Shown here: one piece after another, positions 1 to 64,000 of the stretch
How positions within the stretch are numbered: the first letter of the stretch is position 1
Layout of the letters: the number at the start of each line of letters is the position of its first letter
Assembly (NCBI GenBank): GCA_018394295.1
Contig: CP074573.1
Location: forward strand, 1-64,000
DNA length: 64,000 bases
Direction of reading: 5' to 3'
From: Mycoplasmatota bacterium
Lineage (GTDB): Bacteria > Bacillota_I > Bacilli_A > Haloplasmatales > Haloplasmataceae
Program-made: the position numbers and the translations under genes
Notes under the pieces: generated by a model
Seen by the model: the letters and a program-made list of their open reading frames with translations, nothing else
What the model was told of the DNA's origin: nothing
The model's database searches: none

Positions 1-45
1 CAACAGTAATACTATTGGACTTGATTGCAGTGACAATGTTTTTTC
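1..45 (-). repeat. Partial copy of a CATTGCCACTG hairpin element (cut by window start)
   Basis: Read on the minus strand this begins CATTGTCACTGCAATCAAGT and runs off the window. It matches copies at 1837-1950, 2015-2083 and 11349-11461. T-rich sequence flanks the outer arm, as in a bidirectional terminator. Confidence 0.5.
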
Positions 46-78
46 TTTGGTGTGAGTATTTAAGTAATATAATTTTAA

Positions 79-198
79 CTTTTTCTATCATATATAGAAA
101 GTATTTTTATTGATATAGAAGAATATGGTATACTATATGTTGAGTATTATAATGGAAGTGAATTAAAAGAATATTATTGGTATGAAAAGGGGAAATGA
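79..198 (+). pseudogene. C-terminal gene fragment upstream of the first small gene
   Basis: An open frame of about 39 codons begins right after a TAA and ends in a TGA that overlaps the next start (TGATG arrangement). Its translation ends with a tyrosine-rich stretch (…YYWYEKGK) and looks like real coding sequence. There is no ATG and no ribosome binding site. I read it as the surviving tail of a gene whose front was lost when the repeat at position 1 arrived. The function is unknown, and a chance open frame is possible. Confidence 0.3.
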
Positions 199-587
199 TG
201 TTTAATTTTTTTAAAGAGAAATTTAATAAACATATTAGAAAGATAACAGATGAGAATAAAGAAATGATATTAAATATAATATTTAATGAATCACTTGAGT
301 GGGGGAGGAAAAGGATGAGACCCATTAATGAATTAACGATAAAAAAATTCCCCAAACTTAATAGTAATGATATTACCAAAATATCTAAATATATAGAATC
401 TGCAAGGAATGATATTTTTGGACAAATAGAAAAAAATTATTTAATTAATTTAAATAATCTTAAAGAGATTGAAACTTATATTAAAAAAGAAGCTGAATTT
501 CATATTAAAAATAATTATCCATGGATGAATAGTGAAAATATAAAAAGAGTAATCAATCAAGGCTTTTATTATGCATGGCACGGTTAA
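195..587 (+). CDS. Hypothetical protein, 130 aa
   Basis: A highly charged, mostly helical small protein (MMFNFFKEKF…) with no signal peptide or membrane segment. I do not recognise the family. An AAGGGG ribosome binding site lies just upstream, and either of two adjacent ATGs (195 or 198) could be used. It is followed 44 bp later by a tRNA-Trp anticodon-arm copy and then a terminator. That pattern repeats behind the next two genes, so I regard this as cargo of a cassette-like accretion array. An orphan immunity protein is possible from context only. Confidence 0.6.
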   Translation: MMFNFFKEKFNKHIRKITDENKEMILNIIFNESLEWGRKRMRPINELTIKKFPKLNSNDITKISKYIESARNDIFGQIEKNYLINLNNLKEIETYIKKEAEFHIKNNYPWMNSENIKRVINQGFYYAWHG

Positions 588-630
588 TATTAAATCTTAC
601 ATAAATGATTTTAGAATAAATAATTGCATA

Positions 631-646
631 TTCGGACTCCAAAACC
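631..646 (+). repeat. tRNA-Trp anticodon-arm fragment, copy 1
   Basis: TTCGGACTCCAAAACC differs by one base from the core TTCGGTCTCCAAAACCG, the anticodon stem-loop of bacterial tRNA-Trp (anticodon CCA). No acceptor, D or T arm is present. It lies 44 bp after the stop of the preceding gene. Confidence 0.55.
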
Positions 647-659
647 ATATATACAACAT

Positions 660-686
660 GAAGTCTTTTTTAGGCTTCTTTTTTAT
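660..686 (+). terminator. Rho-independent terminator
   Basis: GAAGTC pairs with GGCTTC around a T-rich loop, and a run of T follows. It ends the 195-587 transcript. Confidence 0.6.
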
Positions 687-718
687 AGTATAATGTAGTG
701 TAAGGAGTAGGTGGTTAA

Positions 719-1123
719 ATGGTTAATTTTTTTAGGGCAAGAAAAATAAAAAATGAATTGCCAAGTATAGAGAATAGCAAAAAATTCTTAAAAGATATGT
801 TAATATTCTTAGGTTCTGAATATGATGTTCAATGCTCAATGATTGAAGAATTTGCACTATGGAATTTATCAGATGATATTGCAAGTGAATGGTATTGGGA
901 TTATTTTAGCATCTTTGTAAATGTACTGTTAGAAGATAACATAATTACTGATAAGATTGCTGATGAATTTAAAACAATTGCTGATGAGTTTGATTTGAGG
1001 TCTAGAGGCGGAGATTTGTTTGATGAATATATTTGGACTCATGAAGGACTAAAAAATCATGTGTTTTGGTCTGAACAGAGACAAAGAGCAATGGCATTAT
1101 ATAAGTACATGGATAAATTATAA
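719..1123 (+). CDS. Hypothetical protein, 134 aa, immunity-like
   Basis: A soluble acidic protein rich in Trp, Tyr, Asp and Glu (…ASEWYWDYFSIF…) with a conserved-looking RSRGGDLFDEYIWT segment. Small acidic proteins of this composition are common among polymorphic-toxin immunity proteins, but I cannot assign a family. The start follows AAGGAGTAGGTGG. A tRNA-Trp-like arm begins 16 bp after the stop. There is no toxin gene beside it, so it would be an orphan immunity gene if that guess is right. Confidence 0.6.
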   Translation: MVNFFRARKIKNELPSIENSKKFLKDMLIFLGSEYDVQCSMIEEFALWNLSDDIASEWYWDYFSIFVNVLLEDNIITDKIADEFKTIADEFDLRSRGGDLFDEYIWTHEGLKNHVFWSEQRQRAMALYKYMDKL

Positions 1124-1138
1124 TGATATTTAAGCGTT

Positions 1139-1155
1139 TTCGGTCTCCAAAACCG
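1139..1155 (+). repeat. tRNA-Trp anticodon-arm fragment, copy 2 (perfect core)
   Basis: TTCGGTCTCCAAAACCG matches a tRNA-Trp anticodon stem (CGGT/ACCG) and loop CTCCAAA with anticodon CCA. The preceding GCGTTTTCGG resembles the D-stem/position 26 junction. It lies 16 bp downstream of the preceding stop codon, and no complete tRNA can be folded around it. Confidence 0.65.
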
Positions 1156-1233
1156 TTTTATTAGAAAAAGGATTTTGCACAAGTATATAAAAATCTTGTT
1201 ATTTTATATTTGTTTAAAAGGGAGATGATTTAG

Positions 1234-1662
1234 ATGAAAGGATTTTACGGTGATAAGGTTAATAATAAGTATGGTGTTAAGCAACTTGATGGAAAAATAG
1301 AAAGTGTATTCTTTGGAACTTATAGTTTTATGAATCTAATATTATTTTTGTATCTTTGTATTTTTTATCAAATCAAAGTTATTGATATTATAATTTTTAT
1401 TATAATTATAATTATGAGTTCATTAGTTTCATATATATACAGAAATGTTTATATAAATCAAAAGAAAAGAAAACCTAAAAAAACAGATCAATGGATACCG
1501 ATTACTTCATTTGTGTTAATTTTGTTTTTTTCATTTATTACTATGTATATGGGGGTTCATATCAGTGAACTAACAAATATAAATCTTTATAAGAATATTG
1601 GATTAGCACTTGCGTTTGTTATTGTAATTTTTAGTACATTATTTTTAATCATTAAAGAATAG
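1234..1662 (+). CDS. Hypothetical membrane protein, 142 aa, four predicted TM helices
   Basis: Hydrophobic segments at about residues 28-47, 49-70, 89-106 and 118-139 are separated by a basic loop (NQKKRKPKKTDQW). This predicts a four-helix integral membrane protein with a soluble N-terminus. A GGGAGATGA ribosome binding site precedes the ATG. The family is not recognised. It is the third gene of the small-gene row, again followed 28 bp later by a tRNA-Trp-like arm. Confidence 0.6.
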   Translation: MKGFYGDKVNNKYGVKQLDGKIESVFFGTYSFMNLILFLYLCIFYQIKVIDIIIFIIIIIMSSLVSYIYRNVYINQKKRKPKKTDQWIPITSFVLILFFSFITMYMGVHISELTNINLYKNIGLALAFVIVIFSTLFLIIKE

Positions 1663-1689
1663 ATACATTGAAAGGGAAAACGCTGTATT

Positions 1690-1706
1690 TTCGGTCTCTA
1701 AAACCG
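1690..1706 (+). repeat. tRNA-Trp anticodon-arm fragment, copy 3 (CTA in the anticodon position)
   Basis: TTCGGTCTCTAAAACCG carries one change from copy 2, turning the anticodon position CCA into CTA. A hairpin (CAGTT…AACTG) follows, but no proper T arm or acceptor stem, so it is a fragment and not a suppressor tRNA. Confidence 0.6.
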
Positions 1707-1836
1707 TCAGTTCGGTTTCAATTAACTGAAATAAGCAGTTGTTCATATTAAATATAAGTTATCCAACCTAAATGAGATAAAAGTTCTGGACAAAACTACA
1801 TTGTTATCAATTTTAATACTCTTTAAATTTCAAAAT

Positions 1837-1950
1837 CATTGCCACTGAAATCAAGTCTCATATCACAGACTCAGTTGCTCATTTACTTGCAATGGTTTTT
1901 CTATTGTATATACTAGGTCTACTTCCTACACATCCTATTGATGAAGTGTG
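1837..1950 (+). repeat. CATTGCCACTG hairpin element with 3' extension
   Basis: CATTGC at 1837 pairs with GCAATG at 1889-1894, followed by a T run. The internal segment ACAGACTCAGTTGCTCATT and the downstream TAGGTC…CTACACAT block are shared with 11349-11461. It is probably a mobile or structured terminator-like repeat. Confidence 0.6.
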
Positions 1951-2014
1951 AAGCTCCTTGACCTCTCTGTAATGTAGATACTGATTATGCCTTTCACCTT
2001 TCAACATAAAAAAA

Positions 2015-2083
2015 CATTGCCACTCTTGAGCAACTGAGTCAATAGTAGTAGCGTTACTATTGTACTTGGTTGCAGTGGCAATG
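2015..2083 (-). repeat. CATTGCCACTG hairpin element, inverted copy
   Basis: CATTGCCACT pairs with AGTGGCAATG at 2074-2083. The internal GAGCAACTGAGTC is the exact reverse complement of 1868-1880, so this copy faces the one at 1837. Both arms abut A/T runs, consistent with a two-way terminator. Confidence 0.6.
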
Positions 2084-2190
2084 TTATATCAAAATTTTGC
2101 AAGAAAATTAGTTTCTATATTAACCAAGGGAGTAATATTAAATTCTATTCCAATAAGTTAAGTAGTCTTATCTTCTTAGGATAGATTTAA

Positions 2191-2331
2191 CTACCAGTTA
2201 CGATGTTCTTCTGTGATATCATAATCAAAGATAAATCCTAGATTGTTTCCAGTTAAATTGATAAATTCATAAATTAGTTCTCTTTCATTTGTTGGTAGTG
2301 TAAAAGTTTTTCTTAAAACCAATACAAAACC
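2191..2331 (-). pseudogene. Truncated C-terminal gene fragment next to a transposase gene
   Basis: On the minus strand about 46 codons read as convincing protein (…FTLPTNERELIYEF…, ending DITEEHRNW). There is no start codon, and a stop lies immediately upstream where the transposase locus begins. I read it as the tail of an accessory gene truncated by that insertion. Family not recognised. Confidence 0.5.
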
Positions 2332-2425
2332 TTATATATATTTTGTTTTTATTCTATAATAAGTATCCCCCCCTGTATTTTGGAGGTTGCTCGTTATATT
2401 TTTTTATCATATAAATACAAAAAGA

Positions 2426-2477
2426 TAGATACCCCTGATATAATTAAGTCACCACAACCAACCATACAGGGGGTATC
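2426..2477 (+). promoter_or_regulatory. Hairpin sequestering the transposase ribosome binding site
   Basis: The arms AGATACCCCTG and CAGGGGGTATCT are complementary, and the second arm contains the ribosome binding site of the gene starting at 2482. Translation control is inferred. Confidence 0.5.
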
Positions 2478-2481
2478 TATC

Positions 2482-3909
2482 ATGGTTAAAATTATATCAG
2501 TTCTTTCAGTATTTTTAAAGTATTTAAACAAACTACTTTATAAATTTATTCTTTTTCTAGATTCGCACATTATTTCTACACATAGTTCTAAGTCATCTGG
2601 CACTTATTATGAACCTTTTAGGAAGTTCACTGTTGATGGTGAACCTATTATTCAGAAGGTTGAAAAGCTAGATTATCAAGAATTGTTTAATGTGTATTTT
2701 TTAAAGTACAATAAGCAATTAAAACCTGTTTCTAGAAGAAATCCATCAAAACTTGATTTCAAAGGAAATTGCCCTATTTGTGGTGCTCCTCATGATTACA
2801 TATATGAAAATAATATTAAATCAAAACAGTTACTTTGTAAGGTATGTAGTCATACATTTACCTTGAATAATGATTTTCTTGAAAAGATTATTTTAAAATG
2901 TCCTCATTGTTCAAAGAACCTTGAAAGAATTAAAGACCGTAATAGTTATATTATTTATAAATGTAGACATAAGAATTGTTCCTTCTATTTAGATAAATTA
3001 AAGAAATTAACACCAGATCAATTAAAACAATTCAAAAAGAAACCAGGTAAATTTAAACTTCATTATAACTATCGTGCTTTCGATATTAACTTTGATTCCC
3101 TAGAACGTGACTCTATGTCTAATTTAAATATGAAGGTTGATTTAGCCAATATCAGACATTCTAAGCATACTCTAGGCTTAATCTTAACGTATTACGTTAA
3201 CTACGGTTTGTCGAGTAGGAAAACTGCAGCTATCATGTATGATATTCACCAAGTTAAGATTTCCCATCAAACCGTGATGAATTATGCAAATAGTGTTTCT
3301 ACAATGATTCGTCCCTTACTTGAAAATTACCCATATGATTTATCATCTGACCTTTGTGGGGATGAAACATATGTTAGGGTTAAGGGGAAGAAGCATTATA
3401 TCTTCTTCTTCTCAGATAAAATTAAAAAGATTATTACTTCTTATCAAGTTTTTAGTAAACGTGATACTTTTTCAGCAGTCGTTTCACTATATCAAACATT
3501 CAAAAAATACACTGAACTACCTAAGAATTTGAAAGTAGTTGTGGATGGTAATCCTATTTACAACGTTGCATGGTCATACTTTAAAAGCATGAACATAAAT
3601 TTCGATTTATTTCAAGTTATAGGACTCACTAATAACACGAAAACAGACAAGGATTACCGTCCATTTAAACAAGTAACTGAGCGTTTAAATAGAACTTTCA
3701 AAGACGATTATATCCAAATGAACGGATTTGGTAATATCAAGAGCGCTAATGCTTATATGGTCTTGTTTACAACGTTTTTTAACTTTCTAAGACCACATAA
3801 ATCGTTAGGTTATAACCCACCTGTTAAATTAGAAGAGTTTGATGATTTACCTCATATGCCAAGCAAATGGCTTTCTCTAATAGATATGAGTTACTCTTAT
3901 ATAAACTAA
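2482..3909 (+). CDS. DDE-type transposase with zinc-ribbon N-terminus (IS6/IS240-like), 475 aa
   Basis: Two zinc-binding clusters in the first half (CPICG…CKVC and CPHC…CRHKNC) precede an HTH-like region and a catalytic core. Candidate acidic residues lie in DETYVRVKGKKHY, VVVDGNP and TERLNRTFKDDY, with the terminal RPHKSLGYNPP box typical of IS6/IS240-like enzymes. A longer TTG-initiated frame begins at 2380. ATG 2482 is preferred because CAGGGGGT sits 8 bp upstream. The ribosome binding site is inside a hairpin (AGATACCCCTG / CAGGGGGTATCT, 2426-2477), which would mask it in read-through transcripts, a common way transposases limit expression. The frame is intact. Terminal inverted repeats were not convincingly located. 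Confidence 0.85.
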   Translation: MVKIISVLSVFLKYLNKLLYKFILFLDSHIISTHSSKSSGTYYEPFRKFTVDGEPIIQKVEKLDYQELFNVYFLKYNKQLKPVSRRNPSKLDFKGNCPICGAPHDYIYENNIKSKQLLCKVCSHTFTLNNDFLEKIILKCPHCSKNLERIKDRNSYIIYKCRHKNCSFYLDKLKKLTPDQLKQFKKKPGKFKLHYNYRAFDINFDSLERDSMSNLNMKVDLANIRHSKHTLGLILTYYVNYGLSSRKTAAIMYDIHQVKISHQTVMNYANSVSTMIRPLLENYPYDLSSDLCGDETYVRVKGKKHYIFFFSDKIKKIITSYQVFSKRDTFSAVVSLYQTFKKYTELPKNLKVVVDGNPIYNVAWSYFKSMNINFDLFQVIGLTNNTKTDKDYRPFKQVTERLNRTFKDDYIQMNGFGNIKSANAYMVLFTTFFNFLRPHKSLGYNPPVKLEEFDDLPHMPSKWLSLIDMSYSYIN

Positions 3910-3935
3910 TTCTTAACTAAGGAGTATCTCTATTT

Positions 3936-3963
3936 AAGCGTATTTGAATATGCTTTTTTTTAT
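3936..3963 (+). terminator. Terminator after the transposase gene
   Basis: AAGCGTAT pairs with ATATGCTT, followed by eight T residues. Confidence 0.7.
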
Positions 3964-3988
3964 TTACATAAAATGCATAGTACGATTA

Positions 3989-4032
3989 AACTGAGTATTG
4001 TAGTCCAACACACTACAAATTCAGTTCTTTTT
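3989..4032. terminator. Bidirectional terminator between convergent genes
   Basis: AACTGA…GTAGT pairs with ACTAC…TCAGTT, with a T run on the plus side. It separates the transposase gene from the minus-strand gene ending at 4079. Confidence 0.6.
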
Positions 4033-4078
4033 ATTTTTGATTATAGAGTTTTTATGTGTTTTCATAATTTATTTGACA

Positions 4079-5044
4079 CTACCCATTTGTTTCTATTAAT
4101 TGATAATCAGAATCTTCATTCAGATTATTTAATTCAACTACATATTCTTTTACTATTTTTAAAAAGTCTTCTTTTGTCTTCCACGCTCTAGCATTAAAGT
4201 CAAATTCATATGAACATAATCTAAAAGACTCAATATTTTTCTTTATGTTTCGATTCAATGTTTCATTGAATTCATGAAATTCTTTCATTAAATTTACTAT
4301 TTCTTCTATACTTGAAATTTCTTTATTAATTTTGATTGTTTTTTTCTTTCTTTTCAATTTCTTTTTTTCTTCAATTACATATCCATCATCTAAAACATCA
4401 GGATTCATAATTAATGCTCTTGCAATATCATAGATAATACCCAAACCTTCTGATTTAGTAGATCCATAGTACTTGGGTACATAGTTAATTTTATCTCCTT
4501 CTATATTGCAATAATCCTTAATTTCTTTTTTAGTTGTTTTCATTTCCTTAGTTTCTTCATCAAATTTACTAGAAGTTACAGAACATCCATATAAAAAGCC
4601 AATATCAAAATTTCTTTCTTCTTCTGATAGAGGAATGTTACCAATAACTTTCGCAAAACCAGAGTTGAAGAAATAACCTATTGTTAAGTATGGTCGCATC
4701 AACAAATTATTTAAGTCTAGTGGTTTATCAGGCATTTTAACATCATTAGTTGCAATCTTATAAAAAAGAATAACATAATCAGGTTTTCTTTGGTTATCCT
4801 TGTCCATTATATTTACAGAAGTACTTAGTACTTTACCATAAATATAACATCCTTTCTGAACCTGAACTACAAAAATATCACCTTCTCTTATTTCACCATC
4901 GTAACCTTTAAAAAACAAACCCTTATCTAATAGATTCAACTTCTTAGATAATATATCTAATTTCTTTTTTATTTCCTTTGGTTGTGTTTCATAGGTTTCT
5001 AAATACTGCTTTGTAAAATAGTCAATTTGTTGAGTAAAAAACAT
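4079..5044 (-). CDS. Imm26-like immunity-family protein, 321 aa
   Basis: A lysine-rich helical N-terminus (residues 1-50) is followed by a domain starting EGDIFVVQVQKGCYIYGKVL. This resembles the Imm26 signature (GD-x-F-x-[IV]-x-L … Y-x-[FY]-G-[RK]-V-L) and runs to about residue 160. The C-terminal half is charged and helical, with a KLKRKKKTIKIN segment. Imm26 proteins are typically immunity partners of polymorphic toxins. No toxin gene is adjacent, so this would be an orphan copy. An AGGGGGG ribosome binding site lies 8 bp before the ATG at 5044. It is longer than single-domain Imm26 proteins, and the C-terminal part is unassigned. Confidence 0.6.
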   Translation of the reverse strand: MFFTQQIDYFTKQYLETYETQPKEIKKKLDILSKKLNLLDKGLFFKGYDGEIREGDIFVVQVQKGCYIYGKVLSTSVNIMDKDNQRKPDYVILFYKIATNDVKMPDKPLDLNNLLMRPYLTIGYFFNSGFAKVIGNIPLSEEERNFDIGFLYGCSVTSSKFDEETKEMKTTKKEIKDYCNIEGDKINYVPKYYGSTKSEGLGIIYDIARALIMNPDVLDDGYVIEEKKKLKRKKKTIKINKEISSIEEIVNLMKEFHEFNETLNRNIKKNIESFRLCSYEFDFNARAWKTKEDFLKIVKEYVVELNNLNEDSDYQLIETNG

Positions 5045-5097
5045 TTTAATATCCCCCCTATTATTCTAAAAATAGTATTCATTTAATACTTTCACTA

Positions 5098-5695
5098 ATC
5101 TTACTCAAATCCCATAAACTCAACAACAATTATACCATATTATTACAGTGCTTATGTAAAAAATAATTATGTGGGGTATTTTGAATCGAATTATTCATTT
5201 TATCCATATGATTTTTGCACAGATAAACATCGTAATTTAATAACAGACTTTAAGGTGATTGCATTTGATAAAGAAGGTAAAACTGTAGCACTATCTGAAA
5301 AAATGAATTTTAATATTAAGAATGAGTTATACACAAATATATACGGGAGAATAACTTATAATCAAGAGGATAATGAATTTGTAAAAGATACACATACAAG
5401 AGATCTTGGTGTAATAGGTTTTATACTTGTGCTGGTTTTATCTCCGATTGCATACTTTAAGTATTTTCTAGTATCTATTTTAATAGAGTATTTTACTGCA
5501 TTTTTTATGAAATTCAAAAGAAAGTTTACTGCTTTTGTAATATTAGTTAATGCTATTTCTAAAGCTTTGATGTATGCAAGTTACTCACTTAGTAGTATAA
5601 ATTATTTAAGATTTTTACTTATATCTGAAATTATAATTTATATAACTGAAGGTATTGTGTATTTACTTTTCTTTAATAACGAAGATAAGAAATAA
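5098..5695 (+). pseudogene. 5'-truncated membrane protein (C-terminal part)
   Basis: The frame is open from a TAA at 5095-5097 to 5695. It has no ATG start, and the only in-frame conventional start is a GTG at 5171 without a ribosome binding site. The translation is convincing: a soluble Tyr-rich part (YESNYSFYPYD-like) then hydrophobic segments at roughly residues 80-100, 120-140 and 145-170 counted from the GTG. I read it as the remainder of a larger membrane protein that lost its N-terminus when the divergent gene and its promoter arrived. Use of the GTG start cannot be excluded, giving a 174-aa protein (5171-5695). Family not recognised. Confidence 0.5.
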
Positions 5696-5840
5696 ATAAT
5701 TATTTATACAATAGTTGCAAATACTCTATCTTTATTAGTTGGATTAATTATGTTATGGTTTTTTAAGGATTTTAGATTCTCTTTAATTTTATTCTAATGT
5801 TATCAACAATTTTTTAGTAAGCGTCAAATATAACACACAT

Positions 5841-5873
5841 AAAAAATCCTCATTAACTAAAATGAGGATTTTT
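5841..5873. terminator. Terminator at the IS66 left end (duplicated copy)
   Basis: AATCCTCATT pairs with AATGAGGATT between A and T runs. The same structure recurs about 2 kb on, behind tnpC. Confidence 0.7.
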
Positions 5874-5924
5874 CTTATGTGTTTAATTTACAATTTTCAG
5901 GTAGTTCATCGTAAGCGTCAAATA

Positions 5925-7815
5925 GGTTCTTTCCAAAGTTATTGGAATTTTATGTAAAAATATGTTATAATAAAGGTATCAAAAGTGGAGGTACCTTATG
6001 GACGAAATAATTAAAATGCTTGACGAAAGTCTTGATTACATATCACATGAGTTAATTGATGATACTTTATACATTAATGTAAAATCAAATAAGGAGTCAC
6101 TCCCATGTCCTCTATGCGGAGAGGAAAGTACAAAAGTACATTCTAGATACAATAAAAGCTTTCAGGACTTGCCATTACAGGGGAAAAAAGTTGTTATTGC
6201 ACTAAAAAATAAAAATATGTTCTGTACAAATCCAAATTGTAAGAAGTATACATTCTCAGAAAGCTTTGGTTTTATTGATCAAAAAGGCAAGAAAACGAAA
6301 AGATTAATTGATGAAATTATACGAGTTTCTTTGACACAAAGTTCTATATCGGCGGCAAAATACCTTTCAGATACGACCGTTGAAATCAAGAAAAGCTCAA
6401 TTTGTAATTACCTAAAAAAAAACTCTAGTCATAAACAAGAGTGAAGTTAAATATGTCTGTATAGATGACTTTGCGATAAAAAAGAGAAAATCATATGGAA
6501 CAATTATGGTAGATATTGAAACTAAATGTATTATAGACTTATTAGAATCAAGAGATAGTATGAAAGTTACGGAATGGCTTACTACGTTTCCAAATATTAA
6601 ACTCGTCTCACGTGACGGCTCAACAACTTATCGCTCGGCTATTGCAGACGCTCATCCTAAAGCCACTCAGGTAAGTGATCGTTTTCATTTAGTTAAAAAT
6701 TTAGTGAAATCCATATCAAAGTATATGAAACGAATAATTACAGGTCGCATTGAAATACCACTCATATCACAAGATGGAAAGAAACGTTATGATTATCTTT
6801 GTGGTTTAAGCCGTAGAGAAAAAATTATTGAAGCCAGGCGTTTATATGCAAAGGAAGGAAATAGCTATGATACGATTGGAAATAAGTTAGGTGTTTCACC
6901 AACAACAGTTGCTAAATATATAAAAATGAAGGAAGAAGATATACCTAAAGAGAAAATAACTGTACGTGGAAAAGAGCACATCAACGCCATTTCGAAAGTG
7001 GAACAGAAAAGAAATAAGGTGCTAGAATTATGGAATAAAGGGTATACAAAAAGAGACATATCAAAGAAAACAGGATATAGCACTACAAGCATTGATACTT
7101 ATCTCAAAGGTGAATTCAATCCTGTGCACGGACAATATGGAACAGGCCGAAATGGTAAATTAATGCCATTTAGAGATGAAGTTATTGATATGCGTGCTAA
7201 TGGGATAACATATAAGAAGATTACAGAACATATAAGGGAAAAAGGATACACAGGAACTGTAGATGGATTGAGATTTTTTATCTCAAAAGAAAAGCGTTTA
7301 GCTAAAGACACCTCATCTACAAAAGAACCTACAGAATTTTTAGACAAACGTTTGATCAATAAATTATTATATAAACCACTTGAAAAGGTAAAAGGGATCA
7401 CGGAGAATCAATTGAATGAATTTTTCAAAAAATATCCAGACATAAAAGTACTCTTTGAAAGACTAAAAGAATTCAGACTTTTGTTACTTGAAGATACAGA
7501 AGACAGTTTAAGTAAATGGATTAAACGGGCAAGAGAATCTGAAATTCAGGAAATTGATAGTTTCATTAATGGTATACAAAATGACCAAGATGCCGTAGAA
7601 AATGCCATAAAGTATAGTTATAATAACGGTCTAGCAGAAGGAAGTGTTAATAAACTAAAATCTATAAAAAGGATTATGTATGGCAGAAATAAATTTGATC
7701 TACTGAGGTCTAAAGTATTATTATTGGAATCATTAAAATGATAGATTTAAGTAAAGTAGGCAAATAAAGTCTACTATTAATTTTTACTATAAATTCAATA
7801 ACTTTGGAAAGAACC
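5925..7815 (+). mobile_element. ISL3-family insertion sequence
   Basis: The terminal inverted repeats are GGTTCTTTCCAAAGTTATTG at 5925 and its near-perfect inverse ending at 7815. An 8-bp direct repeat GTCAAATA (5917-5924 and 7816-7823) flanks it, and that sequence is part of the IS66 terminal repeat. It is 1,891 bp long with a single ISL3-type transposase gene broken by a frameshift. Confidence 0.9.
5998..7741 (+). pseudogene. ISL3-family transposase, frameshifted
   Basis: The first frame (5998-6444) carries the N-terminal zinc finger (CPLCG … CTNPNCKKY) and HTH part. The second (to 7741) carries the DDE catalytic region with two HTH-like segments (YDTIGNKLGVSPTTVAKY and YTKRDISKKTGYSTTSID). 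Between them, after a run of nine A at about 6414-6422, the correct continuation (KTLVINKSEVKYVCIDDFAIKK) is in the -1 frame, so one base too many in the A run breaks the gene. The combined length of about 560 aa is near or slightly above the family norm. Ribosome binding site GGAGG precedes ATG 5998. Slippage on the A run might restore some product. Confidence 0.85.
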
Positions 7816-7865
7816 GTCAAATATAACACACATAAAAAATCCTCATTAACTAAAATGAGGATTTC

Positions 7866-9433
7866 TTATGTGTTTAATTTACAATTTTCAGGTAGTTCAT
7901 CTGACCAAGGTAATAATGTGTCTAGAATTTGTTCATCATTCAAATCTACATTTGGTAATCTATCAAATAAATAGGTTAGATATTCAATTGGTTTTATATT
8001 ATTCTCCTTCGCGGTTTCAATAACACTATATATGATGGCACTTGATTTTGCTCCTTTAGGAGTATTAGAGAATAACCAGTTTTTTCTTCCAATCACGAAA
8101 GGTTTAATTGATCTTTCAGCTCTATTATTATCAATTTCTAATCTTCCATCAAGTAGGTATCTTCCAAGATTATCCCATTGATTGAGACAATATTTAATAG
8201 CTTTACCAAGTTTACAATTAGGTAAAATTTCTTCTGCTTGATTTTTAAGCCATACTAAAAAATCATCCAAAATCTCTCGACTGTCATTATTTCTTATTTC
8301 ATACTTTTCTTCAGGTGTTAAGTCCATTATTTTATGCTCAATTGAGTATAACTGATTACAGAAAGTTAATCCCTCTTTCGCAATGGACACATCATCACTC
8401 GATAGAGCTTTTACTATTTCGGCAAATCCTCTCCTCGCATGTGCCCAGCACCCAACAAGTATTACATTAGGAATATTATGATATCCAGTATATGCATCCA
8501 CCTGAAGATATCCTTTAAATCCTTCAAGAAACTCTTCGGGATGTTTACCTGCTCTTGTCGTCTGATAATCATATAAAACAATTGCTTTCCCCTCTGAACC
8601 TGTTCGATAAAGCCACATGTAGGACTTTGATTTTGCTTCTCTCCCGTTTTCCTTCAATACTTGGGTAGTTGTCTCATCTGCATGTAGGATATCTTTTTGA
8701 AGTAATAATTTATGCATACGATTATATAAGATTTCCAACCAAGCAGCACCTTTAATTACCCAGTTAGAAAGATTTTGTCGCGGTAAAAATATTCCCAATC
8801 TTTCAAATTGTTTCTCTTGTCTGTAAAGAGGTAACCCATTTGTATATTTTTGATCCATTATATACGCAATTAAAGATGATGAAGCTAAGCTTCCTGGTAT
8901 TGCAGGATAAGGCATATTAGCTTTTATTATAGGCGTTCTAATTTCACTTTTCTCACATAATCGACAGGATACTATATGACGGATATGTTTCTTGATTTTT
9001 ACTTTAGGCGGAATAACTACAATTTCAGTTCTTTCTTCAGTACTCATTTCATGAAGTAGAAAACCACATTGTGGACAATCTTTTTCTTCAGGATAATAAT
9101 GTATTTCTTCAACAGGAAGAGTTTTTAAATAATCAGTACTTTTTTTCGTCCTTTTTTATTTCTAGTATAGGTAATTTTTTCAAGTTTAGGTTCTTCGCGA
9201 TTTAAATTTGATTCCTTTTCAGCTTCATTAAATAATTCTAGACTTTGTTGATTAGGATCAATTTTCTCGCTAGAAGATCCAAAACGCTTTTGTTGATATA
9301 ATTTAAAGAACTCTTCATAATTTTTCACTTTATTTTGAAGTTCTACTATTTCAGAATCTTGTGATGAGATATATTCAATTAATTCTTCTTTAGTTAGTTT
9401 ATTTAAGTCTACTTTTTTCATTGCTTTTCTCAC
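7866..9433 (-). pseudogene. tnpC: IS66 transposase TnpC, frameshifted
   Basis: The N-terminal part (9433-9125) has the coiled-coil leader of IS66 transposases (LTKEELIEYISSQDSEIVEL). The C-terminal part (open from about 9143 to 7866) has the zinc finger CPQCG/CRLC, the PAIPGSLASSSLIAYI segment, the DDE residues (HADETTTQVL, VDAYTGY) and the ERSIKPFVIGRKNWLF box with catalytic Glu. The join is a run of seven A in CGAAAAAAAGT, where a -1 shift fuses the two frames. The combined length of about 520 aa matches the family. The sequence A_AAA_AAA is also a legal -1 slippery heptamer, so read-through at low level is possible. Mutation or an assembly error is the simpler reading. Confidence 0.88.
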
Positions 9434-9498
9434 CTTTTTTTGATACTTTATTTTACCATAAAATTAGAAAAAAGTCTAATTATATAAAGAAAAGGGGA

Positions 9499-9852
9499 CT
9501 ATACAATTCCCCTTTGCTTAACCTCTTTAAAGGCCTTTCCATTACGTATTTCATAACCATCTAAAAACCAATAAAATTCTTTTAAAGTCGCACTTGTAAT
9601 CTCCTGTTCACTTTTAGGCCAATTAAATTTACCACTTTCTAATCGTTTTTTATATATCCAAAACCCATTATAATCCCAATGTAAAATTTTTAAAATTTGT
9701 CTACTTTTATTACAGAAAACAAATAAGTTATTTGAAAATGGATCTAAATCAAACTGTTTTTTTACAATAAGAGATAGTCCATCAATTGATTTTCTTAAAT
9801 CAGTATATCCTGTCGCGAAATAAACTGTTTTTACGTCCTTGAGGCTAATCAT
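9499..9852 (-). CDS. tnpB: IS66 accessory protein TnpB, 117 aa
   Basis: The full-length TnpB signature is present: VYFATGYTDLRKSIDGL at the start, then LFVFCNKSRQILKILHWD and GFWIYKKRLESGKFNWP. TnpB is required for IS66 transposition, although its biochemical role is unclear. The start overlaps the stop of tnpA by 4 bp (ATGA), which indicates translational coupling. It lies between tnpA and tnpC as in all canonical IS66 elements. Confidence 0.95.
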   Translation of the reverse strand: MISLKDVKTVYFATGYTDLRKSIDGLSLIVKKQFDLDPFSNNLFVFCNKSRQILKILHWDYNGFWIYKKRLESGKFNWPKSEQEITSATLKEFYWFLDGYEIRNGKAFKEVKQRGIV

Positions 9853-10166
9853 AATTCTGATAACACCTTTACCACATCTTTTAAATGATTCCCGTTGAAC
9901 CCTGGTTCAACCTTTATATTACATTTTCCTATTTTAATCGTTATACATTTTTCTTCATTCATTTCAACCATTTCATGATTAACAGGAATGGGTATCCAAT
10001 TAATTTCTTGTGCTTGATTTTCATTTTGATTATTCTTTTTAATCCAATATAGAAGTTGATGTAATTTATACCCATTTTCCCTACACCATTTTGATTTTGA
10101 TAATCCACTTTTTTGATATTCTTCAATTCTTTCTTTCCATTCAGATCTTAACTTATTATAATTCAT
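9849..10166 (-). CDS. tnpA: IS66 accessory protein TnpA, 105 aa
   Basis: A small protein with the typical N-terminal HTH-like motif (WKERIEEYQKSGLSKSKWCRENGYKLHQLLYWIKK), presumed to bind DNA and regulate transposition. It is the first gene of the IS66 operon, preceded on the minus strand by AGGAGGATTTTATA and ATG at 10166. Its stop overlaps the tnpB start. The frame is intact. Confidence 0.93.
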   Translation of the reverse strand: MNYNKLRSEWKERIEEYQKSGLSKSKWCRENGYKLHQLLYWIKKNNQNENQAQEINWIPIPVNHEMVEMNEEKCITIKIGKCNIKVEPGFNGNHLKDVVKVLSEL

Positions 10167-10382
10167 TATAAAATCCTCCTAACATATTAGCTAAGAGGAT
10201 TATCTCATATTATTTTCATAAATTAAATGTGTGCTATATTGTACGCTTACATTTTTTATAACAGCGCCTTATTAATCTTTCTTCAACTGTTTTCTAAAAA
10301 TGGAGGTTATATTTTAATAAATGATAAGTCAATTTGACCTTTTTGTTTTCCAAGTATCTCCTTCACTTCACAAACTTTTAAC

Positions 10383-10630
10383 CTTGATCAACAATCTGAT
10401 AAATTCAAGTTATATGAAAGTTCATTGAATTCAGTATGTGCAGAGATTAATAAGATAGTTTCAAAATAATGTTATGATATTAAATCATGTGATTTAACAG
10501 AAAACCAACAAAAGTTCATTGATCATTAATAAAAATTTATTCGATTCTAATCAATATGAATTTTTATATAGAATATTCAAAGCAAATGATACTGAATACT
10601 TGAGATATATAATTATAGATACAATCTAGT
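10383..10630 (+). pseudogene. Decayed accessory gene
   Basis: Two protein-like stretches in different frames are separated by stops: one begins LDQQSDKFKLYESSLNSV, the other reads SNQYEFLYRIFKANDTEYLR. Together they look like a hypothetical gene broken by frameshifts and stop codons. It sits between the IS66 right end and the next intact gene and may have been inactivated by that insertion. The family is unknown. The rest of 10259-10382 shows nothing definite. Confidence 0.45.
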
Positions 10631-10709
10631 GATAATTTTAGAACAAAAGGAAATTTACTAACGGATTTTAATAATTTTAATAAAAGTAAAAGAAATAAGG
10701 AGTATATAC

Positions 10710-11315
10710 ATGAATGTTGTAAGAGAGATATTTAACAATTTAAATAATAGGAATGTAAATGATGCCATAGCTATTTTAACTAAAAACTTAGAATTAATTG
10801 AAGAACAGCAAAGAGTTAAAATTGATAATTCATCTATTGAGCATGCTGTTAAACTTTTACACAAAAATAAGTATGAAAGTATGTTTTGGGAATCGATAAT
10901 TTTTTCACTTGATATTGAATCAATAACAGATGAATTAATTTTATATTTAATTAAATATAATATTGCTACTTCAGAATTAGCGCACTCAGATATTGGTGAT
11001 AAATGGTTACTTATTTTAGGAAAGGAATATATAGAAGCATACCAAACATTAATTGTAAGATATTTTACTAATGGTAATATATATTATAAAAGTAAACATG
11101 CTACAGTTATTGAATTTGAAGAACTTCTAGGTGAAATAGGTGTTAATGAGTATTTAATGGATTGGGTAGTAGGTAGCCACTATTTAACTCCAGATGATAT
11201 CAAGAAATTAGATTTACTGTATAAATATATAATTAATAATACTAATTTTGATAAAGAACTAAAAGATAAAACTGAAAAATACTATTTAAATAAAATCAAT
11301 ATTTTCCAGTCATAG
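10710..11315 (+). CDS. Hypothetical protein, 201 aa, helical
   Basis: An all-helical soluble acidic protein (MNVVREIFNNLNNRNVNDAI…) with no signal peptide. Helix-pair spacing suggests a HEAT/ARM-like or immunity-type fold, but I do not recognise the family. AAGGAG ends 11 bp before the ATG. It is followed by a copy of the CATTGC hairpin element, which probably terminates it. The decayed gene just upstream has similar composition and may have been a relative. Confidence 0.6.
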   Translation: MNVVREIFNNLNNRNVNDAIAILTKNLELIEEQQRVKIDNSSIEHAVKLLHKNKYESMFWESIIFSLDIESITDELILYLIKYNIATSELAHSDIGDKWLLILGKEYIEAYQTLIVRYFTNGNIYYKSKHATVIEFEELLGEIGVNEYLMDWVVGSHYLTPDDIKKLDLLYKYIINNTNFDKELKDKTEKYYLNKINIFQS

Positions 11316-11348
11316 TAAAGTTCAGCATTTATATTATTTCAAGTAAAC

Positions 11349-11461
11349 CATTGCAACTGTAATCTAGTCTAACATCACAGACTTAGTCGCTCATTATAGG
11401 CAATGGTTTTTTTGTTGTTATAACATAGGTCAACTTGCTACACATGTTATTGATCAAAAGT
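11349..11461 (+). repeat. CATTGCCACTG hairpin element with 3' extension
   Basis: CATTGC at 11349 pairs with GCAATGG near 11400, followed by a T run. The internal ATCACAGACT-x-AGT-x-GCTCATT and the downstream TAGGTC…CTACACAT block match 1837-1950 at most positions. Confidence 0.65.
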
Positions 11462-11636
11462 TAGGCTATAACACCTATTAATAGGATGTAAAGCAATTTG
11501 TCCTCAAATCAAGTCTTTCACTGTGAAGTGAACATTATTGTGACATTTTTGATTGTTAATATTAAATACTATTTTATTATACATTTTTTAAGTATAATGT
11601 AATTATAAATATTATCTTAAAATTTAGGGGGGAACT

Positions 11637-12172
11637 ATGATTACATTTGATGATATCATGAAGGAAATAGCTAAGAAAGAAGCAGAATATAAGAAACTTA
11701 GAAAAAGTGAGGTAGCTTCAATACCTGATTATGAGTTAAGAGAAGCGGTAATATACTGGATGAGAGGGATGTTTAAAAAGGATTGGTCTGATGAATATGA
11801 GGTAATTAAAAAATTGCCTAAATCTTGTCAATATGTTTATTCTTGTTGTGCTATTATGGATGAAGTATTAAATGGGGGATTTGAACAACTATACGTTAAC
11901 TCAACAGCAAGAGATATAGAAACAGCTTTACACGGATTTATAGATATTGGAACTGAAGATATTTTTAACTACTAGCAGAATCTCTTAATATTTACAATCA
12001 AAATACAGATATTATTGAAGGACATGATGATGGAACAGTTGAAAATTTTTCTAAGTTATATGAAGAAGAACTCTTTGATAAATAAAACAATGAATTCAGC
12101 GATGTAGAAGTGAACTTTGAACAAAAGCTAATTGCATATATAATAAGTAATGGAACTTCTTTCGGGTTCTAA
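11637..12172 (+). pseudogene. DUF4375/DMP19-family protein, frameshifted and interrupted
   Basis: The first 112 codons (11637-11975) contain the family core: YVYSCCAIMDEVLNGGFEQL, then NSTARDIETALHGFIDIGTEDI. After the stop at 11973 the protein continues in another frame (LAESLNIYNQNTDIIEG…LYEEELFDK), meets a second stop at the family's LDdxF-like position, and runs on to 12172 in the same frame (NNEFSDVEVNFEQKLIAYII). There is thus one frameshift and one nonsense change. GGGGGGA lies 8 bp before the ATG. DUF4375 proteins are often found among immunity or accessory genes. The 112-aa N-terminal product may still be made. Confidence 0.65.
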
Positions 12173-12244
12173 GCGTTATAACATAATCTGTCTTTATGCA
12201 ACCATATAGGAACAATCTATTGTCCCAATACAATATAACATCAA

Positions 12245-12274
12245 AAAGAGCGATATCATATTAATCGCTCTTTG
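12245..12274. terminator. Bidirectional terminator
   Basis: AAAGAGCGAT pairs with ATCGCTCTTT around a 9-base loop, with A and T flanks. Confidence 0.8.
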
Positions 12275-12297
12275 TTATTGAACTTTATCAAATTGCC

Positions 12298-12455
12298 TTA
12301 CCTTTCACCATTGTAAATACTAACAATAACATGTTTACTTAGGTGTAAATACTTTTGAGTTGTTCTTAAGGTATTGTTACCTAATAATAATCTTAGTATA
12401 TCTAAATCTTCACCCTTTCTTATAATATTTGTAGGAAATGTATGTCACCATTTAC
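12298..12455 (-). pseudogene. Tyrosine-recombinase (integrase) C-terminal relic
   Basis: Read on the minus strand: an HTFPTNIIRKGEDLDI segment, then LLLGNNTLRTTQKYLHLSKH, ending NGER and a stop. This is the C-terminal catalytic segment of XerC/D-type integrases (HTFAT…LLGHxSxxTTxxYxH). The tyrosine nucleophile is retained, the LLGH histidine is Asn, and a stop precedes the first His. The upstream catalytic domain is missing. It lies about 140 bp from an orphan tRNA-Phe 3' half, the usual arrangement of an integrase beside its att site. Confidence 0.75.
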
Positions 12456-12469
12456 TTAGGGGGAGTACA

Positions 12470-12568
12470 ATGCATATATATTCTAAAAAGAACAATATTA
12501 AAAGAAAGAAATTAAAATATGCTCAGGTCTCTCCTTTTGTAGTAGAAAAATATATACCGGATAAATAA
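12470..12568 (+). CDS. Possible 32-aa basic peptide
   Basis: ATG with a strong AGGGGGA site 6-10 bp upstream starts a lysine-rich peptide (MHIYSKKNNIKRKKLKYAQV…YIPDK). It may be the first part of a gene lost at the tRNA fragment, or noise. It overlaps the integrase relic's promoter side on the other strand. No family is recognised. Confidence 0.25.
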   Translation: MHIYSKKNNIKRKKLKYAQVSPFVVEKYIPDK

Positions 12569-12597
12569 TAATTAGAAGTCTTTGTAATCTCAATTTT

Positions 12598-12645
12598 GGA
12601 GCGAAAATCCTTGTGTCGGCAATTCGATTCTGCCCCGAACCACCA
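12598..12645 (+). repeat. Orphan 3' half of a tRNA-Phe gene (att-site remnant)
   Basis: This 48-bp segment aligns colinearly and without gaps to the 3' half of bacillar tRNA-Phe: GGA..GAAAATCC anticodon arm (GAA), TTGTGTCGGC, TTCGATTC T-loop, and CCGAACCACCA with encoded CCA. No 5' acceptor or D arm lies upstream, and the T stem carries a mismatch, so it is not a working tRNA. A tRNA 3' half beside an integrase relic is typical of an attL/attR left by an integrative element. Confidence 0.75.
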
Positions 12646-12817
12646 TTTTAAATTATTGTATCTATGTTTTTATATTTATAGATAACTATTATCAATCATT
12701 AATTATTATCTGAATCTGTAGAAATTTGTCATTTTTATCAAGAAGTTACTACAGTTATATTTACAATTACACGCTTACATTATATAATTAATATATTATG
12801 ATTTAGGAGGAATATTT

Positions 12818-13639
12818 ATGAAATGTAAGCTATTTTTGGTAGCATTCGTAGCATTATCTTTACTAACTGCATGTAGTAGTAAAGAAAAAACAGAATATGA
12901 GATTTTCAATGAACTATTTAGTAAAGCTGTAGAAAAAATAAATGATAGTGACAGCTATACATTACATGAAAATTCATATTATAACTTTGAAATTAATTCA
13001 AAGACTGTAAGAACATCACTAAAAACAACATCCGATGTGATAAGTGATCCTTACTATTATAAAGGATTAATTACACAAAATATTAGTAATGTTGGAAAAG
13101 TAGATTCTCATGTCTTAGTTTTACAAGATGGTGAAAACTATAAAATGTATACTAAGGTTAATGGTTACGTTGCCGAGAATACACAAACAAAAAAAGAATT
13201 TGAGAAAAATCATGTAAATAATGAATTAAATATCACTTTAAAAAGAATACCTGAAACAGTAGAAAAGATAGAAGAAAAATCGGTAAATGATGAAAAAATC
13301 GTAACTTATGAAACGAAATTTACATTAAATGACATAGAGTCAGAAGATCAGATATTATTTGACCAACTTCTTGAATTTTATATTAGTGATACTTCAACTA
13401 ATACAGATTTATTGGATATTGAGATAACTGAAACAATCGTATTAAATCATACAACTGAAGAATTTGTTTCTATTTCGTATGATATGACAGATTTTTTAAC
13501 TAAAGCATTTAATGATTACTTAAATATACACAACCTAGATTGGGATATATTAAATCCTATAAGTGGTTATTCATTTCAATTTAGTAATTTAAACAATGTT
13601 AGTAAAGATACAACATATATCAATCAAATGACCAAATAA
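12818..13639 (+). CDS. Putative lipoprotein, 273 aa
   Basis: The signal peptide MKCKLFLVAFVALSLLTAC ends in a lipobox (LTAC), predicting lipid modification at Cys19 and attachment to the outer face of the membrane. The mature part (about 255 aa) is rich in Thr, Glu and Asn and reads like a beta-rich domain with DSYTLHENSYYNFEI near its start. The large lipoprotein at 35988 has a similar plan (lipobox, linker, then a NYTL-type strand), though similarity is too low to claim homology by eye. AGGAGG lies 7 bp before ATG. Its terminator was the target of the IS1182 element that follows. Confidence 0.75.
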   Translation: MKCKLFLVAFVALSLLTACSSKEKTEYEIFNELFSKAVEKINDSDSYTLHENSYYNFEINSKTVRTSLKTTSDVISDPYYYKGLITQNISNVGKVDSHVLVLQDGENYKMYTKVNGYVAENTQTKKEFEKNHVNNELNITLKRIPETVEKIEEKSVNDEKIVTYETKFTLNDIESEDQILFDQLLEFYISDTSTNTDLLDIEITETIVLNHTTEEFVSISYDMTDFLTKAFNDYLNIHNLDWDILNPISGYSFQFSNLNNVSKDTTYINQMTK

Positions 13640-13656
13640 AAATAGAATGAAATTTC

Positions 13657-15380
13657 GAGGCTGCTGAAAAAGTCTCATCAAATTATGAATTGGGAAGAGT
13701 ATATTAATTACTCTTCCTTTTTTCATATAAATACAACGAAAAGAAAGTGAAAAATGATATAATGAAGGTAGAAAATAATTTGAAATTGGTGATAGTATGC
13801 TACCTAATAAAGAACTTGTCTTAAGTCCATACAGTAAGTTGTATGATATTGTGGTTCTAAAGAATCATATATTAAGAAAATTTAAAGAATTAGTGGATTT
13901 TGAATTTGTTTATGAAGAATTAAAAGATAAATATACAAAGGATAATGGAGCGACAGCGAAATGTCCTATTTTTATGTTTAAATTATTATTATTAAAAGTA
14001 ATGTATCCAATGTCTGACCGAGATTTAGTTGAGCAAGCACAATTAAATATGGCATATAAGTATTTTTTAGAAATAGCTCCAGAAGAAACAGATATTATCC
14101 ATCCAACAAGTTTAACAAAGTTTAGAAAGTTACGATTAAAAGATGGAGAATTATTAGATAAACTAATTTCAAAAACAGTAGAGCTAGCACTAAACTTAGG
14201 ATTAATAAAATCAAAACAAATAATAGTAGACTCAACACATACAAATAGTATGTTTAATTATAAATCACCACTTGAAATCTTAGAAGAGAAATCAAAAAAT
14301 TTACGAAAAGTAGTATATAAGACTGATGAAAGTTATAAAGATAAGATGCCTGAAAAGCCAATATCAAAGAATATAGACGATCATATAAAATACTGTAATG
14401 AATTAGTTGAATTAATTAGAAATGATGAAAATTTACTAATCAGAGAAAATATTAGATTAAAAACAAACTTATTAGAAGAAATAGTAAATGATAATATTGA
14501 AGAAATAAATTCAATGGTAGAAAAGGATGCAAAAGTAGGACATAAATCAGCTAATACATCATTCTTTGGATATAAAACACATATCGCGATGGTGCCAGAA
14601 CGAATTATCACAGCGGCAGTTGTGACAAGTGGAGATAAACACGATGGAAAGCAAGCAAGAGAATTATATGTGAAATCAAAAGAAAATGGAATTGAAGTTG
14701 ATGCTTTTATAGGGGATGGAGCGTATTCAGAAAAAGAACTAATAGAATATGCGAAAAAAATGAATTTAAATTAGTTTCAAAATTGAGTAAAACAGTATCT
14801 AAAGGAAATAAAAGAAAATGTGAGGATTTTGAATATAATAAAGATGCGAAAAGATATGTATGTAAAGCAGGTCATATGGGAGTTAGAGTTGCACTACATG
14901 GTAAAAAGAAACATGAGATAGAAGGAACTCCATTGCGAGAAACGCATTATTTTGATGTAGAAAAATGTAAAACGTGTCCATTTAAAGAAGAATGTGGATA
15001 TAAAGAAGGACAAGATAGTAGATCTTATACAGTTACATTAAAGAAGGATAATGTTCATGCAGAACATGAAAAATTTCAAGAAAGTAAAGAATTCAAAGAA
15101 TTAGCAAAAGAAAGGTATAAGATAGAAGCTAAAAATTCTGAATTGAAAAATAGTCATGGATATAAAAGATGTCAATCCCATGGCCTTTTAGGTATGCAGA
15201 TACAATCAACAATGACAATATTCGCAGTAAACTTGAAAAGAATTGTAACACTAATGGGATAGAATATATCTCATTCTTTAATAGAAACAATAAAAAAGTT
15301 AGAAAATGAAGTTAAATCATTTCTAACTTTTTTTATTTAATATTAGTTATCTGAAAATAGACTAGATTTTCAGCACCCTC
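13657..15380 (+). mobile_element. IS1182-family element, copy 1 (1,724 bp)
   Basis: The ends are GAGGCTGCTGAAAAAGTCT and, inverted, AGACTAGATTTTCAGCACCCTC. The 8-bp direct repeat GAAATTTC flanks it (13649-13656 and 15381-15388). With the element removed, the target reads as a perfect terminator palindrome (AATAGAAT-GAAATTTC-ATTCTATT plus T run). The copy at 49748-51472 is nearly identical but one base longer. Confidence 0.92.
13797..15262 (+). pseudogene. IS1182-family transposase, frameshifted by a one-base deletion
   Basis: The first frame (13797-14774, 325 aa) and second frame (to 15262) together equal the intact 488-aa enzyme encoded at 51332-49866. The only length difference is a run of seven A here (in GCGAAAAAAATGAA) against eight A there. 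The DDE region lies in QIIVDSTHTNSMF, FIGDGAYSEKEL and the C-terminal YKIEAKNSELKNSHG segment with catalytic Glu. Other differences are a few substitutions (Leu for Pro near residue 22, Asn for Asp near 254, Thr for Ala near 474). The break is recent. Confidence 0.92.
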
Positions 15381-15404
15381 GAAATTTCATTCTATTTTTT
15401 TATA

Positions 15405-15773
15405 TCAATTGGATTGTAAATTATTTCCTAGTTCTTTTTGTGAATGATCTTTTCCACTGCTGATAAAAGTTACCCTTTCAGCGATTAAATCAGGATAATT
15501 TATTTTTTTATTGGTATCTATTTCTATTGACTTAGTAATAAGTCGTCCTTTTATACCGATAATACTCCCTTTTTTACAATGATTAGCTGTTGCTTGAGCG
15601 ACTCCTTCCCATAATGTACAATAAATAAAATCAGTATCATATTTACCTGTTTCATTATTTTTGTAACTTCTATTTACTGCAAGAGTAATGTGAGACACTT
15701 TTTTTTCATCACTAGTTGTTTTAACTTCAGGATCTTTTACTAAACGTCCCACGATAATCACTTGATTTAACAT
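15405..15773 (-). CDS. ssb: Single-stranded DNA-binding protein, 122 aa, short form
   Basis: An OB-fold SSB: MLNQVIIVGRLVKDPEV at the N-terminus, ITLAVNRSYKNNETG, TDFIYCTLWEGVAQATANHCKKGSIIGIKGRL. It binds single-stranded DNA in replication, repair or transformation. The C-terminus (GNNLQSN) lacks the acidic DDDIPF-type tip that recruits partner proteins, and the length matches the SsbB/YwpH-type paralogue of Bacillus more than the main SSB. Start chosen at ATG 15773, because GAGGTGG sits 5 bp upstream and the motif begins there; an in-frame GTG at 15782 overlaps that site. Convergent with the lipoprotein gene, sharing the terminator that IS1182 copy 1 split. Confidence 0.9.
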   Translation of the reverse strand: MLNQVIIVGRLVKDPEVKTTSDEKKVSHITLAVNRSYKNNETGKYDTDFIYCTLWEGVAQATANHCKKGSIIGIKGRLITKSIEIDTNKKINYPDLIAERVTFISSGKDHSQKELGNNLQSN

Positions 15774-15903
15774 CATATCCACCTCATTTTTATTATTTTA
15801 TTAATACTGCATATATTATTACGATTAAGTTTCATATTTTTCCCTTTTTTTCACAAAAAAAGTGTTAAATTAGTTTATAATAAAACAAGTGAGGGTGATA
15901 ATA

Positions 15904-16641
15904 ATGTCACGGAAATATTTTAGTAGTTCAAGTTTAAAAATTATCGCGATTAGTTTGATGTTAATCGATCATATAGCTGCATCAAATTTATATAAAATAT
16001 TGGCTAATGCACACTATTTTCAATTACCTGGGTATCAATATTCTATATATGTTTTCATGAGATTAATTGGTAGATTAGCATTTCCAATTTTCGCATTCCT
16101 AATCGCAGAAGGTTTTTATTATACCAAAAATTTTAATCGTTATCTTACAAGATTGTTTATATTTGCGTTAATTTCAGAAATACCATTTGACTTAGTATAT
16201 AATCATACTCTTTTTTCGTTTGATTATCAAAACGTCTTTTTCACACTAACAATTGGACTTATTGCGATTTATTTATTCAATTTATTCAAAGATAAAAGTA
16301 TTTATATAGGATATATCACTTTATTTTTATGTGGCATATTATCAATTATTTTAAGGACTGATTATAGTTTTGCGGGTATTCTTATGATTTTTTGTTTTTA
16401 TTATTTCCGTGGACATTTTATTAAAATAGTGATGAGTATATTTTTTATTAATTTTATATTAATCTATGATTCACTTTATCATTTTGATATAATGGGTATT
16501 ATTCAAATATTTTCTGTATTATCACTAATCTTTATCTATTACTATAATCATAAAAGAGGATATCGTTTAAAATACTTATTCTATTTATTTTATCCTGTGC
16601 ATTTATTAGTGTTGTATTTTTTAATTAATTATTGTAAGTAA
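15904..16641 (+). CDS. TraX-family membrane protein, 245 aa
   Basis: The family N-terminus is SSLKIIAISLMLIDHIAA, followed by RLIGRLAFPIFAFLIAEGFYYTKN and LISEIPFDL, with about seven to eight hydrophobic helices in total. This is the pattern of chromosomal TraX (F-pilin acetylase-like, acyltransferase_3-related) proteins of Bacillota. The substrate in these bacteria is not known. Start taken at ATG 15904, 7 bp after GAGGGTGA; a GTG at 15889 is in frame but overlaps that site. No conjugation genes are nearby. Confidence 0.85.
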   Translation: MSRKYFSSSSLKIIAISLMLIDHIAASNLYKILANAHYFQLPGYQYSIYVFMRLIGRLAFPIFAFLIAEGFYYTKNFNRYLTRLFIFALISEIPFDLVYNHTLFSFDYQNVFFTLTIGLIAIYLFNLFKDKSIYIGYITLFLCGILSIILRTDYSFAGILMIFCFYYFRGHFIKIVMSIFFINFILIYDSLYHFDIMGIIQIFSVLSLIFIYYYNHKRGYRLKYLFYLFYPVHLLVLYFLINYCK

Positions 16642-16684
16642 AGTTAATGAGATTTAGGGTGTTTTATAAGGGAGTTAAAAGCAG

Positions 16685-17299
16685 ATGAATAAAAATATAG
16701 AAAAGACAATAAAAAACTTAGAAAAAAATAATATTCATAGTATATTTATTGATAATAAGGAAGATGTCTTAAATTATCTTGATAGGTTTATTAGAGATAA
16801 AGATAAGGTTTCTGTTGGAGGTTCAATCACTTTATTTGAACTAGGAATTATTGATTATTTAAGAAATAGAGACATTATGTTTTTTGATCGTTATGAGGAG
16901 GGATTATCTAGTTTAGCTTTAAAAGAAATCTTTCGAAATTCTTTTTTTTCTGATGTATATTTAACCAGTTCTAATGCGATTACAGAAGATGGCTATTTAT
17001 ATAATGTTGATGGAAGAGGTAATCGTTGTGCAGCGATGATTTATGGCCCAGATAAGGTGTTAGTGATTGTAGGTGTAAATAAAATTGTTAGAAATGTTGA
17101 AGAAGCAATTAAACGTGTTGAAAAATTTTCAGCACCATTAAATGCTAGACGTATAAATAAAAAAACACCATGTGTTAAAACAGGTGTATGTTCTCATTGT
17201 GATAGTAAAGAAAAGATATGTAGGGATTATGTGTTAATCAAAAATTCAATTCCCAATCGAATATTTGTATTGATTGTAAATGATAATTTAGGTTATTAA
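16685..17299 (+). CDS. LUD-domain protein (LutC/YkgG-like), 204 aa
   Basis: The LUD/DUF162 fold is indicated by an N-terminal helix, the VSVGGSITLFELGIIDYL segment (GGS loop), the YLTSSNAITEDGYLYNVDGRGNRCAAMIYGP core and VIVGVNKIV. A Cys-rich segment near residues 155-180 (CVKTGVCSHCDSKEKIC) occurs in stand-alone LUD proteins. LutC-like proteins take part in lactate oxidation complexes, but this stand-alone type has no proven substrate. GGGAG lies 9 bp before ATG. It is followed by its own terminator. Confidence 0.85.
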   Translation: MNKNIEKTIKNLEKNNIHSIFIDNKEDVLNYLDRFIRDKDKVSVGGSITLFELGIIDYLRNRDIMFFDRYEEGLSSLALKEIFRNSFFSDVYLTSSNAITEDGYLYNVDGRGNRCAAMIYGPDKVLVIVGVNKIVRNVEEAIKRVEKFSAPLNARRINKKTPCVKTGVCSHCDSKEKICRDYVLIKNSIPNRIFVLIVNDNLGY

Positions 17300-17300
17300 A

Positions 17301-17328
17301 AAACTCGTTAATTAACGAGCTTTTTTTA
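17301..17328. terminator. Terminator between convergent genes
   Basis: ACTCGTTA and TAACGAG(C) pair, with A and T runs on the two sides. Confidence 0.85.
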
Positions 17329-17337
17329 ACATGTTTA

Positions 17338-17616
17338 TTATTGAATACCGTGATGTTCTTTTTCAATCATTTTAATAAGCATATGAGTAAGGGAATGTCT
17401 TTCTTCTTGTGTTCCCACTTCCCATAGTTGTTTTAATAGTTTTTGTTCTTTATTTTCTGTCTCGACATTGTTCATTAAAAAGTCACCAACTTTTTTACCA
17501 ATATCAGTAATTGTATCTTCTGATAGATTCAATTTTTCTGAAAAATGGATTACCTTATGAAGAGTACTTTTCCATTTGTCAAAATCTTTTATTGTTTCAA
17601 CATTTCCTATATCCAT
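17338..17616 (-). CDS. DUF3243 family protein (YmfJ-like), 92 aa
   Basis: The family pattern is clear: FDKWKSTLHKVIHFSEKLNLSEDTITDIGKKVGDFLMNNVETENKEQKLLKQLWEVG can be read in sections matching Bacillus YmfJ (W-x-W-K start, DTI-x-DI, GD-[FY]-L, E-x-LL-x-x-LW). It is a small helical cytosolic protein of unknown function in Bacillota. AGGAGG precedes the ATG at 17616. It diverges from the YihY gene across about 90 bp. Confidence 0.85.
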   Translation of the reverse strand: MDIGNVETIKDFDKWKSTLHKVIHFSEKLNLSEDTITDIGKKVGDFLMNNVETENKEQKLLKQLWEVGTQEERHSLTHMLIKMIEKEHHGIQ

Positions 17617-17709
17617 TTAATAACCTCCTAATACTATTTTTAGAATTTTAAAAAAAGTTATGAGTATTAATTTAGAAAATAATAAAAAAATAGTATTAGG
17701 TGAATGTGT

Positions 17710-18621
17710 ATGTTTAAATTTGTTAAAAAAAATAAAATTGTAAATAAAATAAAAAATAAATATCCTAGGAAAACGAAATTTATAAGAGAGGTTTTTAATA
17801 TCTTAGGGGAAAAAGAAGTGCGATTATTAGCACCATATATTGCGTTTTTTATTTTATTATGCTTTATCCCTATTATCACATTAATATTTGAGGTTGTATA
17901 CTTAACAGTTAATAATAATCGTGAGGTATTAAGTACTTTAAAAGATGTTTTACCTAGTCATGTTTATACGGTTTTAGATAAATTAATTGGGCATAATAGT
18001 GGTCATATTAGTATTTTAACAATCACAAATATTATTTTATTATTTGTTGCTTCACAAATTTATTTATCTTTTTATACAAGTTATTTATTAATTTATGATG
18101 TCAAAGCAAGACCACATTATATAAAAGATCGTATTATTGCTATGATTAATACCATTCTATTAATTTTACTAATTTTCTTTTTATCAATGATTACTGTATT
18201 TAATAATTATTTATATAAGTTTTTAGAAATATATATAGTTAACTTTACTGTGATTTCATATTTGTTTAATTATATAAATTTAGTTTTAAGTATCATGATT
18301 ATTAGTTCGATTGTAACTTTTATGATGTATTCTATTCCTGATATTAGACAAAGAGTGAAAGATGTAATTCAAGGGGCATTATTTGTCACCTTTGGTTGGA
18401 TACTTGTTTCATTCGGTTTTAAAATTTATACAGACCAATTTGTTAATTATCAAACGGTTTATAAAACATTTGCATCAGTAATTGTATTTGTTACTTGGAT
18501 TTATTTATTAAGTTATGTACTAATTATTGGAATTGTGATAAATAGGGCTAAAATTACCACTTATGAAATGAATGAAACAACCAAAAATATTAATGAATAC
18601 ACCGGAGGGAGTGAATATTGA
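17710..18621 (+). CDS. YihY/UPF0761-family inner membrane protein, 303 aa
   Basis: Basic N-terminus, then RLLAPYIAFFILLCFIPIITL and further hydrophobic segments (about six helices). The SIPDIRQRVKDVIQGALFVTFGWILVSFGF section and the terminal VTWIYLLSYVLIIGIVIN are family hallmarks (once called RNase BN, now thought not to be a nuclease). Two ATGs, 17704 and 17710, fit; the second has better spacing from TTAGGTGA. The stop TGA overlaps the ATG of the next gene by one base, so the two are coupled. Confidence 0.88.
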   Translation: MFKFVKKNKIVNKIKNKYPRKTKFIREVFNILGEKEVRLLAPYIAFFILLCFIPIITLIFEVVYLTVNNNREVLSTLKDVLPSHVYTVLDKLIGHNSGHISILTITNIILLFVASQIYLSFYTSYLLIYDVKARPHYIKDRIIAMINTILLILLIFFLSMITVFNNYLYKFLEIYIVNFTVISYLFNYINLVLSIMIISSIVTFMMYSIPDIRQRVKDVIQGALFVTFGWILVSFGFKIYTDQFVNYQTVYKTFASVIVFVTWIYLLSYVLIIGIVINRAKITTYEMNETTKNINEYTGGSEY

Positions 18622-19424
18622 TGACGATAAAAATCAAAAAAACAATCGGTGTATTTTTCTTATCACTTGTTATTAGTCTATTTCTAAATCAAATTGTTAG
18701 TGCGAATACTACAACTTATGGATGGGGTATGAAACCCGGAAGAAATGGAGAAAAACCAGATGTAGGACAGTTATATGAGTCTATTATTTCAAGACATAAT
18801 GCGTTTTACATTGATAAAACAACTTCAAAAAGAATTTATTTAACTTTCGATGCAGGCTACGAAAATGGATATACTTCGCAAATTCTTGATGTCTTGAAAA
18901 AACAAAAGGTAAGTGCTACATTTTTTCTTGTAGGGGATTACTTGAATAAAGAAGAAGAGTTAGTCAAACGGATGGTCAAAGAAGGACATTATATTGGTAA
19001 TCATACTTGGTCACATCCAGACTTAACAAAATTAAGTAAAGAGCAGTATGCTGAACAATTAAAAAAATTCGAAGATCGTTATACTGAAATCACTAACAAA
19101 AAGCTAATGAAAATTATGCGACCACCATCAGGCACATTTAGTGAAAAATCACTTAAAATAGCCGATGAATTAGGTTATTGTAATATATTCTGGTCATTAG
19201 CATATAGAGATTGGGAAATAGATAGACAACATGGATGGAAGTATGCTTATAATCAAGTGATGAATAGAATTCATCCTGGCGCGATTATCTTGATGCATCC
19301 AGTATCAAAAGATAACGCAGAAGCTTTAGAGAAAATCATCATTGATTTAAGAAAGCAAGGTTATGATTTCGTACCTATTACGTCGTTATTTATGCCTAAA
19401 ACATTATATGTAAATGGTTTTTAA
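18621..19424 (+). CDS. pdaA: PdaA-like polysaccharide deacetylase, 267 aa
   Basis: An N-terminal signal/anchor (IGVFFLSLVISLFLNQIVSA) is followed by TYGWGMKPGRNGEKPDVG, specific to the PdaA subgroup. The NodB domain then shows TFDAGYENGY (motif 1, with Asp-Ala instead of Asp-Asp), GNHTWSHPDL (metal His pair), RPPSGTFSE and ILMHPVSKDNAEAL. PdaA removes acetyl groups from N-acetylmuramic acid on the way to cortex muramic delta-lactam in spore formers. Presence suggests a spore-forming ancestor but does not prove sporulation. ATG 18621 is preceded by GGAGGG and overlaps the upstream stop. Confidence 0.88.
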   Translation: MTIKIKKTIGVFFLSLVISLFLNQIVSANTTTYGWGMKPGRNGEKPDVGQLYESIISRHNAFYIDKTTSKRIYLTFDAGYENGYTSQILDVLKKQKVSATFFLVGDYLNKEEELVKRMVKEGHYIGNHTWSHPDLTKLSKEQYAEQLKKFEDRYTEITNKKLMKIMRPPSGTFSEKSLKIADELGYCNIFWSLAYRDWEIDRQHGWKYAYNQVMNRIHPGAIILMHPVSKDNAEALEKIIIDLRKQGYDFVPITSLFMPKTLYVNGF

Positions 19425-19429
19425 AACCC

Positions 19430-19461
19430 AAAAAGGTATGGATTTTGTCCATATCTTTTTG
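19430..19461 (+). terminator. Terminator after the PdaA-like gene
   Basis: AAAAAGGTATGGA pairs with TCCATATCTTTTT around a short loop. Confidence 0.85.
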
Positions 19462-19469
19462 TTTAAATA

Positions 19470-19783
19470 ATATTTTTTAAATTAAGAAAAAGATAAAAAA
19501 TATTCAATATATATTTAATTAAAATAAATATTATAGTATAATAATATAATAGATATTAATTAAGTCATAAACTAAGAATATTAATCAAATAAATACAATT
19601 AATTTACAAATAATGGTATAATAATTATAGATAAAACGATTTGTTTATGGAATAATCAATTCATATAATATGAAATAGATGGGGAAGTCAAGTTAAATAA
19701 TTTTATTTTTGCTTAAGTTATAATCTGGGGGCTTTTTCGGCTCCTTTTATACTTAATGATATTGTGGAATGGAGGCGATATAG
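19470..19783 (+). promoter_or_regulatory. Long AT-rich leader with a terminator-like hairpin upstream of the glycosyltransferase
   Basis: About 310 bp without a gene. Most of it is A/T-rich and holds several possible -10 boxes. Near its end GGGGC (19727) can pair with GCTCC (19741-19745) and is followed by TTTTAT, a weak terminator or attenuator about 35 bp before the gene start. No known riboswitch or T-box motif was seen. Confidence 0.35.
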
Positions 19784-20950
19784 ATGAGAGTTAACACAGG
19801 GCAATTTAGTGAGTCATATTTACCTATCTTAGATGGCGTTAGTACGATTGTGACAAATTATGCTGACTTACTAAATAAGAAATACGGAAAAACAATAGTT
19901 GTTGCACCAAATTATCCTGATTATGTGGATGATAAATCATATGATGTCATTCGATATAAATCAATCGCAATACCCAAACGTCCACCTTATCGGTTAGGAT
20001 TACCTAAATTAGATAATCAATTAAAAGAAAAATTGAAACAACAAAATTTAGATATTCTCCATGTTCATTCGCCTTTTAGCTCTGGTAAAATCGCTTTGAA
20101 AATCGCAAAAGAAAGAAATATTCCAATTGTTGCGACATTCCATTCTAAATTTTATATGGACTTTAAAGAGTCTTTTAAAGTTGATTTTTTGGCGAAACAT
20201 TTTGTTAATAAAATTATCCATTTTTATAATCAAGTAGACCGTGTTTATACAGTCAATTATTCTACGATAGATACATTAAGATCTTATGGATATAAGGGTG
20301 ATGTTGAAATAATTAAAAACGGTTCTGATTTTGTTTATGATGAAACGAACTTAATTAAAGATAGAGAGTATATCAATCATCTATATGAGATTGAATCAGA
20401 TACAAATGTATTATTATTTGTTGGGCAACATATCTGGCCTAAAAATATTAAATTAATAATAGAAGCATTAGCGAATCTAAAAAAACTAAGACAAAAATTT
20501 AAAATGTTTTTTATTGGAGACGGATATGCTCGTGAAGAAATGATTAAACTAGTAGAAGAGAATAAATTAAACCGATATGTTGTATTTGTTGGGGAAATAA
20601 ATGATAGAGATCAATTAAAGAAATACTATAATCGAGCGAATTTGTTTTTATTTCCATCTGTTTATGATACATCAGGTATTGTTATTAGAGAAGCAGCTAG
20701 TTTTCGTTGTCCTTCTTTAGTATTAAAGGGTACCAATGTTTCAGAAGTGATTAAAGATAATTACAATGGATATTTATCTGATAATAATAGTTTATCTTAT
20801 GCTCAACGTATTATATCAGCATTAAATGATCGAAATAAAGAAAAGGTAGGGTTAACTGCACAAGAAACATTAGCCACTAATTATGAAGAAATTATCGATG
20901 AAGTTTATGAAATGTATTGTGAAATAATAAAAGCAAGCAAACAATATTGA
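19784..20950 (+). CDS. GT4-family glycosyltransferase, 388 aa, diacylglycerol glucosyltransferase type
   Basis: The N-terminus MRVNTGQFSESYLPILDGVS is the acceptor-side signature of GT4 enzymes such as 1,2-diacylglycerol 3-glucosyltransferases (F-x-D/E-x-YLPxxDGV). Later come DILHVHSPFSSGKIAL, VATFHSKFYMDF, LLFVGQHIWPKNIKLIIEAL and the donor site FPSVYDTSGIVIREAASF (E-x7-E type). It likely adds glucose to diacylglycerol at the cytoplasmic membrane face, making glycolipid or a lipoteichoic acid anchor. GGAGG lies 8 bp before ATG. It sits directly upstream of rlmCD with only a few bases between. Confidence 0.85.
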   Translation: MRVNTGQFSESYLPILDGVSTIVTNYADLLNKKYGKTIVVAPNYPDYVDDKSYDVIRYKSIAIPKRPPYRLGLPKLDNQLKEKLKQQNLDILHVHSPFSSGKIALKIAKERNIPIVATFHSKFYMDFKESFKVDFLAKHFVNKIIHFYNQVDRVYTVNYSTIDTLRSYGYKGDVEIIKNGSDFVYDETNLIKDREYINHLYEIESDTNVLLFVGQHIWPKNIKLIIEALANLKKLRQKFKMFFIGDGYAREEMIKLVEENKLNRYVVFVGEINDRDQLKKYYNRANLFLFPSVYDTSGIVIREAASFRCPSLVLKGTNVSEVIKDNYNGYLSDNNSLSYAQRIISALNDRNKEKVGLTAQETLATNYEEIIDEVYEMYCEIIKASKQY

Positions 20951-20963
20951 TGAGGTGAAGCAA

Positions 20964-22325
20964 ATGAAAGATAATTTTCAGACATTACTTACAATAAAAC
21001 GACTAGGAATCAATGGTGAAGGAATCGGTTATTATAAACGCAAAGCAGTTTTTGTTGATGGTGCACTTCCTAATGAAAAGGTTATTTGTCAATTTACGAA
21101 AGAGCACCGTAATTATTTAGAAGGAAAAACAATTAAAATTATAAAACGTTCAGAAAATCGTGTGGATGCACCATGTCCCTATTTTGGAAGATGTGGTGGT
21201 TGTCAACTTCAACATTTAGATTATAAAGAACAATTAAAAATGAAAAAAGATATTGTTATTCAAGCATTAGAACGTTATTTACCGAATTATGAAAATTTAA
21301 ATATTAATATTAAAGATACAATTGGAATGGATAATCCTTATAATTATCGTAATAAAGCCCAAATGCCAGTTGCTTTTGATGGAGACAAAGTCGTTACAGG
21401 ATTATACGAAGCGAATTCTAATCGTTTGGTTCATATTAATAAATGTATCATTCAAGATGAGATGGTAAATAAAGTTGTTAATACAATTAAACAACTTTTA
21501 ATTAAATATCATATTATGGTATTTAATCGTCGTTTTAAAAGTGGTATTTTAAGATATATATCAGTTCGCTATATTGAAAATACCAAACAGTGTCAAGTGG
21601 TTCTTGTATTAAAGGAAAAAGATTTACAATATATGAGTAAAATAGCTCATGATTTAATGCAAGAAATACCTGAGGTTACTTCTTTTTACGTTAATATTAA
21701 TCCTGAAGTAAGAACCTTTGAAATTTATGGAAAAGAATATATTCATATTACTGGTAGAAAAACAATTGAGGCTAAAATTGGTGAATCTAAGTTTATTTTA
21801 TCACCACAATCTTTTTATCAGCTAAATACAGAACAAACAAAAGTCTTATATGATGTTGTAAAAAATACAATTGCCTTTAAGAAAACAGATAAAATCATTG
21901 ATGCTTATTGTGGAGCAGGAACGATTGGTATTTATCTAGCAAATGATGTAGAAGAAGTTCGTGGTGTTGATAAAACAACGCAAGCAATCAATGATGCCAA
22001 AAATAATGCCGCATTAAATGAATTAAAAAATACCCGTTTTGAAGCAGGTGAATCAGAAAAAATAATTCCAAAATGGATTGAAGAAGGGTTTAAACCAGAT
22101 ATTTTAATCATGGACCCACCAAGAACAGGAATTGATGATAAATTACTAGGTGTTTTACGTAAAGTAAAAACCAAAAAGGTAATCTATATTTCATGTAATC
22201 CATCTACTTTAGCAAAAGACTTAAATGAATTAAGAAAAGTATATCATATAAAATCTATACAACCAGTTGATATGTTTCCACAAACGTCACACATCGAGAG
22301 TGTGGTATTGCTAGTAAGGAAATAG
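20964..22325 (+). CDS. rlmCD: 23S rRNA (uracil-C5)-methyltransferase RlmCD/RumA family, 453 aa
   Basis: It methylates U747 and/or U1939 of 23S rRNA using SAM. An N-terminal TRAM domain is followed by the Fe-S cysteines in CPYFGRCGGCQLQHLDY, the AdoMet site DAYCGAGTIGIYLA, and DPPRTGIDDKLL. The catalytic cysteine and loop are in YISCNPSTLAKDL, and the conserved C-terminus is HIESVVLLVRK. ATG 20964 follows TGAGGTGAAG; an in-frame GTG at 20955 overlaps that site. The last 37 bp (22289-22325), the terminator and downstream sequence are the parental copy of the repeats found down to 40.8 kb, so the gene's 3' end serves as an integration site. Elements integrated there restore the C-terminal codons. 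Confidence 0.95.
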   Translation: MKDNFQTLLTIKRLGINGEGIGYYKRKAVFVDGALPNEKVICQFTKEHRNYLEGKTIKIIKRSENRVDAPCPYFGRCGGCQLQHLDYKEQLKMKKDIVIQALERYLPNYENLNINIKDTIGMDNPYNYRNKAQMPVAFDGDKVVTGLYEANSNRLVHINKCIIQDEMVNKVVNTIKQLLIKYHIMVFNRRFKSGILRYISVRYIENTKQCQVVLVLKEKDLQYMSKIAHDLMQEIPEVTSFYVNINPEVRTFEIYGKEYIHITGRKTIEAKIGESKFILSPQSFYQLNTEQTKVLYDVVKNTIAFKKTDKIIDAYCGAGTIGIYLANDVEEVRGVDKTTQAINDAKNNAALNELKNTRFEAGESEKIIPKWIEEGFKPDILIMDPPRTGIDDKLLGVLRKVKTKKVIYISCNPSTLAKDLNELRKVYHIKSIQPVDMFPQTSHIESVVLLVRK

Positions 22326-22445
22326 TGTTATATATAAGGTTTTTTAAATATAAGGTGTTTATTTAAAGTTGTAATTATGTTCCCTCATACTGAGAGTATG
22401 GGGGACTTTTTTATTATGGGGGTCGTACTAGCGATTCAATAACTA
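22289..22445 (+). repeat. Parental att region: rlmCD 3' end, 3' UTR, terminator and downstream arm (copy 1)
   Basis: Core ACACATCGAGAGTGTGGTAT encodes the RlmCD C-terminus. It continues through AAATAGTGTTATATATAAGG and the terminator hairpin to GTACTAGCGATTCAATAACT. All these parts recur in the same orientation further right. Confidence 0.8.
22382..22412 (+). terminator. rlmCD terminator
   Basis: CCCTCATACT and AGTATGGGGG pair, followed by a T run. Copies of this hairpin occur near 25.9, 28.2, 30.8, 35.7, 37.7 and 40.8 kb. Confidence 0.85.
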
Positions 22446-22482
22446 TAATTAAGGTAATACATTAACTAAATCAGAACATAAA

Positions 22483-22734
22483 AATGGTGATGAATTGCAG
22501 ACTTTTGATTATATATCTCAAATCCCCCTTTTAAAACTGATTTTAGTGATATGATAGAAAAGCTAAAAACAGATAGATTTAATAGATTTTTTGCAGGATT
22601 ACCTAAAATTCCTAAAAAAATAAGAATAAATGCCTATTTATGAAACATTCTTACAACATGTATTTAGTTCATTAAAAGATGGTGGAAAAGCAGCTGTGGT
22701 TGTTCCAACAGGATTTGTTACGGCAACTGGGGGG
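22483..22734 (+). pseudogene. Fragment of a type I restriction adenine methylase (HsdM)
   Basis: Three stretches in shifting frames read as the HsdM catalytic core: NGDELQTFDYI, then SNPPFKTDFSDMIEKL with methylase motif IV (NPPF) and RFFAGLPKIPKK, then YETFLQHVFSSLKDGGKAAV and VVPTGFVTATGG. At least two frameshifts separate them. The third stretch is in frame with, and forms the start of, the toxin gene at 22630. The rest of the methylase and its partners are absent. Confidence 0.75.
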
Positions 22735-23667
22735 ATACCTGAATTAGGGCTTCTTGCATTATTTTCAAAAATACTCATAACTGGTGGAGTAATGCTCGGT
22801 ATAAGTGCGGCTATATCTGGATACCAATCCTATAGGCAAGGATATGGGTTTGGACGTGGTTTTTCAAGTTATATAAATCATGAATGGGCTCTGAGTGTAG
22901 CTATAGATTCAGTTTTGTTTTTGGGCATAGTAGGATTTAGCAAAGGTGTGGCATTTGTTAAAGCTGGTAGTAAACACGAACTACCAAATGTCAATTGTGC
23001 AAGTGAATGTTTTATTGAAGGTACACTAGTTAAAACAGAAGATGGAGATAAACCAATTGAAGAAATAGTATGTACACCTGAACATCCATTTTATATACTT
23101 AATGCTACGGATGATACTCCAGTAGTTAAATTTGAAGGTAAAGAAAATGTAAATGGAAATTGGGTAGCAGCTAAAGATTTAAAATCGGGTATGCAAGTAT
23201 TGTTAGTAAATGGGACTTATGCTACAATAAAATCATTAGATGTTGAACATCTTGAAACACCAGAAACAACATATAATTTTGAGGTAGAAGATTATCATAC
23301 TTATTATGTTGGTAGTGAAGGAATACTTGTTCATAATGCTTGTTACTTAGACCCAAGCGATATTAGATATACACAAGATTCTATCGGTAATACATTTGGC
23401 AAGAAAACCAGTCATCCTGGTCAGAGTATTGACAATTTAATTGATTCACTAAAAGCAGGAACAGTTTCGCCTGATGATATTCCAGCATTAAGAGTATTTG
23501 AAAATGACGGATATATTTACTCAATGTATAATCGAAGACTGTTTGCTTATAAAACTGCCAGTATTAAAAGTGTTCCTGTGGAATGGGCAAGTAGAAGTAG
23601 TATGACCCATGAATGGACTGGTGACGGAATAGATATAGTGGTAAGAGGAGGATGTAGATATCAATGA
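22630..23667 (+). CDS. Chimeric polymorphic-toxin remnant: HsdM piece + pretoxin-HINT + C-terminal toxin, 345 aa
   Basis: Residues 1-35 are methylase sequence. Residues about 36-120 are a hydrophobic toxin linker (LLALFSKILITGGVMLGISA, VAIDSVLFLGIVGFSKGVAF). Residues about 127-236 are a HINT autoprocessing domain (CFIEGTLVKTEDGDKPIEEI, TPEHPFYI, ending GILVHNACY) that appears internally shortened after EEI. The last about 110 residues are the toxin domain (DIRYTQDSIGNTFG … DGYIYSMYNRRLFAYKTA … VPVEWAS), resembling ParB-like nuclease toxins by its RYTQDSI and NRRL segments. No ribosome binding site precedes ATG 22630, so the full toxin may be silent. It overlaps the immunity gene by 4 bp (ATGA). 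Confidence 0.7.
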   Translation: MPIYETFLQHVFSSLKDGGKAAVVVPTGFVTATGGIPELGLLALFSKILITGGVMLGISAAISGYQSYRQGYGFGRGFSSYINHEWALSVAIDSVLFLGIVGFSKGVAFVKAGSKHELPNVNCASECFIEGTLVKTEDGDKPIEEIVCTPEHPFYILNATDDTPVVKFEGKENVNGNWVAAKDLKSGMQVLLVNGTYATIKSLDVEHLETPETTYNFEVEDYHTYYVGSEGILVHNACYLDPSDIRYTQDSIGNTFGKKTSHPGQSIDNLIDSLKAGTVSPDDIPALRVFENDGYIYSMYNRRLFAYKTASIKSVPVEWASRSSMTHEWTGDGIDIVVRGGCRYQ

Positions 23668-24092
23668 AAACAAAGATAGTTTATAAAGATTTTCAAATAA
23701 ACACTGTGCCGTTGGAAACTATTATTCTTGATGAAAGTGGAAAACAAGAAAGTTGTATATTATTGGATGATGTTAATGAGAAACGATGGAAAATTGTTTT
23801 TAAGGTGTATCAAGCATTAAAAATAACAACAATGGATTGCGCAAATCTCAATTTCTTTAAGGGTGGAGACTTTGATGATGCCTGTTTTGTAGATGGCGAA
23901 TCTCATTCTGTCTTTCGTAAATTTATTATGGAAGTTGAAGACTCTAAATGGATTAAAGAGTTAAAAGCAATATTAAAAAAATCTGATCCGAGTGCTGATT
24001 TTATGGACAAAGCAAGGCATTTTCTTTTACCATTATATGATAATGTAATTGAAATCATTGCATGGAATCTTGAATTGGAAGAAATGAAATAA
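23664..24092 (+). CDS. Putative immunity protein for the adjacent toxin, 142 aa
   Basis: A small acidic soluble protein starting within the toxin stop codon (ATGA overlap), with GGAGG about 12 bp upstream inside the toxin gene. Position, size and translational coupling are those of a cognate immunity gene. The family is not recognised; visible features are LLDDVNEKRWKIVFKVYQAL and FFKGGDFDDACFVDGESH. It ends before a terminator, so toxin and immunity form one transcript. If the toxin is broken this gene may persist to protect against related toxins of neighbours. Confidence 0.65.
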   Translation: MKTKIVYKDFQINTVPLETIILDESGKQESCILLDDVNEKRWKIVFKVYQALKITTMDCANLNFFKGGDFDDACFVDGESHSVFRKFIMEVEDSKWIKELKAILKKSDPSADFMDKARHFLLPLYDNVIEIIAWNLELEEMK

Positions 24093-24098
24093 AATTTA

Positions 24099-24136
24099 GA
24101 AAGTAGAATGTTTAAGATTATCTTTCTACTTTTTTA
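24099..24136 (+). terminator. Terminator after the immunity gene
   Basis: AAAGTAGA pairs with TCTACTTT, followed by a T run. Confidence 0.65.
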
Positions 24137-24164
24137 ATAAATTATTATTTAAAGAGGCGAAAAT

Positions 24165-24707
24165 ATGAATGAAATAGAATTAAGTAAATTTATTAGTTTA
24201 ATTTTAAGGCATAAACCTGAAATAATTAATATAAAGTTAGATGATAATGGTTGGGCAGATGTCGAAGTATTAATAAATGGTATTAATAAAAAAGATTTTA
24301 ATATTAATATGGGAATACTAGAACGCATTGTTGAAACAAATAATAAGCAACGTTTTGCATTTAATGACAATAAAACGAAAATCAGAGCTAATCAAGGTCA
24401 TTCAATAGCTGTTGATGTTGAATTAGAAGAATTAATTCCACCTGATATTTTATATCATGGAACAAGTAAACGTTTTTTAGAAAATATATTAAAAGATGGA
24501 ATAACTAAGCAAAATAGAAATCATGTTCATTTATCTGCGAATGTAGATACTGCTTTAATTGTTGGTAAAAGACATGGCAACCCAATTGTGTTAAAAATAA
24601 ATTCAAAACAAATGTCAAATGACGGAATTAAGTTTTACAAATCAAAAAACAATGTTTGGTTAACAGATTATGTAAATTCTAAATATTTTATAAATTATTT
24701 GCTGTGA
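24165..24707 (+). CDS. kptA: RNA 2'-phosphotransferase KptA/Tpt1, 180 aa
   Basis: It transfers an internal RNA 2'-phosphate to NAD+, giving ADP-ribose 1'',2''-cyclic phosphate. The family motifs are intact: SKFISLILRHKPE (Arg-His), GWADVEVL, RFAFNDNKTKIRANQGHS, LYHGTSKRF (NAD site, HGT), HVHLS and VGKRHG. Length matches the family. AAGAGGCG lies 7 bp before ATG. Bacteria lack tRNA splicing of the yeast type, so the substrate is unknown. Its place inside an accretion module next to a toxin pair suggests RNA repair or defence, which is inference. Confidence 0.92.
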   Translation: MNEIELSKFISLILRHKPEIINIKLDDNGWADVEVLINGINKKDFNINMGILERIVETNNKQRFAFNDNKTKIRANQGHSIAVDVELEELIPPDILYHGTSKRFLENILKDGITKQNRNHVHLSANVDTALIVGKRHGNPIVLKINSKQMSNDGIKFYKSKNNVWLTDYVNSKYFINYLL

Positions 24708-24711
24708 ACAT

Positions 24712-24960
24712 TACCAAAGTTTAATTTGCGTAAAGGATATTTTTCTATATAAAAACGACCCCATTCACTATAAATTCTTAGTAGAGGGGGGCGTACTTTT
24801 ACGCAAAATCTCTTATTTACGCGTAATATTAGTAATACCACAGTTTAAACACACGTCGAGAGTGTGGTAATGATAGTAAGAAAATAGTGTTATATTTAAG
24901 GTTTTTTAAATATAAGGCGTTTATTTAAAGATAAAAGTATGTTCCCTAAATGGAGAGGAG
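24712..24960 (+). repeat. Right-end module plus att core, copy 2
   Basis: Element-side sequence (AAAAACGACCCC…GGGGGGCGTAC hairpin, TTTACGCAAAA) leads into the core ACACGTCGAGAGTGTGGTA (24851-24869), then the rlmCD stop region and 3' UTR to GTTCCCT, where it stops. It is about three-quarters identical to 25690-25955 over some 250 bp. Confidence 0.8.
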
Positions 24961-24967
24961 AAAGGAA

Positions 24968-25303
24968 ATGTCCTTAAATCTAGAAAAGAAAAAAAAGCTT
25001 ATTAGAGAAATAATTCAGATGTGTGAAACAGCAATTACTGAATGGGAAAAATGTATTTGCACTGGTATTATTAGTGACATCTCATGTGATAGTAGAAATG
25101 GACTTGAGTTTTACTATAATCAAGTTAAAAACATGATTTTACCAGAAATGAAGCAATTACTGATTTGTGCAGAAGAAAAAGGAACCCTTAAAGAACATAG
25201 CGATAAAGGAGCGAAATATATTCATATACTAATTGATTGCTGGGAACTCAAAGCACCCTTATCCAAAAAGATTTTAGAACTTTCACAACAGTTAAACCAG
25301 TAA
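24968..25303 (+). CDS. Hypothetical protein, 111 aa, helical
   Basis: A soluble all-helical protein with several Cys and Trp residues (CETAITEWEKCICTGIISDI, LLICAEEKG, LIDCWELKAP). I do not recognise the family. ATG 24968 is chosen because GGAGAGGAGAAAGG directly precedes it; the in-frame ATG at 24950 is part of that site. It is the sole gene of a 0.9-kb module between two att cores, so it is the clearest single-gene cassette of the array. Confidence 0.6.
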   Translation: MSLNLEKKKKLIREIIQMCETAITEWEKCICTGIISDISCDSRNGLEFYYNQVKNMILPEMKQLLICAEEKGTLKEHSDKGAKYIHILIDCWELKAPLSKKILELSQQLNQ

Positions 25304-25689
25304 AGAACATAGTTATTGAATATATGAAAAAGTTATAATCCAATTAATTTAATATAACCTTAATAATAAGTAAAAATTAAAGTTTTTCATATAGGGAGTG
25401 ATTTCGCTTCTGTTTCAAAAAACTAAATAATATCAAGTATTTTTAGATATTTATAGTATACATAATTCTTAAACAATTTTCATCAGTAATTGACAGTTAT
25501 GTTCATATATAATTCTTTTTTTGAAGGTGAAAAACAATGAATGGAAATAACTTAGTAAAACTATTAAAATACATAAAAAAGTATATTGTAGTGATTACTA
25601 TTTAAATCAATTAAGATATAAAAGACTAGATCCAAGTAACAAAAAGTGATGTTTTCACATTGTTGTTACTTGGATTTTTGCTTAGTATA
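25304..25689. other. Intergenic part of the module, with a short truncated frame and a terminator
   Basis: GAAGGTG precedes an ATG at 25537 for a 22-codon peptide (MNGNNLVKLLKYIKKYIVVI), probably the start of a lost gene. At 25629-25680 ATCCAAGTAAC and GTTACTTGGAT form a terminator with a T run. Nothing else is evident. Confidence 0.4.
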
Positions 25690-25990
25690 AATAGTTTAAA
25701 ATTAATTTTGCTAAAAGGTTATTTTCTTTTAAAAAACGACCCCCTTACTAAAAATATCAAAGTGGGGGGTACATCTTTACGCAAAAGTAATTGTATTCGC
25801 GTACTATTAGCAACACTACAATCTAAACACACGTCGAGAGTGTGGTATTACTAGTAAAGAAATAGTGTTATATATAAGATTTTTTAAATATAAGGTGCTA
25901 TTTTGAGGTTTTAAATATGTTCCCTCATACCTAGAGTATGGGGGACTTTTTTATTATTGGGGCTTACTAGCAAATCAATAACTACAGTTT
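25690..25990 (+). repeat. Right-end module plus att core and terminator, copy 3
   Basis: Hairpin ACGACCCCC/GGGGGGT and TTTACGCAAAA are followed by the core ACACGTCGAGAGTGTGGTA at 25829. The rlmCD 3' UTR, terminator (25922-25952) and downstream arm CTTACTAGCAAATCAATAAC follow. It is the most complete secondary copy. Confidence 0.85.
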
Positions 25991-26257
25991 TGTTAATATA
26001 CTATTATGCAAAAATGTATAAGGTTTTTAGTGAAAAGCACCCCCTCTGCCTTAAATAAAGCATTAGATTAGGTAGATAAATTAACTTGCGTAGTGAATGT
26101 TAAAACAATAGGAAAGATATTAAGGGTGAAATAAATATTGTTAAATAAAGATATCTAAGAAAAAGATAGACATTGAAAAATAAATGACTTATGATATAAT
26201 AATAAAAGCATTTTAACTTATGTTTTTTGTCTTGAAAAAAAGAGAGGCATGGATATA

Positions 26258-28069
26258 ATGAACGATAAAAAGCAAACTCTACGCAACACAGTAAGAGCAA
26301 CTAAATATATGCTCAGCTTTGTTTGGAAAGAAAAAAGTGGGAAACATTTTATATTTATAAAAGGAATAATGGCTCTTCTTAACGCTCTCTTTCCGCTTGT
26401 TTATACCATTATGCCTGGGTTAATCATCAACGAGTTGATGAACGAACAAAAGATAAATACCTTGATAATATACGTTGGTATTTTGATAACAACGCCTGTT
26501 GTAAGTCAGATTATAAACTTTGTTGCGAATAAAAATTTATCAAAACTCAGTTTAGAATTAAACTTAAAATTTGATACGGATTTTTTTGACCATGTTGCAA
26601 TGATGGATTATGAAACGCTTGAAAAACCCGATATACAGATTTTAAAAGAACGCGCACAGAAAACATTATCTGATGTTGTTGGTGTTGTCAATCAGTTTAG
26701 TAGTCTGATGTTGGCAGTTTTCACTCTAATTGCTATTTCGTCTATTGTTATAACACTTAATCCTTTAATTTTAGTTCTGATAATTTGTATCATGTATGTA
26801 AACTCGTTGATTACAAAGCGAGTAAATTACAAAAAACATCTTCTCAGTCAGGAATTAAGTAAGTATGAGAGGTATCAAGGCGCATATACATATATGTTAG
26901 ATCATTTCTCTTACGCCAAAGAGGTTCGTTTATTTAGCATAAATTCATTATTAATTAACATGCTTACTGGGAGCAAAAAAGAATCCAATAAACTTGAATT
27001 AAAGTATCAAGTTAATCAAGGTATACCAGCTACATTTCAATCTGTTACAAATTTTATACTGCAACTTGCTCTGTATGCGTATCTAATATACTGCGTAATA
27101 GATTGGGGGCTTTCTATAGGTAGCATGACGATTTATTTGGCAGCAGTAGGGCAGTTTTCAGGGTCTCTAGGTAATGTTTTCAACTCATACCTCAGAATTG
27201 CAAACAGCAGTCTGAAAGCACGAGAATTAATGGAATTTTTAAATCTCCCATTAAGACAGTATAAAACAGGAAACAAAACGCCGAATTATGATGGAAATTT
27301 AGAAATTGAATTCAAAAACGTATCGTTCAAATATCCTGGCAGTGAAATTTATGCCTTGAAAAATATGAACATCACTATTCGCAGAAATGAAAAATTGTGC
27401 ATAGTCGGAGCTAATGGTTCTGGCAAGTCGACATTTATAAAGCTTTTAACAAGACTCTACTTTCCGACAGAAGGAGAAATATTGTTTAATGGCATTAATA
27501 TAAATGAATATGATTATAAAAAATATCAACGGTTGTTTGCTCCGGTATTTCAAGATTTTGCTAGATATTATATGACACTCGGAAAAAACATCGTATTAGC
27601 GAATAAATATGACCGTGAACAACTTGATAAAGTTTGCTCCGAGTGCGGTCTTTTATCATTGGTAAAAAAAATACCAAAAGGTTATGATACTCAGGTTGGT
27701 AAATGGATTGACGAGGAAGGATTTAATCCATCTGGTGGCGAAGAGCAAAGAATGGCTATTGCAAGAGCATGTTATCACGGAGGAGAGATCTTTTTACTTG
27801 ATGAGCCGACTGCGTCTCTCGATCCAGAGGCTGAGTATGAAATTTACACACAATTTAACAATATGATAACTAATAAAACTGCAGTATTAATTACACATAG
27901 ATTGTCTGCGGTGCAATTGGCTGATAAAGTCGCAGTTTTTGACAACGGAAGCCTGATTGAATATGGAACACATAAGCAGCTTTATCGCATTGGAGGTGTG
28001 TATACTAAAATGTTCGACAAGCAAGCGGAGTTTTATCGAGATAGTGCACAACATTTAGTGAAAAAGTAA
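26258..28069 (+). CDS. ABC exporter, fused permease-ATPase, 603 aa
   Basis: The N-terminal type-I exporter membrane domain has about six helices (e.g. GIMALLNALFPLVYTIMPGL, LALYAYLIYCVIDWGLSIGS). The C-terminal ATPase has Walker A GANGSGKST, Q-loop PVFQDFARYY, signature NPSGGEEQR, Walker B IFLLDEPTASLD and the His switch ITHRLSAV. It probably exports a peptide or drug at the cytoplasmic membrane as a homodimer. ATG 26258 has 10 bp to AGAGAGG; ATG 26249 has almost none. Base composition is visibly richer in G and C than its neighbours, which suggests separate transfer. Related exporters accompany bacteriocins, but no precursor peptide was found. Confidence 0.88.
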   Translation: MNDKKQTLRNTVRATKYMLSFVWKEKSGKHFIFIKGIMALLNALFPLVYTIMPGLIINELMNEQKINTLIIYVGILITTPVVSQIINFVANKNLSKLSLELNLKFDTDFFDHVAMMDYETLEKPDIQILKERAQKTLSDVVGVVNQFSSLMLAVFTLIAISSIVITLNPLILVLIICIMYVNSLITKRVNYKKHLLSQELSKYERYQGAYTYMLDHFSYAKEVRLFSINSLLINMLTGSKKESNKLELKYQVNQGIPATFQSVTNFILQLALYAYLIYCVIDWGLSIGSMTIYLAAVGQFSGSLGNVFNSYLRIANSSLKARELMEFLNLPLRQYKTGNKTPNYDGNLEIEFKNVSFKYPGSEIYALKNMNITIRRNEKLCIVGANGSGKSTFIKLLTRLYFPTEGEILFNGININEYDYKKYQRLFAPVFQDFARYYMTLGKNIVLANKYDREQLDKVCSECGLLSLVKKIPKGYDTQVGKWIDEEGFNPSGGEEQRMAIARACYHGGEIFLLDEPTASLDPEAEYEIYTQFNNMITNKTAVLITHRLSAVQLADKVAVFDNGSLIEYGTHKQLYRIGGVYTKMFDKQAEFYRDSAQHLVKK

Positions 28070-28159
28070 AAGGATGTGATGATCTGCTTAATGTGTTGTT
28101 CATTGCCCTTGATTTGGAAGCAAATATGAGATTTGCCAACTTTACGAATATATCGAATG

Positions 28160-28245
28160 ATGAAAGGTAATGTTTTTTAAATATAAGGTACTTATATAAA
28201 GATAAAAATATGTTTCCTGATACTGAGAGTATAAGGGGGACATTA
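28160..28245 (+). repeat. Partial att-flank copy lacking the core
   Basis: TTTTTTAAATATAAGG and the hairpin CTGATACTGAGAGTATAAGG match the rlmCD 3' UTR and terminator, but the ACACGTCGAGAG core is missing. It divides the 25.9-30.7 kb module into two. Confidence 0.65.
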
Positions 28246-28324
28246 ATGTTACAATAGGATTTTTATGTTTATTGATGAATTAGGTAACATATCATATCTA
28301 TGTGAAAGGGAATGGAGAAATTTT

Positions 28325-28906
28325 ATGAAGAAGATTAAATTTATAGCTTTAATTTCAATTGTTATTTTATGGAGTGGAAATTATATTCTTAATAGTTTTG
28401 ATTTTTATAAGGTAAATAAATTAGAGAAGAAATACAATCAATGCAATGTAACGTTAATAAAGGAAGAAAACATAAAAAAAAGTAAATATATATTATATAA
28501 ATCTGAATGTCCTTATGAAACTATATATTCAGCTGACATGGCAAAACGGAATTTCTTTGGAGGTTATAATTTTATAGCTCTTAATGCTAACTCTGGAAGT
28601 ATTCTAGATGATGAAGCAAGTTTTATTATTGACCCAGATAATGAGTTAATTTTTATATTTAGTGAAGCAAATAAAATAAAAACAAAAATTGAGTACTATT
28701 ATATTGACGAAGGAGAACATTATAATCAGTCGGATATAAATGAAAAAGAGATTATTATAAATTTCTCTGACTCAGATGCACGTATTAATGGAGATGATGA
28801 TCAATATTATTATAAGATCTTAACGTATGATGATCTAAATATAAGATTAGAAGATTCAAAGAAAGTCATAATCTCTAGAACATTCATATTCCCTGTACTT
28901 GAATAG
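28325..28906 (+). CDS. Membrane-anchored or secreted protein, 193 aa
   Basis: A hydrophobic N-terminus (KFIALISIVILWSGNYIL) is a signal anchor, followed by an extracytoplasmic acidic domain rich in Asp, Glu and Tyr with one Cys pair candidate (NQCNVT, SECPYE). ATG 28325 follows GGGAATGGAG; an upstream in-frame ATG at 28265 lacks a site. The family is not recognised. It lies alone between a partial att copy and the terminators at 29.1 and 29.3 kb. Confidence 0.6.
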   Translation: MKKIKFIALISIVILWSGNYILNSFDFYKVNKLEKKYNQCNVTLIKEENIKKSKYILYKSECPYETIYSADMAKRNFFGGYNFIALNANSGSILDDEASFIIDPDNELIFIFSEANKIKTKIEYYYIDEGEHYNQSDINEKEIIINFSDSDARINGDDDQYYYKILTYDDLNIRLEDSKKVIISRTFIFPVLE

Positions 28907-29546
28907 TTTACTTATCTTTAAAAGCACTAAAAAACACTTTTGTTGGATTTCTAAGTGAGTAAATGAAAAAATCTATCGGTGTTACCACAAAATGTACAGA
29001 AGTAATATAAATCTCACTTTATTCACAAGAATATATTTCTTTACAAGAGATTTATTTATATAAAAGAAAACAGGTATTTTAGTTTTAACCCACTGGGTGA
29101 AGTAAAAAACCTGTTTTTTAGTTTTATAAACATAAAAAAGCAATTTTTTTGTATAATTTCTTTGCATAAAAACAAACCAAAAAGGAGCTTTCAAATAGCA
29201 AGTATATCATGATTATTTCATGCCAAAAAGGGAATTAAAGAATATTTGAATATCAGTGAAAAATTGCCTTACTAATAAATACAACTTAAGTTAAAAATCT
29301 AGATAGGGAATTTCAATAATAATATTAAAAACTATCTTAAGATAGTTTTTAAGTGACCAAATGATATGAAATAACTAATAATAGAATGATTATAAGTAAT
29401 AAAGTTGTAGAATCAGCTATTCTATACAAAAAGAAGCAAATAAAATTACATTATAGGAAAACTTAAAATAAAATAATTTGCTTAATATTCATATATAAAG
29501 TATAATGTAGATATAGCATAAATATTTTAGGATAGGTGAAATCATT
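28907..29546. other. Intergenic region with two terminators
   Basis: ACAGGT (29070) pairs with ACCTGT near 29109 around an inner ACCCACTGGGT hairpin, followed by T. At 29327-29350 lies a perfect 24-bp palindrome with arms AAAAACTATCTT/AAGATAGTTTTT, a two-way terminator. No gene is evident on either strand. Confidence 0.55.
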
Positions 29547-30524
29547 ATGAAAAAAATGAGAAAAATATTTAAAATTATCAGAAAAGCATTAATAATATTT
29601 ATTGGAGTTTTAATCCTGTTTTTATTAGGACTTTTTATTTGGAATAAAATTCAAATAAAAAAAGAGATAAAAAGATATCCTGTTATAGGTGAAATGGTTG
29701 AGGTCAATAATCATAAGATACATGTTTACACCGAAGGCTCAGGAGATGAAACTTTAGTTTTTATGTCAGGAAGTGGAACTTCCAGTCCATTTTATGACTT
29801 TAAACCATTATGGTCACAACTAGTAAAAGACTATCGAATAGTGGTTATTGAAAAAGCAGGCTATGGTTGGAGTGATGTATCTAATGTCTCTAGAGACATT
29901 GATTATATTCTTGAGGAAACACGCTTAGCTCTAAGTATATCAAATATTGAAGGACCATTTGTTCTTGTTCCACATTCAATGTCAGGATTAGAGGCTATTA
30001 GATGGGCTCAAAAATATCCACTTGAAGTTAAAGCAATAATTGGTTTAGATCCTGCAATACCAGCTAGTTATGATGAAATAAAAGTTCCATCACAAGCTAA
30101 TCTAAAAATAATTAAATTTGTGGCTGACATAGGTATTTTAAGATTAATACCAAGCATTATTGAAAATTCTGATGCTGGTAAATCTGGACTTTTATCTGAT
30201 GAAGATATAAATGCATTTCGTAGTATTTTATATCGGAGAACAACGACTACTGATATGATAAATGAAGCAAAATTAGTTTTTGAAAACGCACAAAAGGTAA
30301 GAGAATCAGGAATCCCTAAAAGTACACCAATGTATTTCTTTATTTCTAATGGTAAAGAAGTTGGAGTAAGCAATTGGAAAGAAATATTATCCAGTTATGT
30401 TAATGAACTTGAAAATGGAAAATATGCATATTTAGATTGTGGACATTATGTACATAACATTGAAACTGAATATATTAAAAATGAAATAATTAATTATCTT
30501 AATGACCTTGATAATAATAATTAA
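29547..30524 (+). CDS. Alpha/beta hydrolase with N-terminal membrane anchor, 325 aa
   Basis: One helix (ALIIFIGVLILFLLGLFIW) anchors the protein. The catalytic domain lies outside and shows VFMSGSGTSSPF (oxyanion side), VVIEKAGYGWSDVS, the nucleophile elbow PHSMSGLEAIRW (Ser in H-S-M-S-G), GLDPAIP and a terminal CGHYVHN that supplies the His. It is a predicted esterase/lipase-type hydrolase of unknown substrate. TAGGTGAAATC precedes the ATG. It is the last gene before att copy 4. Confidence 0.85.
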   Translation: MKKMRKIFKIIRKALIIFIGVLILFLLGLFIWNKIQIKKEIKRYPVIGEMVEVNNHKIHVYTEGSGDETLVFMSGSGTSSPFYDFKPLWSQLVKDYRIVVIEKAGYGWSDVSNVSRDIDYILEETRLALSISNIEGPFVLVPHSMSGLEAIRWAQKYPLEVKAIIGLDPAIPASYDEIKVPSQANLKIIKFVADIGILRLIPSIIENSDAGKSGLLSDEDINAFRSILYRRTTTTDMINEAKLVFENAQKVRESGIPKSTPMYFFISNGKEVGVSNWKEILSSYVNELENGKYAYLDCGHYVHNIETEYIKNEIINYLNDLDNNN

Positions 30525-30690
30525 TCAGTATTTACACTAGGTTTTTTCCTATCCACTGCCTTAACCGCTGGTAGTGTTCTAGGTTGCACCTATTGTTTCA
30601 ATAAATATTATAAAAGGAAAAAAATAATATGTGGTAAACAATCCGTTTCATTTGGAGATTCATATTTATACAATTATCATAATTCTTATA
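30525..30690. other. Intergenic sequence, nothing clear
   Basis: AT-rich sequence between the hydrolase and the att copy. A weak GCACCTATT-type hairpin was looked for and not found. No coding signal. Confidence 0.3.
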
Positions 30691-30860
30691 TTCGTGTAAA
30701 ACTAGGCATACATTATTCAAAACACATGTCGAGAGTGTAGTATTGCTAGTTAGAAAATAACAAGATATATTAATATATATTATAAAATTCATGTAAAATA
30801 TTTGTTCCCTTAAACATCCTAGTTTAAGGGGATTTTTTTATTAAGGGCGTCAGAGATACG
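30691..30860 (+). repeat. att core and terminator, copy 4
   Basis: ATTCGTGTAAAACTAGG leads to the core ACATGTCGAGAGTGTAGTAT (30724), the TAGAAAATAA stop-like region, and a terminator CCCTTAAAC…GTTTAAGGGG at 30808-30840. Confidence 0.75.
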
Positions 30861-31228
30861 TATTTGCGTAGTTGTACTTTATTATGTTAAGATTATAAAT
30901 ATAATAGAATGTAATAAATAATGAACTATTGAAATAATTAATGCAGAGTGGTACTATTCTAATTGTATAGCGGTAAAATATAGCTGAATTACATATAATT
31001 TAATGATTATGAAACTGTAACAATGAGTTAAGTCAATTGGCCTTTTTTAATCTTGTTATTCATAAATTGTAGCATCAGTGATATGAGTTATTATCTTGTG
31101 ATGTATTAGTAATATAGTTAAAAAGACACCCTAAATTTACTTAAAAACACAATTTATTTTGGATTGTAATAATAATATAAGTAAATTATAATAATAATTA
31201 ATTTATATAACATGTGGGAGGAATAGTG
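30861..31228. other. Intergenic left part of module D
   Basis: It contains TTTGCGTAGTTG near 30880, a motif that also occurs near other left ends (26.09 and 35.75 kb), then AT-rich promoter-like sequence before the gene at 31229. Nothing else was recognised. Confidence 0.3.
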
Positions 31229-31498
31229 ATGGGAGCTTGGGGACCAAAATTATATGAAGATGATGTAGCTATAGATATTAAAGATGAGTTTAGAAATTTA
31301 TTAGAAAGAGGGAAAACTACAGAAGAAGCCACTGAAATACTAATAAGAGATAACCAAGATACAATCGATGATATGGATGAAGGACCTATTTTCTGGTTTG
31401 CATTATCAGACACTCAATGGAATTTAGGAAATTTATTACCATTTGTAAAAGAAAAAGCAATAGAGCATTTTAGAAATGGTAGTGACTTAAGAAGATAG
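31229..31498 (+). pseudogene. DUF4259 domain, N-terminal half of an amber-interrupted DUF4259-Imm26 protein, 89 aa
   Basis: MGAWGPKLYEDDVAIDIKDE is the DUF4259 opening, followed by GPIFWFALSDTQWNLGNLLP. ATG 31229 has GGGAGG 7 bp upstream; an in-frame upstream ATG at 31214 lies too close to that site. The frame ends in TAG at 31496 but continues in the same frame without interruption into the Imm26-type domain, with EKENPKQAIIRKKVLEELE just after the stop. The amber codon therefore probably replaced a sense codon; TGG (Trp) is one change away. The truncated half may still be made. Confidence 0.65.
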
Positions 31499-31549
31499 GA
31501 AAAAGAAAATCCAAAACAAGCTATAATAAGGAAAAAGGTATTAGAAGAA

Positions 31550-32023
31550 TTGGAATTGAAATTAAATTCACCTAAGCGTGAGGTTAAAAATAAGAAAACT
31601 CGTAAAATGAGAAAGAAAAAAATTAATTTGGGAGATATATTTAGTATTCCATTACCAAATGGTAAATTTGCATTTGCAAGATTATTTAAAGAGAATGTAA
31701 TCGCAGTATATAAGAAAACTTATACAGATATAATAAAATTACCATTATCAGAAGATTATCAATTTATAGTGGGTGTTTATCAGGATTTGCTTCAAGATGG
31801 TATTTGGAAAGTAGTGGATAATAGACCATTTGAATCCGAAGAAGATGCATGGGTTAGAGGGTTTATAAAAGATCCTATAAATGGTAAATACTCTATGTAT
31901 TATAAGGGTAAAATCATTCCTTCTACAGAAGAAGAATGTAAAGGATTAGAACAGGTGGCAGCTTGGGATAGACATCATGTAGTAGATAGGATAATGGGTG
32001 ATAATAAATGGAATATATCTTAA
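31550..32023 (+). pseudogene. Imm26 domain, C-terminal half of the same broken gene
   Basis: NLGDIFSIPLPNGKFAFARL is the Imm26 signature, followed by EDYQFIVGVYQDLLQDGIWK and a C-terminal extension. The apparent start codon at 31550 is a TTG with no ribosome binding site, and the frame is open back to the TAG at 31496. This supports a single ancestral gene (31229-32023, about 265 residues). Imm26 proteins are immunity factors for polymorphic toxins. No cognate toxin is nearby. Confidence 0.65.
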
Positions 32024-32248
32024 ATATTTACTTTGCCAATTTAAATGGTAAAAATAATATAACCAACTAAACCACTAACACTTTTAACAGTTGGGTTTCA
32101 TATTTTTACATAATTGCATCTGTATTTAATTTGAAGTAAAAAATTATTATAAATTACTTAAAACTAGAGAGACTATAGTCCAAACACACATCAAGAGTAT
32201 AGTATGTTGAAAGAAAATAACAAGATATATTTTAATAATCTCGCTAAA
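32024..32248 (+). repeat. att core, copy 5, with spacer
   Basis: The core ACACATCAAGAGTATAGTAT begins at 32186 and is followed by AAGAAAATAACAAGATAT, the same wording as after copy 4. There is no terminator copy, because the IS1595 element starts 30 bp later. 32024-32160 holds a weak T-rich hairpin (ACTAACACTTTTAACAGTTGGGTT). Confidence 0.6.
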
Positions 32249-33405
32249 TTCAATTTAAGTGTTGATATTTTTTTATTGTTACATCTATGATGTAATAAGT
32301 CACTTTATAATGAAATTATAAAGTGAGGTAATTAAAATGATAAATAAAATAGATTTAATTAATGAATTAAATAAACTATCTACAAAGAATTATGAAGATG
32401 TTTTTAGTTTCATTATGTCTTTCAATAACCCTATAGAATCTAAAAGCGATATTTGTTTGAATTGTCCACATTGTGGTTCAGTTGAGTTTGTTAAAAATGG
32501 AAAAACAAACAAAGGAATTCAAAGATACATTTGTCGCGAGTGTAATAAATCATTTTGTGATACATCTAACACTCTTCTTTATAGAAGTAGATGTACTGAA
32601 GATATATGGCTAAAATTTATTGATTGTGAAATATCAGGATTATCTTTAAAAGAAACTGCTTATTATACTAATTTAAGTGTCACAACTTGTTTTTATATGC
32701 GACATAAGCTTTATAAAGCAATCAGAAACTTAAAGATGAAGGAAACTTTATCTAGTAAAGTTGAATTAGATTGTATTTATACAAAGATAAATCTTAAAGG
32801 AACCAAACCATCAAATATGCCTAGACATAGTAAAAAGAGAGGTAATACATCTGCATATTCAGGTATATCTCATCACAAAGTATGTATTGTCGCTGCAATC
32901 GATGAAAATGATAATATGTTGCTTGAGATAGCTGGAGTTGGATCGGAATCAATGGAAAAATACACTAAATATACCGATAAATTTATGGATACAACTTTAA
33001 TTATTTCTGACAGTAAACCATGTATTCAACAATTTGCGAATAATTTAGGTGTTAAGAATGATAAAGTTCCTGTGATAGCCAATAAAAAACGTTATACTAC
33101 TAATCTGGGTAATAGTTTAGGTGATTTTAATCAATTGGCTACCGGGATTACTAAGATTATAAAAAATAGTCATGGTGTATCTATAAGACATTTACAAGAT
33201 TACTTATCGTTTTACCTATATAAAAAACAATTACATTATAGAACTAATCGAAAAGATCATGCAAATATAATGTATAACTTATTAAAATACAATCATCATT
33301 TATCTAATAAGGATACGTTAAATTTTGATTATCCAATATCTTTAAAAGATGTTTTTATGAATATCGATATGGGATTTTTGCATAATCATCAACACTTAAA
33401 TTGAA
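32249..33405 (+). mobile_element. IS1595-family element
   Basis: The inverted repeats TTCAATTTAAGTGTTGAT at 32249-32266 and the inverse at 33388-33405 bound a single transposase gene whose stop lies in the right repeat. Its insertion removed the front of the MutS-like gene. A clear target duplication was not seen. Confidence 0.8.
32337..33404 (+). CDS. IS1595-family transposase, 355 aa
   Basis: An N-terminal zinc ribbon (CPHCGSVEFVKNGKTNKGIQ, then YICRECNKSF) is followed by an HTH region (SLKETAYYTNLSVTTCFYMRHKL). The DDE core shows LDCIYTKINLKG, VAAIDENDN, ISDSKPCIQQ and the family's HLQDYLSFYLYKK near the end. The first catalytic block lacks the usual D-E pair at the exact place, so activity is uncertain, but the frame is intact. 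AAGTGAGGTAATTAAA precedes the ATG, next to a hairpin CACTTTATAA/TTATAAAGTG. Confidence 0.85.
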   Translation: MINKIDLINELNKLSTKNYEDVFSFIMSFNNPIESKSDICLNCPHCGSVEFVKNGKTNKGIQRYICRECNKSFCDTSNTLLYRSRCTEDIWLKFIDCEISGLSLKETAYYTNLSVTTCFYMRHKLYKAIRNLKMKETLSSKVELDCIYTKINLKGTKPSNMPRHSKKRGNTSAYSGISHHKVCIVAAIDENDNMLLEIAGVGSESMEKYTKYTDKFMDTTLIISDSKPCIQQFANNLGVKNDKVPVIANKKRYTTNLGNSLGDFNQLATGITKIIKNSHGVSIRHLQDYLSFYLYKKQLHYRTNRKDHANIMYNLLKYNHHLSNKDTLNFDYPISLKDVFMNIDMGFLHNHQHLN

Positions 33406-33452
33406 AAGAACGAAAAAAATCAAAAAAAGATAATCGATTTGATGATAATTTT

Positions 33453-34319
33453 ATGTTAAATAATAGTTTACATGAAATATTACTAAGGATTGTTATGAAA
33501 CAATGTGATGTAATTGAAAGTATTAGTGCAACAATATTACAATTTTTTAAAGAAATTAAGCAGGATATTCGTTATTTCATAAGTGCAATAAAAATTATAC
33601 AATTCATGGAAATAAATAAATTAAATTATTGTTTTCCAAACTTTGTAAATTCGCATAAACCGACTATAAATGCATTAGGATTATATGATATTGGTTTAGC
33701 CACTTATATTAATTGTAATCAAATTAAAAACACTGTAATTGAGAATGACTTTAATTATAATAGTTCAAATATATTTTTTGTTTCGGGTATTAATCAAGGT
33801 GGAAAAACGACGTTCTTAAGAAGTATTGGGGTATCTCAGCTATTTGCTCAAGCAGGTTTAGTTGTACCAGCAAATGAATACTCATGTACTGTTTTTAATA
33901 CGATCATCTCATATTTTAATAAATCAGAAGACACAACATTAGAAAAAGGTAAATTTAAGGAAGAATTAATAAGATTAAAAGACAATTTAAAGCTTCTTGA
34001 CAAAAGCAATTTAATTTTATTTAATGAACCTTTCTCTAGTACAACTACAATGATAAGGGTAGATTTATCACTAGATATTATAAAAGCTTTATCACATACA
34101 AATTCAATTATAATATTTGTAACACATTTATATGAATTGACGAGAAGAGTAAATGAGCTAAATGATTTTATGAAGGACAATGCAAAAATTACTAATTTAG
34201 TTTCATTAATAAAAGAAGATAATCGTAATATTGTAAGGCATTTTAAAATTGTTCCTGGTGAACCAACTAAATATATTGATATTCATCAGTTTGAGGAAAG
34301 TATTACAATAAAAAATTAA
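33453..34319 (+). pseudogene. MutS-family ATPase domain, 5'-truncated, 288 aa
   Basis: The C-terminal ATPase of MutS-like proteins: Walker A FVSGINQGGKTTFLRSIG, the QLFAQAGLVVPANEY segment, a signature/D-loop region EDTTLEKGKFKEEL, Walker B LILFNEPFSST and VTHLYEL. MutS proteins normally carry several hundred more residues of clamp and lever domains upstream. Here those are missing, because IS1595 ends 48 bp before the first ATG, which has no ribosome binding site. The relation is to stand-alone MutS-like ATPases of mobile or defence regions more than to mismatch-repair MutS1, since no DNA-mismatch domain is seen. It is probably non-functional. Confidence 0.7.
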
Positions 34320-34356
34320 AATCCATTGATTATAGACAAAAAATGAAATTTAAAAG

Positions 34357-34533
34357 AAAAAACAACAGTATGTAGGTTTTGAAAAAAAAGGTCCTACTGA
34401 AGGAGTTTCAAAACATAAACCAGGTATTAGGTTCATTTATAAGTATAATGGTGCACGATATAGAAACAAGTCGATTGCATCTTACAAAGAAACAAATATA
34501 CTAAACCCGTTTGTGGATTTGCCAGATAAATAA
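34357..34533 (+). pseudogene. Short C-terminal relic
   Basis: From a stop to TAA 34531 the frame reads QQYVGFEKKGPTEGVSKHKP, then GIRFIYKYNGARYRNKSIAS, ending NPFVDLPDK. It has coding character but no start codon. The pattern G-[IV]-x-R-x5-Y-N-G-x-R-Y recalls AP2-like DNA-binding segments of homing or phage proteins, which is a guess. Confidence 0.4.
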
Positions 34534-34544
34534 AATAAAACCTT

Positions 34545-34612
34545 TATACTAGGGGTTCTACTATTTCGCAAAACTCAGTCTAAACACATGTCGAAACTTT
34601 TGTTTACTAGAG
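34545..34612 (+). repeat. att core, copy 6 (degenerate)
   Basis: TTTCGCAAAACTCAGTCTAA leads to ACACATGTCGAAACTTTTG. The left half of the core is kept and the right half has diverged. Confidence 0.55.
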
Positions 34613-34735
34613 CGAGGATAAAAATTTAAGTCATCAAAATTATAGAACGATGACTTTTTTAATTTGTAGTTGTTAAGAAAAATTATAATTGCTATAATTA
34701 AAATTATGAATAGTATTTTATTAGGAGATAATGTT

Positions 34736-35497
34736 ATGTATGTTAGAGTTTATGACTTAAAAAATAATAGATATTATAAATCTATAGTTTATGGAATAGT
34801 TGATGGTTATATTAAACAATTTATTGTTTTAAATCCTTTTCTTAATGCATTTGAACTTGTTGATTATATTGATAAACGAAATAAAGAATGTAATACGTTC
34901 ATAAATATGATTAATCCTGATAAAAGTGAGTGGGTTAGTTTAAAAAACGCTTATCTTTTAAAATATAAAAAGTACTGTAAAGAAAAGAATGTTAAATTTT
35001 CTCTTGAAGCATTCAACGGATATGAAGATATTTATAACAACTTTGAGTTTATGGAAAAACTGATAAGAGATAAATTAGTTCCAGTTGAAAATTTGAATGT
35101 TGAATTAAGAAACCTTGATGATGAAAATGAATGGCATTATATTAGAACACAAGATGATGCTAATGAGTTTTTAAAATTATTTGCTAACTTTCATGATTCT
35201 ACATTAGAAAGTTTAAATTACACTGAAGATAATAACACTCGTAAGTTAAATGTGATTTTTAATAATACTTGTTGGTATGGAATTGTTGAATTATGCTTCG
35301 AAGGCTTAATTGCGATGAATTTAAGACCTGCTGGTGACAATTGTTTTAGATACTTGTATTCAGGATGTTTAATCGTAAAAGATGAATGCGTGTTTTGGGC
35401 AGATGAATACCTTGAAGATGAGGATTTAAACTACGAATATAACTTTATAAAAGCATTTAATGTTAAATGGAAAGATATCGAAGGTACTAAACAGTAG
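34736..35497 (+). CDS. Hypothetical protein, 253 aa
   Basis: A soluble acidic protein starting MYVRVYDLKNNRYYKSIVYG, with a central FANFHDSTLESLNY motif and a terminal domain (WYGIVELCFEGLIAMNLRPAG). The FHDSxLxSxxY pattern occurs in several hypothetical accessory or immunity-type proteins. I cannot name the family. ATG 34736 is chosen for TAGGAG 8 bp upstream; the longer in-frame starts at 34670 and 34703 lack one. It is the only gene of its module. Confidence 0.65.
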   Translation: MYVRVYDLKNNRYYKSIVYGIVDGYIKQFIVLNPFLNAFELVDYIDKRNKECNTFINMINPDKSEWVSLKNAYLLKYKKYCKEKNVKFSLEAFNGYEDIYNNFEFMEKLIRDKLVPVENLNVELRNLDDENEWHYIRTQDDANEFLKLFANFHDSTLESLNYTEDNNTRKLNVIFNNTCWYGIVELCFEGLIAMNLRPAGDNCFRYLYSGCLIVKDECVFWADEYLEDEDLNYEYNFIKAFNVKWKDIEGTKQ

Positions 35498-35539
35498 ATT
35501 TCAATTTAGTTTTAACTGTTGAAAAATTTATACTCCATA

Positions 35540-35735
35540 TGTATCACTATAAAACTATGCACGTATCAGTAATTTTGTAGCTAAGAAATCTCATGTTGAG
35601 AGTGTGTTCTGGTTAATAAGAAATAAATAAATATATCTTAATGAAATTATGTTCCATCAAATAAAAGAACTGAGGGAGTTTTTCTATTAAAGAGGATTGC
35701 ACTAGTGAAACAATAAGTACAGTTTTCCGTATTGT
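35540..35735 (+). repeat. att core and terminator, copy 7
   Basis: The core is degenerate (TCATGTTGAGAGTGTGTTCT, 35591). It is followed by AAGAAATAAATAAATATATC, a terminator-like hairpin to GGGAGTTTTTC, and the downstream arm GCACTAGTGAAACAATAAGT. Confidence 0.65.
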
Positions 35736-35987
35736 ATATTATTTTGCGTTCCTGCTTTTCTCTTTATCTGCGTAGACTCCGACAAATATCCAACCTGGAT
35801 TGTTAAAAGGTACGTTGTCTAAGTAGAATAACCACACTTTTCAATCCTTAATTTAAAAATTATATTAAAATCAAATAGATTATGTCTCGTTTTATTGTTA
35901 TAATGAGTTATGTTAGATGAATAAGAATATATTTCCATTCTTGTGATTTAAGTATTGAATGAGCTGAAGTAATAGGGGGGATTATAA
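35736..35987. other. Leader region of the large lipoprotein gene
   Basis: AT-rich sequence after the att copy with TTTTGCGTTCC, a left-end-like motif, and possible promoter boxes (TTGTTATAATGAG near 35895). No additional gene is seen. Confidence 0.3.
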
Positions 35988-37664
35988 ATGAAAAAATGTT
36001 ACTTACTATTTGTTTTATTTTTATCAATTTTTATTCTTAGTGGTTGTGTTAATGAGACGCACAAAGAACGAAGTACGGAACAAGGACAAATTACAACACA
36101 AGTACAAATGACAGATGAACAAAAACAACTAAACACTTTATTACAAAATGTGGAAACACTTATTAATGAACAAACCAATTATACCTTGTCTACATCGGTT
36201 GCGATTCGCTATTACAAACAAAGAGATGCCATTACCTATACCGAGAATACCTTAAACATAATCGAAAAATTTGATTTTGAACATATGTCTTATGAATATG
36301 GATATTATCAAAAGGTAGGTTATGAGAAAATTGAAGAAGGTAAAGAAGCTTATCGAATAGTTGATGATCGTCGGGTTTCCTTTCAACTGTTAGATGGTAC
36401 AACTAAGGTTGATGAGATAACCCCTTATGGTGGAAACTTTTCGAATGATGCACTAATGAACCTGAAAATTTTGATGAAGAATTTACCACAAAGTACTGTT
36501 ACCATCGACAATGTGGGGAGGTTAGTCGTACAACAATCGTTATTTAACATGACTGATGAGTTGAAAGAGTCAAAACTCTATGAACTGGGGCTTACATATT
36601 CAGAATTAGAAAAGAAACTTCATTTTATCTTTGATTATGATACGGAAGTAAATGCATTAACAATTACAGTTCAAGAAGATCATTTCCCATTAAGCGAGAT
36701 GGCTTACAGTCATGCTGAATTGAAGTATGTCATGACTTTCAATGATTTTGGGTCTACAGAGATTATTTCTTCAGTTGTAGATTATAATGGTAAAGTTGGA
36801 TCAAGTGAAGAAAGTGTTTTGTTATACAGTGATTTTGAGGATCTATTTACTATTTCACATACAAACTATAACTATTATAAAATTCGTGTGAACAAACCCT
36901 CTATCTATCGCTTAGAATGGGTTAATGGTCGTAAAAAACCTTATATTGTATATAAGAGTGTTTATAGTAATCATGAATGGATCGATGATGAAGCAATCTA
37001 CATTGAACCAGGTGATTATATAATCAAGGTATATGACCCATTTAGGTTAAAGAAGGAAGACTATATTAAACATAGTGATTACCAAATCGATTATACCCAA
37101 ACGTTCACCTTCCAACCTCAGGGGCCATTTGACTATACAAAACTGTACATTCACACCGGAACTAATTATCGAAAGTATGCAAAAATAAAATTAAGCGATA
37201 ATGGTCAGTTTTATGATTCATTACTGAACAAGGAGCAATACCAAGTTGTTAAAGATGAAAATGGCTATTACTATACAAATGGTGATCTATTCTACTTAAT
37301 GAGTAGTGATGGCAATCCAGTTACAGTAGAAGTTACTTATTATGAAATTCATGAAAAAGACCAGGCTCCGACTATCACCACTACCTATAGTGACTATTAC
37401 TATTCTAATAGAGAATATCGTGATATCATTACCTATCATGTTCTAAAAATCAATCAAGCAGGCGATTATATGATTAGCGCAAATTACCTAGACAATCATC
37501 CTTCAGCGAATTTGGTCATCACCGATCAATATGGAGACTTGCTGTTTGAAGGTGAAAATCATCCGGTTGTTCACTTAGAATCAGGTATGTATTATGTTTA
37601 CCTCAATACAGATGATGACTGCTTCTATCAGATGAAATATACGAATATATCTGAATTTGAGTAA
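35988..37664 (+). CDS. Large putative lipoprotein, 558 aa
   Basis: Signal peptide MKKCYLLFVLFLSIFILSGC with lipobox LSGC predicts lipidation at Cys20, then a Thr/Gln-rich linker. The N-terminal half reads as a LolA/LppX-like beta domain (NYTLSTSVAIRYYKQRDAIT). The C-terminal half looks like repeated beta-sandwich units, with Tyr-rich strands such as YYYSNREYRDIITYHVLKIN and ending MYYVYLNTDDDCFYQMKY. It is surface-exposed and of unknown function. AGGGGGGATTATAA precedes ATG. Base composition is slightly less AT-rich than the flanks. It is the only gene between att copy 7 and the partial copy at 37.7 kb. Confidence 0.7.
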   Translation: MKKCYLLFVLFLSIFILSGCVNETHKERSTEQGQITTQVQMTDEQKQLNTLLQNVETLINEQTNYTLSTSVAIRYYKQRDAITYTENTLNIIEKFDFEHMSYEYGYYQKVGYEKIEEGKEAYRIVDDRRVSFQLLDGTTKVDEITPYGGNFSNDALMNLKILMKNLPQSTVTIDNVGRLVVQQSLFNMTDELKESKLYELGLTYSELEKKLHFIFDYDTEVNALTITVQEDHFPLSEMAYSHAELKYVMTFNDFGSTEIISSVVDYNGKVGSSEESVLLYSDFEDLFTISHTNYNYYKIRVNKPSIYRLEWVNGRKKPYIVYKSVYSNHEWIDDEAIYIEPGDYIIKVYDPFRLKKEDYIKHSDYQIDYTQTFTFQPQGPFDYTKLYIHTGTNYRKYAKIKLSDNGQFYDSLLNKEQYQVVKDENGYYYTNGDLFYLMSSDGNPVTVEVTYYEIHEKDQAPTITTTYSDYYYSNREYRDIITYHVLKINQAGDYMISANYLDNHPSANLVITDQYGDLLFEGENHPVVHLESGMYYVYLNTDDDCFYQMKYTNISEFE

Positions 37665-37680
37665 CATTTTAATTAATTAT

Positions 37681-37765
37681 TAAGAAGGATATGTGTTCCC
37701 TCATAACAAGAGTATGAGGGATTTTTTTGTCGAGCGACGATATTAGTCAACTGAAAGTATTTTTA
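37681..37765 (+). repeat. Partial att-flank copy: terminator and downstream arm
   Basis: GTTCCCTCATAACAAGAGTA and TGAGGGATTTTTTTG match the rlmCD terminator, then ATATTAGTCAACTGAAAG the downstream arm. No core is present. The hairpin terminates the lipoprotein gene. Confidence 0.65.
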
Positions 37766-38024
37766 AATGTAATGATAATAATTATATTTGTTTCTTTATA
37801 TAGGAAATAATGTTTAGAATACATTTGATTAATAAGTTTCGATAAAATTATGATGAATTATTTGCTGGATAAAACATATAGATATAATTGTTTAAAGATA
37901 ATAAAGAATTATAATAAATGTTCTCTATAAGTGATTTATAAAATGAAAAGGTGATATAATTGACAAAAGGTATTTTAAAATAATAAATTTTCTGAGTTTG
38001 TCAAGGGAGATGTAGTAAAATAGT

Positions 38025-38063
38025 TAACCTCTAATATTATTTATAATTTAGGGGTTTTTCTTT
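38025..38063 (+). terminator. Terminator upstream of the MerR-controlled operon
   Basis: AACCTCTAA pairs with TTAGGGGTT, followed by a T run. Confidence 0.7.
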
Positions 38064-38085
38064 TGAAAAAAATTGACTTATACTG

Positions 38086-38116
38086 TTGACTTTAACCTAA
38101 GGGGAAGGTTTAAACT
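38086..38116 (+). promoter_or_regulatory. MerR-type promoter/operator of the ABC operon
   Basis: -35 TTGACT (38086-38091) and -10 TAAACT (38111-38116) are 19 bp apart. The spacer holds the dyad AACCT-aagggga-AGGTT. An overlong 19-bp spacer with a central dyad is the hallmark of promoters activated by MerR proteins through DNA twisting. The MerR gene is the last of the same cluster (39655). Confidence 0.8.
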
Positions 38117-38139
38117 GAAAAAAGAAAGGAGTGATAATT

Positions 38140-38874
38140 ATGTGTAAAACAGTTTTATCAGTAAAGCATCTAACTAAGAAATATAAGAACTTTTGTGCAG
38201 TAAATGACTTAAGTTTGAATGTAAAAGAAGGACAGATTTTTGGATTGCTAGGTCCTAATGGAGCAGGTAAGTCAACAACTATAGAATGCATTATTGGAAC
38301 AAAAAAATATGACATAGGTAGTGTTGAAATATTAGAAAAGACAATGGAAGAATCAAAGAAAGAAATATGTCAAGAAATTGGTGTGCAATTTCAAGCAAAT
38401 TTTTTTCCTGATCGAATTCGAGTGGGAGAAATGTGTGAACTCATTGCATCTCTTTATAATGAAACAGTTGATTGGAAGGAATTACTCAAACAATTTGGAC
38501 TTAGTGATAAGATTAATCAAGATGTTGAGAAATTATCAGGAGGAGAAAGACAAAAGTTATCAGTCTTACTAGCTCTAATTAACCAACCTAAACTTGTTTT
38601 TCTAGATGAATTAACAACGGGACTAGACCCTATAGCTAGGAGAGAAATATGGAAGTTATTAAAAACTTTACATGAAAATGGGCTAACCATCTTTTTAACA
38701 TCGCATTATATGGATGAAGTAGAGTATTTGTGTGATGAAATAATAATTCTAAATAAAGGAAAACAAGTGGTTAAGGGAACTCCAAAAGAAGTGATCATAA
38801 TGTCAGGAATGGATAATCTTGATGAAGCTTATATGAAATATATTAGAGAGGAGAATGAAGATGAATGCTTATAA
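38140..38874 (+). CDS. ABC transporter ATP-binding protein, 244 aa
   Basis: ABC-2-type export ATPase: Walker A GPNGAGKSTT, Q-loop VQFQANFFP, signature KLSGGERQKLSVL, Walker B LVFLDELTTGLDP and His switch LTSHYMDEVEY. With the permease that follows it forms a drug or antibiotic efflux pump of the DrrA/CcmA kind. ATG 38140 has AAAGGAG 9 bp upstream; the in-frame GTG 38131 overlaps that site. It is the first gene after the MerR-type promoter and overlaps the permease gene by 14 bp. Confidence 0.9.
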   Translation: MCKTVLSVKHLTKKYKNFCAVNDLSLNVKEGQIFGLLGPNGAGKSTTIECIIGTKKYDIGSVEILEKTMEESKKEICQEIGVQFQANFFPDRIRVGEMCELIASLYNETVDWKELLKQFGLSDKINQDVEKLSGGERQKLSVLLALINQPKLVFLDELTTGLDPIARREIWKLLKTLHENGLTIFLTSHYMDEVEYLCDEIIILNKGKQVVKGTPKEVIIMSGMDNLDEAYMKYIREENEDECL

Positions 38875-39613
38875 AACCTTGTTCAAAACAGAGTTTAAGT
38901 TAGCTATCAGAGAGTTTTCTGGAGTCTTTTTTGGAATAATTTTACCAGTGGGGATTATTATCTTACTAGGTTCAATATATAAGGATAAACTTGTTCATGA
39001 AAACTCGAATATTACATTAATTCAACAAGCAGTCCCAGCAGTTGTAACTATTGGAATATGTGCTTTTGGCTTAATGGGAATCCCGATTACTGTATCAGGT
39101 TATCGAGAAAAAAAGATTCTTAAAAGGTTTCAAGTAACACCTACATCACCATTTATTCTATTGTGTGTACAGTTTTTTACCAATCTTGTTAATGCATTAG
39201 TTTCTTCAGCTCTAGTATTAATAACTGCAATTTTTTTATTTAAATATCATATGGAAGGGAACTTTTTGAGTTTCATATTGATTTATTTCTTAGTCACTTT
39301 CGCTATCTTCTCCATAGGCATTTTAATAGCAAGTGTAGCAAATTCAATGAAAACTGCCAATCTATTATGTACTTTAATATATTTTCCAATGTTTTTACTT
39401 TCTGGTGCAACTATTCCATTTGAACTCATGCCAAAAACATTACAAAATGGTGCAAGTATTATGCCTTTAACCCAGGGAATAAAGGTATTAAAAGAAGTAT
39501 CTTTAGGTAATTCACTAACAGAATTTTTTGGAGAAGTAATATTCTTGTTTATTGTAGGTTTAATATGTATTATAATATCAATAAAGACTTTTCGTTATGA
39601 CTACAATCAATAA
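38861..39613 (+). CDS. ABC-2-type transporter permease, 250 aa
   Basis: Six hydrophobic helices: a first one in SGVFFGIILPVGIIILLG, then VVTIGICAFGLMGIPITVSG, the RFQVTPTSPF loop, LVSSALVLITAIFLF, FLVTFAIFSIGILIASVAN, YFPMFLLSGATIPFELMP and a last helix. This is the ABC2_membrane family architecture. It pairs with the upstream ATPase, whose gene it overlaps. ATG 38861 is favoured over 38855 by spacing from GAGAGGAG. Substrate unknown. Confidence 0.88.
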   Translation: MNAYKTLFKTEFKLAIREFSGVFFGIILPVGIIILLGSIYKDKLVHENSNITLIQQAVPAVVTIGICAFGLMGIPITVSGYREKKILKRFQVTPTSPFILLCVQFFTNLVNALVSSALVLITAIFLFKYHMEGNFLSFILIYFLVTFAIFSIGILIASVANSMKTANLLCTLIYFPMFLLSGATIPFELMPKTLQNGASIMPLTQGIKVLKEVSLGNSLTEFFGEVIFLFIVGLICIIISIKTFRYDYNQ

Positions 39614-39654
39614 TATATTATACATGGGTAATTGCCCTAAAAGAAGGTGTATAA

Positions 39655-40464
39655 ATGTATCAAATAGGAATATTTTCAAAAATGAACCGTATTACTACCA
39701 AAACATTACGTCACTATGATGAAATTGGGTTATTAAAACCAGCATATATCGATGATTTTACTGGATATCGCTATTATTCAAGTAATCAATTACCAAGATT
39801 GAATAAAATACTTACACTCAAACAAATGGGAGTAAGTTTATCTGAAATTTTAGAAATTATTGATGAGCCAAAAGGTGTGGAAGTTTTTCTGAAATTAAAA
39901 GAACAAGAGCTAAAAGAAAAGATAAAACAAGAACAAAAAAAACTTCTTCATGTAAAAAACTATCAAAAAAGAATTAGAGGTGAATTAATTATGAAATATA
40001 ATCCTGTTATAAAATCTCTACCTGAAGTAATTGTCGCATCTATGCGTATGATTTCACCAAGTTATAATTACTATTTTGAAGTAATCCCAAAGATGGGAGA
40101 AGAAATGAGAAGACTTGGGGCAGTATGTGCTATGCCAGAATACTGTTTTAATATTTATCATGACAGTGAATATAAGGAAACAGATATCGATGTAGAAGTG
40201 TGCGAGGCAGTAGTAGAATTTTGTGACGATTCTGAAATGGTAAAATTCAAAAAGATTAATTATGTAGAGACAGCAGTTTGTGTCTTGCACAAAGGTCCTT
40301 ACTCCCTCTTACGTGAGGCTTATAATTTTGTATTTGAATGGATTAAAGATAATGGATATGAAGTAATAGGAGAACCTCGAGAATCCTATATTGATGGAAT
40401 TTGGAATACAGAAGATGAAAGTGAATGGCTTACTGAGATTCAGATTCCAATTGCTAAGAGATAA
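39655..40464 (+). CDS. MerR-family regulator with GyrI-like effector domain (BmrR/BltR type), 269 aa
   Basis: The N-terminal winged HTH (MYQIGIFSKMNRITTKTLRHYDEIGLL…GYRYYSSNQL) and a dimer coiled coil (about residues 75-115) are followed by a GyrI-like/effector domain (about 120-269), with VETAVCVLHKGPYSLLREAY and ESYIDGIWNTEDESEWLTEIQ typical of multidrug-sensing MerR proteins. It probably activates the promoter at 38086 upon binding a lipophilic drug, inducing the ABC pump. GAAGGTGT precedes ATG. The gene is 41 bp after the permease and may be part of the transcript it controls, giving positive feedback. Confidence 0.88.
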   Translation: MYQIGIFSKMNRITTKTLRHYDEIGLLKPAYIDDFTGYRYYSSNQLPRLNKILTLKQMGVSLSEILEIIDEPKGVEVFLKLKEQELKEKIKQEQKKLLHVKNYQKRIRGELIMKYNPVIKSLPEVIVASMRMISPSYNYYFEVIPKMGEEMRRLGAVCAMPEYCFNIYHDSEYKETDIDVEVCEAVVEFCDDSEMVKFKKINYVETAVCVLHKGPYSLLREAYNFVFEWIKDNGYEVIGEPRESYIDGIWNTEDESEWLTEIQIPIAKR

Positions 40465-40736
40465 TTATCAAAATTACCGAAAATAATTCGACCAAAGATT
40501 TTTCGTTTATATAGGTAACTATCGTTCTCTTAAGAAATTTTTGATTTTATGATGTAGGTATTAATTTGAAAGTTAGAGAGGTCTTCTTTTTTTATAGAGA
40601 TACCTCTCTTCTTTAAGTTATCTAATACTTTGAACATATTTTTTTACTCATCATTGTACACTTCAAACTTATATTTAGGTGTATTACTACTTTGATAAAC
40701 TATTATTTCGTGAAAAATTAGGGAATAACATTACAA
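40465..40736. other. Intergenic sequence, possible terminator
   Basis: GAGGTCTTC…TTATAGAGATACCTCTCTTC around 40577-40612 can form an AGAGAGGT/ACCTCTCT hairpin behind the regulator. No coding signal was recognised. Confidence 0.4.
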
Positions 40737-40840
40737 ACACACGAGGAGAGTGTTATTTTATTTTCCCTAATACCAATGAGTATCGGTTTATTTAATTGGA
40801 TTGTATTAGTGAAGTAACAGTAACACCCTTGTGTAAGGGT
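40737..40840 (+). repeat. att core and terminator relic, copy 8 (last of the array)
   Basis: The core ACACACGAGGAGAGTGTTAT, then TTTTCCCTAATACC…GAGTATCGG (terminator remnant) and the downstream arm GTATTAGTGAAGTAACAGTA. The order matches the rlmCD copy. Confidence 0.65.
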
Positions 40841-40949
40841 ATCCTTATGCACAATTTAAATAAAATATATTCTCAAAAAATTATACATTGATATAATTCG
40901 TTTCACCAATTATAATAATAATTATGTTGGACATTAGGAAGGGGAATTA

Positions 40950-41069
40950 ATGGAATATATTTCAACTCAAGAAACTACACGATAATAGCCAATTATTTAT
41001 CATGATATAAATTCAAAGAAATACTGGCTAATTTTTGAAGTATGTAAGGAGAAAATTGAAGAAAAATAA
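40950..41069 (+). pseudogene. Small DNA-binding protein relic
   Basis: GGAAGGGG lies just before an ATG. The frame begins MEYISTQETTR, as in small HTH proteins (YISTxExAxxWG…), then meets two stops and continues PIIYHDINSKKYWLIFEVCK to 41069. It is a dead remnant of a short regulator. Confidence 0.45.
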
Positions 41070-41199
41070 GAAAATAATTAAGTTAATAATAAGATATAGG
41101 AAACAATATAATTGTATGTTGCTTTTTTTTATGTCCATATGGGCATGTTTTAATAAAAATCATGACAGTTCAATAATATAATGCAAGAAAGGAATATAT

Positions 41200-42525
41200 A
41201 TGAATAAAAGTTTATCGAAATTGGAAGTATTTTCTATTGTATTAGGTGCTATTATAGGATGGGGTGCATTCATGTTGCCTGGTACTAAATTTTTATCTAC
41301 TGGTGGTGTAATTAATACAGGAATTGGATTATTTCTTGGGGCACTTTGTATCATTGGTATAGAGCCTAGTTATCACATTATGATACAAAACACTAATGAA
41401 GGTGGTGGAGAATTCAGTTATGTTAATAAACATATGGGATCTAATCATGGTTTTATTGTAGGATGGTTTTTATCTTTAGCTTATTTAACGATGATTCCTC
41501 TAAATGCTTCAGCATTTCCTCTTGTAATTAATAAATTATTTTATGGTGTTTTAAATTTTGGTTATCTTTATACAGTAGCAGGAGATCCTGTTTATGTAGG
41601 AGAAATTTTAGTATCTTTTATAATTGTCATCATTTTTATGTCTATTAATTTAAAAGGGATAAAAGAAACAGGCAGAGTTCAAATGTTTATTATTCTAGGA
41701 CTGATAAGTTGTGTTCTCATTATTTTTATAGGAATGATATTTAATACAGATGGTTATCAATTTAAGGAAACTTATATCTCAAATTACCAATTTGATTTAA
41801 GCCAAATCTTAAAAGTTTTAGCCATTACTCCATTCTTATATGTAGGATTTGATGCCATTCCTCAATTAGTCAATAATTTACATTTCGATAGAAAAAAAGC
41901 AACCATTCTTGCAGTAGTGTCACTATTAATGGGAATGCTAATTTATAATATACTTAATATAACAACTGCATTGGCATATACACCCAAACAAATATTAACA
42001 CTAGATTGGGCTTTAGGTAGTGGGGTTTTAACCAATATTGGAATGATAGGATTTATTTTATTAATCTTAGCTTTAAGTGCTGCGGTATCAAGCGGGATAA
42101 ATGGATTTATGATTTGTTCTACTAAGTTAATTGGTGCTATGGGTAAACACAAAGTATTACCCTATGAGTTCAGTCAAACGAATAAGAATGGTTCCTTAAA
42201 TATTGCGATTATTTTTGTAACTATAATCAGTTTTTTTGCTACATTGTTTGGAAGAGAAGTTATTATATGGATTGTTGATATGTCATCTTTGGGTGCAGCA
42301 ATCGCGTATTTTTATGTTTGCTATGTAACCATAAAAATATATAATAATAAGCCAAGTATTAAAATAAAAGGGATAATAGGAATGGTAATCAGTTTATTTT
42401 TTATTTTTCTCTTACTTGCACCATTTTCAACAGCCCATTTAAGTATGCCATCTCTAATAGCTTTAATTACTTGGAGTATTATTGGGTTAATTTTTTGGTA
42501 TAGAAGAAAAACACGAGTCTATTAA
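41200..42525 (+). CDS. APC-superfamily amino acid permease, 441 aa
   Basis: About twelve hydrophobic helices. Helix 1 carries the substrate-binding break LGAIIGWGAFMLPGTKFL (G-x-x-x-G-W/S-G motif of APC carriers), and EGGGEFSYVNKHMG follows helix 2. The conserved VGFDAIPQL of helix 6 is present. It imports or exchanges an amino acid at the membrane; the substrate cannot be read from sequence. AAAGGAA precedes ATG, and promoter-like AAAATCATGACAG…TATAAT lies upstream. A strong hairpin terminator follows. Confidence 0.88.
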   Translation: MNKSLSKLEVFSIVLGAIIGWGAFMLPGTKFLSTGGVINTGIGLFLGALCIIGIEPSYHIMIQNTNEGGGEFSYVNKHMGSNHGFIVGWFLSLAYLTMIPLNASAFPLVINKLFYGVLNFGYLYTVAGDPVYVGEILVSFIIVIIFMSINLKGIKETGRVQMFIILGLISCVLIIFIGMIFNTDGYQFKETYISNYQFDLSQILKVLAITPFLYVGFDAIPQLVNNLHFDRKKATILAVVSLLMGMLIYNILNITTALAYTPKQILTLDWALGSGVLTNIGMIGFILLILALSAAVSSGINGFMICSTKLIGAMGKHKVLPYEFSQTNKNGSLNIAIIFVTIISFFATLFGREVIIWIVDMSSLGAAIAYFYVCYVTIKIYNNKPSIKIKGIIGMVISLFFIFLLLAPFSTAHLSMPSLIALITWSIIGLIFWYRRKTRVY

Positions 42526-42563
42526 AAAGTAGTATCATATGTTTTATGTAAATATTTTCTAAT

Positions 42564-42624
42564 AAAAATCATGGTAGTTATATATGGTTTATTCAAACTG
42601 TAAATAATTACCATGATTTTTTTA
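42564..42624. terminator. Terminator after the permease gene
   Basis: AAAAATCATGGTA pairs with TACCATGATTTTT across a 30-base loop. Confidence 0.7.
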
Positions 42625-42706
42625 TTGAACAATATTTGTGTATTATGCTATTCTTGCTAGGGATAATTTAATTAATTATTTCACAAAGTGTAGAGGAGGA
42701 TTAGGG

Positions 42707-44401
42707 ATGAACAAAAAAATACTTATCGTAGGTGGTGTAGCTGGTGGCGCATCTACTGCAGCTAGAATCCGTCGATTAGATGAAAGCGCTGAAATAATAA
42801 TGTTTGAAAAAGGACCACATGTTTCTTTTTCTAATTGTTGTTTACCATATCACCTAAATGGGCTTATACCAGAACATGAACAACTTGTGTTAATGTGTCC
42901 TGAACAATTTTATAATCAATATCGCATTAATGCTAGAGTTAATAATGAGGTATTAAGCGTTAACCGTGAGAAGAAAGAACTAACAGTAAAAAATGTAGTT
43001 ACTAACGAAGTTTATATTGAAAATTATGACAAATTAGTTTTATCACCAGGAGCTGATGCGATTGTTCCACCGATTAGTGGAATCAAAAATGCTGATGTAT
43101 TTGTTGTTAAAAACGTCGTTGACATTGCAAAACTAAAAGGATTTATCGTTTCTAAGAAAGCAAAAAATATTTCAGTTATTGGTGCAGGATTTATTGGTCT
43201 AGAAGTTGCTGAAAATTTAAAAGAAGCAGGATATAATGTAACACTAATTGAAGCAGCTAATCAAGTAATGAGAAATCTTGATGAAGATATAGTTCAAATT
43301 CTTCATAAAGAAATTTATGATCAAGGTATTCATTTGATTTTACATGATAAAGTTGTTGGTTTTAATGGAAATAATATAACCTTAGAATCAGGACAAATTG
43401 TTGAATCCGATGCAATTGTTATGGCAATAGGGGTAAAACCAAGTATTAAACTTGCAAAAGAATGTGGGCTTGCAATTAGTGAAAGAGGCTGTATTAAAGT
43501 AGATCAAAATTACCGTACAGAAGATAAAGATATTTATGCTGTAGGTGATGCAATTGAAGTAACAAATGCTATTTCAGGAAAGAAAGTACACTTGCCACTT
43601 GCAGGACCTGCTCAAAAACAAGCAAGAGCTGTAGCAGATCATATATATAATATTCCAGTTAATAATACAGGTTATATCGGTTCATCATGTATTAAAGTCT
43701 TTGATTATAACGCAGCTTCAACAGGTTTAACATCTAAAAGTTGCGATGCTTTAGGAATTCAGTATGATACTGTGTATATTATTCCACAAGATAAAGTTGG
43801 ATTAATGCCTGGTAATCATCAACTTCATTTTAAATTAATTTATGAAGTTCCAACAGGAAGAGTAATAGGTGCACAAGCTGTAGGAAAAGGTAATGTTGAT
43901 AAGCGTGTGGATATTGTTGCTACACTTATTAAAATGAATGGGACAATTGATGATTTAAGAGATTTAGAACTTTGCTATGCACCACCATTTAGTACAGCTA
44001 AAGATGTTGTTAACCATGCAGCTCTTGTAGCACTTAATCTAATGAAAGGTACATTTAAACAAGTACATGTTAGTGAAGTGCGTAATCTTGTAGAAAACAA
44101 TGCTTATATCATTGATGTAAGAGAAAAACATGAGTTTGAACGAGGTCATATAATTGGAGCAGTAAATATTCCACTTAGTGAACTTCGTGATCGTATTGCA
44201 GAGATTCCAAAGGATAAGCTAGTATATGTTCACTGTCGTAGTGCACAAAGAAGTTACAATGCTGCTTTAGCATTAGGACATTTAGGTTTTGATAATATCT
44301 ATAATATTTCTGGAAGCTATTTAGGAATAAGTTTCTATGAATATTTTAATGATCAAACAACAGATCGTAAGCCAATTGTTACAAAATATAACTTTAATTA
44401 A
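42707..44401 (+). CDS. CoA-disulfide reductase / NAD(P)H persulfide reductase with rhodanese domain, 564 aa
   Basis: FAD-binding GGVAGGASTAARIRRLDESA, the active Cys in FSNCCLPYHLNG, the NAD(P)H site VIGAGFIGLEVAENLKEAGY, FAD motif IYAVGDAIEV, and a dimerisation domain. From about residue 465 a rhodanese domain follows with catalytic Cys in YVHCRSAQRSYNAA. Such fusions reduce CoA disulfide, CoA persulfide or polysulfide. ATG 42707 has GAGGAGGA upstream; an earlier in-frame ATG at 42638 has none. It is followed after 23 bp by the YeeE/YedE transporter, so the pair probably handles imported thiosulfate or persulfide sulfur. Confidence 0.92.
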   Translation: MNKKILIVGGVAGGASTAARIRRLDESAEIIMFEKGPHVSFSNCCLPYHLNGLIPEHEQLVLMCPEQFYNQYRINARVNNEVLSVNREKKELTVKNVVTNEVYIENYDKLVLSPGADAIVPPISGIKNADVFVVKNVVDIAKLKGFIVSKKAKNISVIGAGFIGLEVAENLKEAGYNVTLIEAANQVMRNLDEDIVQILHKEIYDQGIHLILHDKVVGFNGNNITLESGQIVESDAIVMAIGVKPSIKLAKECGLAISERGCIKVDQNYRTEDKDIYAVGDAIEVTNAISGKKVHLPLAGPAQKQARAVADHIYNIPVNNTGYIGSSCIKVFDYNAASTGLTSKSCDALGIQYDTVYIIPQDKVGLMPGNHQLHFKLIYEVPTGRVIGAQAVGKGNVDKRVDIVATLIKMNGTIDDLRDLELCYAPPFSTAKDVVNHAALVALNLMKGTFKQVHVSEVRNLVENNAYIIDVREKHEFERGHIIGAVNIPLSELRDRIAEIPKDKLVYVHCRSAQRSYNAALALGHLGFDNIYNISGSYLGISFYEYFNDQTTDRKPIVTKYNFN

Positions 44402-44424
44402 TGTGATGGAAGGAGAAATTTGTT

Positions 44425-45696
44425 ATGAAAAAAACTGTGGAGTACTTTTTAGGATTTGTTTTATTAACAGCAATTGTTCTATGGGGACGCTTTGGTTTAA
44501 GTAATTCAATGTTATTCTTTAGACTACTTGCAGGACTAGGATTAGGTTATGCACTTACTCGTTCGCTTTATGGATTTGCAGGTAGTGTTAATCGTATGTG
44601 TCATACAGGTTCAACAAAACTTATGCGTGTTTTAGTAGGTATGTTTTTAGGATCAGCTATTGTTACAGCAGGTATTTTATTAATGCAAGACCCAGCTGGA
44701 TATGATCTTTGGGTAAATCCGATTAACTTAGGTCTAATATTAGGTGGTCTATTATTTGGATTTGGTATGGCATTTTGTTTCTGTTGTGCATCAGGTGTAC
44801 TAACTGATCTTGTTACCGGTTTACCAAGAGCGCTTATTACTCTAATATTCTTTGGATTAGGGGTATTTCTTGGTTTCCCAGTGCAATCGACTGCAGGATG
44901 GGTAAAAAATTCTTGGTTCACAACAGCTGTAGGGGAAAAATTATATGGTGGAGTTTACCTTCCAGACTTATTTAAATGGGATGGTTTAAATGGATATCTA
45001 GGTGCGATTATACTAACTGCCATTTTATCAGGTATTGTTGTTTTAATTGCTAAAATATATGAAGATAGAAGAAAAGCAAGAAAAACTTACACAGGTACAG
45101 AAAGTGAAATAATTCAATATCAGACTTATCAAGATGATGAAGAACCATTTAAATTATTTAGTAAAAAAACATATGAGAAATTATTCGTAAGACCTTGGAC
45201 ACTTGGAGTAGGGGCAACAGTTATTGGAGCAATCTTTGTACTTCTTATGAATGTAACAAAAGCTGGTTGGGGAGCTTCTACACCTTATGGTTTCTGGTTT
45301 GGTAGACTGCTTACTTTATTTGGAGCTTCTCCTGAAAAATTAGCTTCTTTTACAAATAAACCAGTTGGTGTTTATACAATGCCATTCTTTGATCATCCGA
45401 TTAATGTTCAAAATGTGGGTATTATCTTAGGAACACTTATTGCATTACTTCTTGCAGGTAATTTTGTTAAATCATTTAAAGGTGGTCTGTCAATCACATT
45501 TAAAGATGGTATTATCTTTGCTATTGGTGGACTTTGTATGGGATTTGGAACAAGACTTTCAAATGGTTGTAACGTAGGTGCATTATATACACCAATTGCT
45601 AATTTCTCTTTATCAGGATGGATATTCTTCATTTTCCTAATTGGTGGAGGAATTATTGGTTATAAAGTAAATAAAAAACTTGTAGTAAAAAAATAA
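44425..45696 (+). CDS. YeeE/YedE-family sulfur transporter (TsuA-like), 423 aa
   Basis: Two homologous membrane halves of the Sulf_transp family, with the conserved cysteines in VNRMCHTGSTKLM, GMAFCFCCASGVLTDL and LSNGCNVGALYTPI. These line the thiosulfate path in the studied TsuA protein. It probably imports thiosulfate or a related sulfur species for the reductase-rhodanese upstream. GGAAGGAGAA precedes ATG. A strong terminator ends the two-gene operon. Confidence 0.88.
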   Translation: MKKTVEYFLGFVLLTAIVLWGRFGLSNSMLFFRLLAGLGLGYALTRSLYGFAGSVNRMCHTGSTKLMRVLVGMFLGSAIVTAGILLMQDPAGYDLWVNPINLGLILGGLLFGFGMAFCFCCASGVLTDLVTGLPRALITLIFFGLGVFLGFPVQSTAGWVKNSWFTTAVGEKLYGGVYLPDLFKWDGLNGYLGAIILTAILSGIVVLIAKIYEDRRKARKTYTGTESEIIQYQTYQDDEEPFKLFSKKTYEKLFVRPWTLGVGATVIGAIFVLLMNVTKAGWGASTPYGFWFGRLLTLFGASPEKLASFTNKPVGVYTMPFFDHPINVQNVGIILGTLIALLLAGNFVKSFKGGLSITFKDGIIFAIGGLCMGFGTRLSNGCNVGALYTPIANFSLSGWIFFIFLIGGGIIGYKVNKKLVVKK

Positions 45697-45708
45697 TATG
45701 TTAGTTTT

Positions 45709-45743
45709 AAAGAAGCTATGGTAAATCATAGTTTCTTTTTTTT
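45709..45743 (+). terminator. Terminator of the sulfur operon
   Basis: AAAGAAGCTATG pairs with CATAGTTTCTTT, followed by T. Confidence 0.85.
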
Positions 45744-45925
45744 GTTTAAATAAGGATTCATGACATTCTATACAGGAGATATGAACAGAGCAGAAAATTC
45801 TTATAGAATTTAACCCAAGTTTACAACTTTGAAAATCGAAACAATTTAAACATATCACAATGTATTCTTGACCACCTATATAAAAAGTATTAATATAAAA
45901 GTACTAAATATACGGGGAGGATTTC

Positions 45926-47293
45926 ATGGACGCGATTAAAATTAATAAGAAAACTTTTACATCGACACTTTTAATTCTATTTCTTTTATTAATAGGCTCA
46001 GGCATTCTAACACAAATTATACCCATGGGTAGTTTTGATTATAGGGAAGTTGATGGAACGATAATAGAGGGTAGTTTTAATTATCTAGATGGTGAAAGAT
46101 TACCTATTATTAAATGGTTTACAGCTCCGTTTGAAGTTTTAGGAACTAGTGATGGACTCATAATAATAGTCATCATCGTATTTTTACTAATTGTGGGTGG
46201 CGCACTTTCTATCCTTAATAAAGCAAATGTTTTGAGTTCAATAATTAATATAATAATCAATAAATACGCAAAAAACAAATACTTTTTACTTCGAGTTATA
46301 ATTCTTTTATTTATGTCGCTTGGAGCTTTTGTAGGAATTTTTGAAGAAGTTATTCCTCTTGTTCCACTGATTATTTCTCTTGCGATAGCACTTGGTTTTG
46401 ATGTGATGGTGGGATTAGGGATAAGTTTAATGGCAGCTGGTTTTGGTTTTACCGCAGGTGTTTCAAACCCATTTACTATCTTGGTTGCGCAAGAACTTGC
46501 AGATTTACCTCTTTTTTCTGGCGCTTTCTATCGTATCATAATATTTTTAATCACTTATGTTGTGGTATCGCAACTCATCATTATGTATGCAAGAAAAGTT
46601 GAAAAACCAATAGAGAAAATTGAAAATGCTGAGGTAAATATTAATAAGAGAACATTATATTTTTTTACTGTAAGTATCAGCTTAATGTTTGTTGTCGTAA
46701 TTACTTCACCGTTTATACCGATGTTAAGTGACTATAATTTACCTATTATCGGATTTTTATTTTTATTAATTGGGATAGGTTCAGGTCTGACTTCCACATT
46801 AGGAATTAAAAAGACATTTAATGCATTTATAAATGGTGCTTTAATGATGTTACCTGGAGCAGTATTAATTTTATTAGCTAATGGTGTTAAACATATTATT
46901 GTGACTGGGAAAATAATGGACACAATTTTATATGAAATATCAGAACGAATTATTCATTTGTCACCTTTTAACGCCATCTTAATGATATACCTTGTTGTTT
47001 TTATTCTTAATTTTTTCATTGGTTCTGGTAGTGCTAAGGCATTTTTAGTAATGCCACTCATCGTACCTATAATGGATATGATGAAAATATCAAGACAGAT
47101 GTCAGTACTGGCATTTCAATTTGGTGATGGTTTTTCTAATATTCTCTATCCAACTAACGCAGTATTATTGATTGGGATTGGACTCGCTAATGTTAGTTAT
47201 GTGAAATGGTTTAAATGGGTATTGAAGTATCAAATTGTAATGCTCATTATTTCAATTATTTTCTTATGGATAGGGTTAAAGGTGGGATATTAG
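45926..47293 (+). CDS. YfcC/DcuC-family carrier, 455 aa
   Basis: About eleven to twelve helices. Family features are GILTQIIPMGSFDY at the start, SLGAFVGIFEEVIPLVPLII, AAGFGFTAGVSNPFTILVAQ and the late GSGSAKAFLVMPLIVPIMD and QFGDGFSNILYPTNAVL. YfcC/DcuC-type carriers move C4-dicarboxylates, basic amino acids or peptides. Because the next gene is a DUF2817 peptidase one base downstream, uptake of a peptide or amidated amino acid is likely here (inference). GGGGAGGATTTC precedes ATG. Confidence 0.88.
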   Translation: MDAIKINKKTFTSTLLILFLLLIGSGILTQIIPMGSFDYREVDGTIIEGSFNYLDGERLPIIKWFTAPFEVLGTSDGLIIIVIIVFLLIVGGALSILNKANVLSSIINIIINKYAKNKYFLLRVIILLFMSLGAFVGIFEEVIPLVPLIISLAIALGFDVMVGLGISLMAAGFGFTAGVSNPFTILVAQELADLPLFSGAFYRIIIFLITYVVVSQLIIMYARKVEKPIEKIENAEVNINKRTLYFFTVSISLMFVVVITSPFIPMLSDYNLPIIGFLFLLIGIGSGLTSTLGIKKTFNAFINGALMMLPGAVLILLANGVKHIIVTGKIMDTILYEISERIIHLSPFNAILMIYLVVFILNFFIGSGSAKAFLVMPLIVPIMDMMKISRQMSVLAFQFGDGFSNILYPTNAVLLIGIGLANVSYVKWFKWVLKYQIVMLIISIIFLWIGLKVGY

Positions 47294-47294
47294 A

Positions 47295-48368
47295 ATGATA
47301 ACTTACAAAAATGCAAGAGATAATTTTCTAAATTTGTATGAAGAACTGTCTAGTAAACATAATATATTATTAAAAAACTATCCAATTGTTGATGATCTAA
47401 CGATGGATAGTATCGAGTTTGTTCCTGAAAATAAAGAAAAACTACTGTGTATAACGACAGGACTACATGGAATAGAAGGCTATTTAGGTAGTCTATTGAT
47501 TGAAGAATTTATTAATAAGTATATTAAACAAATAGATTTAAAAACAACACATATTGTTTTAATCCATAGTATTAATCCCTATGGAATGAAATATAGAAGA
47601 AAAGTTAATGAAAACAATGTTGACCTCAATCGAAATTTTCTAAAATCTTTTCAAGATTTACCAATAAATAAAGGATATGAGAAAAATAAGACCTTTCTAC
47701 TACCTAAGAAGTTAGGATCTAATCTTATTGAAAAATTCAAATTCTATTTTGGTGTTATAAAACTGATGTTAACTTCTAATAAAACTGATATTAAAGAAGC
47801 AGTATTACTTGGACAGTATCAGTATCAAAAAGGTTTTTATTACGGGGGAAATAAAAAAGAGAAATCTACTAGTATTCTTTCAGATTTATTTAATCAATTT
47901 GTGAATGAAGATTATCAGCAAAGAATATTCATAGATATCCATACAGGTTATGGACCGAAAAATCAAATGTCAATTGTTAATTCACCACTTGAGAAAAGAA
48001 CAGTTACTGAAATGATAAGTGACTTTAATTATCCACTGATACAAAAAACTGATGGAGATGATTTCTATAAAATTAATGGTGATATGGTGGATTATTTAAA
48101 TGCATTAATTAAAAATGATGATTATGCTACTTGTTTTGAATTTGGAACACTTGGTGATAGTACCTATGCCCAAATTGAATCACTTAGATTGATGATACAC
48201 GAGAATTGTGTATTCCATATGAAAACAAATGAAAAAATGACAAAGAAAATAAAAAATGAATTCATCAAATTATATTCTCCAAATGATGAAGATTGGTTAC
48301 AAAAAGCTAAGCAAGATTTTCATCAAGCGACAGATGGGATATTAAAACATTATCATTATATTAAATAA
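47295..48368 (+). CDS. DUF2817 family, M14-like zinc carboxypeptidase/amidase, 357 aa
   Basis: Zinc-site candidates are GLHGIEGYLGSLLIEEF (H-x-x-E), VLIHSINPYG with NENNVDLNRNF, and IDIHTGYG (His). Near the end CFEFGTLGD offers the catalytic Glu. The fold is the carboxypeptidase A/succinylglutamate desuccinylase type. It probably hydrolyses a peptide or acylated amino acid brought in by the carrier encoded immediately upstream (1-bp gap). The ATG at 47295 uses AAGGTGGG inside the upstream gene. Confidence 0.85.
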   Translation: MITYKNARDNFLNLYEELSSKHNILLKNYPIVDDLTMDSIEFVPENKEKLLCITTGLHGIEGYLGSLLIEEFINKYIKQIDLKTTHIVLIHSINPYGMKYRRKVNENNVDLNRNFLKSFQDLPINKGYEKNKTFLLPKKLGSNLIEKFKFYFGVIKLMLTSNKTDIKEAVLLGQYQYQKGFYYGGNKKEKSTSILSDLFNQFVNEDYQQRIFIDIHTGYGPKNQMSIVNSPLEKRTVTEMISDFNYPLIQKTDGDDFYKINGDMVDYLNALIKNDDYATCFEFGTLGDSTYAQIESLRLMIHENCVFHMKTNEKMTKKIKNEFIKLYSPNDEDWLQKAKQDFHQATDGILKHYHYIK

Positions 48369-48430
48369 AAAAGAGACTAAGGATAACATATCACAGAAGA
48401 TTAAGCTAGTTAGATAAACGGAGGTAAATG

Positions 48431-48991
48431 ATGATTTATATCGCATTATTACAAGGAATTAATGTAGGTAAACACAACAGAATTAAAATGACAGATTTAA
48501 AGCATATGTTTGAATCAAGAGGATTAAAAAATGTACAAACCTATGGTCAAAGTGGGAATGTCCTTTTTGAATCTGAAAAAGACGAATTATATATACGTAA
48601 AATGATTGAAAAAGAGATTATGATCATATTTAAATACGTTGTTCCTGTTGTTTTAAGAACGTCAGAGGAAATGGAACAAGTTATTTTAAATTGTCCGTTC
48701 TCTAAAGAAAAAATACGAAAAGCAGAATTAGCTACAGGTGAAAGTACGTATGTATCCTTTTTAAAACAGGTTCCCTCACCTGAAAAGGTTGAAATAATAA
48801 AACCATATAATGATGAGGGTGATGAGTTTCAAATTATTGGTCGGGATGTATATCTTTTGTTTTTGCATCAAAGTATTAGAAACTCAAAACTTGGAAGAAA
48901 TCTAATAAAGCTAGATATTCACGCAACAGTACGTAATTGGAATACAGTAATGAAACTTAATGTATTAGCGAAAAATATGTTGTTAAAATAA
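48431..48991 (+). CDS. DUF1697 family protein, 186 aa
   Basis: The family opening IALLQGINVGKHNRIKMTDL and LKNVQTYGQSGNVLFES are unmistakable, with the terminal TVRNWNTVMKLNVLAK. It is a cytosolic protein of unknown function widespread in bacteria. Two adjacent ATGs follow ACGGAGGTAA; the second (48431) has the better spacing. It stands alone after the peptidase gene. Confidence 0.9.
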   Translation: MIYIALLQGINVGKHNRIKMTDLKHMFESRGLKNVQTYGQSGNVLFESEKDELYIRKMIEKEIMIIFKYVVPVVLRTSEEMEQVILNCPFSKEKIRKAELATGESTYVSFLKQVPSPEKVEIIKPYNDEGDEFQIIGRDVYLLFLHQSIRNSKLGRNLIKLDIHATVRNWNTVMKLNVLAKNMLLK

Positions 48992-49201
48992 ATACTTTGA
49001 ATTAAGCTCTTGTTACATCTAAGTAGTGGGATTTTATAAGTTTATTATAGAATAAGATAATAGATTAAACATGAGAAAACAAAAATGAATAAAATCGCTA
49101 TAATTTTTTAATTAATTACCATAAGTTATTTACTAATATAGAGTTGACTTATTTATGTATAATTGGTAATATTTAGATAAAGAGTGGGGAGGTGTGATTT
49201 T

Positions 49202-49441
49202 ATGTTTATTTTTTTAACTGGTGAAGTAAATCAACTAGCAGTTTTTATTGGTGCAATAGGTATAGGTGTTATAATGGGATTAATTCCTTTATTAGTTGGA
49301 ATATCTAAGGATCAAAAAGGATTAGGTATTGCTGGATTTATTTCATGTATTATAGGTGGATTCCTATTAGGTATTTTCTTAGCACTACCAGTAGCTATAG
49401 TGTTTTTAATTACTATTTTAGTTCATGCAAAAAAAGTATAA
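49202..49441 (+). CDS. Small membrane protein, 79 aa
   Basis: Three hydrophobic stretches (about residues 12-33, 41-60, 60-76), glycine-rich, with a short charged loop SKDQKG. ATG 49202 follows GGGGAGGTGTGATTTT; an in-frame GTG/other start at 49184 overlaps the site. This resembles small DUF-type membrane proteins or the integral component of unknown systems. No function can be named. Confidence 0.65.
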   Translation: MFIFLTGEVNQLAVFIGAIGIGVIMGLIPLLVGISKDQKGLGIAGFISCIIGGFLLGIFLALPVAIVFLITILVHAKKV

Positions 49442-49460
49442 GGTAAAATTATTATATTGA

Positions 49461-49516
49461 ACATCTAATCCATCGAAATTTTCCAATTTGGAAGATATGC
49501 TTTAAGGATTAGATGT
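49461..49516. other. Long nested hairpin
   Basis: ACATCTAATCC pairs with GGATTAGATGT 34 bp away, and inside lies TTCCAATTTGGAA, itself palindromic. It is a structured element of unknown role, possibly a terminator for 49441 or a tiny repeat. Confidence 0.5.
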
Positions 49517-49605
49517 AATCTTTATCAGAATAAAAGTTGTTGAAATAGGTTTTTATTTTGTTGGAGAAAAGAATCTTTGAATAGAAATGAGAAAATTAAA
49601 AAGGA

Positions 49606-49635
49606 GTGAAAATCATTAGGTTTTCACTTTTTTTA
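49606..49635 (+). terminator. Terminator
   Basis: GTGAAAATC and GATTTTCAC-like arms (GTGAAAA/TTTTCAC) precede a T run. Confidence 0.75.
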
Positions 49636-49747
49636 TACTACAATATTTGTACTAACAATTTTATGACTTCCATTTTAAATCCTCACCGGGGTTGAAAAGA
49701 AAAGGGGCTGTAAAAAAATAGTTTTTTAAAACTATGGAGCGATACAG

Positions 49748-51472
49748 GAGGGTGCTGAAAATCTAGTCTATTTTCAGATAACTAATATTAAATAAAAAAA
49801 GTTAGAAATGATTTAACTTCATTTTCTAACTTTTTTATTGTTTCTATTAAAGAATGAGATATATTCTATCCCATTAGTGTTACAATTCTTTTCAAGTTTA
49901 CTGCGAATATTGTCATTGCTGATTGTATCTGCATACCTAAAAGGCCATGGGATTGACATCTTTTATATCCATGACTATTTTTCAATTCAGAATTTTTAGC
50001 TTCTATCTTATACCTTTCTTTTGCTAATTCTTTGAATTCTTTACTTTCTTGAAATTTTTCATGTTCTGCATGAACATTATCCTTCTTTAATGTAACTGTA
50101 TAAGATCTACTATCTTGTCCTTCTTTATATCCACATTCTTCTTTAAATGGACACGTTTTACATTTTTCTACATCAAAATAATGCGTTTCTCGCAATGGAG
50201 TTCCTTCTATCTCATGTTTCTTTTTACCATGTAGTGCAACTCTAACTCCCATATGACCTGCTTTACATACATATCTTTTCGCATCTTTATTATATTCAAA
50301 ATCCTCACATTTTCTTTTATTTCCTTTAGATACTGTTTTACTCAATTTTGAAACTAATTTAAATTCATTTTTTTTCGCATATTCTATTAGTTCTTTTTCT
50401 GAATACGCTCCATCCCCTATAAAAGCATCAACTTCAATTCCATTTTCTTTTGATTTCACATATAATTCTCTTGCTTGCTTTCCATCGTGTTTATCTCCAC
50501 TTGTCACAACTGCCGCTGTGATAATTCGTTCTGGCACCATCGCGATATGTGTTTTATATCCAAAGAATGATGTATCAGCTGATTTATGTCCTACTTTTGC
50601 ATCCTTTTCTACCATTGAATTTATTTCTTCAATATTATCATTTACTATTTCTTCTAATAAGTTTGTTTTTAATCTAATATTTTCTCTGATTAGTAAATTT
50701 TCATCATTTCTAATTAATTCAACTAATTCATTACAGTATTTTATATGATCGTCTATATTCTTTGATATTGGCTTTTCAGGCATCTTATCTTTATAACTTT
50801 CATCAGTCTTATATACTACTTTTCGTAAATTTTTTGATTTCTCTTCTAAGATTTCAAGTGGTGATTTATAATTAAACATACTATTTGTATGTGTTGAGTC
50901 TACTATTATTTGTTTTGATTTTATTAATCCTAAGTTTAGTGCTAGCTCTACTGTTTTTGAAATTAGTTTATCTAATAATTCTCCATCTTTTAATCGTAAC
51001 TTTCTAAACTTTGTTAAACTTGTTGGATGGATAATATCTGTTTCTTCTGGAGCTATTTCTAAAAAATACTTATATGCCATATTTAATTGTGCTTGCTCAA
51101 CTAAATCTCGGTCAGACATTGGATACATTACTTTTAATAATAATAATTTAAACATAAAAATAGGACATTTCGCTGTCGCTCCATTATCCTTTGTATATTT
51201 ATCTTTTAATTCTTCATAAACAAATTCAAAATCCACTAATTCTTTAAATTTTCTTAATATATGATTCTTTGGAACCACAATATCATACAACTTACTGTAT
51301 GGACTTAAGACAAGTTCTTTATTAGGTAGCATACTATCACCAATTTCAAATTATTTTCTACCTTCATTATATCATTTTTCACTTTCTTTTCGTTGTATTT
51401 ATATGAAAAAAGGAAGAATAATTAATATACTCTTCCCAATTCATAATTTGATGAGACTTTTTCAGCAGCCTC
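49748..51472 (-). mobile_element. IS1182-family element, copy 2 (1,725 bp, intact)
   Basis: It is nearly identical to 13657-15380 but in opposite orientation, with the same terminal repeats. An 8-bp direct repeat CGATACAG flanks it (49740-49747, 51473-51480). Rejoining the flanks restores GGAGC-GATACA-GCTCC plus TTTTT, so the target was a terminator hairpin. Confidence 0.93.
49866..51332 (-). CDS. IS1182-family transposase, 488 aa, intact
   Basis: Full-length DDE enzyme: N-terminal DUF772-like domain (MLPNKELVLSPYSKLYDIVV … LLLKVMYPMSDRDLVEQAQL, then HPTSLTKFRKLR), catalytic IIVDSTHTNSMF and FIGDGAYSEKEL, a Cys segment (CKTCPFKEECGY) and ERYKIEAKNSELKNSHGYKR with the last acidic residue. A run of eight A codes through the point where copy 1 has seven. 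Start at ATG 51332; a GGTGAT site precedes it. This copy could supply transposase to both elements. Confidence 0.94.
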   Translation of the reverse strand: MLPNKELVLSPYSKLYDIVVPKNHILRKFKELVDFEFVYEELKDKYTKDNGATAKCPIFMFKLLLLKVMYPMSDRDLVEQAQLNMAYKYFLEIAPEETDIIHPTSLTKFRKLRLKDGELLDKLISKTVELALNLGLIKSKQIIVDSTHTNSMFNYKSPLEILEEKSKNLRKVVYKTDESYKDKMPEKPISKNIDDHIKYCNELVELIRNDENLLIRENIRLKTNLLEEIVNDNIEEINSMVEKDAKVGHKSADTSFFGYKTHIAMVPERIITAAVVTSGDKHDGKQARELYVKSKENGIEVDAFIGDGAYSEKELIEYAKKNEFKLVSKLSKTVSKGNKRKCEDFEYNKDAKRYVCKAGHMGVRVALHGKKKHEIEGTPLRETHYFDVEKCKTCPFKEECGYKEGQDSRSYTVTLKKDNVHAEHEKFQESKEFKELAKERYKIEAKNSELKNSHGYKRCQSHGLLGMQIQSAMTIFAVNLKRIVTLMG

Positions 51473-51589
51473 CGATACAGCTCCTTTTTCTTTTTATAAA
51501 ATATTGGTAAATATAGAAAAATGCTCATTATGAGCATGTTTAAAAGGATTTTCAATGAAAACCCTATTTTCAATATTTAATTGTTTCAT

Positions 51590-53172
51590 TTATTGAATTA
51601 ATCTTTTTTTCTTATTGTGATATTTGTACAAGTTATATCCAGTAGAAACTAATAATAATTCTAATCTTACAGAATCCATACCTCTTCTTACTATTCTTTT
51701 GTACCAACGGTCGTATTTTATTACTCCAAAGGTACCTTCAGATTGAATAGATCTATTCTTTCTTAATTCAATTCCTAATTCACTTTTTAAGTTATTCATA
51801 ACCTCTTGGTGTAATGATGTTAATTCCTCATTTAGTTTGATAATTCTATTCCCTTTTGATCTATGACATTCTGACCTAAGTGGACAATCAGTACAATCTT
51901 CACACTGATACAATTCTTCTGTTCGTCCATATTTATTCCCACGTACAGGTCTTGTTTTTAAAAATGAAATCTTTTATTATTAGGACAGACTAGTTGTCCG
52001 TTCTCATCTTGTTTAAAATTAAAAGGTTTAAAAGGATTATTTATATATTTCTTATCTTCTGTTGACTTCTTATAAGTAGAGAATTTTTGATACAATTCTA
52101 TACCATTTTCTTTACAATATAAGTAATTATTATAGCTCCCATATCCAGCATCACCAACAGGATAGGTGGGATATTTATAATAATGAGTTTTGAAACTTTC
52201 TATTAAAGGTTTGAAACAATCTGAATCTGAAGCATATTGAAATGCATCACAGACACTTATATATTCATCTGAAATACCTAATTGTATATTATAAGCAGGT
52301 ATTAGTTGATCATTTCCCATATAATCTCTTTTTACTCGCATAAATGTGGCATCTTTATCCGTTTTTGAATAACTATTTCGTTTATCACCACATGTTTGAA
52401 TATGTTCTGCATATTCTTTTAATTTACTTAAATACCGCTCTAATTTTTCATAATACCTTTGAGTATCACTCTTTCTTTTCCCTTTCCCATGAACAAATGT
52501 AGATAGATCTATTTTAAATCTATTCTTGAAATCATAAAATATTGATTCGAAATATTCTATCTCATATTCTTCACGAGTAGAATAACTAGTCATTTCATAA
52601 TTTAGAAAAGTACTGTTTATTTCATCTAATAAAATAGTTATCTTTCTATATAATTTTTCTCTATTCGTTGTACAAGCTTTCTTCCATATCCAAGTATATT
52701 TATTGGCATTCGCTTCAAACTTCGAACCATCTATGTATACAATATCAGTATTTACATTATCTTTGTCAAAGATATATTCATTAATATCATAAAATATTTC
52801 TTCAATACTACATTTTAAGTAATTATTAATAAAATTAGAGAACGTCATATGAGTAGGAGTACTATTCTCGTCTCTTAATAAATGCATAAATCTAATATCT
52901 GTTTTACATAAAGACTCTAGTTCTCTTAAAGATGTGTAACCTTTTAACATAAAACCAAATAGTGTTACCTCTAACAAAGTGACTAAATTATAACCGATGC
53001 GACCTCTAGATTCTATTTTATCGGTTATTAGGTACTTTTTTAAATTACATCCCTTCATTACCTCATCAAATGTATAGATAGGATCATCAAACGGAATAAT
53101 TGTTTGAATTTCCAGTGGTAAAACTAGTTGTTTTAGTGTATAATTATTTGTATAATTTAGTACTTCAGACAT
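51590..53172 (-). pseudogene. Second IS1182-like transposase, frameshifted
   Basis: The N-terminal frame (53172-51958, 404 aa) carries LREL-type DUF772 helices and the DDE start VYIDGSKFEANANKYTWIWK and DAGYGSYNNYLYCKENGI. After CPNNKRFHF it stops, while the frame shifted by one base continues LKTRPVRGNKYGRTEELYQC and CEDCTDCPLRSECHRSKGN, ending near 51590 with YDRWYKRIVRRGMDS. The break is one missing T in the T run (minus-strand CATTTTTAAAAAC) at about 51958. It belongs to the same broad family as the nested copy but clearly a different IS. Confidence 0.85.
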
Positions 53173-53302
53173 ACTTAAATTATACTAAAAAAAGGAACTT
53201 CATTCCAGATTTATTAATCTAGAATTTAGTTCCTTTTTTGTTTATTGAGAGCTATTTATTTTTTACAGCCCCTTTTTTTGTTTCAGTTATATTTTTTGTA
53301 AA

Positions 53303-53869
53303 CTAAAGAACTGAGTTTATTCCCTGTGTAATCAATAAACTCATTTCTTTTGATAAGTCCTCTAAATCATCTGTTCTATCAGAATTAAACCATTGTTGAT
53401 AGGTATCAATAACTCCTGATGTTATAAAAGTCAAAGCATATGATAATTTATCAGGTCTTTTTTTAGTATCTTCTTGATATATTTTGATTAATTCGTTTTT
53501 GAAAAGGATTTTTAATTTATTTAATAATTTGCTTGATGTTGTTGAAGATAATAAAAATTTACGGAAGCTTATTTCTTCATTTAATTCATCTGTAATTGCT
53601 TTTAAGAAAATATAGGGATTAGTTTTAATAACTTTAAGATCAAATTGATTCATTAAAAGGTATAACTTTTCAATAATTTCATTTTCGATAGTTTCTAAAA
53701 CATCATATATATCATAAAAATGTAAATAAAATGTTTTTCTATTTATATCAGCTTCATCAGTTATTTGTTTTATTGTAATTTTTTCAATATCATTTTCTAG
53801 CATTAAGTTCATAAAAGCTAGTTTTATTGCTTTTTCTGTTCTTCTACTTCGACGATCATTTTTATTCAC
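53303..53869 (-). CDS. TetR-family transcriptional regulator, 188 aa
   Basis: The N-terminal HTH reads RRTEKAIKLAFMNLMLENDI, then ITIKQITDEADINRKTFYLHF, the TetR signature. The C-terminal ligand domain resembles TetR_C_7/8 types. GTG start at 53869 with AGAAGGTGG 6 bp upstream; no nearer ATG. It diverges from the MMPL operon across about 115 bp with promoter-like TTATATTATATT, and probably represses that exporter. An inverted motif of the operator could not be fixed with certainty. Confidence 0.88.
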   Translation of the reverse strand: MNKNDRRSRRTEKAIKLAFMNLMLENDIEKITIKQITDEADINRKTFYLHFYDIYDVLETIENEIIEKLYLLMNQFDLKVIKTNPYIFLKAITDELNEEISFRKFLLSSTTSSKLLNKLKILFKNELIKIYQEDTKKRPDKLSYALTFITSGVIDTYQQWFNSDRTDDLEDLSKEMSLLITQGINSVL

Positions 53870-53985
53870 AATTTTCCACCTTCTGTTACATAATACACAC
53901 TATCTATAGTATATGGGTATTAAGCAATAATCAAGACTTTTTTGGTTATTGAATCTTACTATCCTTATATTATATTATATTTAAT

Positions 53986-54327
53986 GTGTTTAATCAACAT
54001 ATGTCTATAATGATGGAGGTGTCAAAAATAAAATATGAATATAAGATCATCGTAAAAGCTTTGTTTAGTAAACTAAGAGGAAAATTAGTAGTAGATATAA
54101 GCAATAACATTATGAGTGGTTATTTTTACTTGTTTAGAAAAAAGCAGATTATCAAAGAAATACATTTAGTGGATAATCACTTTAGATATAATGACTATGT
54201 ATTAACACCAATTGGAAAAATTCCCTATTTGTGTGAAGGTGTAATTGATGAAATGCAAATAAATGGAACTATATCTACCAAGATAAGTAAAATGAAAATT
54301 GAAGGTTATAGAATAAAGGAGAAATAA
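53986..54327 (+). CDS. Small protein upstream of the MMPL exporter, up to 113 aa
   Basis: Soluble and basic, with a beta-rich look (GKLVVDISNNIMSGYFYLFR … IHLVDNHFRYNDYVLTPIGK). The start is uncertain: 53986 is GTG, ATGs at 54001, 54010 and 54013 are in frame, and the only strong site (GGAGGTG, 54015-54021) lies inside the frame and could serve a later non-ATG start. It precedes the exporter gene by 3 bp and is therefore probably co-transcribed with it under the TetR regulator. Family not recognised; an accessory factor is a guess. Confidence 0.6.
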   Translation: MFNQHMSIMMEVSKIKYEYKIIVKALFSKLRGKLVVDISNNIMSGYFYLFRKKQIIKEIHLVDNHFRYNDYVLTPIGKIPYLCEGVIDEMQINGTISTKISKMKIEGYRIKEK

Positions 54328-54330
54328 GTT

Positions 54331-57300
54331 ATGAAGAAATTAGCTGATGGAATTGTTAAAAGCAGATATGTATTGATGTTAATATTTGCTGTTTTAGTTG
54401 GGGTATCAATTATATTAATACCTAAAGTAAAAACAAATTATGATATGACAAAATATTTGGATGAAGATTCAAAAATTGTTGAAGCATATGAAAAAATGGA
54501 AGAAGATTTTGGTAAAAACGGTAGTGCTCAGATAATGATTAATGATATTACTATCGACGAAGCAGAAATTGTTAAACAAAAAATTGAAAAAATCGATGGT
54601 GTTGATACAGTTGTTTTTGATAGCACAAGCGAAAAGAGTTATAAAGATGGAAAAGCATTATTTCAAGTATTTTTAAAGGACGGAGATTTTGATATTGAAG
54701 TTTATGATACTGTTGATGCTATTGAAAAGGCGTTGGATGGATATTCACCATCATATTATGGAGCAGCGGTTGTTTCTAAATATATGAGTGAAGCTGCACA
54801 TGAAGATATGGCTAAAATATTAGCAATTGCGTGTGTTATTGTATTTGCAATTTTACTTCTTACTTCTACATCATGGGTAGATCCAATCATGTTTACAGTA
54901 GTAGTAGCAACTTCTATTTTTATAAATTTAGGGACGAACTATTTCCTTGAAGAAATATCATTTGTTACGGGTTCAATCTGTGCGGTAATGCAGCTTGCAC
55001 TAGCAATGGATTATTCAATTATTTTACTTCAAAAGTTTAATGAAAATGTTAAAAAAGGAATGGATAATAAAAAAGCAATATCTGATGCATTAAAAAGTTG
55101 TTTCTCACCTATTTCAAGTAGTAGTTTAACAACGATTGCTGGTTTAGTAGCATTAATGTTCATGCAGTTTACCATTGGTTTAGATGTTGGAATAGTTCTT
55201 TCAAAAGGAATCGTTATCAGTATACTTACTGTATTTTTGTTAATGCCAGGCGTATTATTATTATTTGCTCCATTAATTGAAAAGACAAGACATAAAAGTA
55301 TTTTCAATGTTATTACAGAAAGAAAAGAAGCTAGCAATAAACATTTAATTGTTAAATTTCAATATAAGACAAGATATATTATCCCAGTTATTTTATTAGT
55401 ATTAATTATTTGTGCTGGTATCTTAACAGCAAATTCTGATTACAGATATTCTCTTGATACTGCAAGAGATAAAAATGCTCAAATAAACGTAGATGATAGA
55501 AAAATAGAAGAGGCCTTTGGTATTCAAAATTCACTAGTTGTTTTAGTTCCAAAGGGTGATCATAATAAAGAAAAAGAAGTTATTGATGTTATTTCAAATT
55601 ATAAAATTAATGGTAAAAATATCATTAATAATAGTCAAGGAATGGTTTCTACTGGATTATATGATGAGTTAACTGCAGCTCAAATCGCAAATGTATTTCA
55701 TGTAAGTGAAGATATTGTAAATTCAGCTTTTCTTGCAATGGATAAAAAAGTGACTGATAAAGTTATAGTAAATGATTTCTTAAATTATATTAGTACAGAA
55801 GAGTATGCCATTGGACTTGCTAATAGTAAGCAAACAGAATTAGATGTAAAATATGAACAATTAAAGCCATACTTTACTAATATTTCAAGTACTGAAATTG
55901 AAGAACAATATTTAATAAATAAAGAAGTTATTCAATTAGTATATCAAGGTTTAGGTAAAGATGTAACAAAAGATAAAATATCTATGTACGAATTTCTAAA
56001 ATATATTAATGAAAATCAATTAATTAATAATATATTCGTTGCTAAGGAAAATACATTAACTGAAAAATATAATTCAATTAATACAGAATTAAATATGGCT
56101 ACAGTTAAAGGTCTTTATTCATTAACTGATGAACAAGTACAAGGTATATTCTTTCAAATAACAGGTGCTGTACCAACAGTTGATACTATCATTTACAATT
56201 ATCAACTCGTACAATATTTTTATAATGGATTGGATCAATTGCCATTTAATGCTGAACAAAAAGCACAGATAATTGGTGCTTATCAACAAATGTTTACTGA
56301 ATTAACTGCAACACAAATAAGTGTTTCCTATCCAGTGTTTAATGATGAAACAATGGGATTGATGTTTAGTGCTTACTCAAAAAATTATGAAACTGATACA
56401 TTACCTGTTTATCAACTAGTCAACTTTATGCATATGAATAACATATTAACTAAATATGGACAACTTGCACAAACAGAAATGGATGGAAAATATGCACAAT
56501 TAGCACCAGCGGGTCTTGAGTTGACAAAAGCTAATATTATAGAAAATTATGGGATTAGTGATGAATTAGTTCAAGATGTATTTACTAAATTAAATGTTAC
56601 TGACAAAGTTAGAACGTATGAACTAGTAGAATATTTATCTCAAAATAATTTAGTTGCAACAACAGGTGTTGAACTTCAAAATATAATTGATGAAAAGTAT
56701 GACCAATCACTGCTTGCTGATAAAATGTTTAATGGAAATCATTATACACGTTTACTATTCAATATGAATTTAGATGTAACTGGTGATGAGGCATTTGAAG
56801 CAATTGAAAAATTAGAAAAAGAAATCAATAAAATATATGATGAAAGTTATATTCTATCAGAAAGTGCTAACTTCTTAGAAATTAAAGATATATTCTCTTC
56901 AGATTCAACAGTAGTTAGTCTCATCTCATTCTTTAGTATTCTATTAATAGTTATGCTTACCTTTAAATCAGTTAGTATTCCGGTTATTTTAACATTAATA
57001 ATCCAAGGATCAATTTGGATAGGGATGTCATTTAGTATCTTAAACGATAACCCAGCCTTCTTTGTAACCTATATGGTAGTAACATGTATTCAAATGGCAG
57101 CAACCGTTGATTATGGAATTCTATATACAAGTAGATATCTAGAGTATAGAGAAACAATGGGTAAACAAGAAAGTGCTAATGAAGCATTAAGAACATCACT
57201 ACCTACTATCATTACTTCAGGAAGTATTCTTGTTATCGCTTCATTTATTGTTGGATTAGTAAGTTCTGTATCTGTAATATCTGACTTAGGATTAATATTA

Positions 57301-57429
57301 AGTAGAGGATGTTTAGTATCAGTAATAGTAGTAATATTTACATTACCACAAATATTATTATTATTTGATAAATTGATTGCTAAAACAACTTTGAAAAAGA
57401 AATTCTATTGTAATACAGAAAAAAATTAA
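54331..57429 (+). CDS. MMPL-family RND exporter, 1032 aa, with a repeat-bearing external loop
   Basis: Typical architecture: TM1 (RYVLMLIFAVLVGVSIILI), a first external loop, TM2-6 with VMQLALAMDYSIILLQKFNE (proton-path Asp) and SSSLTTIAGLVALMFMQF, then TM7. A large second loop (about residues 370-850) is followed by TM8-12 (CIQMAATVDYGILYTSRYLE with the second Asp). The second loop holds about five degenerate 60-70-residue helical repeats of the form LTxxQIxxxFxVxxDxV…YxLVxYL, unusual for MMPL proteins. It probably exports a lipid or drug. AAGGAGAAATAAGTT precedes ATG. TetR-controlled operon. Confidence 0.9.
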   Translation: MKKLADGIVKSRYVLMLIFAVLVGVSIILIPKVKTNYDMTKYLDEDSKIVEAYEKMEEDFGKNGSAQIMINDITIDEAEIVKQKIEKIDGVDTVVFDSTSEKSYKDGKALFQVFLKDGDFDIEVYDTVDAIEKALDGYSPSYYGAAVVSKYMSEAAHEDMAKILAIACVIVFAILLLTSTSWVDPIMFTVVVATSIFINLGTNYFLEEISFVTGSICAVMQLALAMDYSIILLQKFNENVKKGMDNKKAISDALKSCFSPISSSSLTTIAGLVALMFMQFTIGLDVGIVLSKGIVISILTVFLLMPGVLLLFAPLIEKTRHKSIFNVITERKEASNKHLIVKFQYKTRYIIPVILLVLIICAGILTANSDYRYSLDTARDKNAQINVDDRKIEEAFGIQNSLVVLVPKGDHNKEKEVIDVISNYKINGKNIINNSQGMVSTGLYDELTAAQIANVFHVSEDIVNSAFLAMDKKVTDKVIVNDFLNYISTEEYAIGLANSKQTELDVKYEQLKPYFTNISSTEIEEQYLINKEVIQLVYQGLGKDVTKDKISMYEFLKYINENQLINNIFVAKENTLTEKYNSINTELNMATVKGLYSLTDEQVQGIFFQITGAVPTVDTIIYNYQLVQYFYNGLDQLPFNAEQKAQIIGAYQQMFTELTATQISVSYPVFNDETMGLMFSAYSKNYETDTLPVYQLVNFMHMNNILTKYGQLAQTEMDGKYAQLAPAGLELTKANIIENYGISDELVQDVFTKLNVTDKVRTYELVEYLSQNNLVATTGVELQNIIDEKYDQSLLADKMFNGNHYTRLLFNMNLDVTGDEAFEAIEKLEKEINKIYDESYILSESANFLEIKDIFSSDSTVVSLISFFSILLIVMLTFKSVSIPVILTLIIQGSIWIGMSFSILNDNPAFFVTYMVVTCIQMAATVDYGILYTSRYLEYRETMGKQESANEALRTSLPTIITSGSILVIASFIVGLVSSVSVISDLGLILSRGCLVSVIVVIFTLPQILLLFDKLIAKTTLKKKFYCNTEKN

Positions 57430-57483
57430 TATAAATATGTACTGCATTTAGAAAAAAACATTAATTAATAATAACATAAAAAT

Positions 57484-57517
57484 AAAAGGAATATCATTGA
57501 GGTATTCCTTTTATTAC
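57484..57517. terminator. Bidirectional terminator between convergent operons
   Basis: AAAAGGAATA pairs with GTATTCCTTTT, with A and T flanks. Confidence 0.85.
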
Positions 57518-57544
57518 TTTATCTGATTTAGATTAATTAATCAT

Positions 57545-58216
57545 TTAGTTTGACGATACAATGTAATTGTATTCTGGCCTTCCTATATTACCATAATTTT
57601 GTCTAGATGACACATATTTACTGTTTTCTAAATAGTCCATATATTTTTTAATTGTGACGTTACTAATTCCGACTTTAGTAGATATTTCTTTAATTGTCCA
57701 TACTTTTTCTTTTTCTGAATTTAATAAATCTAATATTGTTTTTAGGGTTGTTGTTTGTAGTCCTTTTGGTAAATTATAATCTTCTTTCATTTTACAACAA
57801 ATAACATCTATTCCATTTTGTTCAACTTTTCGATTTTTACTTAAAACATCTGTCTTTTCTAGATATTTATCTAGCGCTTCTTTAAATCTTGAAAATTCAA
57901 AGGGTTTAATTAAATAATCTATTACTCCATATGCAAAAGCTGTTTTAACTTCTTCAACTGTATTAGCAGCTGTAACCATGATTACATCAACAAAACATTT
58001 ATTATTACGTAAGTTTTTTAAAATTTCAAGACCACTTTTTTCTGGAAGGTAGACATCTAGAATAATTAAATTCACTTTTTCTTTATTTAAAATATCAAAA
58101 ATTTCCTTTTCTTTTGTCACACATCCAACTACTTTAAAACCATCTATCATTTCAGTATATCGTTTGTTAATTGATGCTACCATAGGGTCATCTTCTACAA
58201 TTAAAACTTTTTTCAT
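57545..58216 (-). CDS. Response regulator of the CitB/DcuR/MalR class, 223 aa
   Basis: Receiver domain: VLIVEDDPMVASINKRY (acidic pocket), LIILDVYLPEKSG (phospho-Asp), MVTAANTVEEV, YLIKPFEFSRF (Lys). The C-terminal HTH (VWTIKEISTKVGISNVTIKKYMDYL, then GRPEYNYIV) is the CitB-type output domain. It acts with the histidine kinase whose gene overlaps by 4 bp (58213-58216). The probable targets are the dehydrogenase and carrier genes upstream (60.0-62.1 kb). Confidence 0.93.
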   Translation of the reverse strand: MKKVLIVEDDPMVASINKRYTEMIDGFKVVGCVTKEKEIFDILNKEKVNLIILDVYLPEKSGLEILKNLRNNKCFVDVIMVTAANTVEEVKTAFAYGVIDYLIKPFEFSRFKEALDKYLEKTDVLSKNRKVEQNGIDVICCKMKEDYNLPKGLQTTTLKTILDLLNSEKEKVWTIKEISTKVGISNVTIKKYMDYLENSKYVSSRQNYGNIGRPEYNYIVSSN

Positions 58217-59766
58217 ATAATTTCTCCTTTGCCCAGTGTAATAATGAATTTTTTTTGATGTTTGTTTGTTTCAATATGAATTTTTCCATTATATAATTCA
58301 ACCCTAGTCTTAATTAGATGTAATCCAGTTCCTCTATTTTCACCTTTAGATGAGACACCTCTTTCAAATATTTGATCTCTGATTTTGGGGGGGATAGGTG
58401 TGCCATTATCCTCTACTTCTATAATAATTAATTCTTCATTTTCTTTTAAAGATATTTCAACTTTTTTTTCTTGATTAATATTATGATTAAATGATTCATA
58501 AGCATTTTCAATTAAATTTCCAATAACAGTAATTAAATCATTTGAACTAATTAAATTGTGGTTTTGATAAAGAAAAGAATCCTCTGTTATATTAAAAAAA
58601 ATGTGTTTTTCTCTAGATATTAGTTCATAACTAATAAGCATTGCTTTTACATAATAATCATCAATCATTTTAAACTTTTCTGATGTATCATCATCGTTTC
58701 CTTGCATCTCAATAATGTATTTCTTGGTTTCTTCATATTCATTTAACTGAATTAATCCTAAAATAACGTGTAGCTTATTTTTAAACTCATGCACTTTTGC
58801 TCTTAGGGTTTTTATTAATTGATCAACTCCAGTAATTTCTTTAGCGATTTGATTAATTTCGTTCTTATCAATTAAAGTGATAACTGTTCCTAAATATTTA
58901 TTATTTTCAAAAATAGGATTTGAATTCACAAAAAGTCGTTTGTTTAATATAATCATTTCCTTCATTTTGATTTCTTTATGATCCTTTATATAAGGATTTA
59001 GTCTTAATAAAATTATATCTTTAGAAAATGGATCAAATAGCTCATTACATACATTATTTACTTCTACAATTTCATCTTCATGATTTAATGCAATAATGCC
59101 ATTACTTATACTATTAAAAATAACTTCTTTCTCGATATATAACTTGGCAATTTCTTCAGGTTCCTTATTTAATATTTTCTTTTTAATTTTTTTTGAAAAA
59201 GTTAATGAAAAAAAGATAGTAAAGATTATTGATAGTGCTAACAAGGTACTATACAATATTTTTACCCTATTAGTTATTAAATGAATACTATCATAATATT
59301 TTCCGACCATTACAAACCCAACTTGCTCGCCATTATAAAAGATAGGTTCAAATCTTCGATAGGTTAATCCTTGAGACCCTCTCATTAAAGAGTAATAGCC
59401 GACACCTTCTTCTAATACTTGGGCATCATCTGGATTGACAAATGTTTGACCAATTTGACTGATATCTAGATGAGAATACTTTCTCGCTGTCATATCAGCG
59501 ACAACAACTATATCAACATTATCTAAGTTATGAACATACGTCATAACATGATCTTGTATTGTAAAATCATACTCATGATTATGAAGTTTTTCTTGTATGA
59601 ATGGGGTTTGACTAATATTAAATGCAGAATCCTTAAGCGATGCTTTAATTGTTGTATTAATAGATGTTAATTTATCGTATAAAAAAATACCATATGAAAA
59701 CAAAAGAGGAATAAGTGCTATTAGTATAGCATAAAAGACAATCATACGTTGAAATTTACTTTTCAT
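58213..59766 (-). CDS. Sensor histidine kinase of the CitA/DcuS/MalK class, 517 aa
   Basis: TM1 (MIVFYAILIALIPLLFSYGI), an extracytoplasmic Cache-type sensor (about residues 32-170, with MTYVHNLDNVDIVVVADMTA and the conserved YRRFEPIFYNGEQVGFV), TM2 (ILYSTLLALSIIFTIFFSL), a PAS domain (ISNGIIALNHEDEIVEVNNV), the phospho-acceptor His in RAKVHEFKNKLHVILGLIQL and the ATPase NLIENAYESF … VEDNGTPIPPKI … RGTGLHLIKTRVEL. CitA/DcuS-type kinases sense citrate or C4-dicarboxylates, so malate, fumarate or a similar acid is the likely signal. Confidence 0.93.
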   Translation of the reverse strand: MKSKFQRMIVFYAILIALIPLLFSYGIFLYDKLTSINTTIKASLKDSAFNISQTPFIQEKLHNHEYDFTIQDHVMTYVHNLDNVDIVVVADMTARKYSHLDISQIGQTFVNPDDAQVLEEGVGYYSLMRGSQGLTYRRFEPIFYNGEQVGFVMVGKYYDSIHLITNRVKILYSTLLALSIIFTIFFSLTFSKKIKKKILNKEPEEIAKLYIEKEVIFNSISNGIIALNHEDEIVEVNNVCNELFDPFSKDIILLRLNPYIKDHKEIKMKEMIILNKRLFVNSNPIFENNKYLGTVITLIDKNEINQIAKEITGVDQLIKTLRAKVHEFKNKLHVILGLIQLNEYEETKKYIIEMQGNDDDTSEKFKMIDDYYVKAMLISYELISREKHIFFNITEDSFLYQNHNLISSNDLITVIGNLIENAYESFNHNINQEKKVEISLKENEELIIIEVEDNGTPIPPKIRDQIFERGVSSKGENRGTGLHLIKTRVELYNGKIHIETNKHQKKFIITLGKGEII

Positions 59767-59969
59767 AGGATTTCACTTTCTTTCATAAGAAGTTAATTTG
59801 ACCCTCAAAGACCGCTATCCCATATTTATAGAATTTTTCATAATTATTACATAGTCAAGGTCAATTATCTGTCTAGATGTCACAATGATACCTTGCAGAA
59901 ACCATTATATCATATTTTGTGAAAGTATACACGAGCGATTGTTTATTAATTGTTGGTAATTTTTGAATT

Positions 59970-60000
59970 AAAAAAAGTTGCCGCATAGCGACAACTTTTA
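59970..60000 (-). terminator. Terminator of the dehydrogenase gene
   Basis: AAAGTTG and CAACTTT pair around an 11-base loop. Read leftward the minus strand ends in T residues. Confidence 0.75.
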
Positions 60001-60005
60001 ATTTA

Positions 60006-61004
60006 TTAAGCAAGTTGATTTTTTGATTTACCTTCTGTTAAAAACTCATTCATATTTTGGTAAGATATTTCAATCATATTTGTTAAAGCTTGATCTGTGT
60101 AAGAACCTATATGTGGTGTAATTAAAACCTTAGGATACATTTGGACAAGTTCTTCTACAGTTTCATCGGTTACTTTCGTTCCCTTTAAATTTTTGAAGAA
60201 GAAACTAGATTCACCTTCAAATACATCTGTACCAAATCCAGCAAGTTTTCCTGATTTAAGTGCTTTAAGAATAGCTTCATTATCTTGTAATTGCCCTCTA
60301 GCGGTATTAACTAAGATTGCTCCATCTTTCATTTTAGATAAAAAATCATCGTTAATTATATGATAATTTTGATCTTTAAAGAATGGGAGATGAACTGAAA
60401 TAATATCAGATTCTGCAAGCACATCATCCATACTCTTGAAGTCAACTATTTTTTTAGCTTCTTCATTTTGGTACACATCAAATCCTAAAACTTTTGCTCC
60501 TAGGCCATGAAATAATTTAGCAGTTGTGTAACCAATTCTACCTACGCCTAGTACACCAACTGTACAATTTCTTACTTCTTTACTGAACATTTTTGCATCA
60601 ACAGTAAAATCTCTTTCACTGGTCTTTTTAACAGTATAAGCGGTATGACGAAGTAACATCATGGCTAGAGTAACAGCAAGTTCTGAAATAGCATTTGGAG
60701 AGTAAGAAGGTACTCTTGCAACTTTCATTCCTAATTCTTTTGCTGCCTCTAAATCAACATGGTTAAATCCTACTGTTCTTGTAAGAACAATTTTTACACC
60801 TTTTTTAGCTAAGTATTCTAAATTTTTTCTATTTGCTTGACAATTACCTCTAACCATAACCGCAGAGGCATTTTCAACTTTTAATACGCTTTGATCATTG
60901 AGACCACTAGATACAAGTTCTAACTCATATCCAAAGTTATTTAACTTATGAAAATATTCTATTTCAACATCTCTTACACCAAAGCAAACAATTTTTTCTG
61001 ACAT
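60006..61004 (-). CDS. D-2-hydroxyacid dehydrogenase (D-lactate dehydrogenase type), 332 aa
   Basis: NAD-binding GVLGVGRIGYTTAKLFHGLG, catalytic Arg in LVNTARGQLQDNEAIL, Glu in the FGTDVFEGESSFFF loop, and His in LITPHIGSYTDQAL. The start VCFGVRDVEIEYF resembles the D-LDH/HicDH branch. It interconverts a 2-oxoacid and D-2-hydroxyacid with NADH. ATG 61004 has AAGGAGTGGTG upstream; a GTG at 61013 overlaps it. It is 20 bp behind the carrier gene, so the two probably form one operon for uptake or release of a hydroxyacid. Confidence 0.9.
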   Translation of the reverse strand: MSEKIVCFGVRDVEIEYFHKLNNFGYELELVSSGLNDQSVLKVENASAVMVRGNCQANRKNLEYLAKKGVKIVLTRTVGFNHVDLEAAKELGMKVARVPSYSPNAISELAVTLAMMLLRHTAYTVKKTSERDFTVDAKMFSKEVRNCTVGVLGVGRIGYTTAKLFHGLGAKVLGFDVYQNEEAKKIVDFKSMDDVLAESDIISVHLPFFKDQNYHIINDDFLSKMKDGAILVNTARGQLQDNEAILKALKSGKLAGFGTDVFEGESSFFFKNLKGTKVTDETVEELVQMYPKVLITPHIGSYTDQALTNMIEISYQNMNEFLTEGKSKNQLA

Positions 61005-61024
61005 AATCACCACTCCTTAATTAA

Positions 61025-62065
61025 TTAAAAAATATTTGCATTTTTAATAATTTCTAAGATGATGATCCATATTGGCATACAAATTACACTTACTACTGTA
61101 GACAATAAAGAACTATTTGATGTTAAAAGGGCTTCTTTATCAGCACTAATAGCAAACGCTGCTGCAACTGTTGCTGTTGGTGTTGCCATCATTATGATTA
61201 CTGTAGCAACTGCTACGAATGATAGTGGAAGAATTCCTGTAACAGTTAAAAGAATTAACAAAAGAATATTTATTGTTGGAACAGCGATAACTTTCATTAT
61301 ACTGTAATGCCAAGATGCTTTTGATTCTACAGCTTGTTTTAAAGAGATTTCTGCTAATTTTGTACCAATAGCTAACCATGCAAGTGGAGAACATAAACGA
61401 GCAAGATAAACCATTGGTTGATATAACCATGTTGCTGTTTGGTCAATACGAGCAAATGCGTATGAAGCACCATTGACTTTAACTTGAGGTAAATATCCTT
61501 GGAACATCCATACAAAGATACCTAAGAATGTCGCAATAATAATTGGGTTTATAAACATTTTTTTAGCATTTTCTTTACTAATTTGAATACCTGTTAATTT
61601 AATATATCCAAATGAGTATAAGAAGACACGGTAAGCAATATTAAAGATTGAAGCGTACATTACGCCTTCTGCTCCATAGAATGCACCAACAATTGGAATT
61701 CCAAAGAATGTTGTAGAACCAAACACGGTTAACACTTCTAATACTTCTTTCTTGCTTCCTTCGTATTTTACATAAAATAATTTTGAAACAAAAATTAAAA
61801 GAATATAAATGATAAATCCCCAGATTAAAACATTTATTCCGTTTGATAAACTTTCTTTGTTGATATCAACCATAAATGCTTTATAAGCTAAAGCTGGAAT
61901 AGCTACCATTAATACAACTTTACTTAAAATTTTTGATGTTTTTGGATCAAAAATCTCTTTCTTTCTTAAATAGAATCCTAGTAAAATAATTAAAATAGAT
62001 GAAGACACTGCAGCAAGCATTTTTGGATCGCCGAGTGTTTTTACAATAATTTCAGTTATATTCAT
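61025..62065 (-). CDS. AEC-family carrier (malate/lactate permease type), 346 aa
   Basis: Ten predicted helices in two bundles, e.g. MLAAVSSSILIILLGFYLRK, KVVLMVAIPALAYKAF, GSTTFFGIPIVGAFYG (family's first cross-over) and MMATPTATVAAAFAISADKE (second cross-over with the polar TPTA segment). AEC members near malolactic or D-LDH genes carry malate or lactate. ATG 62065 has AAGGATTAAGGAA upstream; a longer frame to 62134 has no such site and would add a non-membrane stretch. It probably serves the dehydrogenase encoded downstream and may be controlled by the CitA/CitB pair. Confidence 0.9.
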   Translation of the reverse strand: MNITEIIVKTLGDPKMLAAVSSSILIILLGFYLRKKEIFDPKTSKILSKVVLMVAIPALAYKAFMVDINKESLSNGINVLIWGFIIYILLIFVSKLFYVKYEGSKKEVLEVLTVFGSTTFFGIPIVGAFYGAEGVMYASIFNIAYRVFLYSFGYIKLTGIQISKENAKKMFINPIIIATFLGIFVWMFQGYLPQVKVNGASYAFARIDQTATWLYQPMVYLARLCSPLAWLAIGTKLAEISLKQAVESKASWHYSIMKVIAVPTINILLLILLTVTGILPLSFVAVATVIIMMATPTATVAAAFAISADKEALLTSNSSLLSTVVSVICMPIWIIILEIIKNANIF

Positions 62066-62160
62066 TTCCTTAATCCTTTCTCTCTTGTGTATTATTTCAC
62101 ACAGTGCGTGCACCAAATATGTTACACAATTCACAAGGAACTGTATAGTTTATTAAATTA

Positions 62161-62190
62161 TTTTAAGAGTTTTTTAAGTTTTTTAAGTTA
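62161..62190 (-). promoter_or_regulatory. TTTTAAG repeats upstream of the carrier operon
   Basis: TTTTAAG occurs at 62161, 62172 and 62181, about one helical turn apart, roughly 100 bp before the carrier's start. Phased AT-rich direct repeats are plausible sites for the CitB-type regulator. Inference only. Confidence 0.4.
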
Positions 62191-62644
62191 ATTAAATTTG
62201 CTCAGTTAAAATACCAAAAGATCTATCATAACAGCTGTAATCATTTTTAGTTTATTAATTAATGTCTATTGTTACAGCTTCATGCAAGTTTGCTTTAAAC
62301 AAACATAATTAGCTTACACATGTTTTAGGAATTATTAATTATGATTATACGTAGGATATAGATTAAATTATTATTAAAATTTAATTCTTAATTCAACTTA
62401 TTATCGAAAAGTATAAAAAAATAAATATAAAATATAAATTAACAATTAAATATTTTATAGACTAAAAAAAGCTAAACAAATTAAATTATTTAGCTAGAAG
62501 ATGAATACTATCTAGAAAGAACAGTTTTGCATATTTTGAGATGACCTCTTTCTTTATTTATATATAAAAAAAGCATTGTCAGTCATGGATTCATATACAA
62601 TTATTGATATAATAATATTATAAATTACAGGAGGGGATGATTTA
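62191..62644. other. Long divergent intergenic region
   Basis: It holds GTTTG…CAAAC near 62287, and AGCTAAA…TTTAGCT at 62469-62493 with an A run to its left, which acts as a terminator for leftward transcription. The promoter-like TTGATATAATAATATTATAAAT near 62600 serves the AraC-type gene. No coding signal or known riboswitch was seen. Confidence 0.4.
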
Positions 62645-63532
62645 ATGAAAGCTATAGACTCTATAAAAAGGGCAATCGATTATATTGAAGAACACTTGAA
62701 AGAAGATATTAAAATTGGTGAGGTTGCTTCAAATTCTTATCTTTCAGTTTTTTATTTTCAAAGGTTATTTCATGAGACGACTGGCTACAGCATAGAGAAA
62801 TATATTAAATTCCGTAGATTAGCACATTCTACAGAATTGCTTCTGAAAGATATACCTATGAAAGAAGTCGCAATAAATAGCGGATTTAAAAGTCCAGAAC
62901 ATTTTTCAAGGGTATTTAAAGAAACTTATAAAATGACACCTAGTGAATATAAAAAAGAAAAGTTTCCATTATTTCATGTGTATAAGCCTGATGTTATCTT
63001 GCAAAATGCTAAATTAAGTTTGGGTGATAGATATATAGCGGATAATATGGTACTAGAAATAAAATTATGTGAGAAAGAAGAAATAAAAATGATAGGCCTA
63101 GACATATTTTGTCCTTTTGGAATAGAGACACCTGGTATAGATAATCCAGGAATTGCTTGGAATAGATTTCATAAAATGAAACATACAATCTTAGATAAAA
63201 CTTGTCCAACCCAAGAATTTGGTATCTCCTATAATCATGGTGAAAAAGGGTTTCATTATCTTGCATCTACAGCTGTCAATCAAATTGAAGATATTCCTAA
63301 AGACATGATTTCATTTATACTACCTAAAGGACTTTATGCTTGTTGTATATATGAAAATGAGAGTTTTGAAGATGGTACTGGACAAAATTTGAAGAGTGCA
63401 ATGGATTATTTCTTTAATTGGTTTAATGAAAACAATTATCGTCCTGCTAATAATTATGCGATAGAATACTATCATGAAGAAGCATTAAAGAAACCTCATA
63501 AAATAGAAATGTGGGTAAATATAAAACGATAA
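62645..63532 (+). CDS. AraC-family regulator with GyrI-like domain, 295 aa
   Basis: N-terminal double HTH: IKIGEVASNSYLSVFYFQRL and MKEVAINSGFKSPEHFSRVF, then FKETYKMTPSEYKK. The C-terminal half (about residues 125-295) is a GyrI-like/SOUL small-molecule domain ending YYHEEALKKPHKIEMWVNIK. It probably senses a drug-like compound. AGGAGGGGATGATTT precedes ATG. The target may be the next gene or itself. Confidence 0.9.
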   Translation: MKAIDSIKRAIDYIEEHLKEDIKIGEVASNSYLSVFYFQRLFHETTGYSIEKYIKFRRLAHSTELLLKDIPMKEVAINSGFKSPEHFSRVFKETYKMTPSEYKKEKFPLFHVYKPDVILQNAKLSLGDRYIADNMVLEIKLCEKEEIKMIGLDIFCPFGIETPGIDNPGIAWNRFHKMKHTILDKTCPTQEFGISYNHGEKGFHYLASTAVNQIEDIPKDMISFILPKGLYACCIYENESFEDGTGQNLKSAMDYFFNWFNENNYRPANNYAIEYYHEEALKKPHKIEMWVNIKR

Positions 63533-63847
63533 AATATTTATTATAACTAGGTTAACTAACCTTTGTACAAAGGTTAATTATGAACAAAAGACAATCCAAT
63601 GGAAGAATTTTTTAACAACTAAGGTAATAGGACAACAATCAATTGGATGTAATTTTTAGAATTCGACAAAAAAAGTCATAATACTACATTTTAATACAAG
63701 AAGTGCAAAATTTTATTAAATCCATTAAATTATTTAAGTAATTAAGACAAATTAAGAGTTGAAATAATAAGAATTATTCATTTATGTAGTAAAGAATGAT
63801 AAAATAAAATTGTAATGTTTATTAAAGAATTAGGGGAGGATATGAAT
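63533..63847. other. Intergenic region with a perfect palindrome
   Basis: TAACCTTTGTACAAAGGTTA at 63557-63576 is a perfect 20-bp palindrome just after the regulator gene, a possible operator. The rest is AT-rich with promoter-like TAAAATAAAATTGTAATG before the next gene. No coding signal. Confidence 0.45.
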
Positions 63848-64000
63848 ATGAAAACAAACAAGATATTAACTATTATTTTTTTACTTCTTAGTTTAGTTTT
63901 ATTTAATAGTTGCTCACCAAATAATAAAGAAAATGATGAATTAATTTATGAATTTACAGATAAAGAACAATTACCTGAAAGAATATTACTAACTGGAAAT
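63848..64000 (+). CDS. Putative lipoprotein, N-terminal part (cut by window end)
   Basis: MKTNKILTIIFLLLSLVLF leads to the lipobox FNSC, so lipidation at a Cys near residue 22 is predicted, followed by an acidic linker (NNKENDELIYEF). ATG 63848 is 7 bp after AGGGGAGGA; ATG 63842 is too close. Only 51 codons are in the window, so no family can be named. Confidence 0.75.
   Translation, partial: MKTNKILTIIFLLLSLVLFNSCSPNNKENDELIYEFTDKEQLPERILLTGN

Follow-up and report, generated by a model that had tools for sequence, protein, structure and literature searches.

Putative one-gene cassettes with tRNA-Trp-derived attachment sites in Izimaplasma-type bacteria and their relatives

Introduction

The textbook example of gene-by-gene collection is the integron. 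The array described here is like an integron in that mostly one-gene cassettes follow each other head to tail and in the same orientation, with one site per gene; it is unlike an integron in the type of site and in the presence of a cassette terminator behind the core. Other systems with which the array can be compared include: (i) the class A islands of Islander, in which a tyrosine integrase lies by a tRNA gene, an intact tRNA marks one end of the island, a displaced 3' fragment marks the other and crossover takes place in the anticodon arm (PMC4383910), (ii) fGI-2 of Methylopumilus, a variable, additive island that is rich in unknown genes and marked by direct repeats of partial tRNA (PMC10872708), and (iii) tycheposons, which have tRNA-bordered cargo and a tyrosine recombinase (as described in PMC10872708).

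The anticodon-centred islands of Islander number 2083 and include only 4 tandems of three or more, a tandem being recognised only if each member has its own integrase (PMC4383910). By contrast, most units of the present arrays are of one gene and have no integrase, and the arrays reach about ten sites; thus, integrase-less arrays would be missed by Islander, as by any island finder that needs one integrase per tandem member. The repeat of fGI-2 is the last 20 nt of tRNA-Lys (PMC10872708), whereas the cassette site consists of the anticodon arm and a left arm of non-tRNA sequence; unlike in fGI-2, a site lies behind nearly every gene and the integrase clade is identified. Tycheposons measure 4-200 kb (PMC10872708), a size range well above that of the integrase-less cassettes (about 0.3-1.3 kb). 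In published terms, the system may be viewed as combining anticodon-type tRNA islands (PMC4383910) with additive tRNA-repeat islands (PMC10872708). The literature searched contains no description of integrase-less arrays of one-gene units that share an extended site, which does not prove novelty, and the sole match for Izimaplasma together with integrase is a Bulleidia paper that mentions Izimaplasma once.

The array and its sites

The window (the whole stretch of DNA analysed, 64,000 nucleotides) is the start of contig C1 in a genome assembly of two contigs. Close to its left end are three genes of mutually unrelated products (Table 1). A preliminary description had noted that each of these small genes is followed by a copy of the tRNA-Trp anticodon arm, at 44, 16 and 28 bp; the layout is real, and the measured gaps from the stop codon to the 17-mer TTCGGTCTCCAAAACCG are one shorter (43, 15 and 27 bp). 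By pattern search of the window, the 17-mer is found at 1139-1155 (no mismatches), 1690-1706 (one mismatch) and 631-647 (two mismatches), all on the + strand; the chance expectation at up to three mismatches is 0.04 for the window, and none of 100 shuffles had three copies. Fifteen bases, CGGTCTCCAAAACCG, are exactly the anticodon stem and loop of tRNA-Trp and are identical at 15/15 positions in copy 2, in agreement with the earlier identification of the segments as copies of a tRNA-Trp anticodon-arm attachment site. The suspicion that the 17-mer might be a common repeat is not borne out genome-wide (3.29 Mb, up to two mismatches), as the sole match beyond the array lies inside the tRNA-Trp gene (C1:3193112-3193185).

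Table 1. Coordinates of the cassette array and of the right end of the enclosing island, in window positions
Feature	Position	Strand	Remarks
Cassette gene 1	195..587	+	ORF, 130 aa; weak LytTR match, Pfam E 7e-6 over half of the domain
Site copy 1, decayed, GCATATTCGGACTCCAAAACCA	626..647	+	Weight-matrix rank 3; left arm p = 0.0057
Terminator-like hairpin just 3' of site 1	658..680	+	GAAGTC...GGCTTC and T run
Cassette gene 2, probable orphan immunity gene	719..1123	+	134 aa; paralog behind RHS-repeat gene
Site copy 2, intact, GCGTTTTCGGTCTCCAAAACCG	1134..1155	+	Weight-matrix rank 2; left arm p = 0.0097
Terminator-like hairpin 3' of site 2	1179..1199	+	
Cassette gene 3	1234..1662	+	ORF, 142 aa; membrane protein predicted by composition
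Site copy 3, one loop change, GTATTTTCGGTCTCTAAAACCG	1685..1706	+	Weight-matrix rank 1; left arm p = 0.00015
Decayed tRNA-Trp 3' half behind site 3, attR-like end	1707..1725	+	13/19 identical in register, p = 1.3e-4
Remnant of tRNA-adjacent tyrosine integrase family	12283..12465	-	E 2e-11, 41% to P0001 residues 236-296
tRNA-Phe-type attR, right end of island	12592..12651	+	AATTTT arm, anticodon arm and tRNA-Phe 3' half

The site continues leftward into a conserved arm of non-tRNA sequence, and this left arm is present in all three window copies. The extended consensus, TGYATTTTMGGTCTCCAAMACCG, is drawn from 45 aligned sites of same-class relatives. A position-weight matrix trained only on other genomes, with the source genome left out, places the three window sites at ranks 1, 2 and 3 (36.3, 32.3 and 23.2 bits), compared to 9.9 bits for the next position and 12.8 bits for the best score in 40 Markov-simulated windows; the training sites had been selected for TTT immediately left of the core, so that the weights there are raised, while the window null is untouched. 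Searched as an exact pattern in one genome per species (84,980 species), the extended site occurs in 18 stretches, all titled Izimaplasma (HR2, ZiA1 and Tobar14m), Mycoplasmatota zrk6, Bathyoplasma, Tenericutes or similar uncultured Firmicutes. IMG/VR yields neither a match to the site nor a relative of the integrase. Among the tRNA anticodon arms looked for in the window and the array loci, only the Trp, Phe and Arg types recur. The sequence common to the arrays, tRNA-Trp and the tRNA 3' halves starts at the anticodon arm, which points to crossover in the anticodon arm of the target tRNA. The reading of these sequences as attachment sites for an integrase-driven cassette system is well supported.

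No relative of gene 1 turned up in 57 other genomes and none of gene 3 in 46, while the sole relative of gene 2 is a paralog in its own genome, with no match among PLSDB plasmids. Thus, the further concern that the genes might occur together elsewhere as an operon finds no counterpart in these searches. Gene 3 matches no family above the cut-off, and the AlphaFold models of genes 1 and 2 are of low confidence (pLDDT 58 and 43). The hairpin behind site 1 matches Izimaplasma cassettes (L103, L104, L106 and L153) in stem and offset. Gene 1 has no core on its upstream side, where a hairpin repeat element and the contig joint interrupt the sequence.

Arrays in related genomes

Same-class relatives have many such sites, and the accretion of one gene with one core, proposed earlier for the window, is recurrent in these genomes (mostly MAGs, with genes taken as mechanical ORFs). 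Downstream of an intact tRNA-Trp, G040 (ZiA1) and G367 carry cassettes; behind their cores stands the tRNA 3' half, in keeping with restoration of the tRNA at each insertion. In G018, about 8-10 sites spaced 0.3-0.9 kb apart have mostly one same-strand gene between them; elsewhere, a few intervals have two genes or an opposite-strand ORF. The median distance from a same-strand stop codon to the site is 52 bp, compared to 564 bp at random positions. Terminator-like hairpins come after the core in 34 of 51 cases and before it in 10 of 51 (13% at random) and include: (i) a GAAGTC/GGCTTC stem about 12 bp behind the core, which is also the stem at window site 1 (10 bp), and (ii) a hairpin about 44 bp behind the core, past the tRNA 3' half. 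One locus labelled Clostridia (L157) is 100% identical over 2078 bp to a contig of G367 and is not counted as an independent lineage. No cassette common to two distinct species with different neighbours was found among the compared genomes.

Filled and empty loci, and one locus with differing cassettes, are seen behind housekeeping genes, whose names (mutS, msrB and recN) are read from the protein sequence and not from annotation. In G018, a 7.6-kb insert between mutS and msrB bears an array, while the two genes lie side by side, with no cores, in five relatives (G051, G075, G131, G248 and G221). Behind recN, strains HR2 and MC-10 share a site and terminator and then differ in the cassette gene (78 versus 177 aa). 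Both comparisons, as read from sequence, show insertion and turnover, and neither identifies the enzyme. These arrays of G018 (behind mutS) and HR2/MC-10 (behind recN) lie away from tRNA genes, a placement that would require secondary targets or rearrangement. In G303 and G097 (L095, L096, L097 and L100), Trp- and Phe-type sites alternate, in places at a distance of only about 10 bp, as if cassettes with two end types were nested in each other.

The associated integrases

The genome of zrk6 (G021) encodes P0001, a 301-aa PF00589 integrase at L022:6978-7883 that ends 67 bp from tRNA-Trp. The element at this tRNA (L022, C1:1-8024) has, besides the integrase, a Viral_Rep (CRESS-type) replication protein and is a possible autonomous carrier of cassette sites. 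The integrases of this clade are arranged antisense with the 3' end toward the tRNA, be it tRNA-Trp (G276), tRNA-Phe (G111, G097 and G001) or tRNA-Arg (G018 and G248), at distances of 67-99 bp behind tRNA-Trp (G021 and G276), 97 bp behind tRNA-Phe (G111) and 86 bp behind tRNA-Arg (G018); one member, at tRNA-Thr, is in the opposite orientation. Intact integrases are found in G001, G021, G276, G111, G018 and G248, and the source genome has an intact homolog (C1:2340086-2340943) that is the sister of the G001 tRNA-Phe integrase in the tree. The tRNA-adjacent integrases form one side of the tree (99/95 support). Since the Trp-, Phe- and Arg-adjacent members are not cleanly split by tRNA, we infer the pairing of integrases and sites, including which integrase acts on the Trp site, from adjacency.

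The layout is repeated with other tRNAs. G111 (L145) has a tRNA-Phe array with sites at 78, 703 and 1248 and a different left arm (TGC..GAAACGACTGAAAATCC), together with tRNA-Phe (5696-5771) and its adjacent integrase. In Izimaplasma HR2 (L149, contig 28), tRNA-Arg (10850-10926) has an integrase of the same clade and five tRNA-Arg-type copies (170, 619, 1387, 4175 and 6612), most with the tRNA-Arg 3' half.

Genomic setting

The supposition that the region lies directly at tRNA-Trp does not hold. The gene after tRNA-Trp is tRNA-His, with a gap of 18 bp and no insert between them, and the array lies approximately 3.2 kb past tRNA-Trp across the contig joint, beyond ten tRNA genes and a transposase that we take, by resemblance, to be ISL3-like. 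With tRNA-His this close, tRNA-Trp was dropped as a candidate for the local attB. The end and start of C1 are bridged by an unbroken hairpin repeat element; the joined copy aligns through the joint to an inverted copy at 1780-1960, and its alignment to the copy at about 2011-2090 is better than that of either half alone. Thus, C1 most likely forms a circle, in which window position 1 would follow C1:3195757 and the terminal cluster of sixteen tRNA genes would lie just upstream of it. The element, with ends AACATTGC and GCAATGTT, has several copies (L005:19930 to window 45, 1780-2090 and 11345-11420), of which one spans the contig joint and another interrupts the gene that precedes gene 1.

The cluster ends in an intact tRNA-Phe (L005:18245-18320), which forms the left end of an island, the other end of which is a displaced tRNA-Phe fragment with few mismatches to tRNA-Phe from the anticodon arm onward (attR, Table 1). 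The Trp-type array taken alone has only a decayed tRNA 3' half. The island contains four transposase loci, an Imm26 gene, the three cassettes and an integrase remnant, which has two stops and keeps the region of the catalytic Tyr; no intact integrase was found in the island. A 12.1-kb element that encodes an integrase of this clade occupies the same tRNA-Phe of the sister genome G001; thus, tRNA-Phe is a local hot spot of integration. The Trp-type cassettes appear from this arrangement to be lodgers within the tRNA-Phe island. As the island integrase is only a remnant, the window array is likely a relic and a decayed outlier, unless it is served in trans. The Imm26-domain protein and a DMP19-like protein of this island (window 4079-5044 and 11637-11975) fit a defence or immunity cargo.

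Proposed mechanism and alternatives

Genes 1-3 are very probably integrase-less, mostly one-gene cassettes of a site-specific recombination system with tRNA-derived sites. Each cassette would end in a cassette-borne left arm (TGYATTTT) joined to the tRNA-Trp anticodon arm, in which the stem halves would serve as inverted repeats and the 7-nt loop as the likely place of crossover. A tyrosine integrase of the clade behind tRNA-Trp, tRNA-Phe and tRNA-Arg is proposed to recombine circular cassettes, excised and mobilised in trans, into tRNA-Trp or an existing cassette site; thus, genes would pile up head to tail in integron fashion. The tRNA 3' half borne by many cassettes would keep the tRNA gene whole, and the terminator just behind the core would insulate neighbouring cassettes. 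In the source genome, the array lies inside an older tRNA-Phe island that was later invaded by IS elements.

It is highly improbable that the 17-mers serve as terminators of transcription or belong to a common repeat between genes, unlinked to recombination: their position right after genes, their capacity for a 4-bp hairpin and the terminator-like hairpins close by would suit such a role, but the conserved T run is upstream of the 17-mer hairpin rather than downstream, the actual terminators are distinct hairpins located 10-45 bp beyond the 17-mer, and the only other match in the genome is tRNA-Trp. The existence of loci with and without arrays also counts against this explanation, and the many copies with a full tRNA 3' half in other genomes, together with the turnover of sites, largely refute it. 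A tRNA-like anticodon arm might instead act on the transcript as a processing or regulatory signal behind each gene, and its sense orientation at every 3' end would suit such a role. Yet the window has no Rfam match over positions 1-13000, copy 1 breaks the stem, the left arm is conserved as well as the hairpin, and the same layout recurs with tRNA-Phe and tRNA-Arg arms and an adjacent integrase. An RNA element is likewise highly improbable. A genuine integron (IntI and attC), whole or in part, is ranked equally low. While the mostly single gene per site, the common orientation, the stop-to-site distances of tens of bp and the cargo (unknown genes, acetyltransferases, methyltransferases and immunity-like genes) are those of an integron, the consensus of the 45 sites lacks the GTTRRRY attC core and the R''-L''-L'-R' arms and is instead a tRNA anticodon arm, the linked integrase is, by the general PF00589 model, an ordinary PF00589 protein beside tRNA genes, and neither IntI nor attI was seen.

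Whether the window copies were assembled where they now lie is a question of history in the source genome only, and a passive origin is a sub-case of the cassette explanation. The chances are even that a foreign piece of array arrived with the tRNA-Phe island or by homologous recombination and was never assembled in this lineage. The unoccupied tRNA-Trp, the small number of copies (only three, and decaying), the lack of any other Trp-type site in the source genome and of any in G001 at one mismatch, and the mixed Phe/Trp arrays of G303 and G097 all favour passive arrival; against it, the intact integrase of the tRNA-adjacent clade in the source genome (C1:2340086-2340943) could have acted.

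The cassette system itself is best read as an integron-like collector. In its widest form, for which the balance tips only slightly in favour, Izimaplasma-type bacteria and relatives would practise an integron-like capture in which anticodon arms replace attI/attC and sister integrases, each specialised on tRNA-Trp, tRNA-Phe or tRNA-Arg, gather mostly one-gene cassettes that lack an integrase and bring their own terminators, at tRNAs and at secondary sites behind housekeeping genes, stockpiling immunity and other accessory genes. If true, one-gene cassette arrays can evolve from the standard machinery of genomic islands (ordinary tRNA-targeting integrases), and many unknown small genes of Izimaplasma and relatives would be accounted for. 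Some of the array genomes are complete assemblies of named strains, in which excision, site specificity and cassette turnover are directly testable.

Cassette cargo

The 35 cassette proteins, including the three of the window, have no dominant family. Single or double matches are to methyltransferases, GNAT acetyltransferases, NERD, HTH, GerA, DUFs and an Imm5-like immunity protein, the last from G303 (L095). The position just behind an RHS-repeat gene is the usual one for an immunity gene. The gene 2 paralog (36% identical) lies 10 bp behind a 2251-aa RHS-repeat gene of the same genome (L185:9696-16854, which is C1:1344.7-1351.9 kb), and the two likely form a toxin-immunity pair; thus, gene 2 is probably an orphan immunity gene. 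Orphan immunity genes on mobile islands are also reported for the acquired interbacterial defence islands of Bacteroidales (PMC12247911, PMC10470768). The parallels here are gene 2, the Imm5-like cassette gene of G303 and the Imm26 gene of the same island. Unlike the Bacteroidales islands, the present arrays belong to another phylum and have another recombination site, and only part of their cargo is immunity-like.

The preliminary description had also drawn a parallel to an array at rlmCD in the window. That array is real, but its core differs, and the parallel is reduced to an analogy. The 3' end of rlmCD (ORF 20955-22325) recurs as TCGAGAGTGTGGTA and about 50 bp in six copies of graded decay (22294, 24856, 25834, 30729, 32191 and 35596), with a cargo that includes a pretoxin-HINT protein, a KptA-type phosphotransferase and an ABC transporter.
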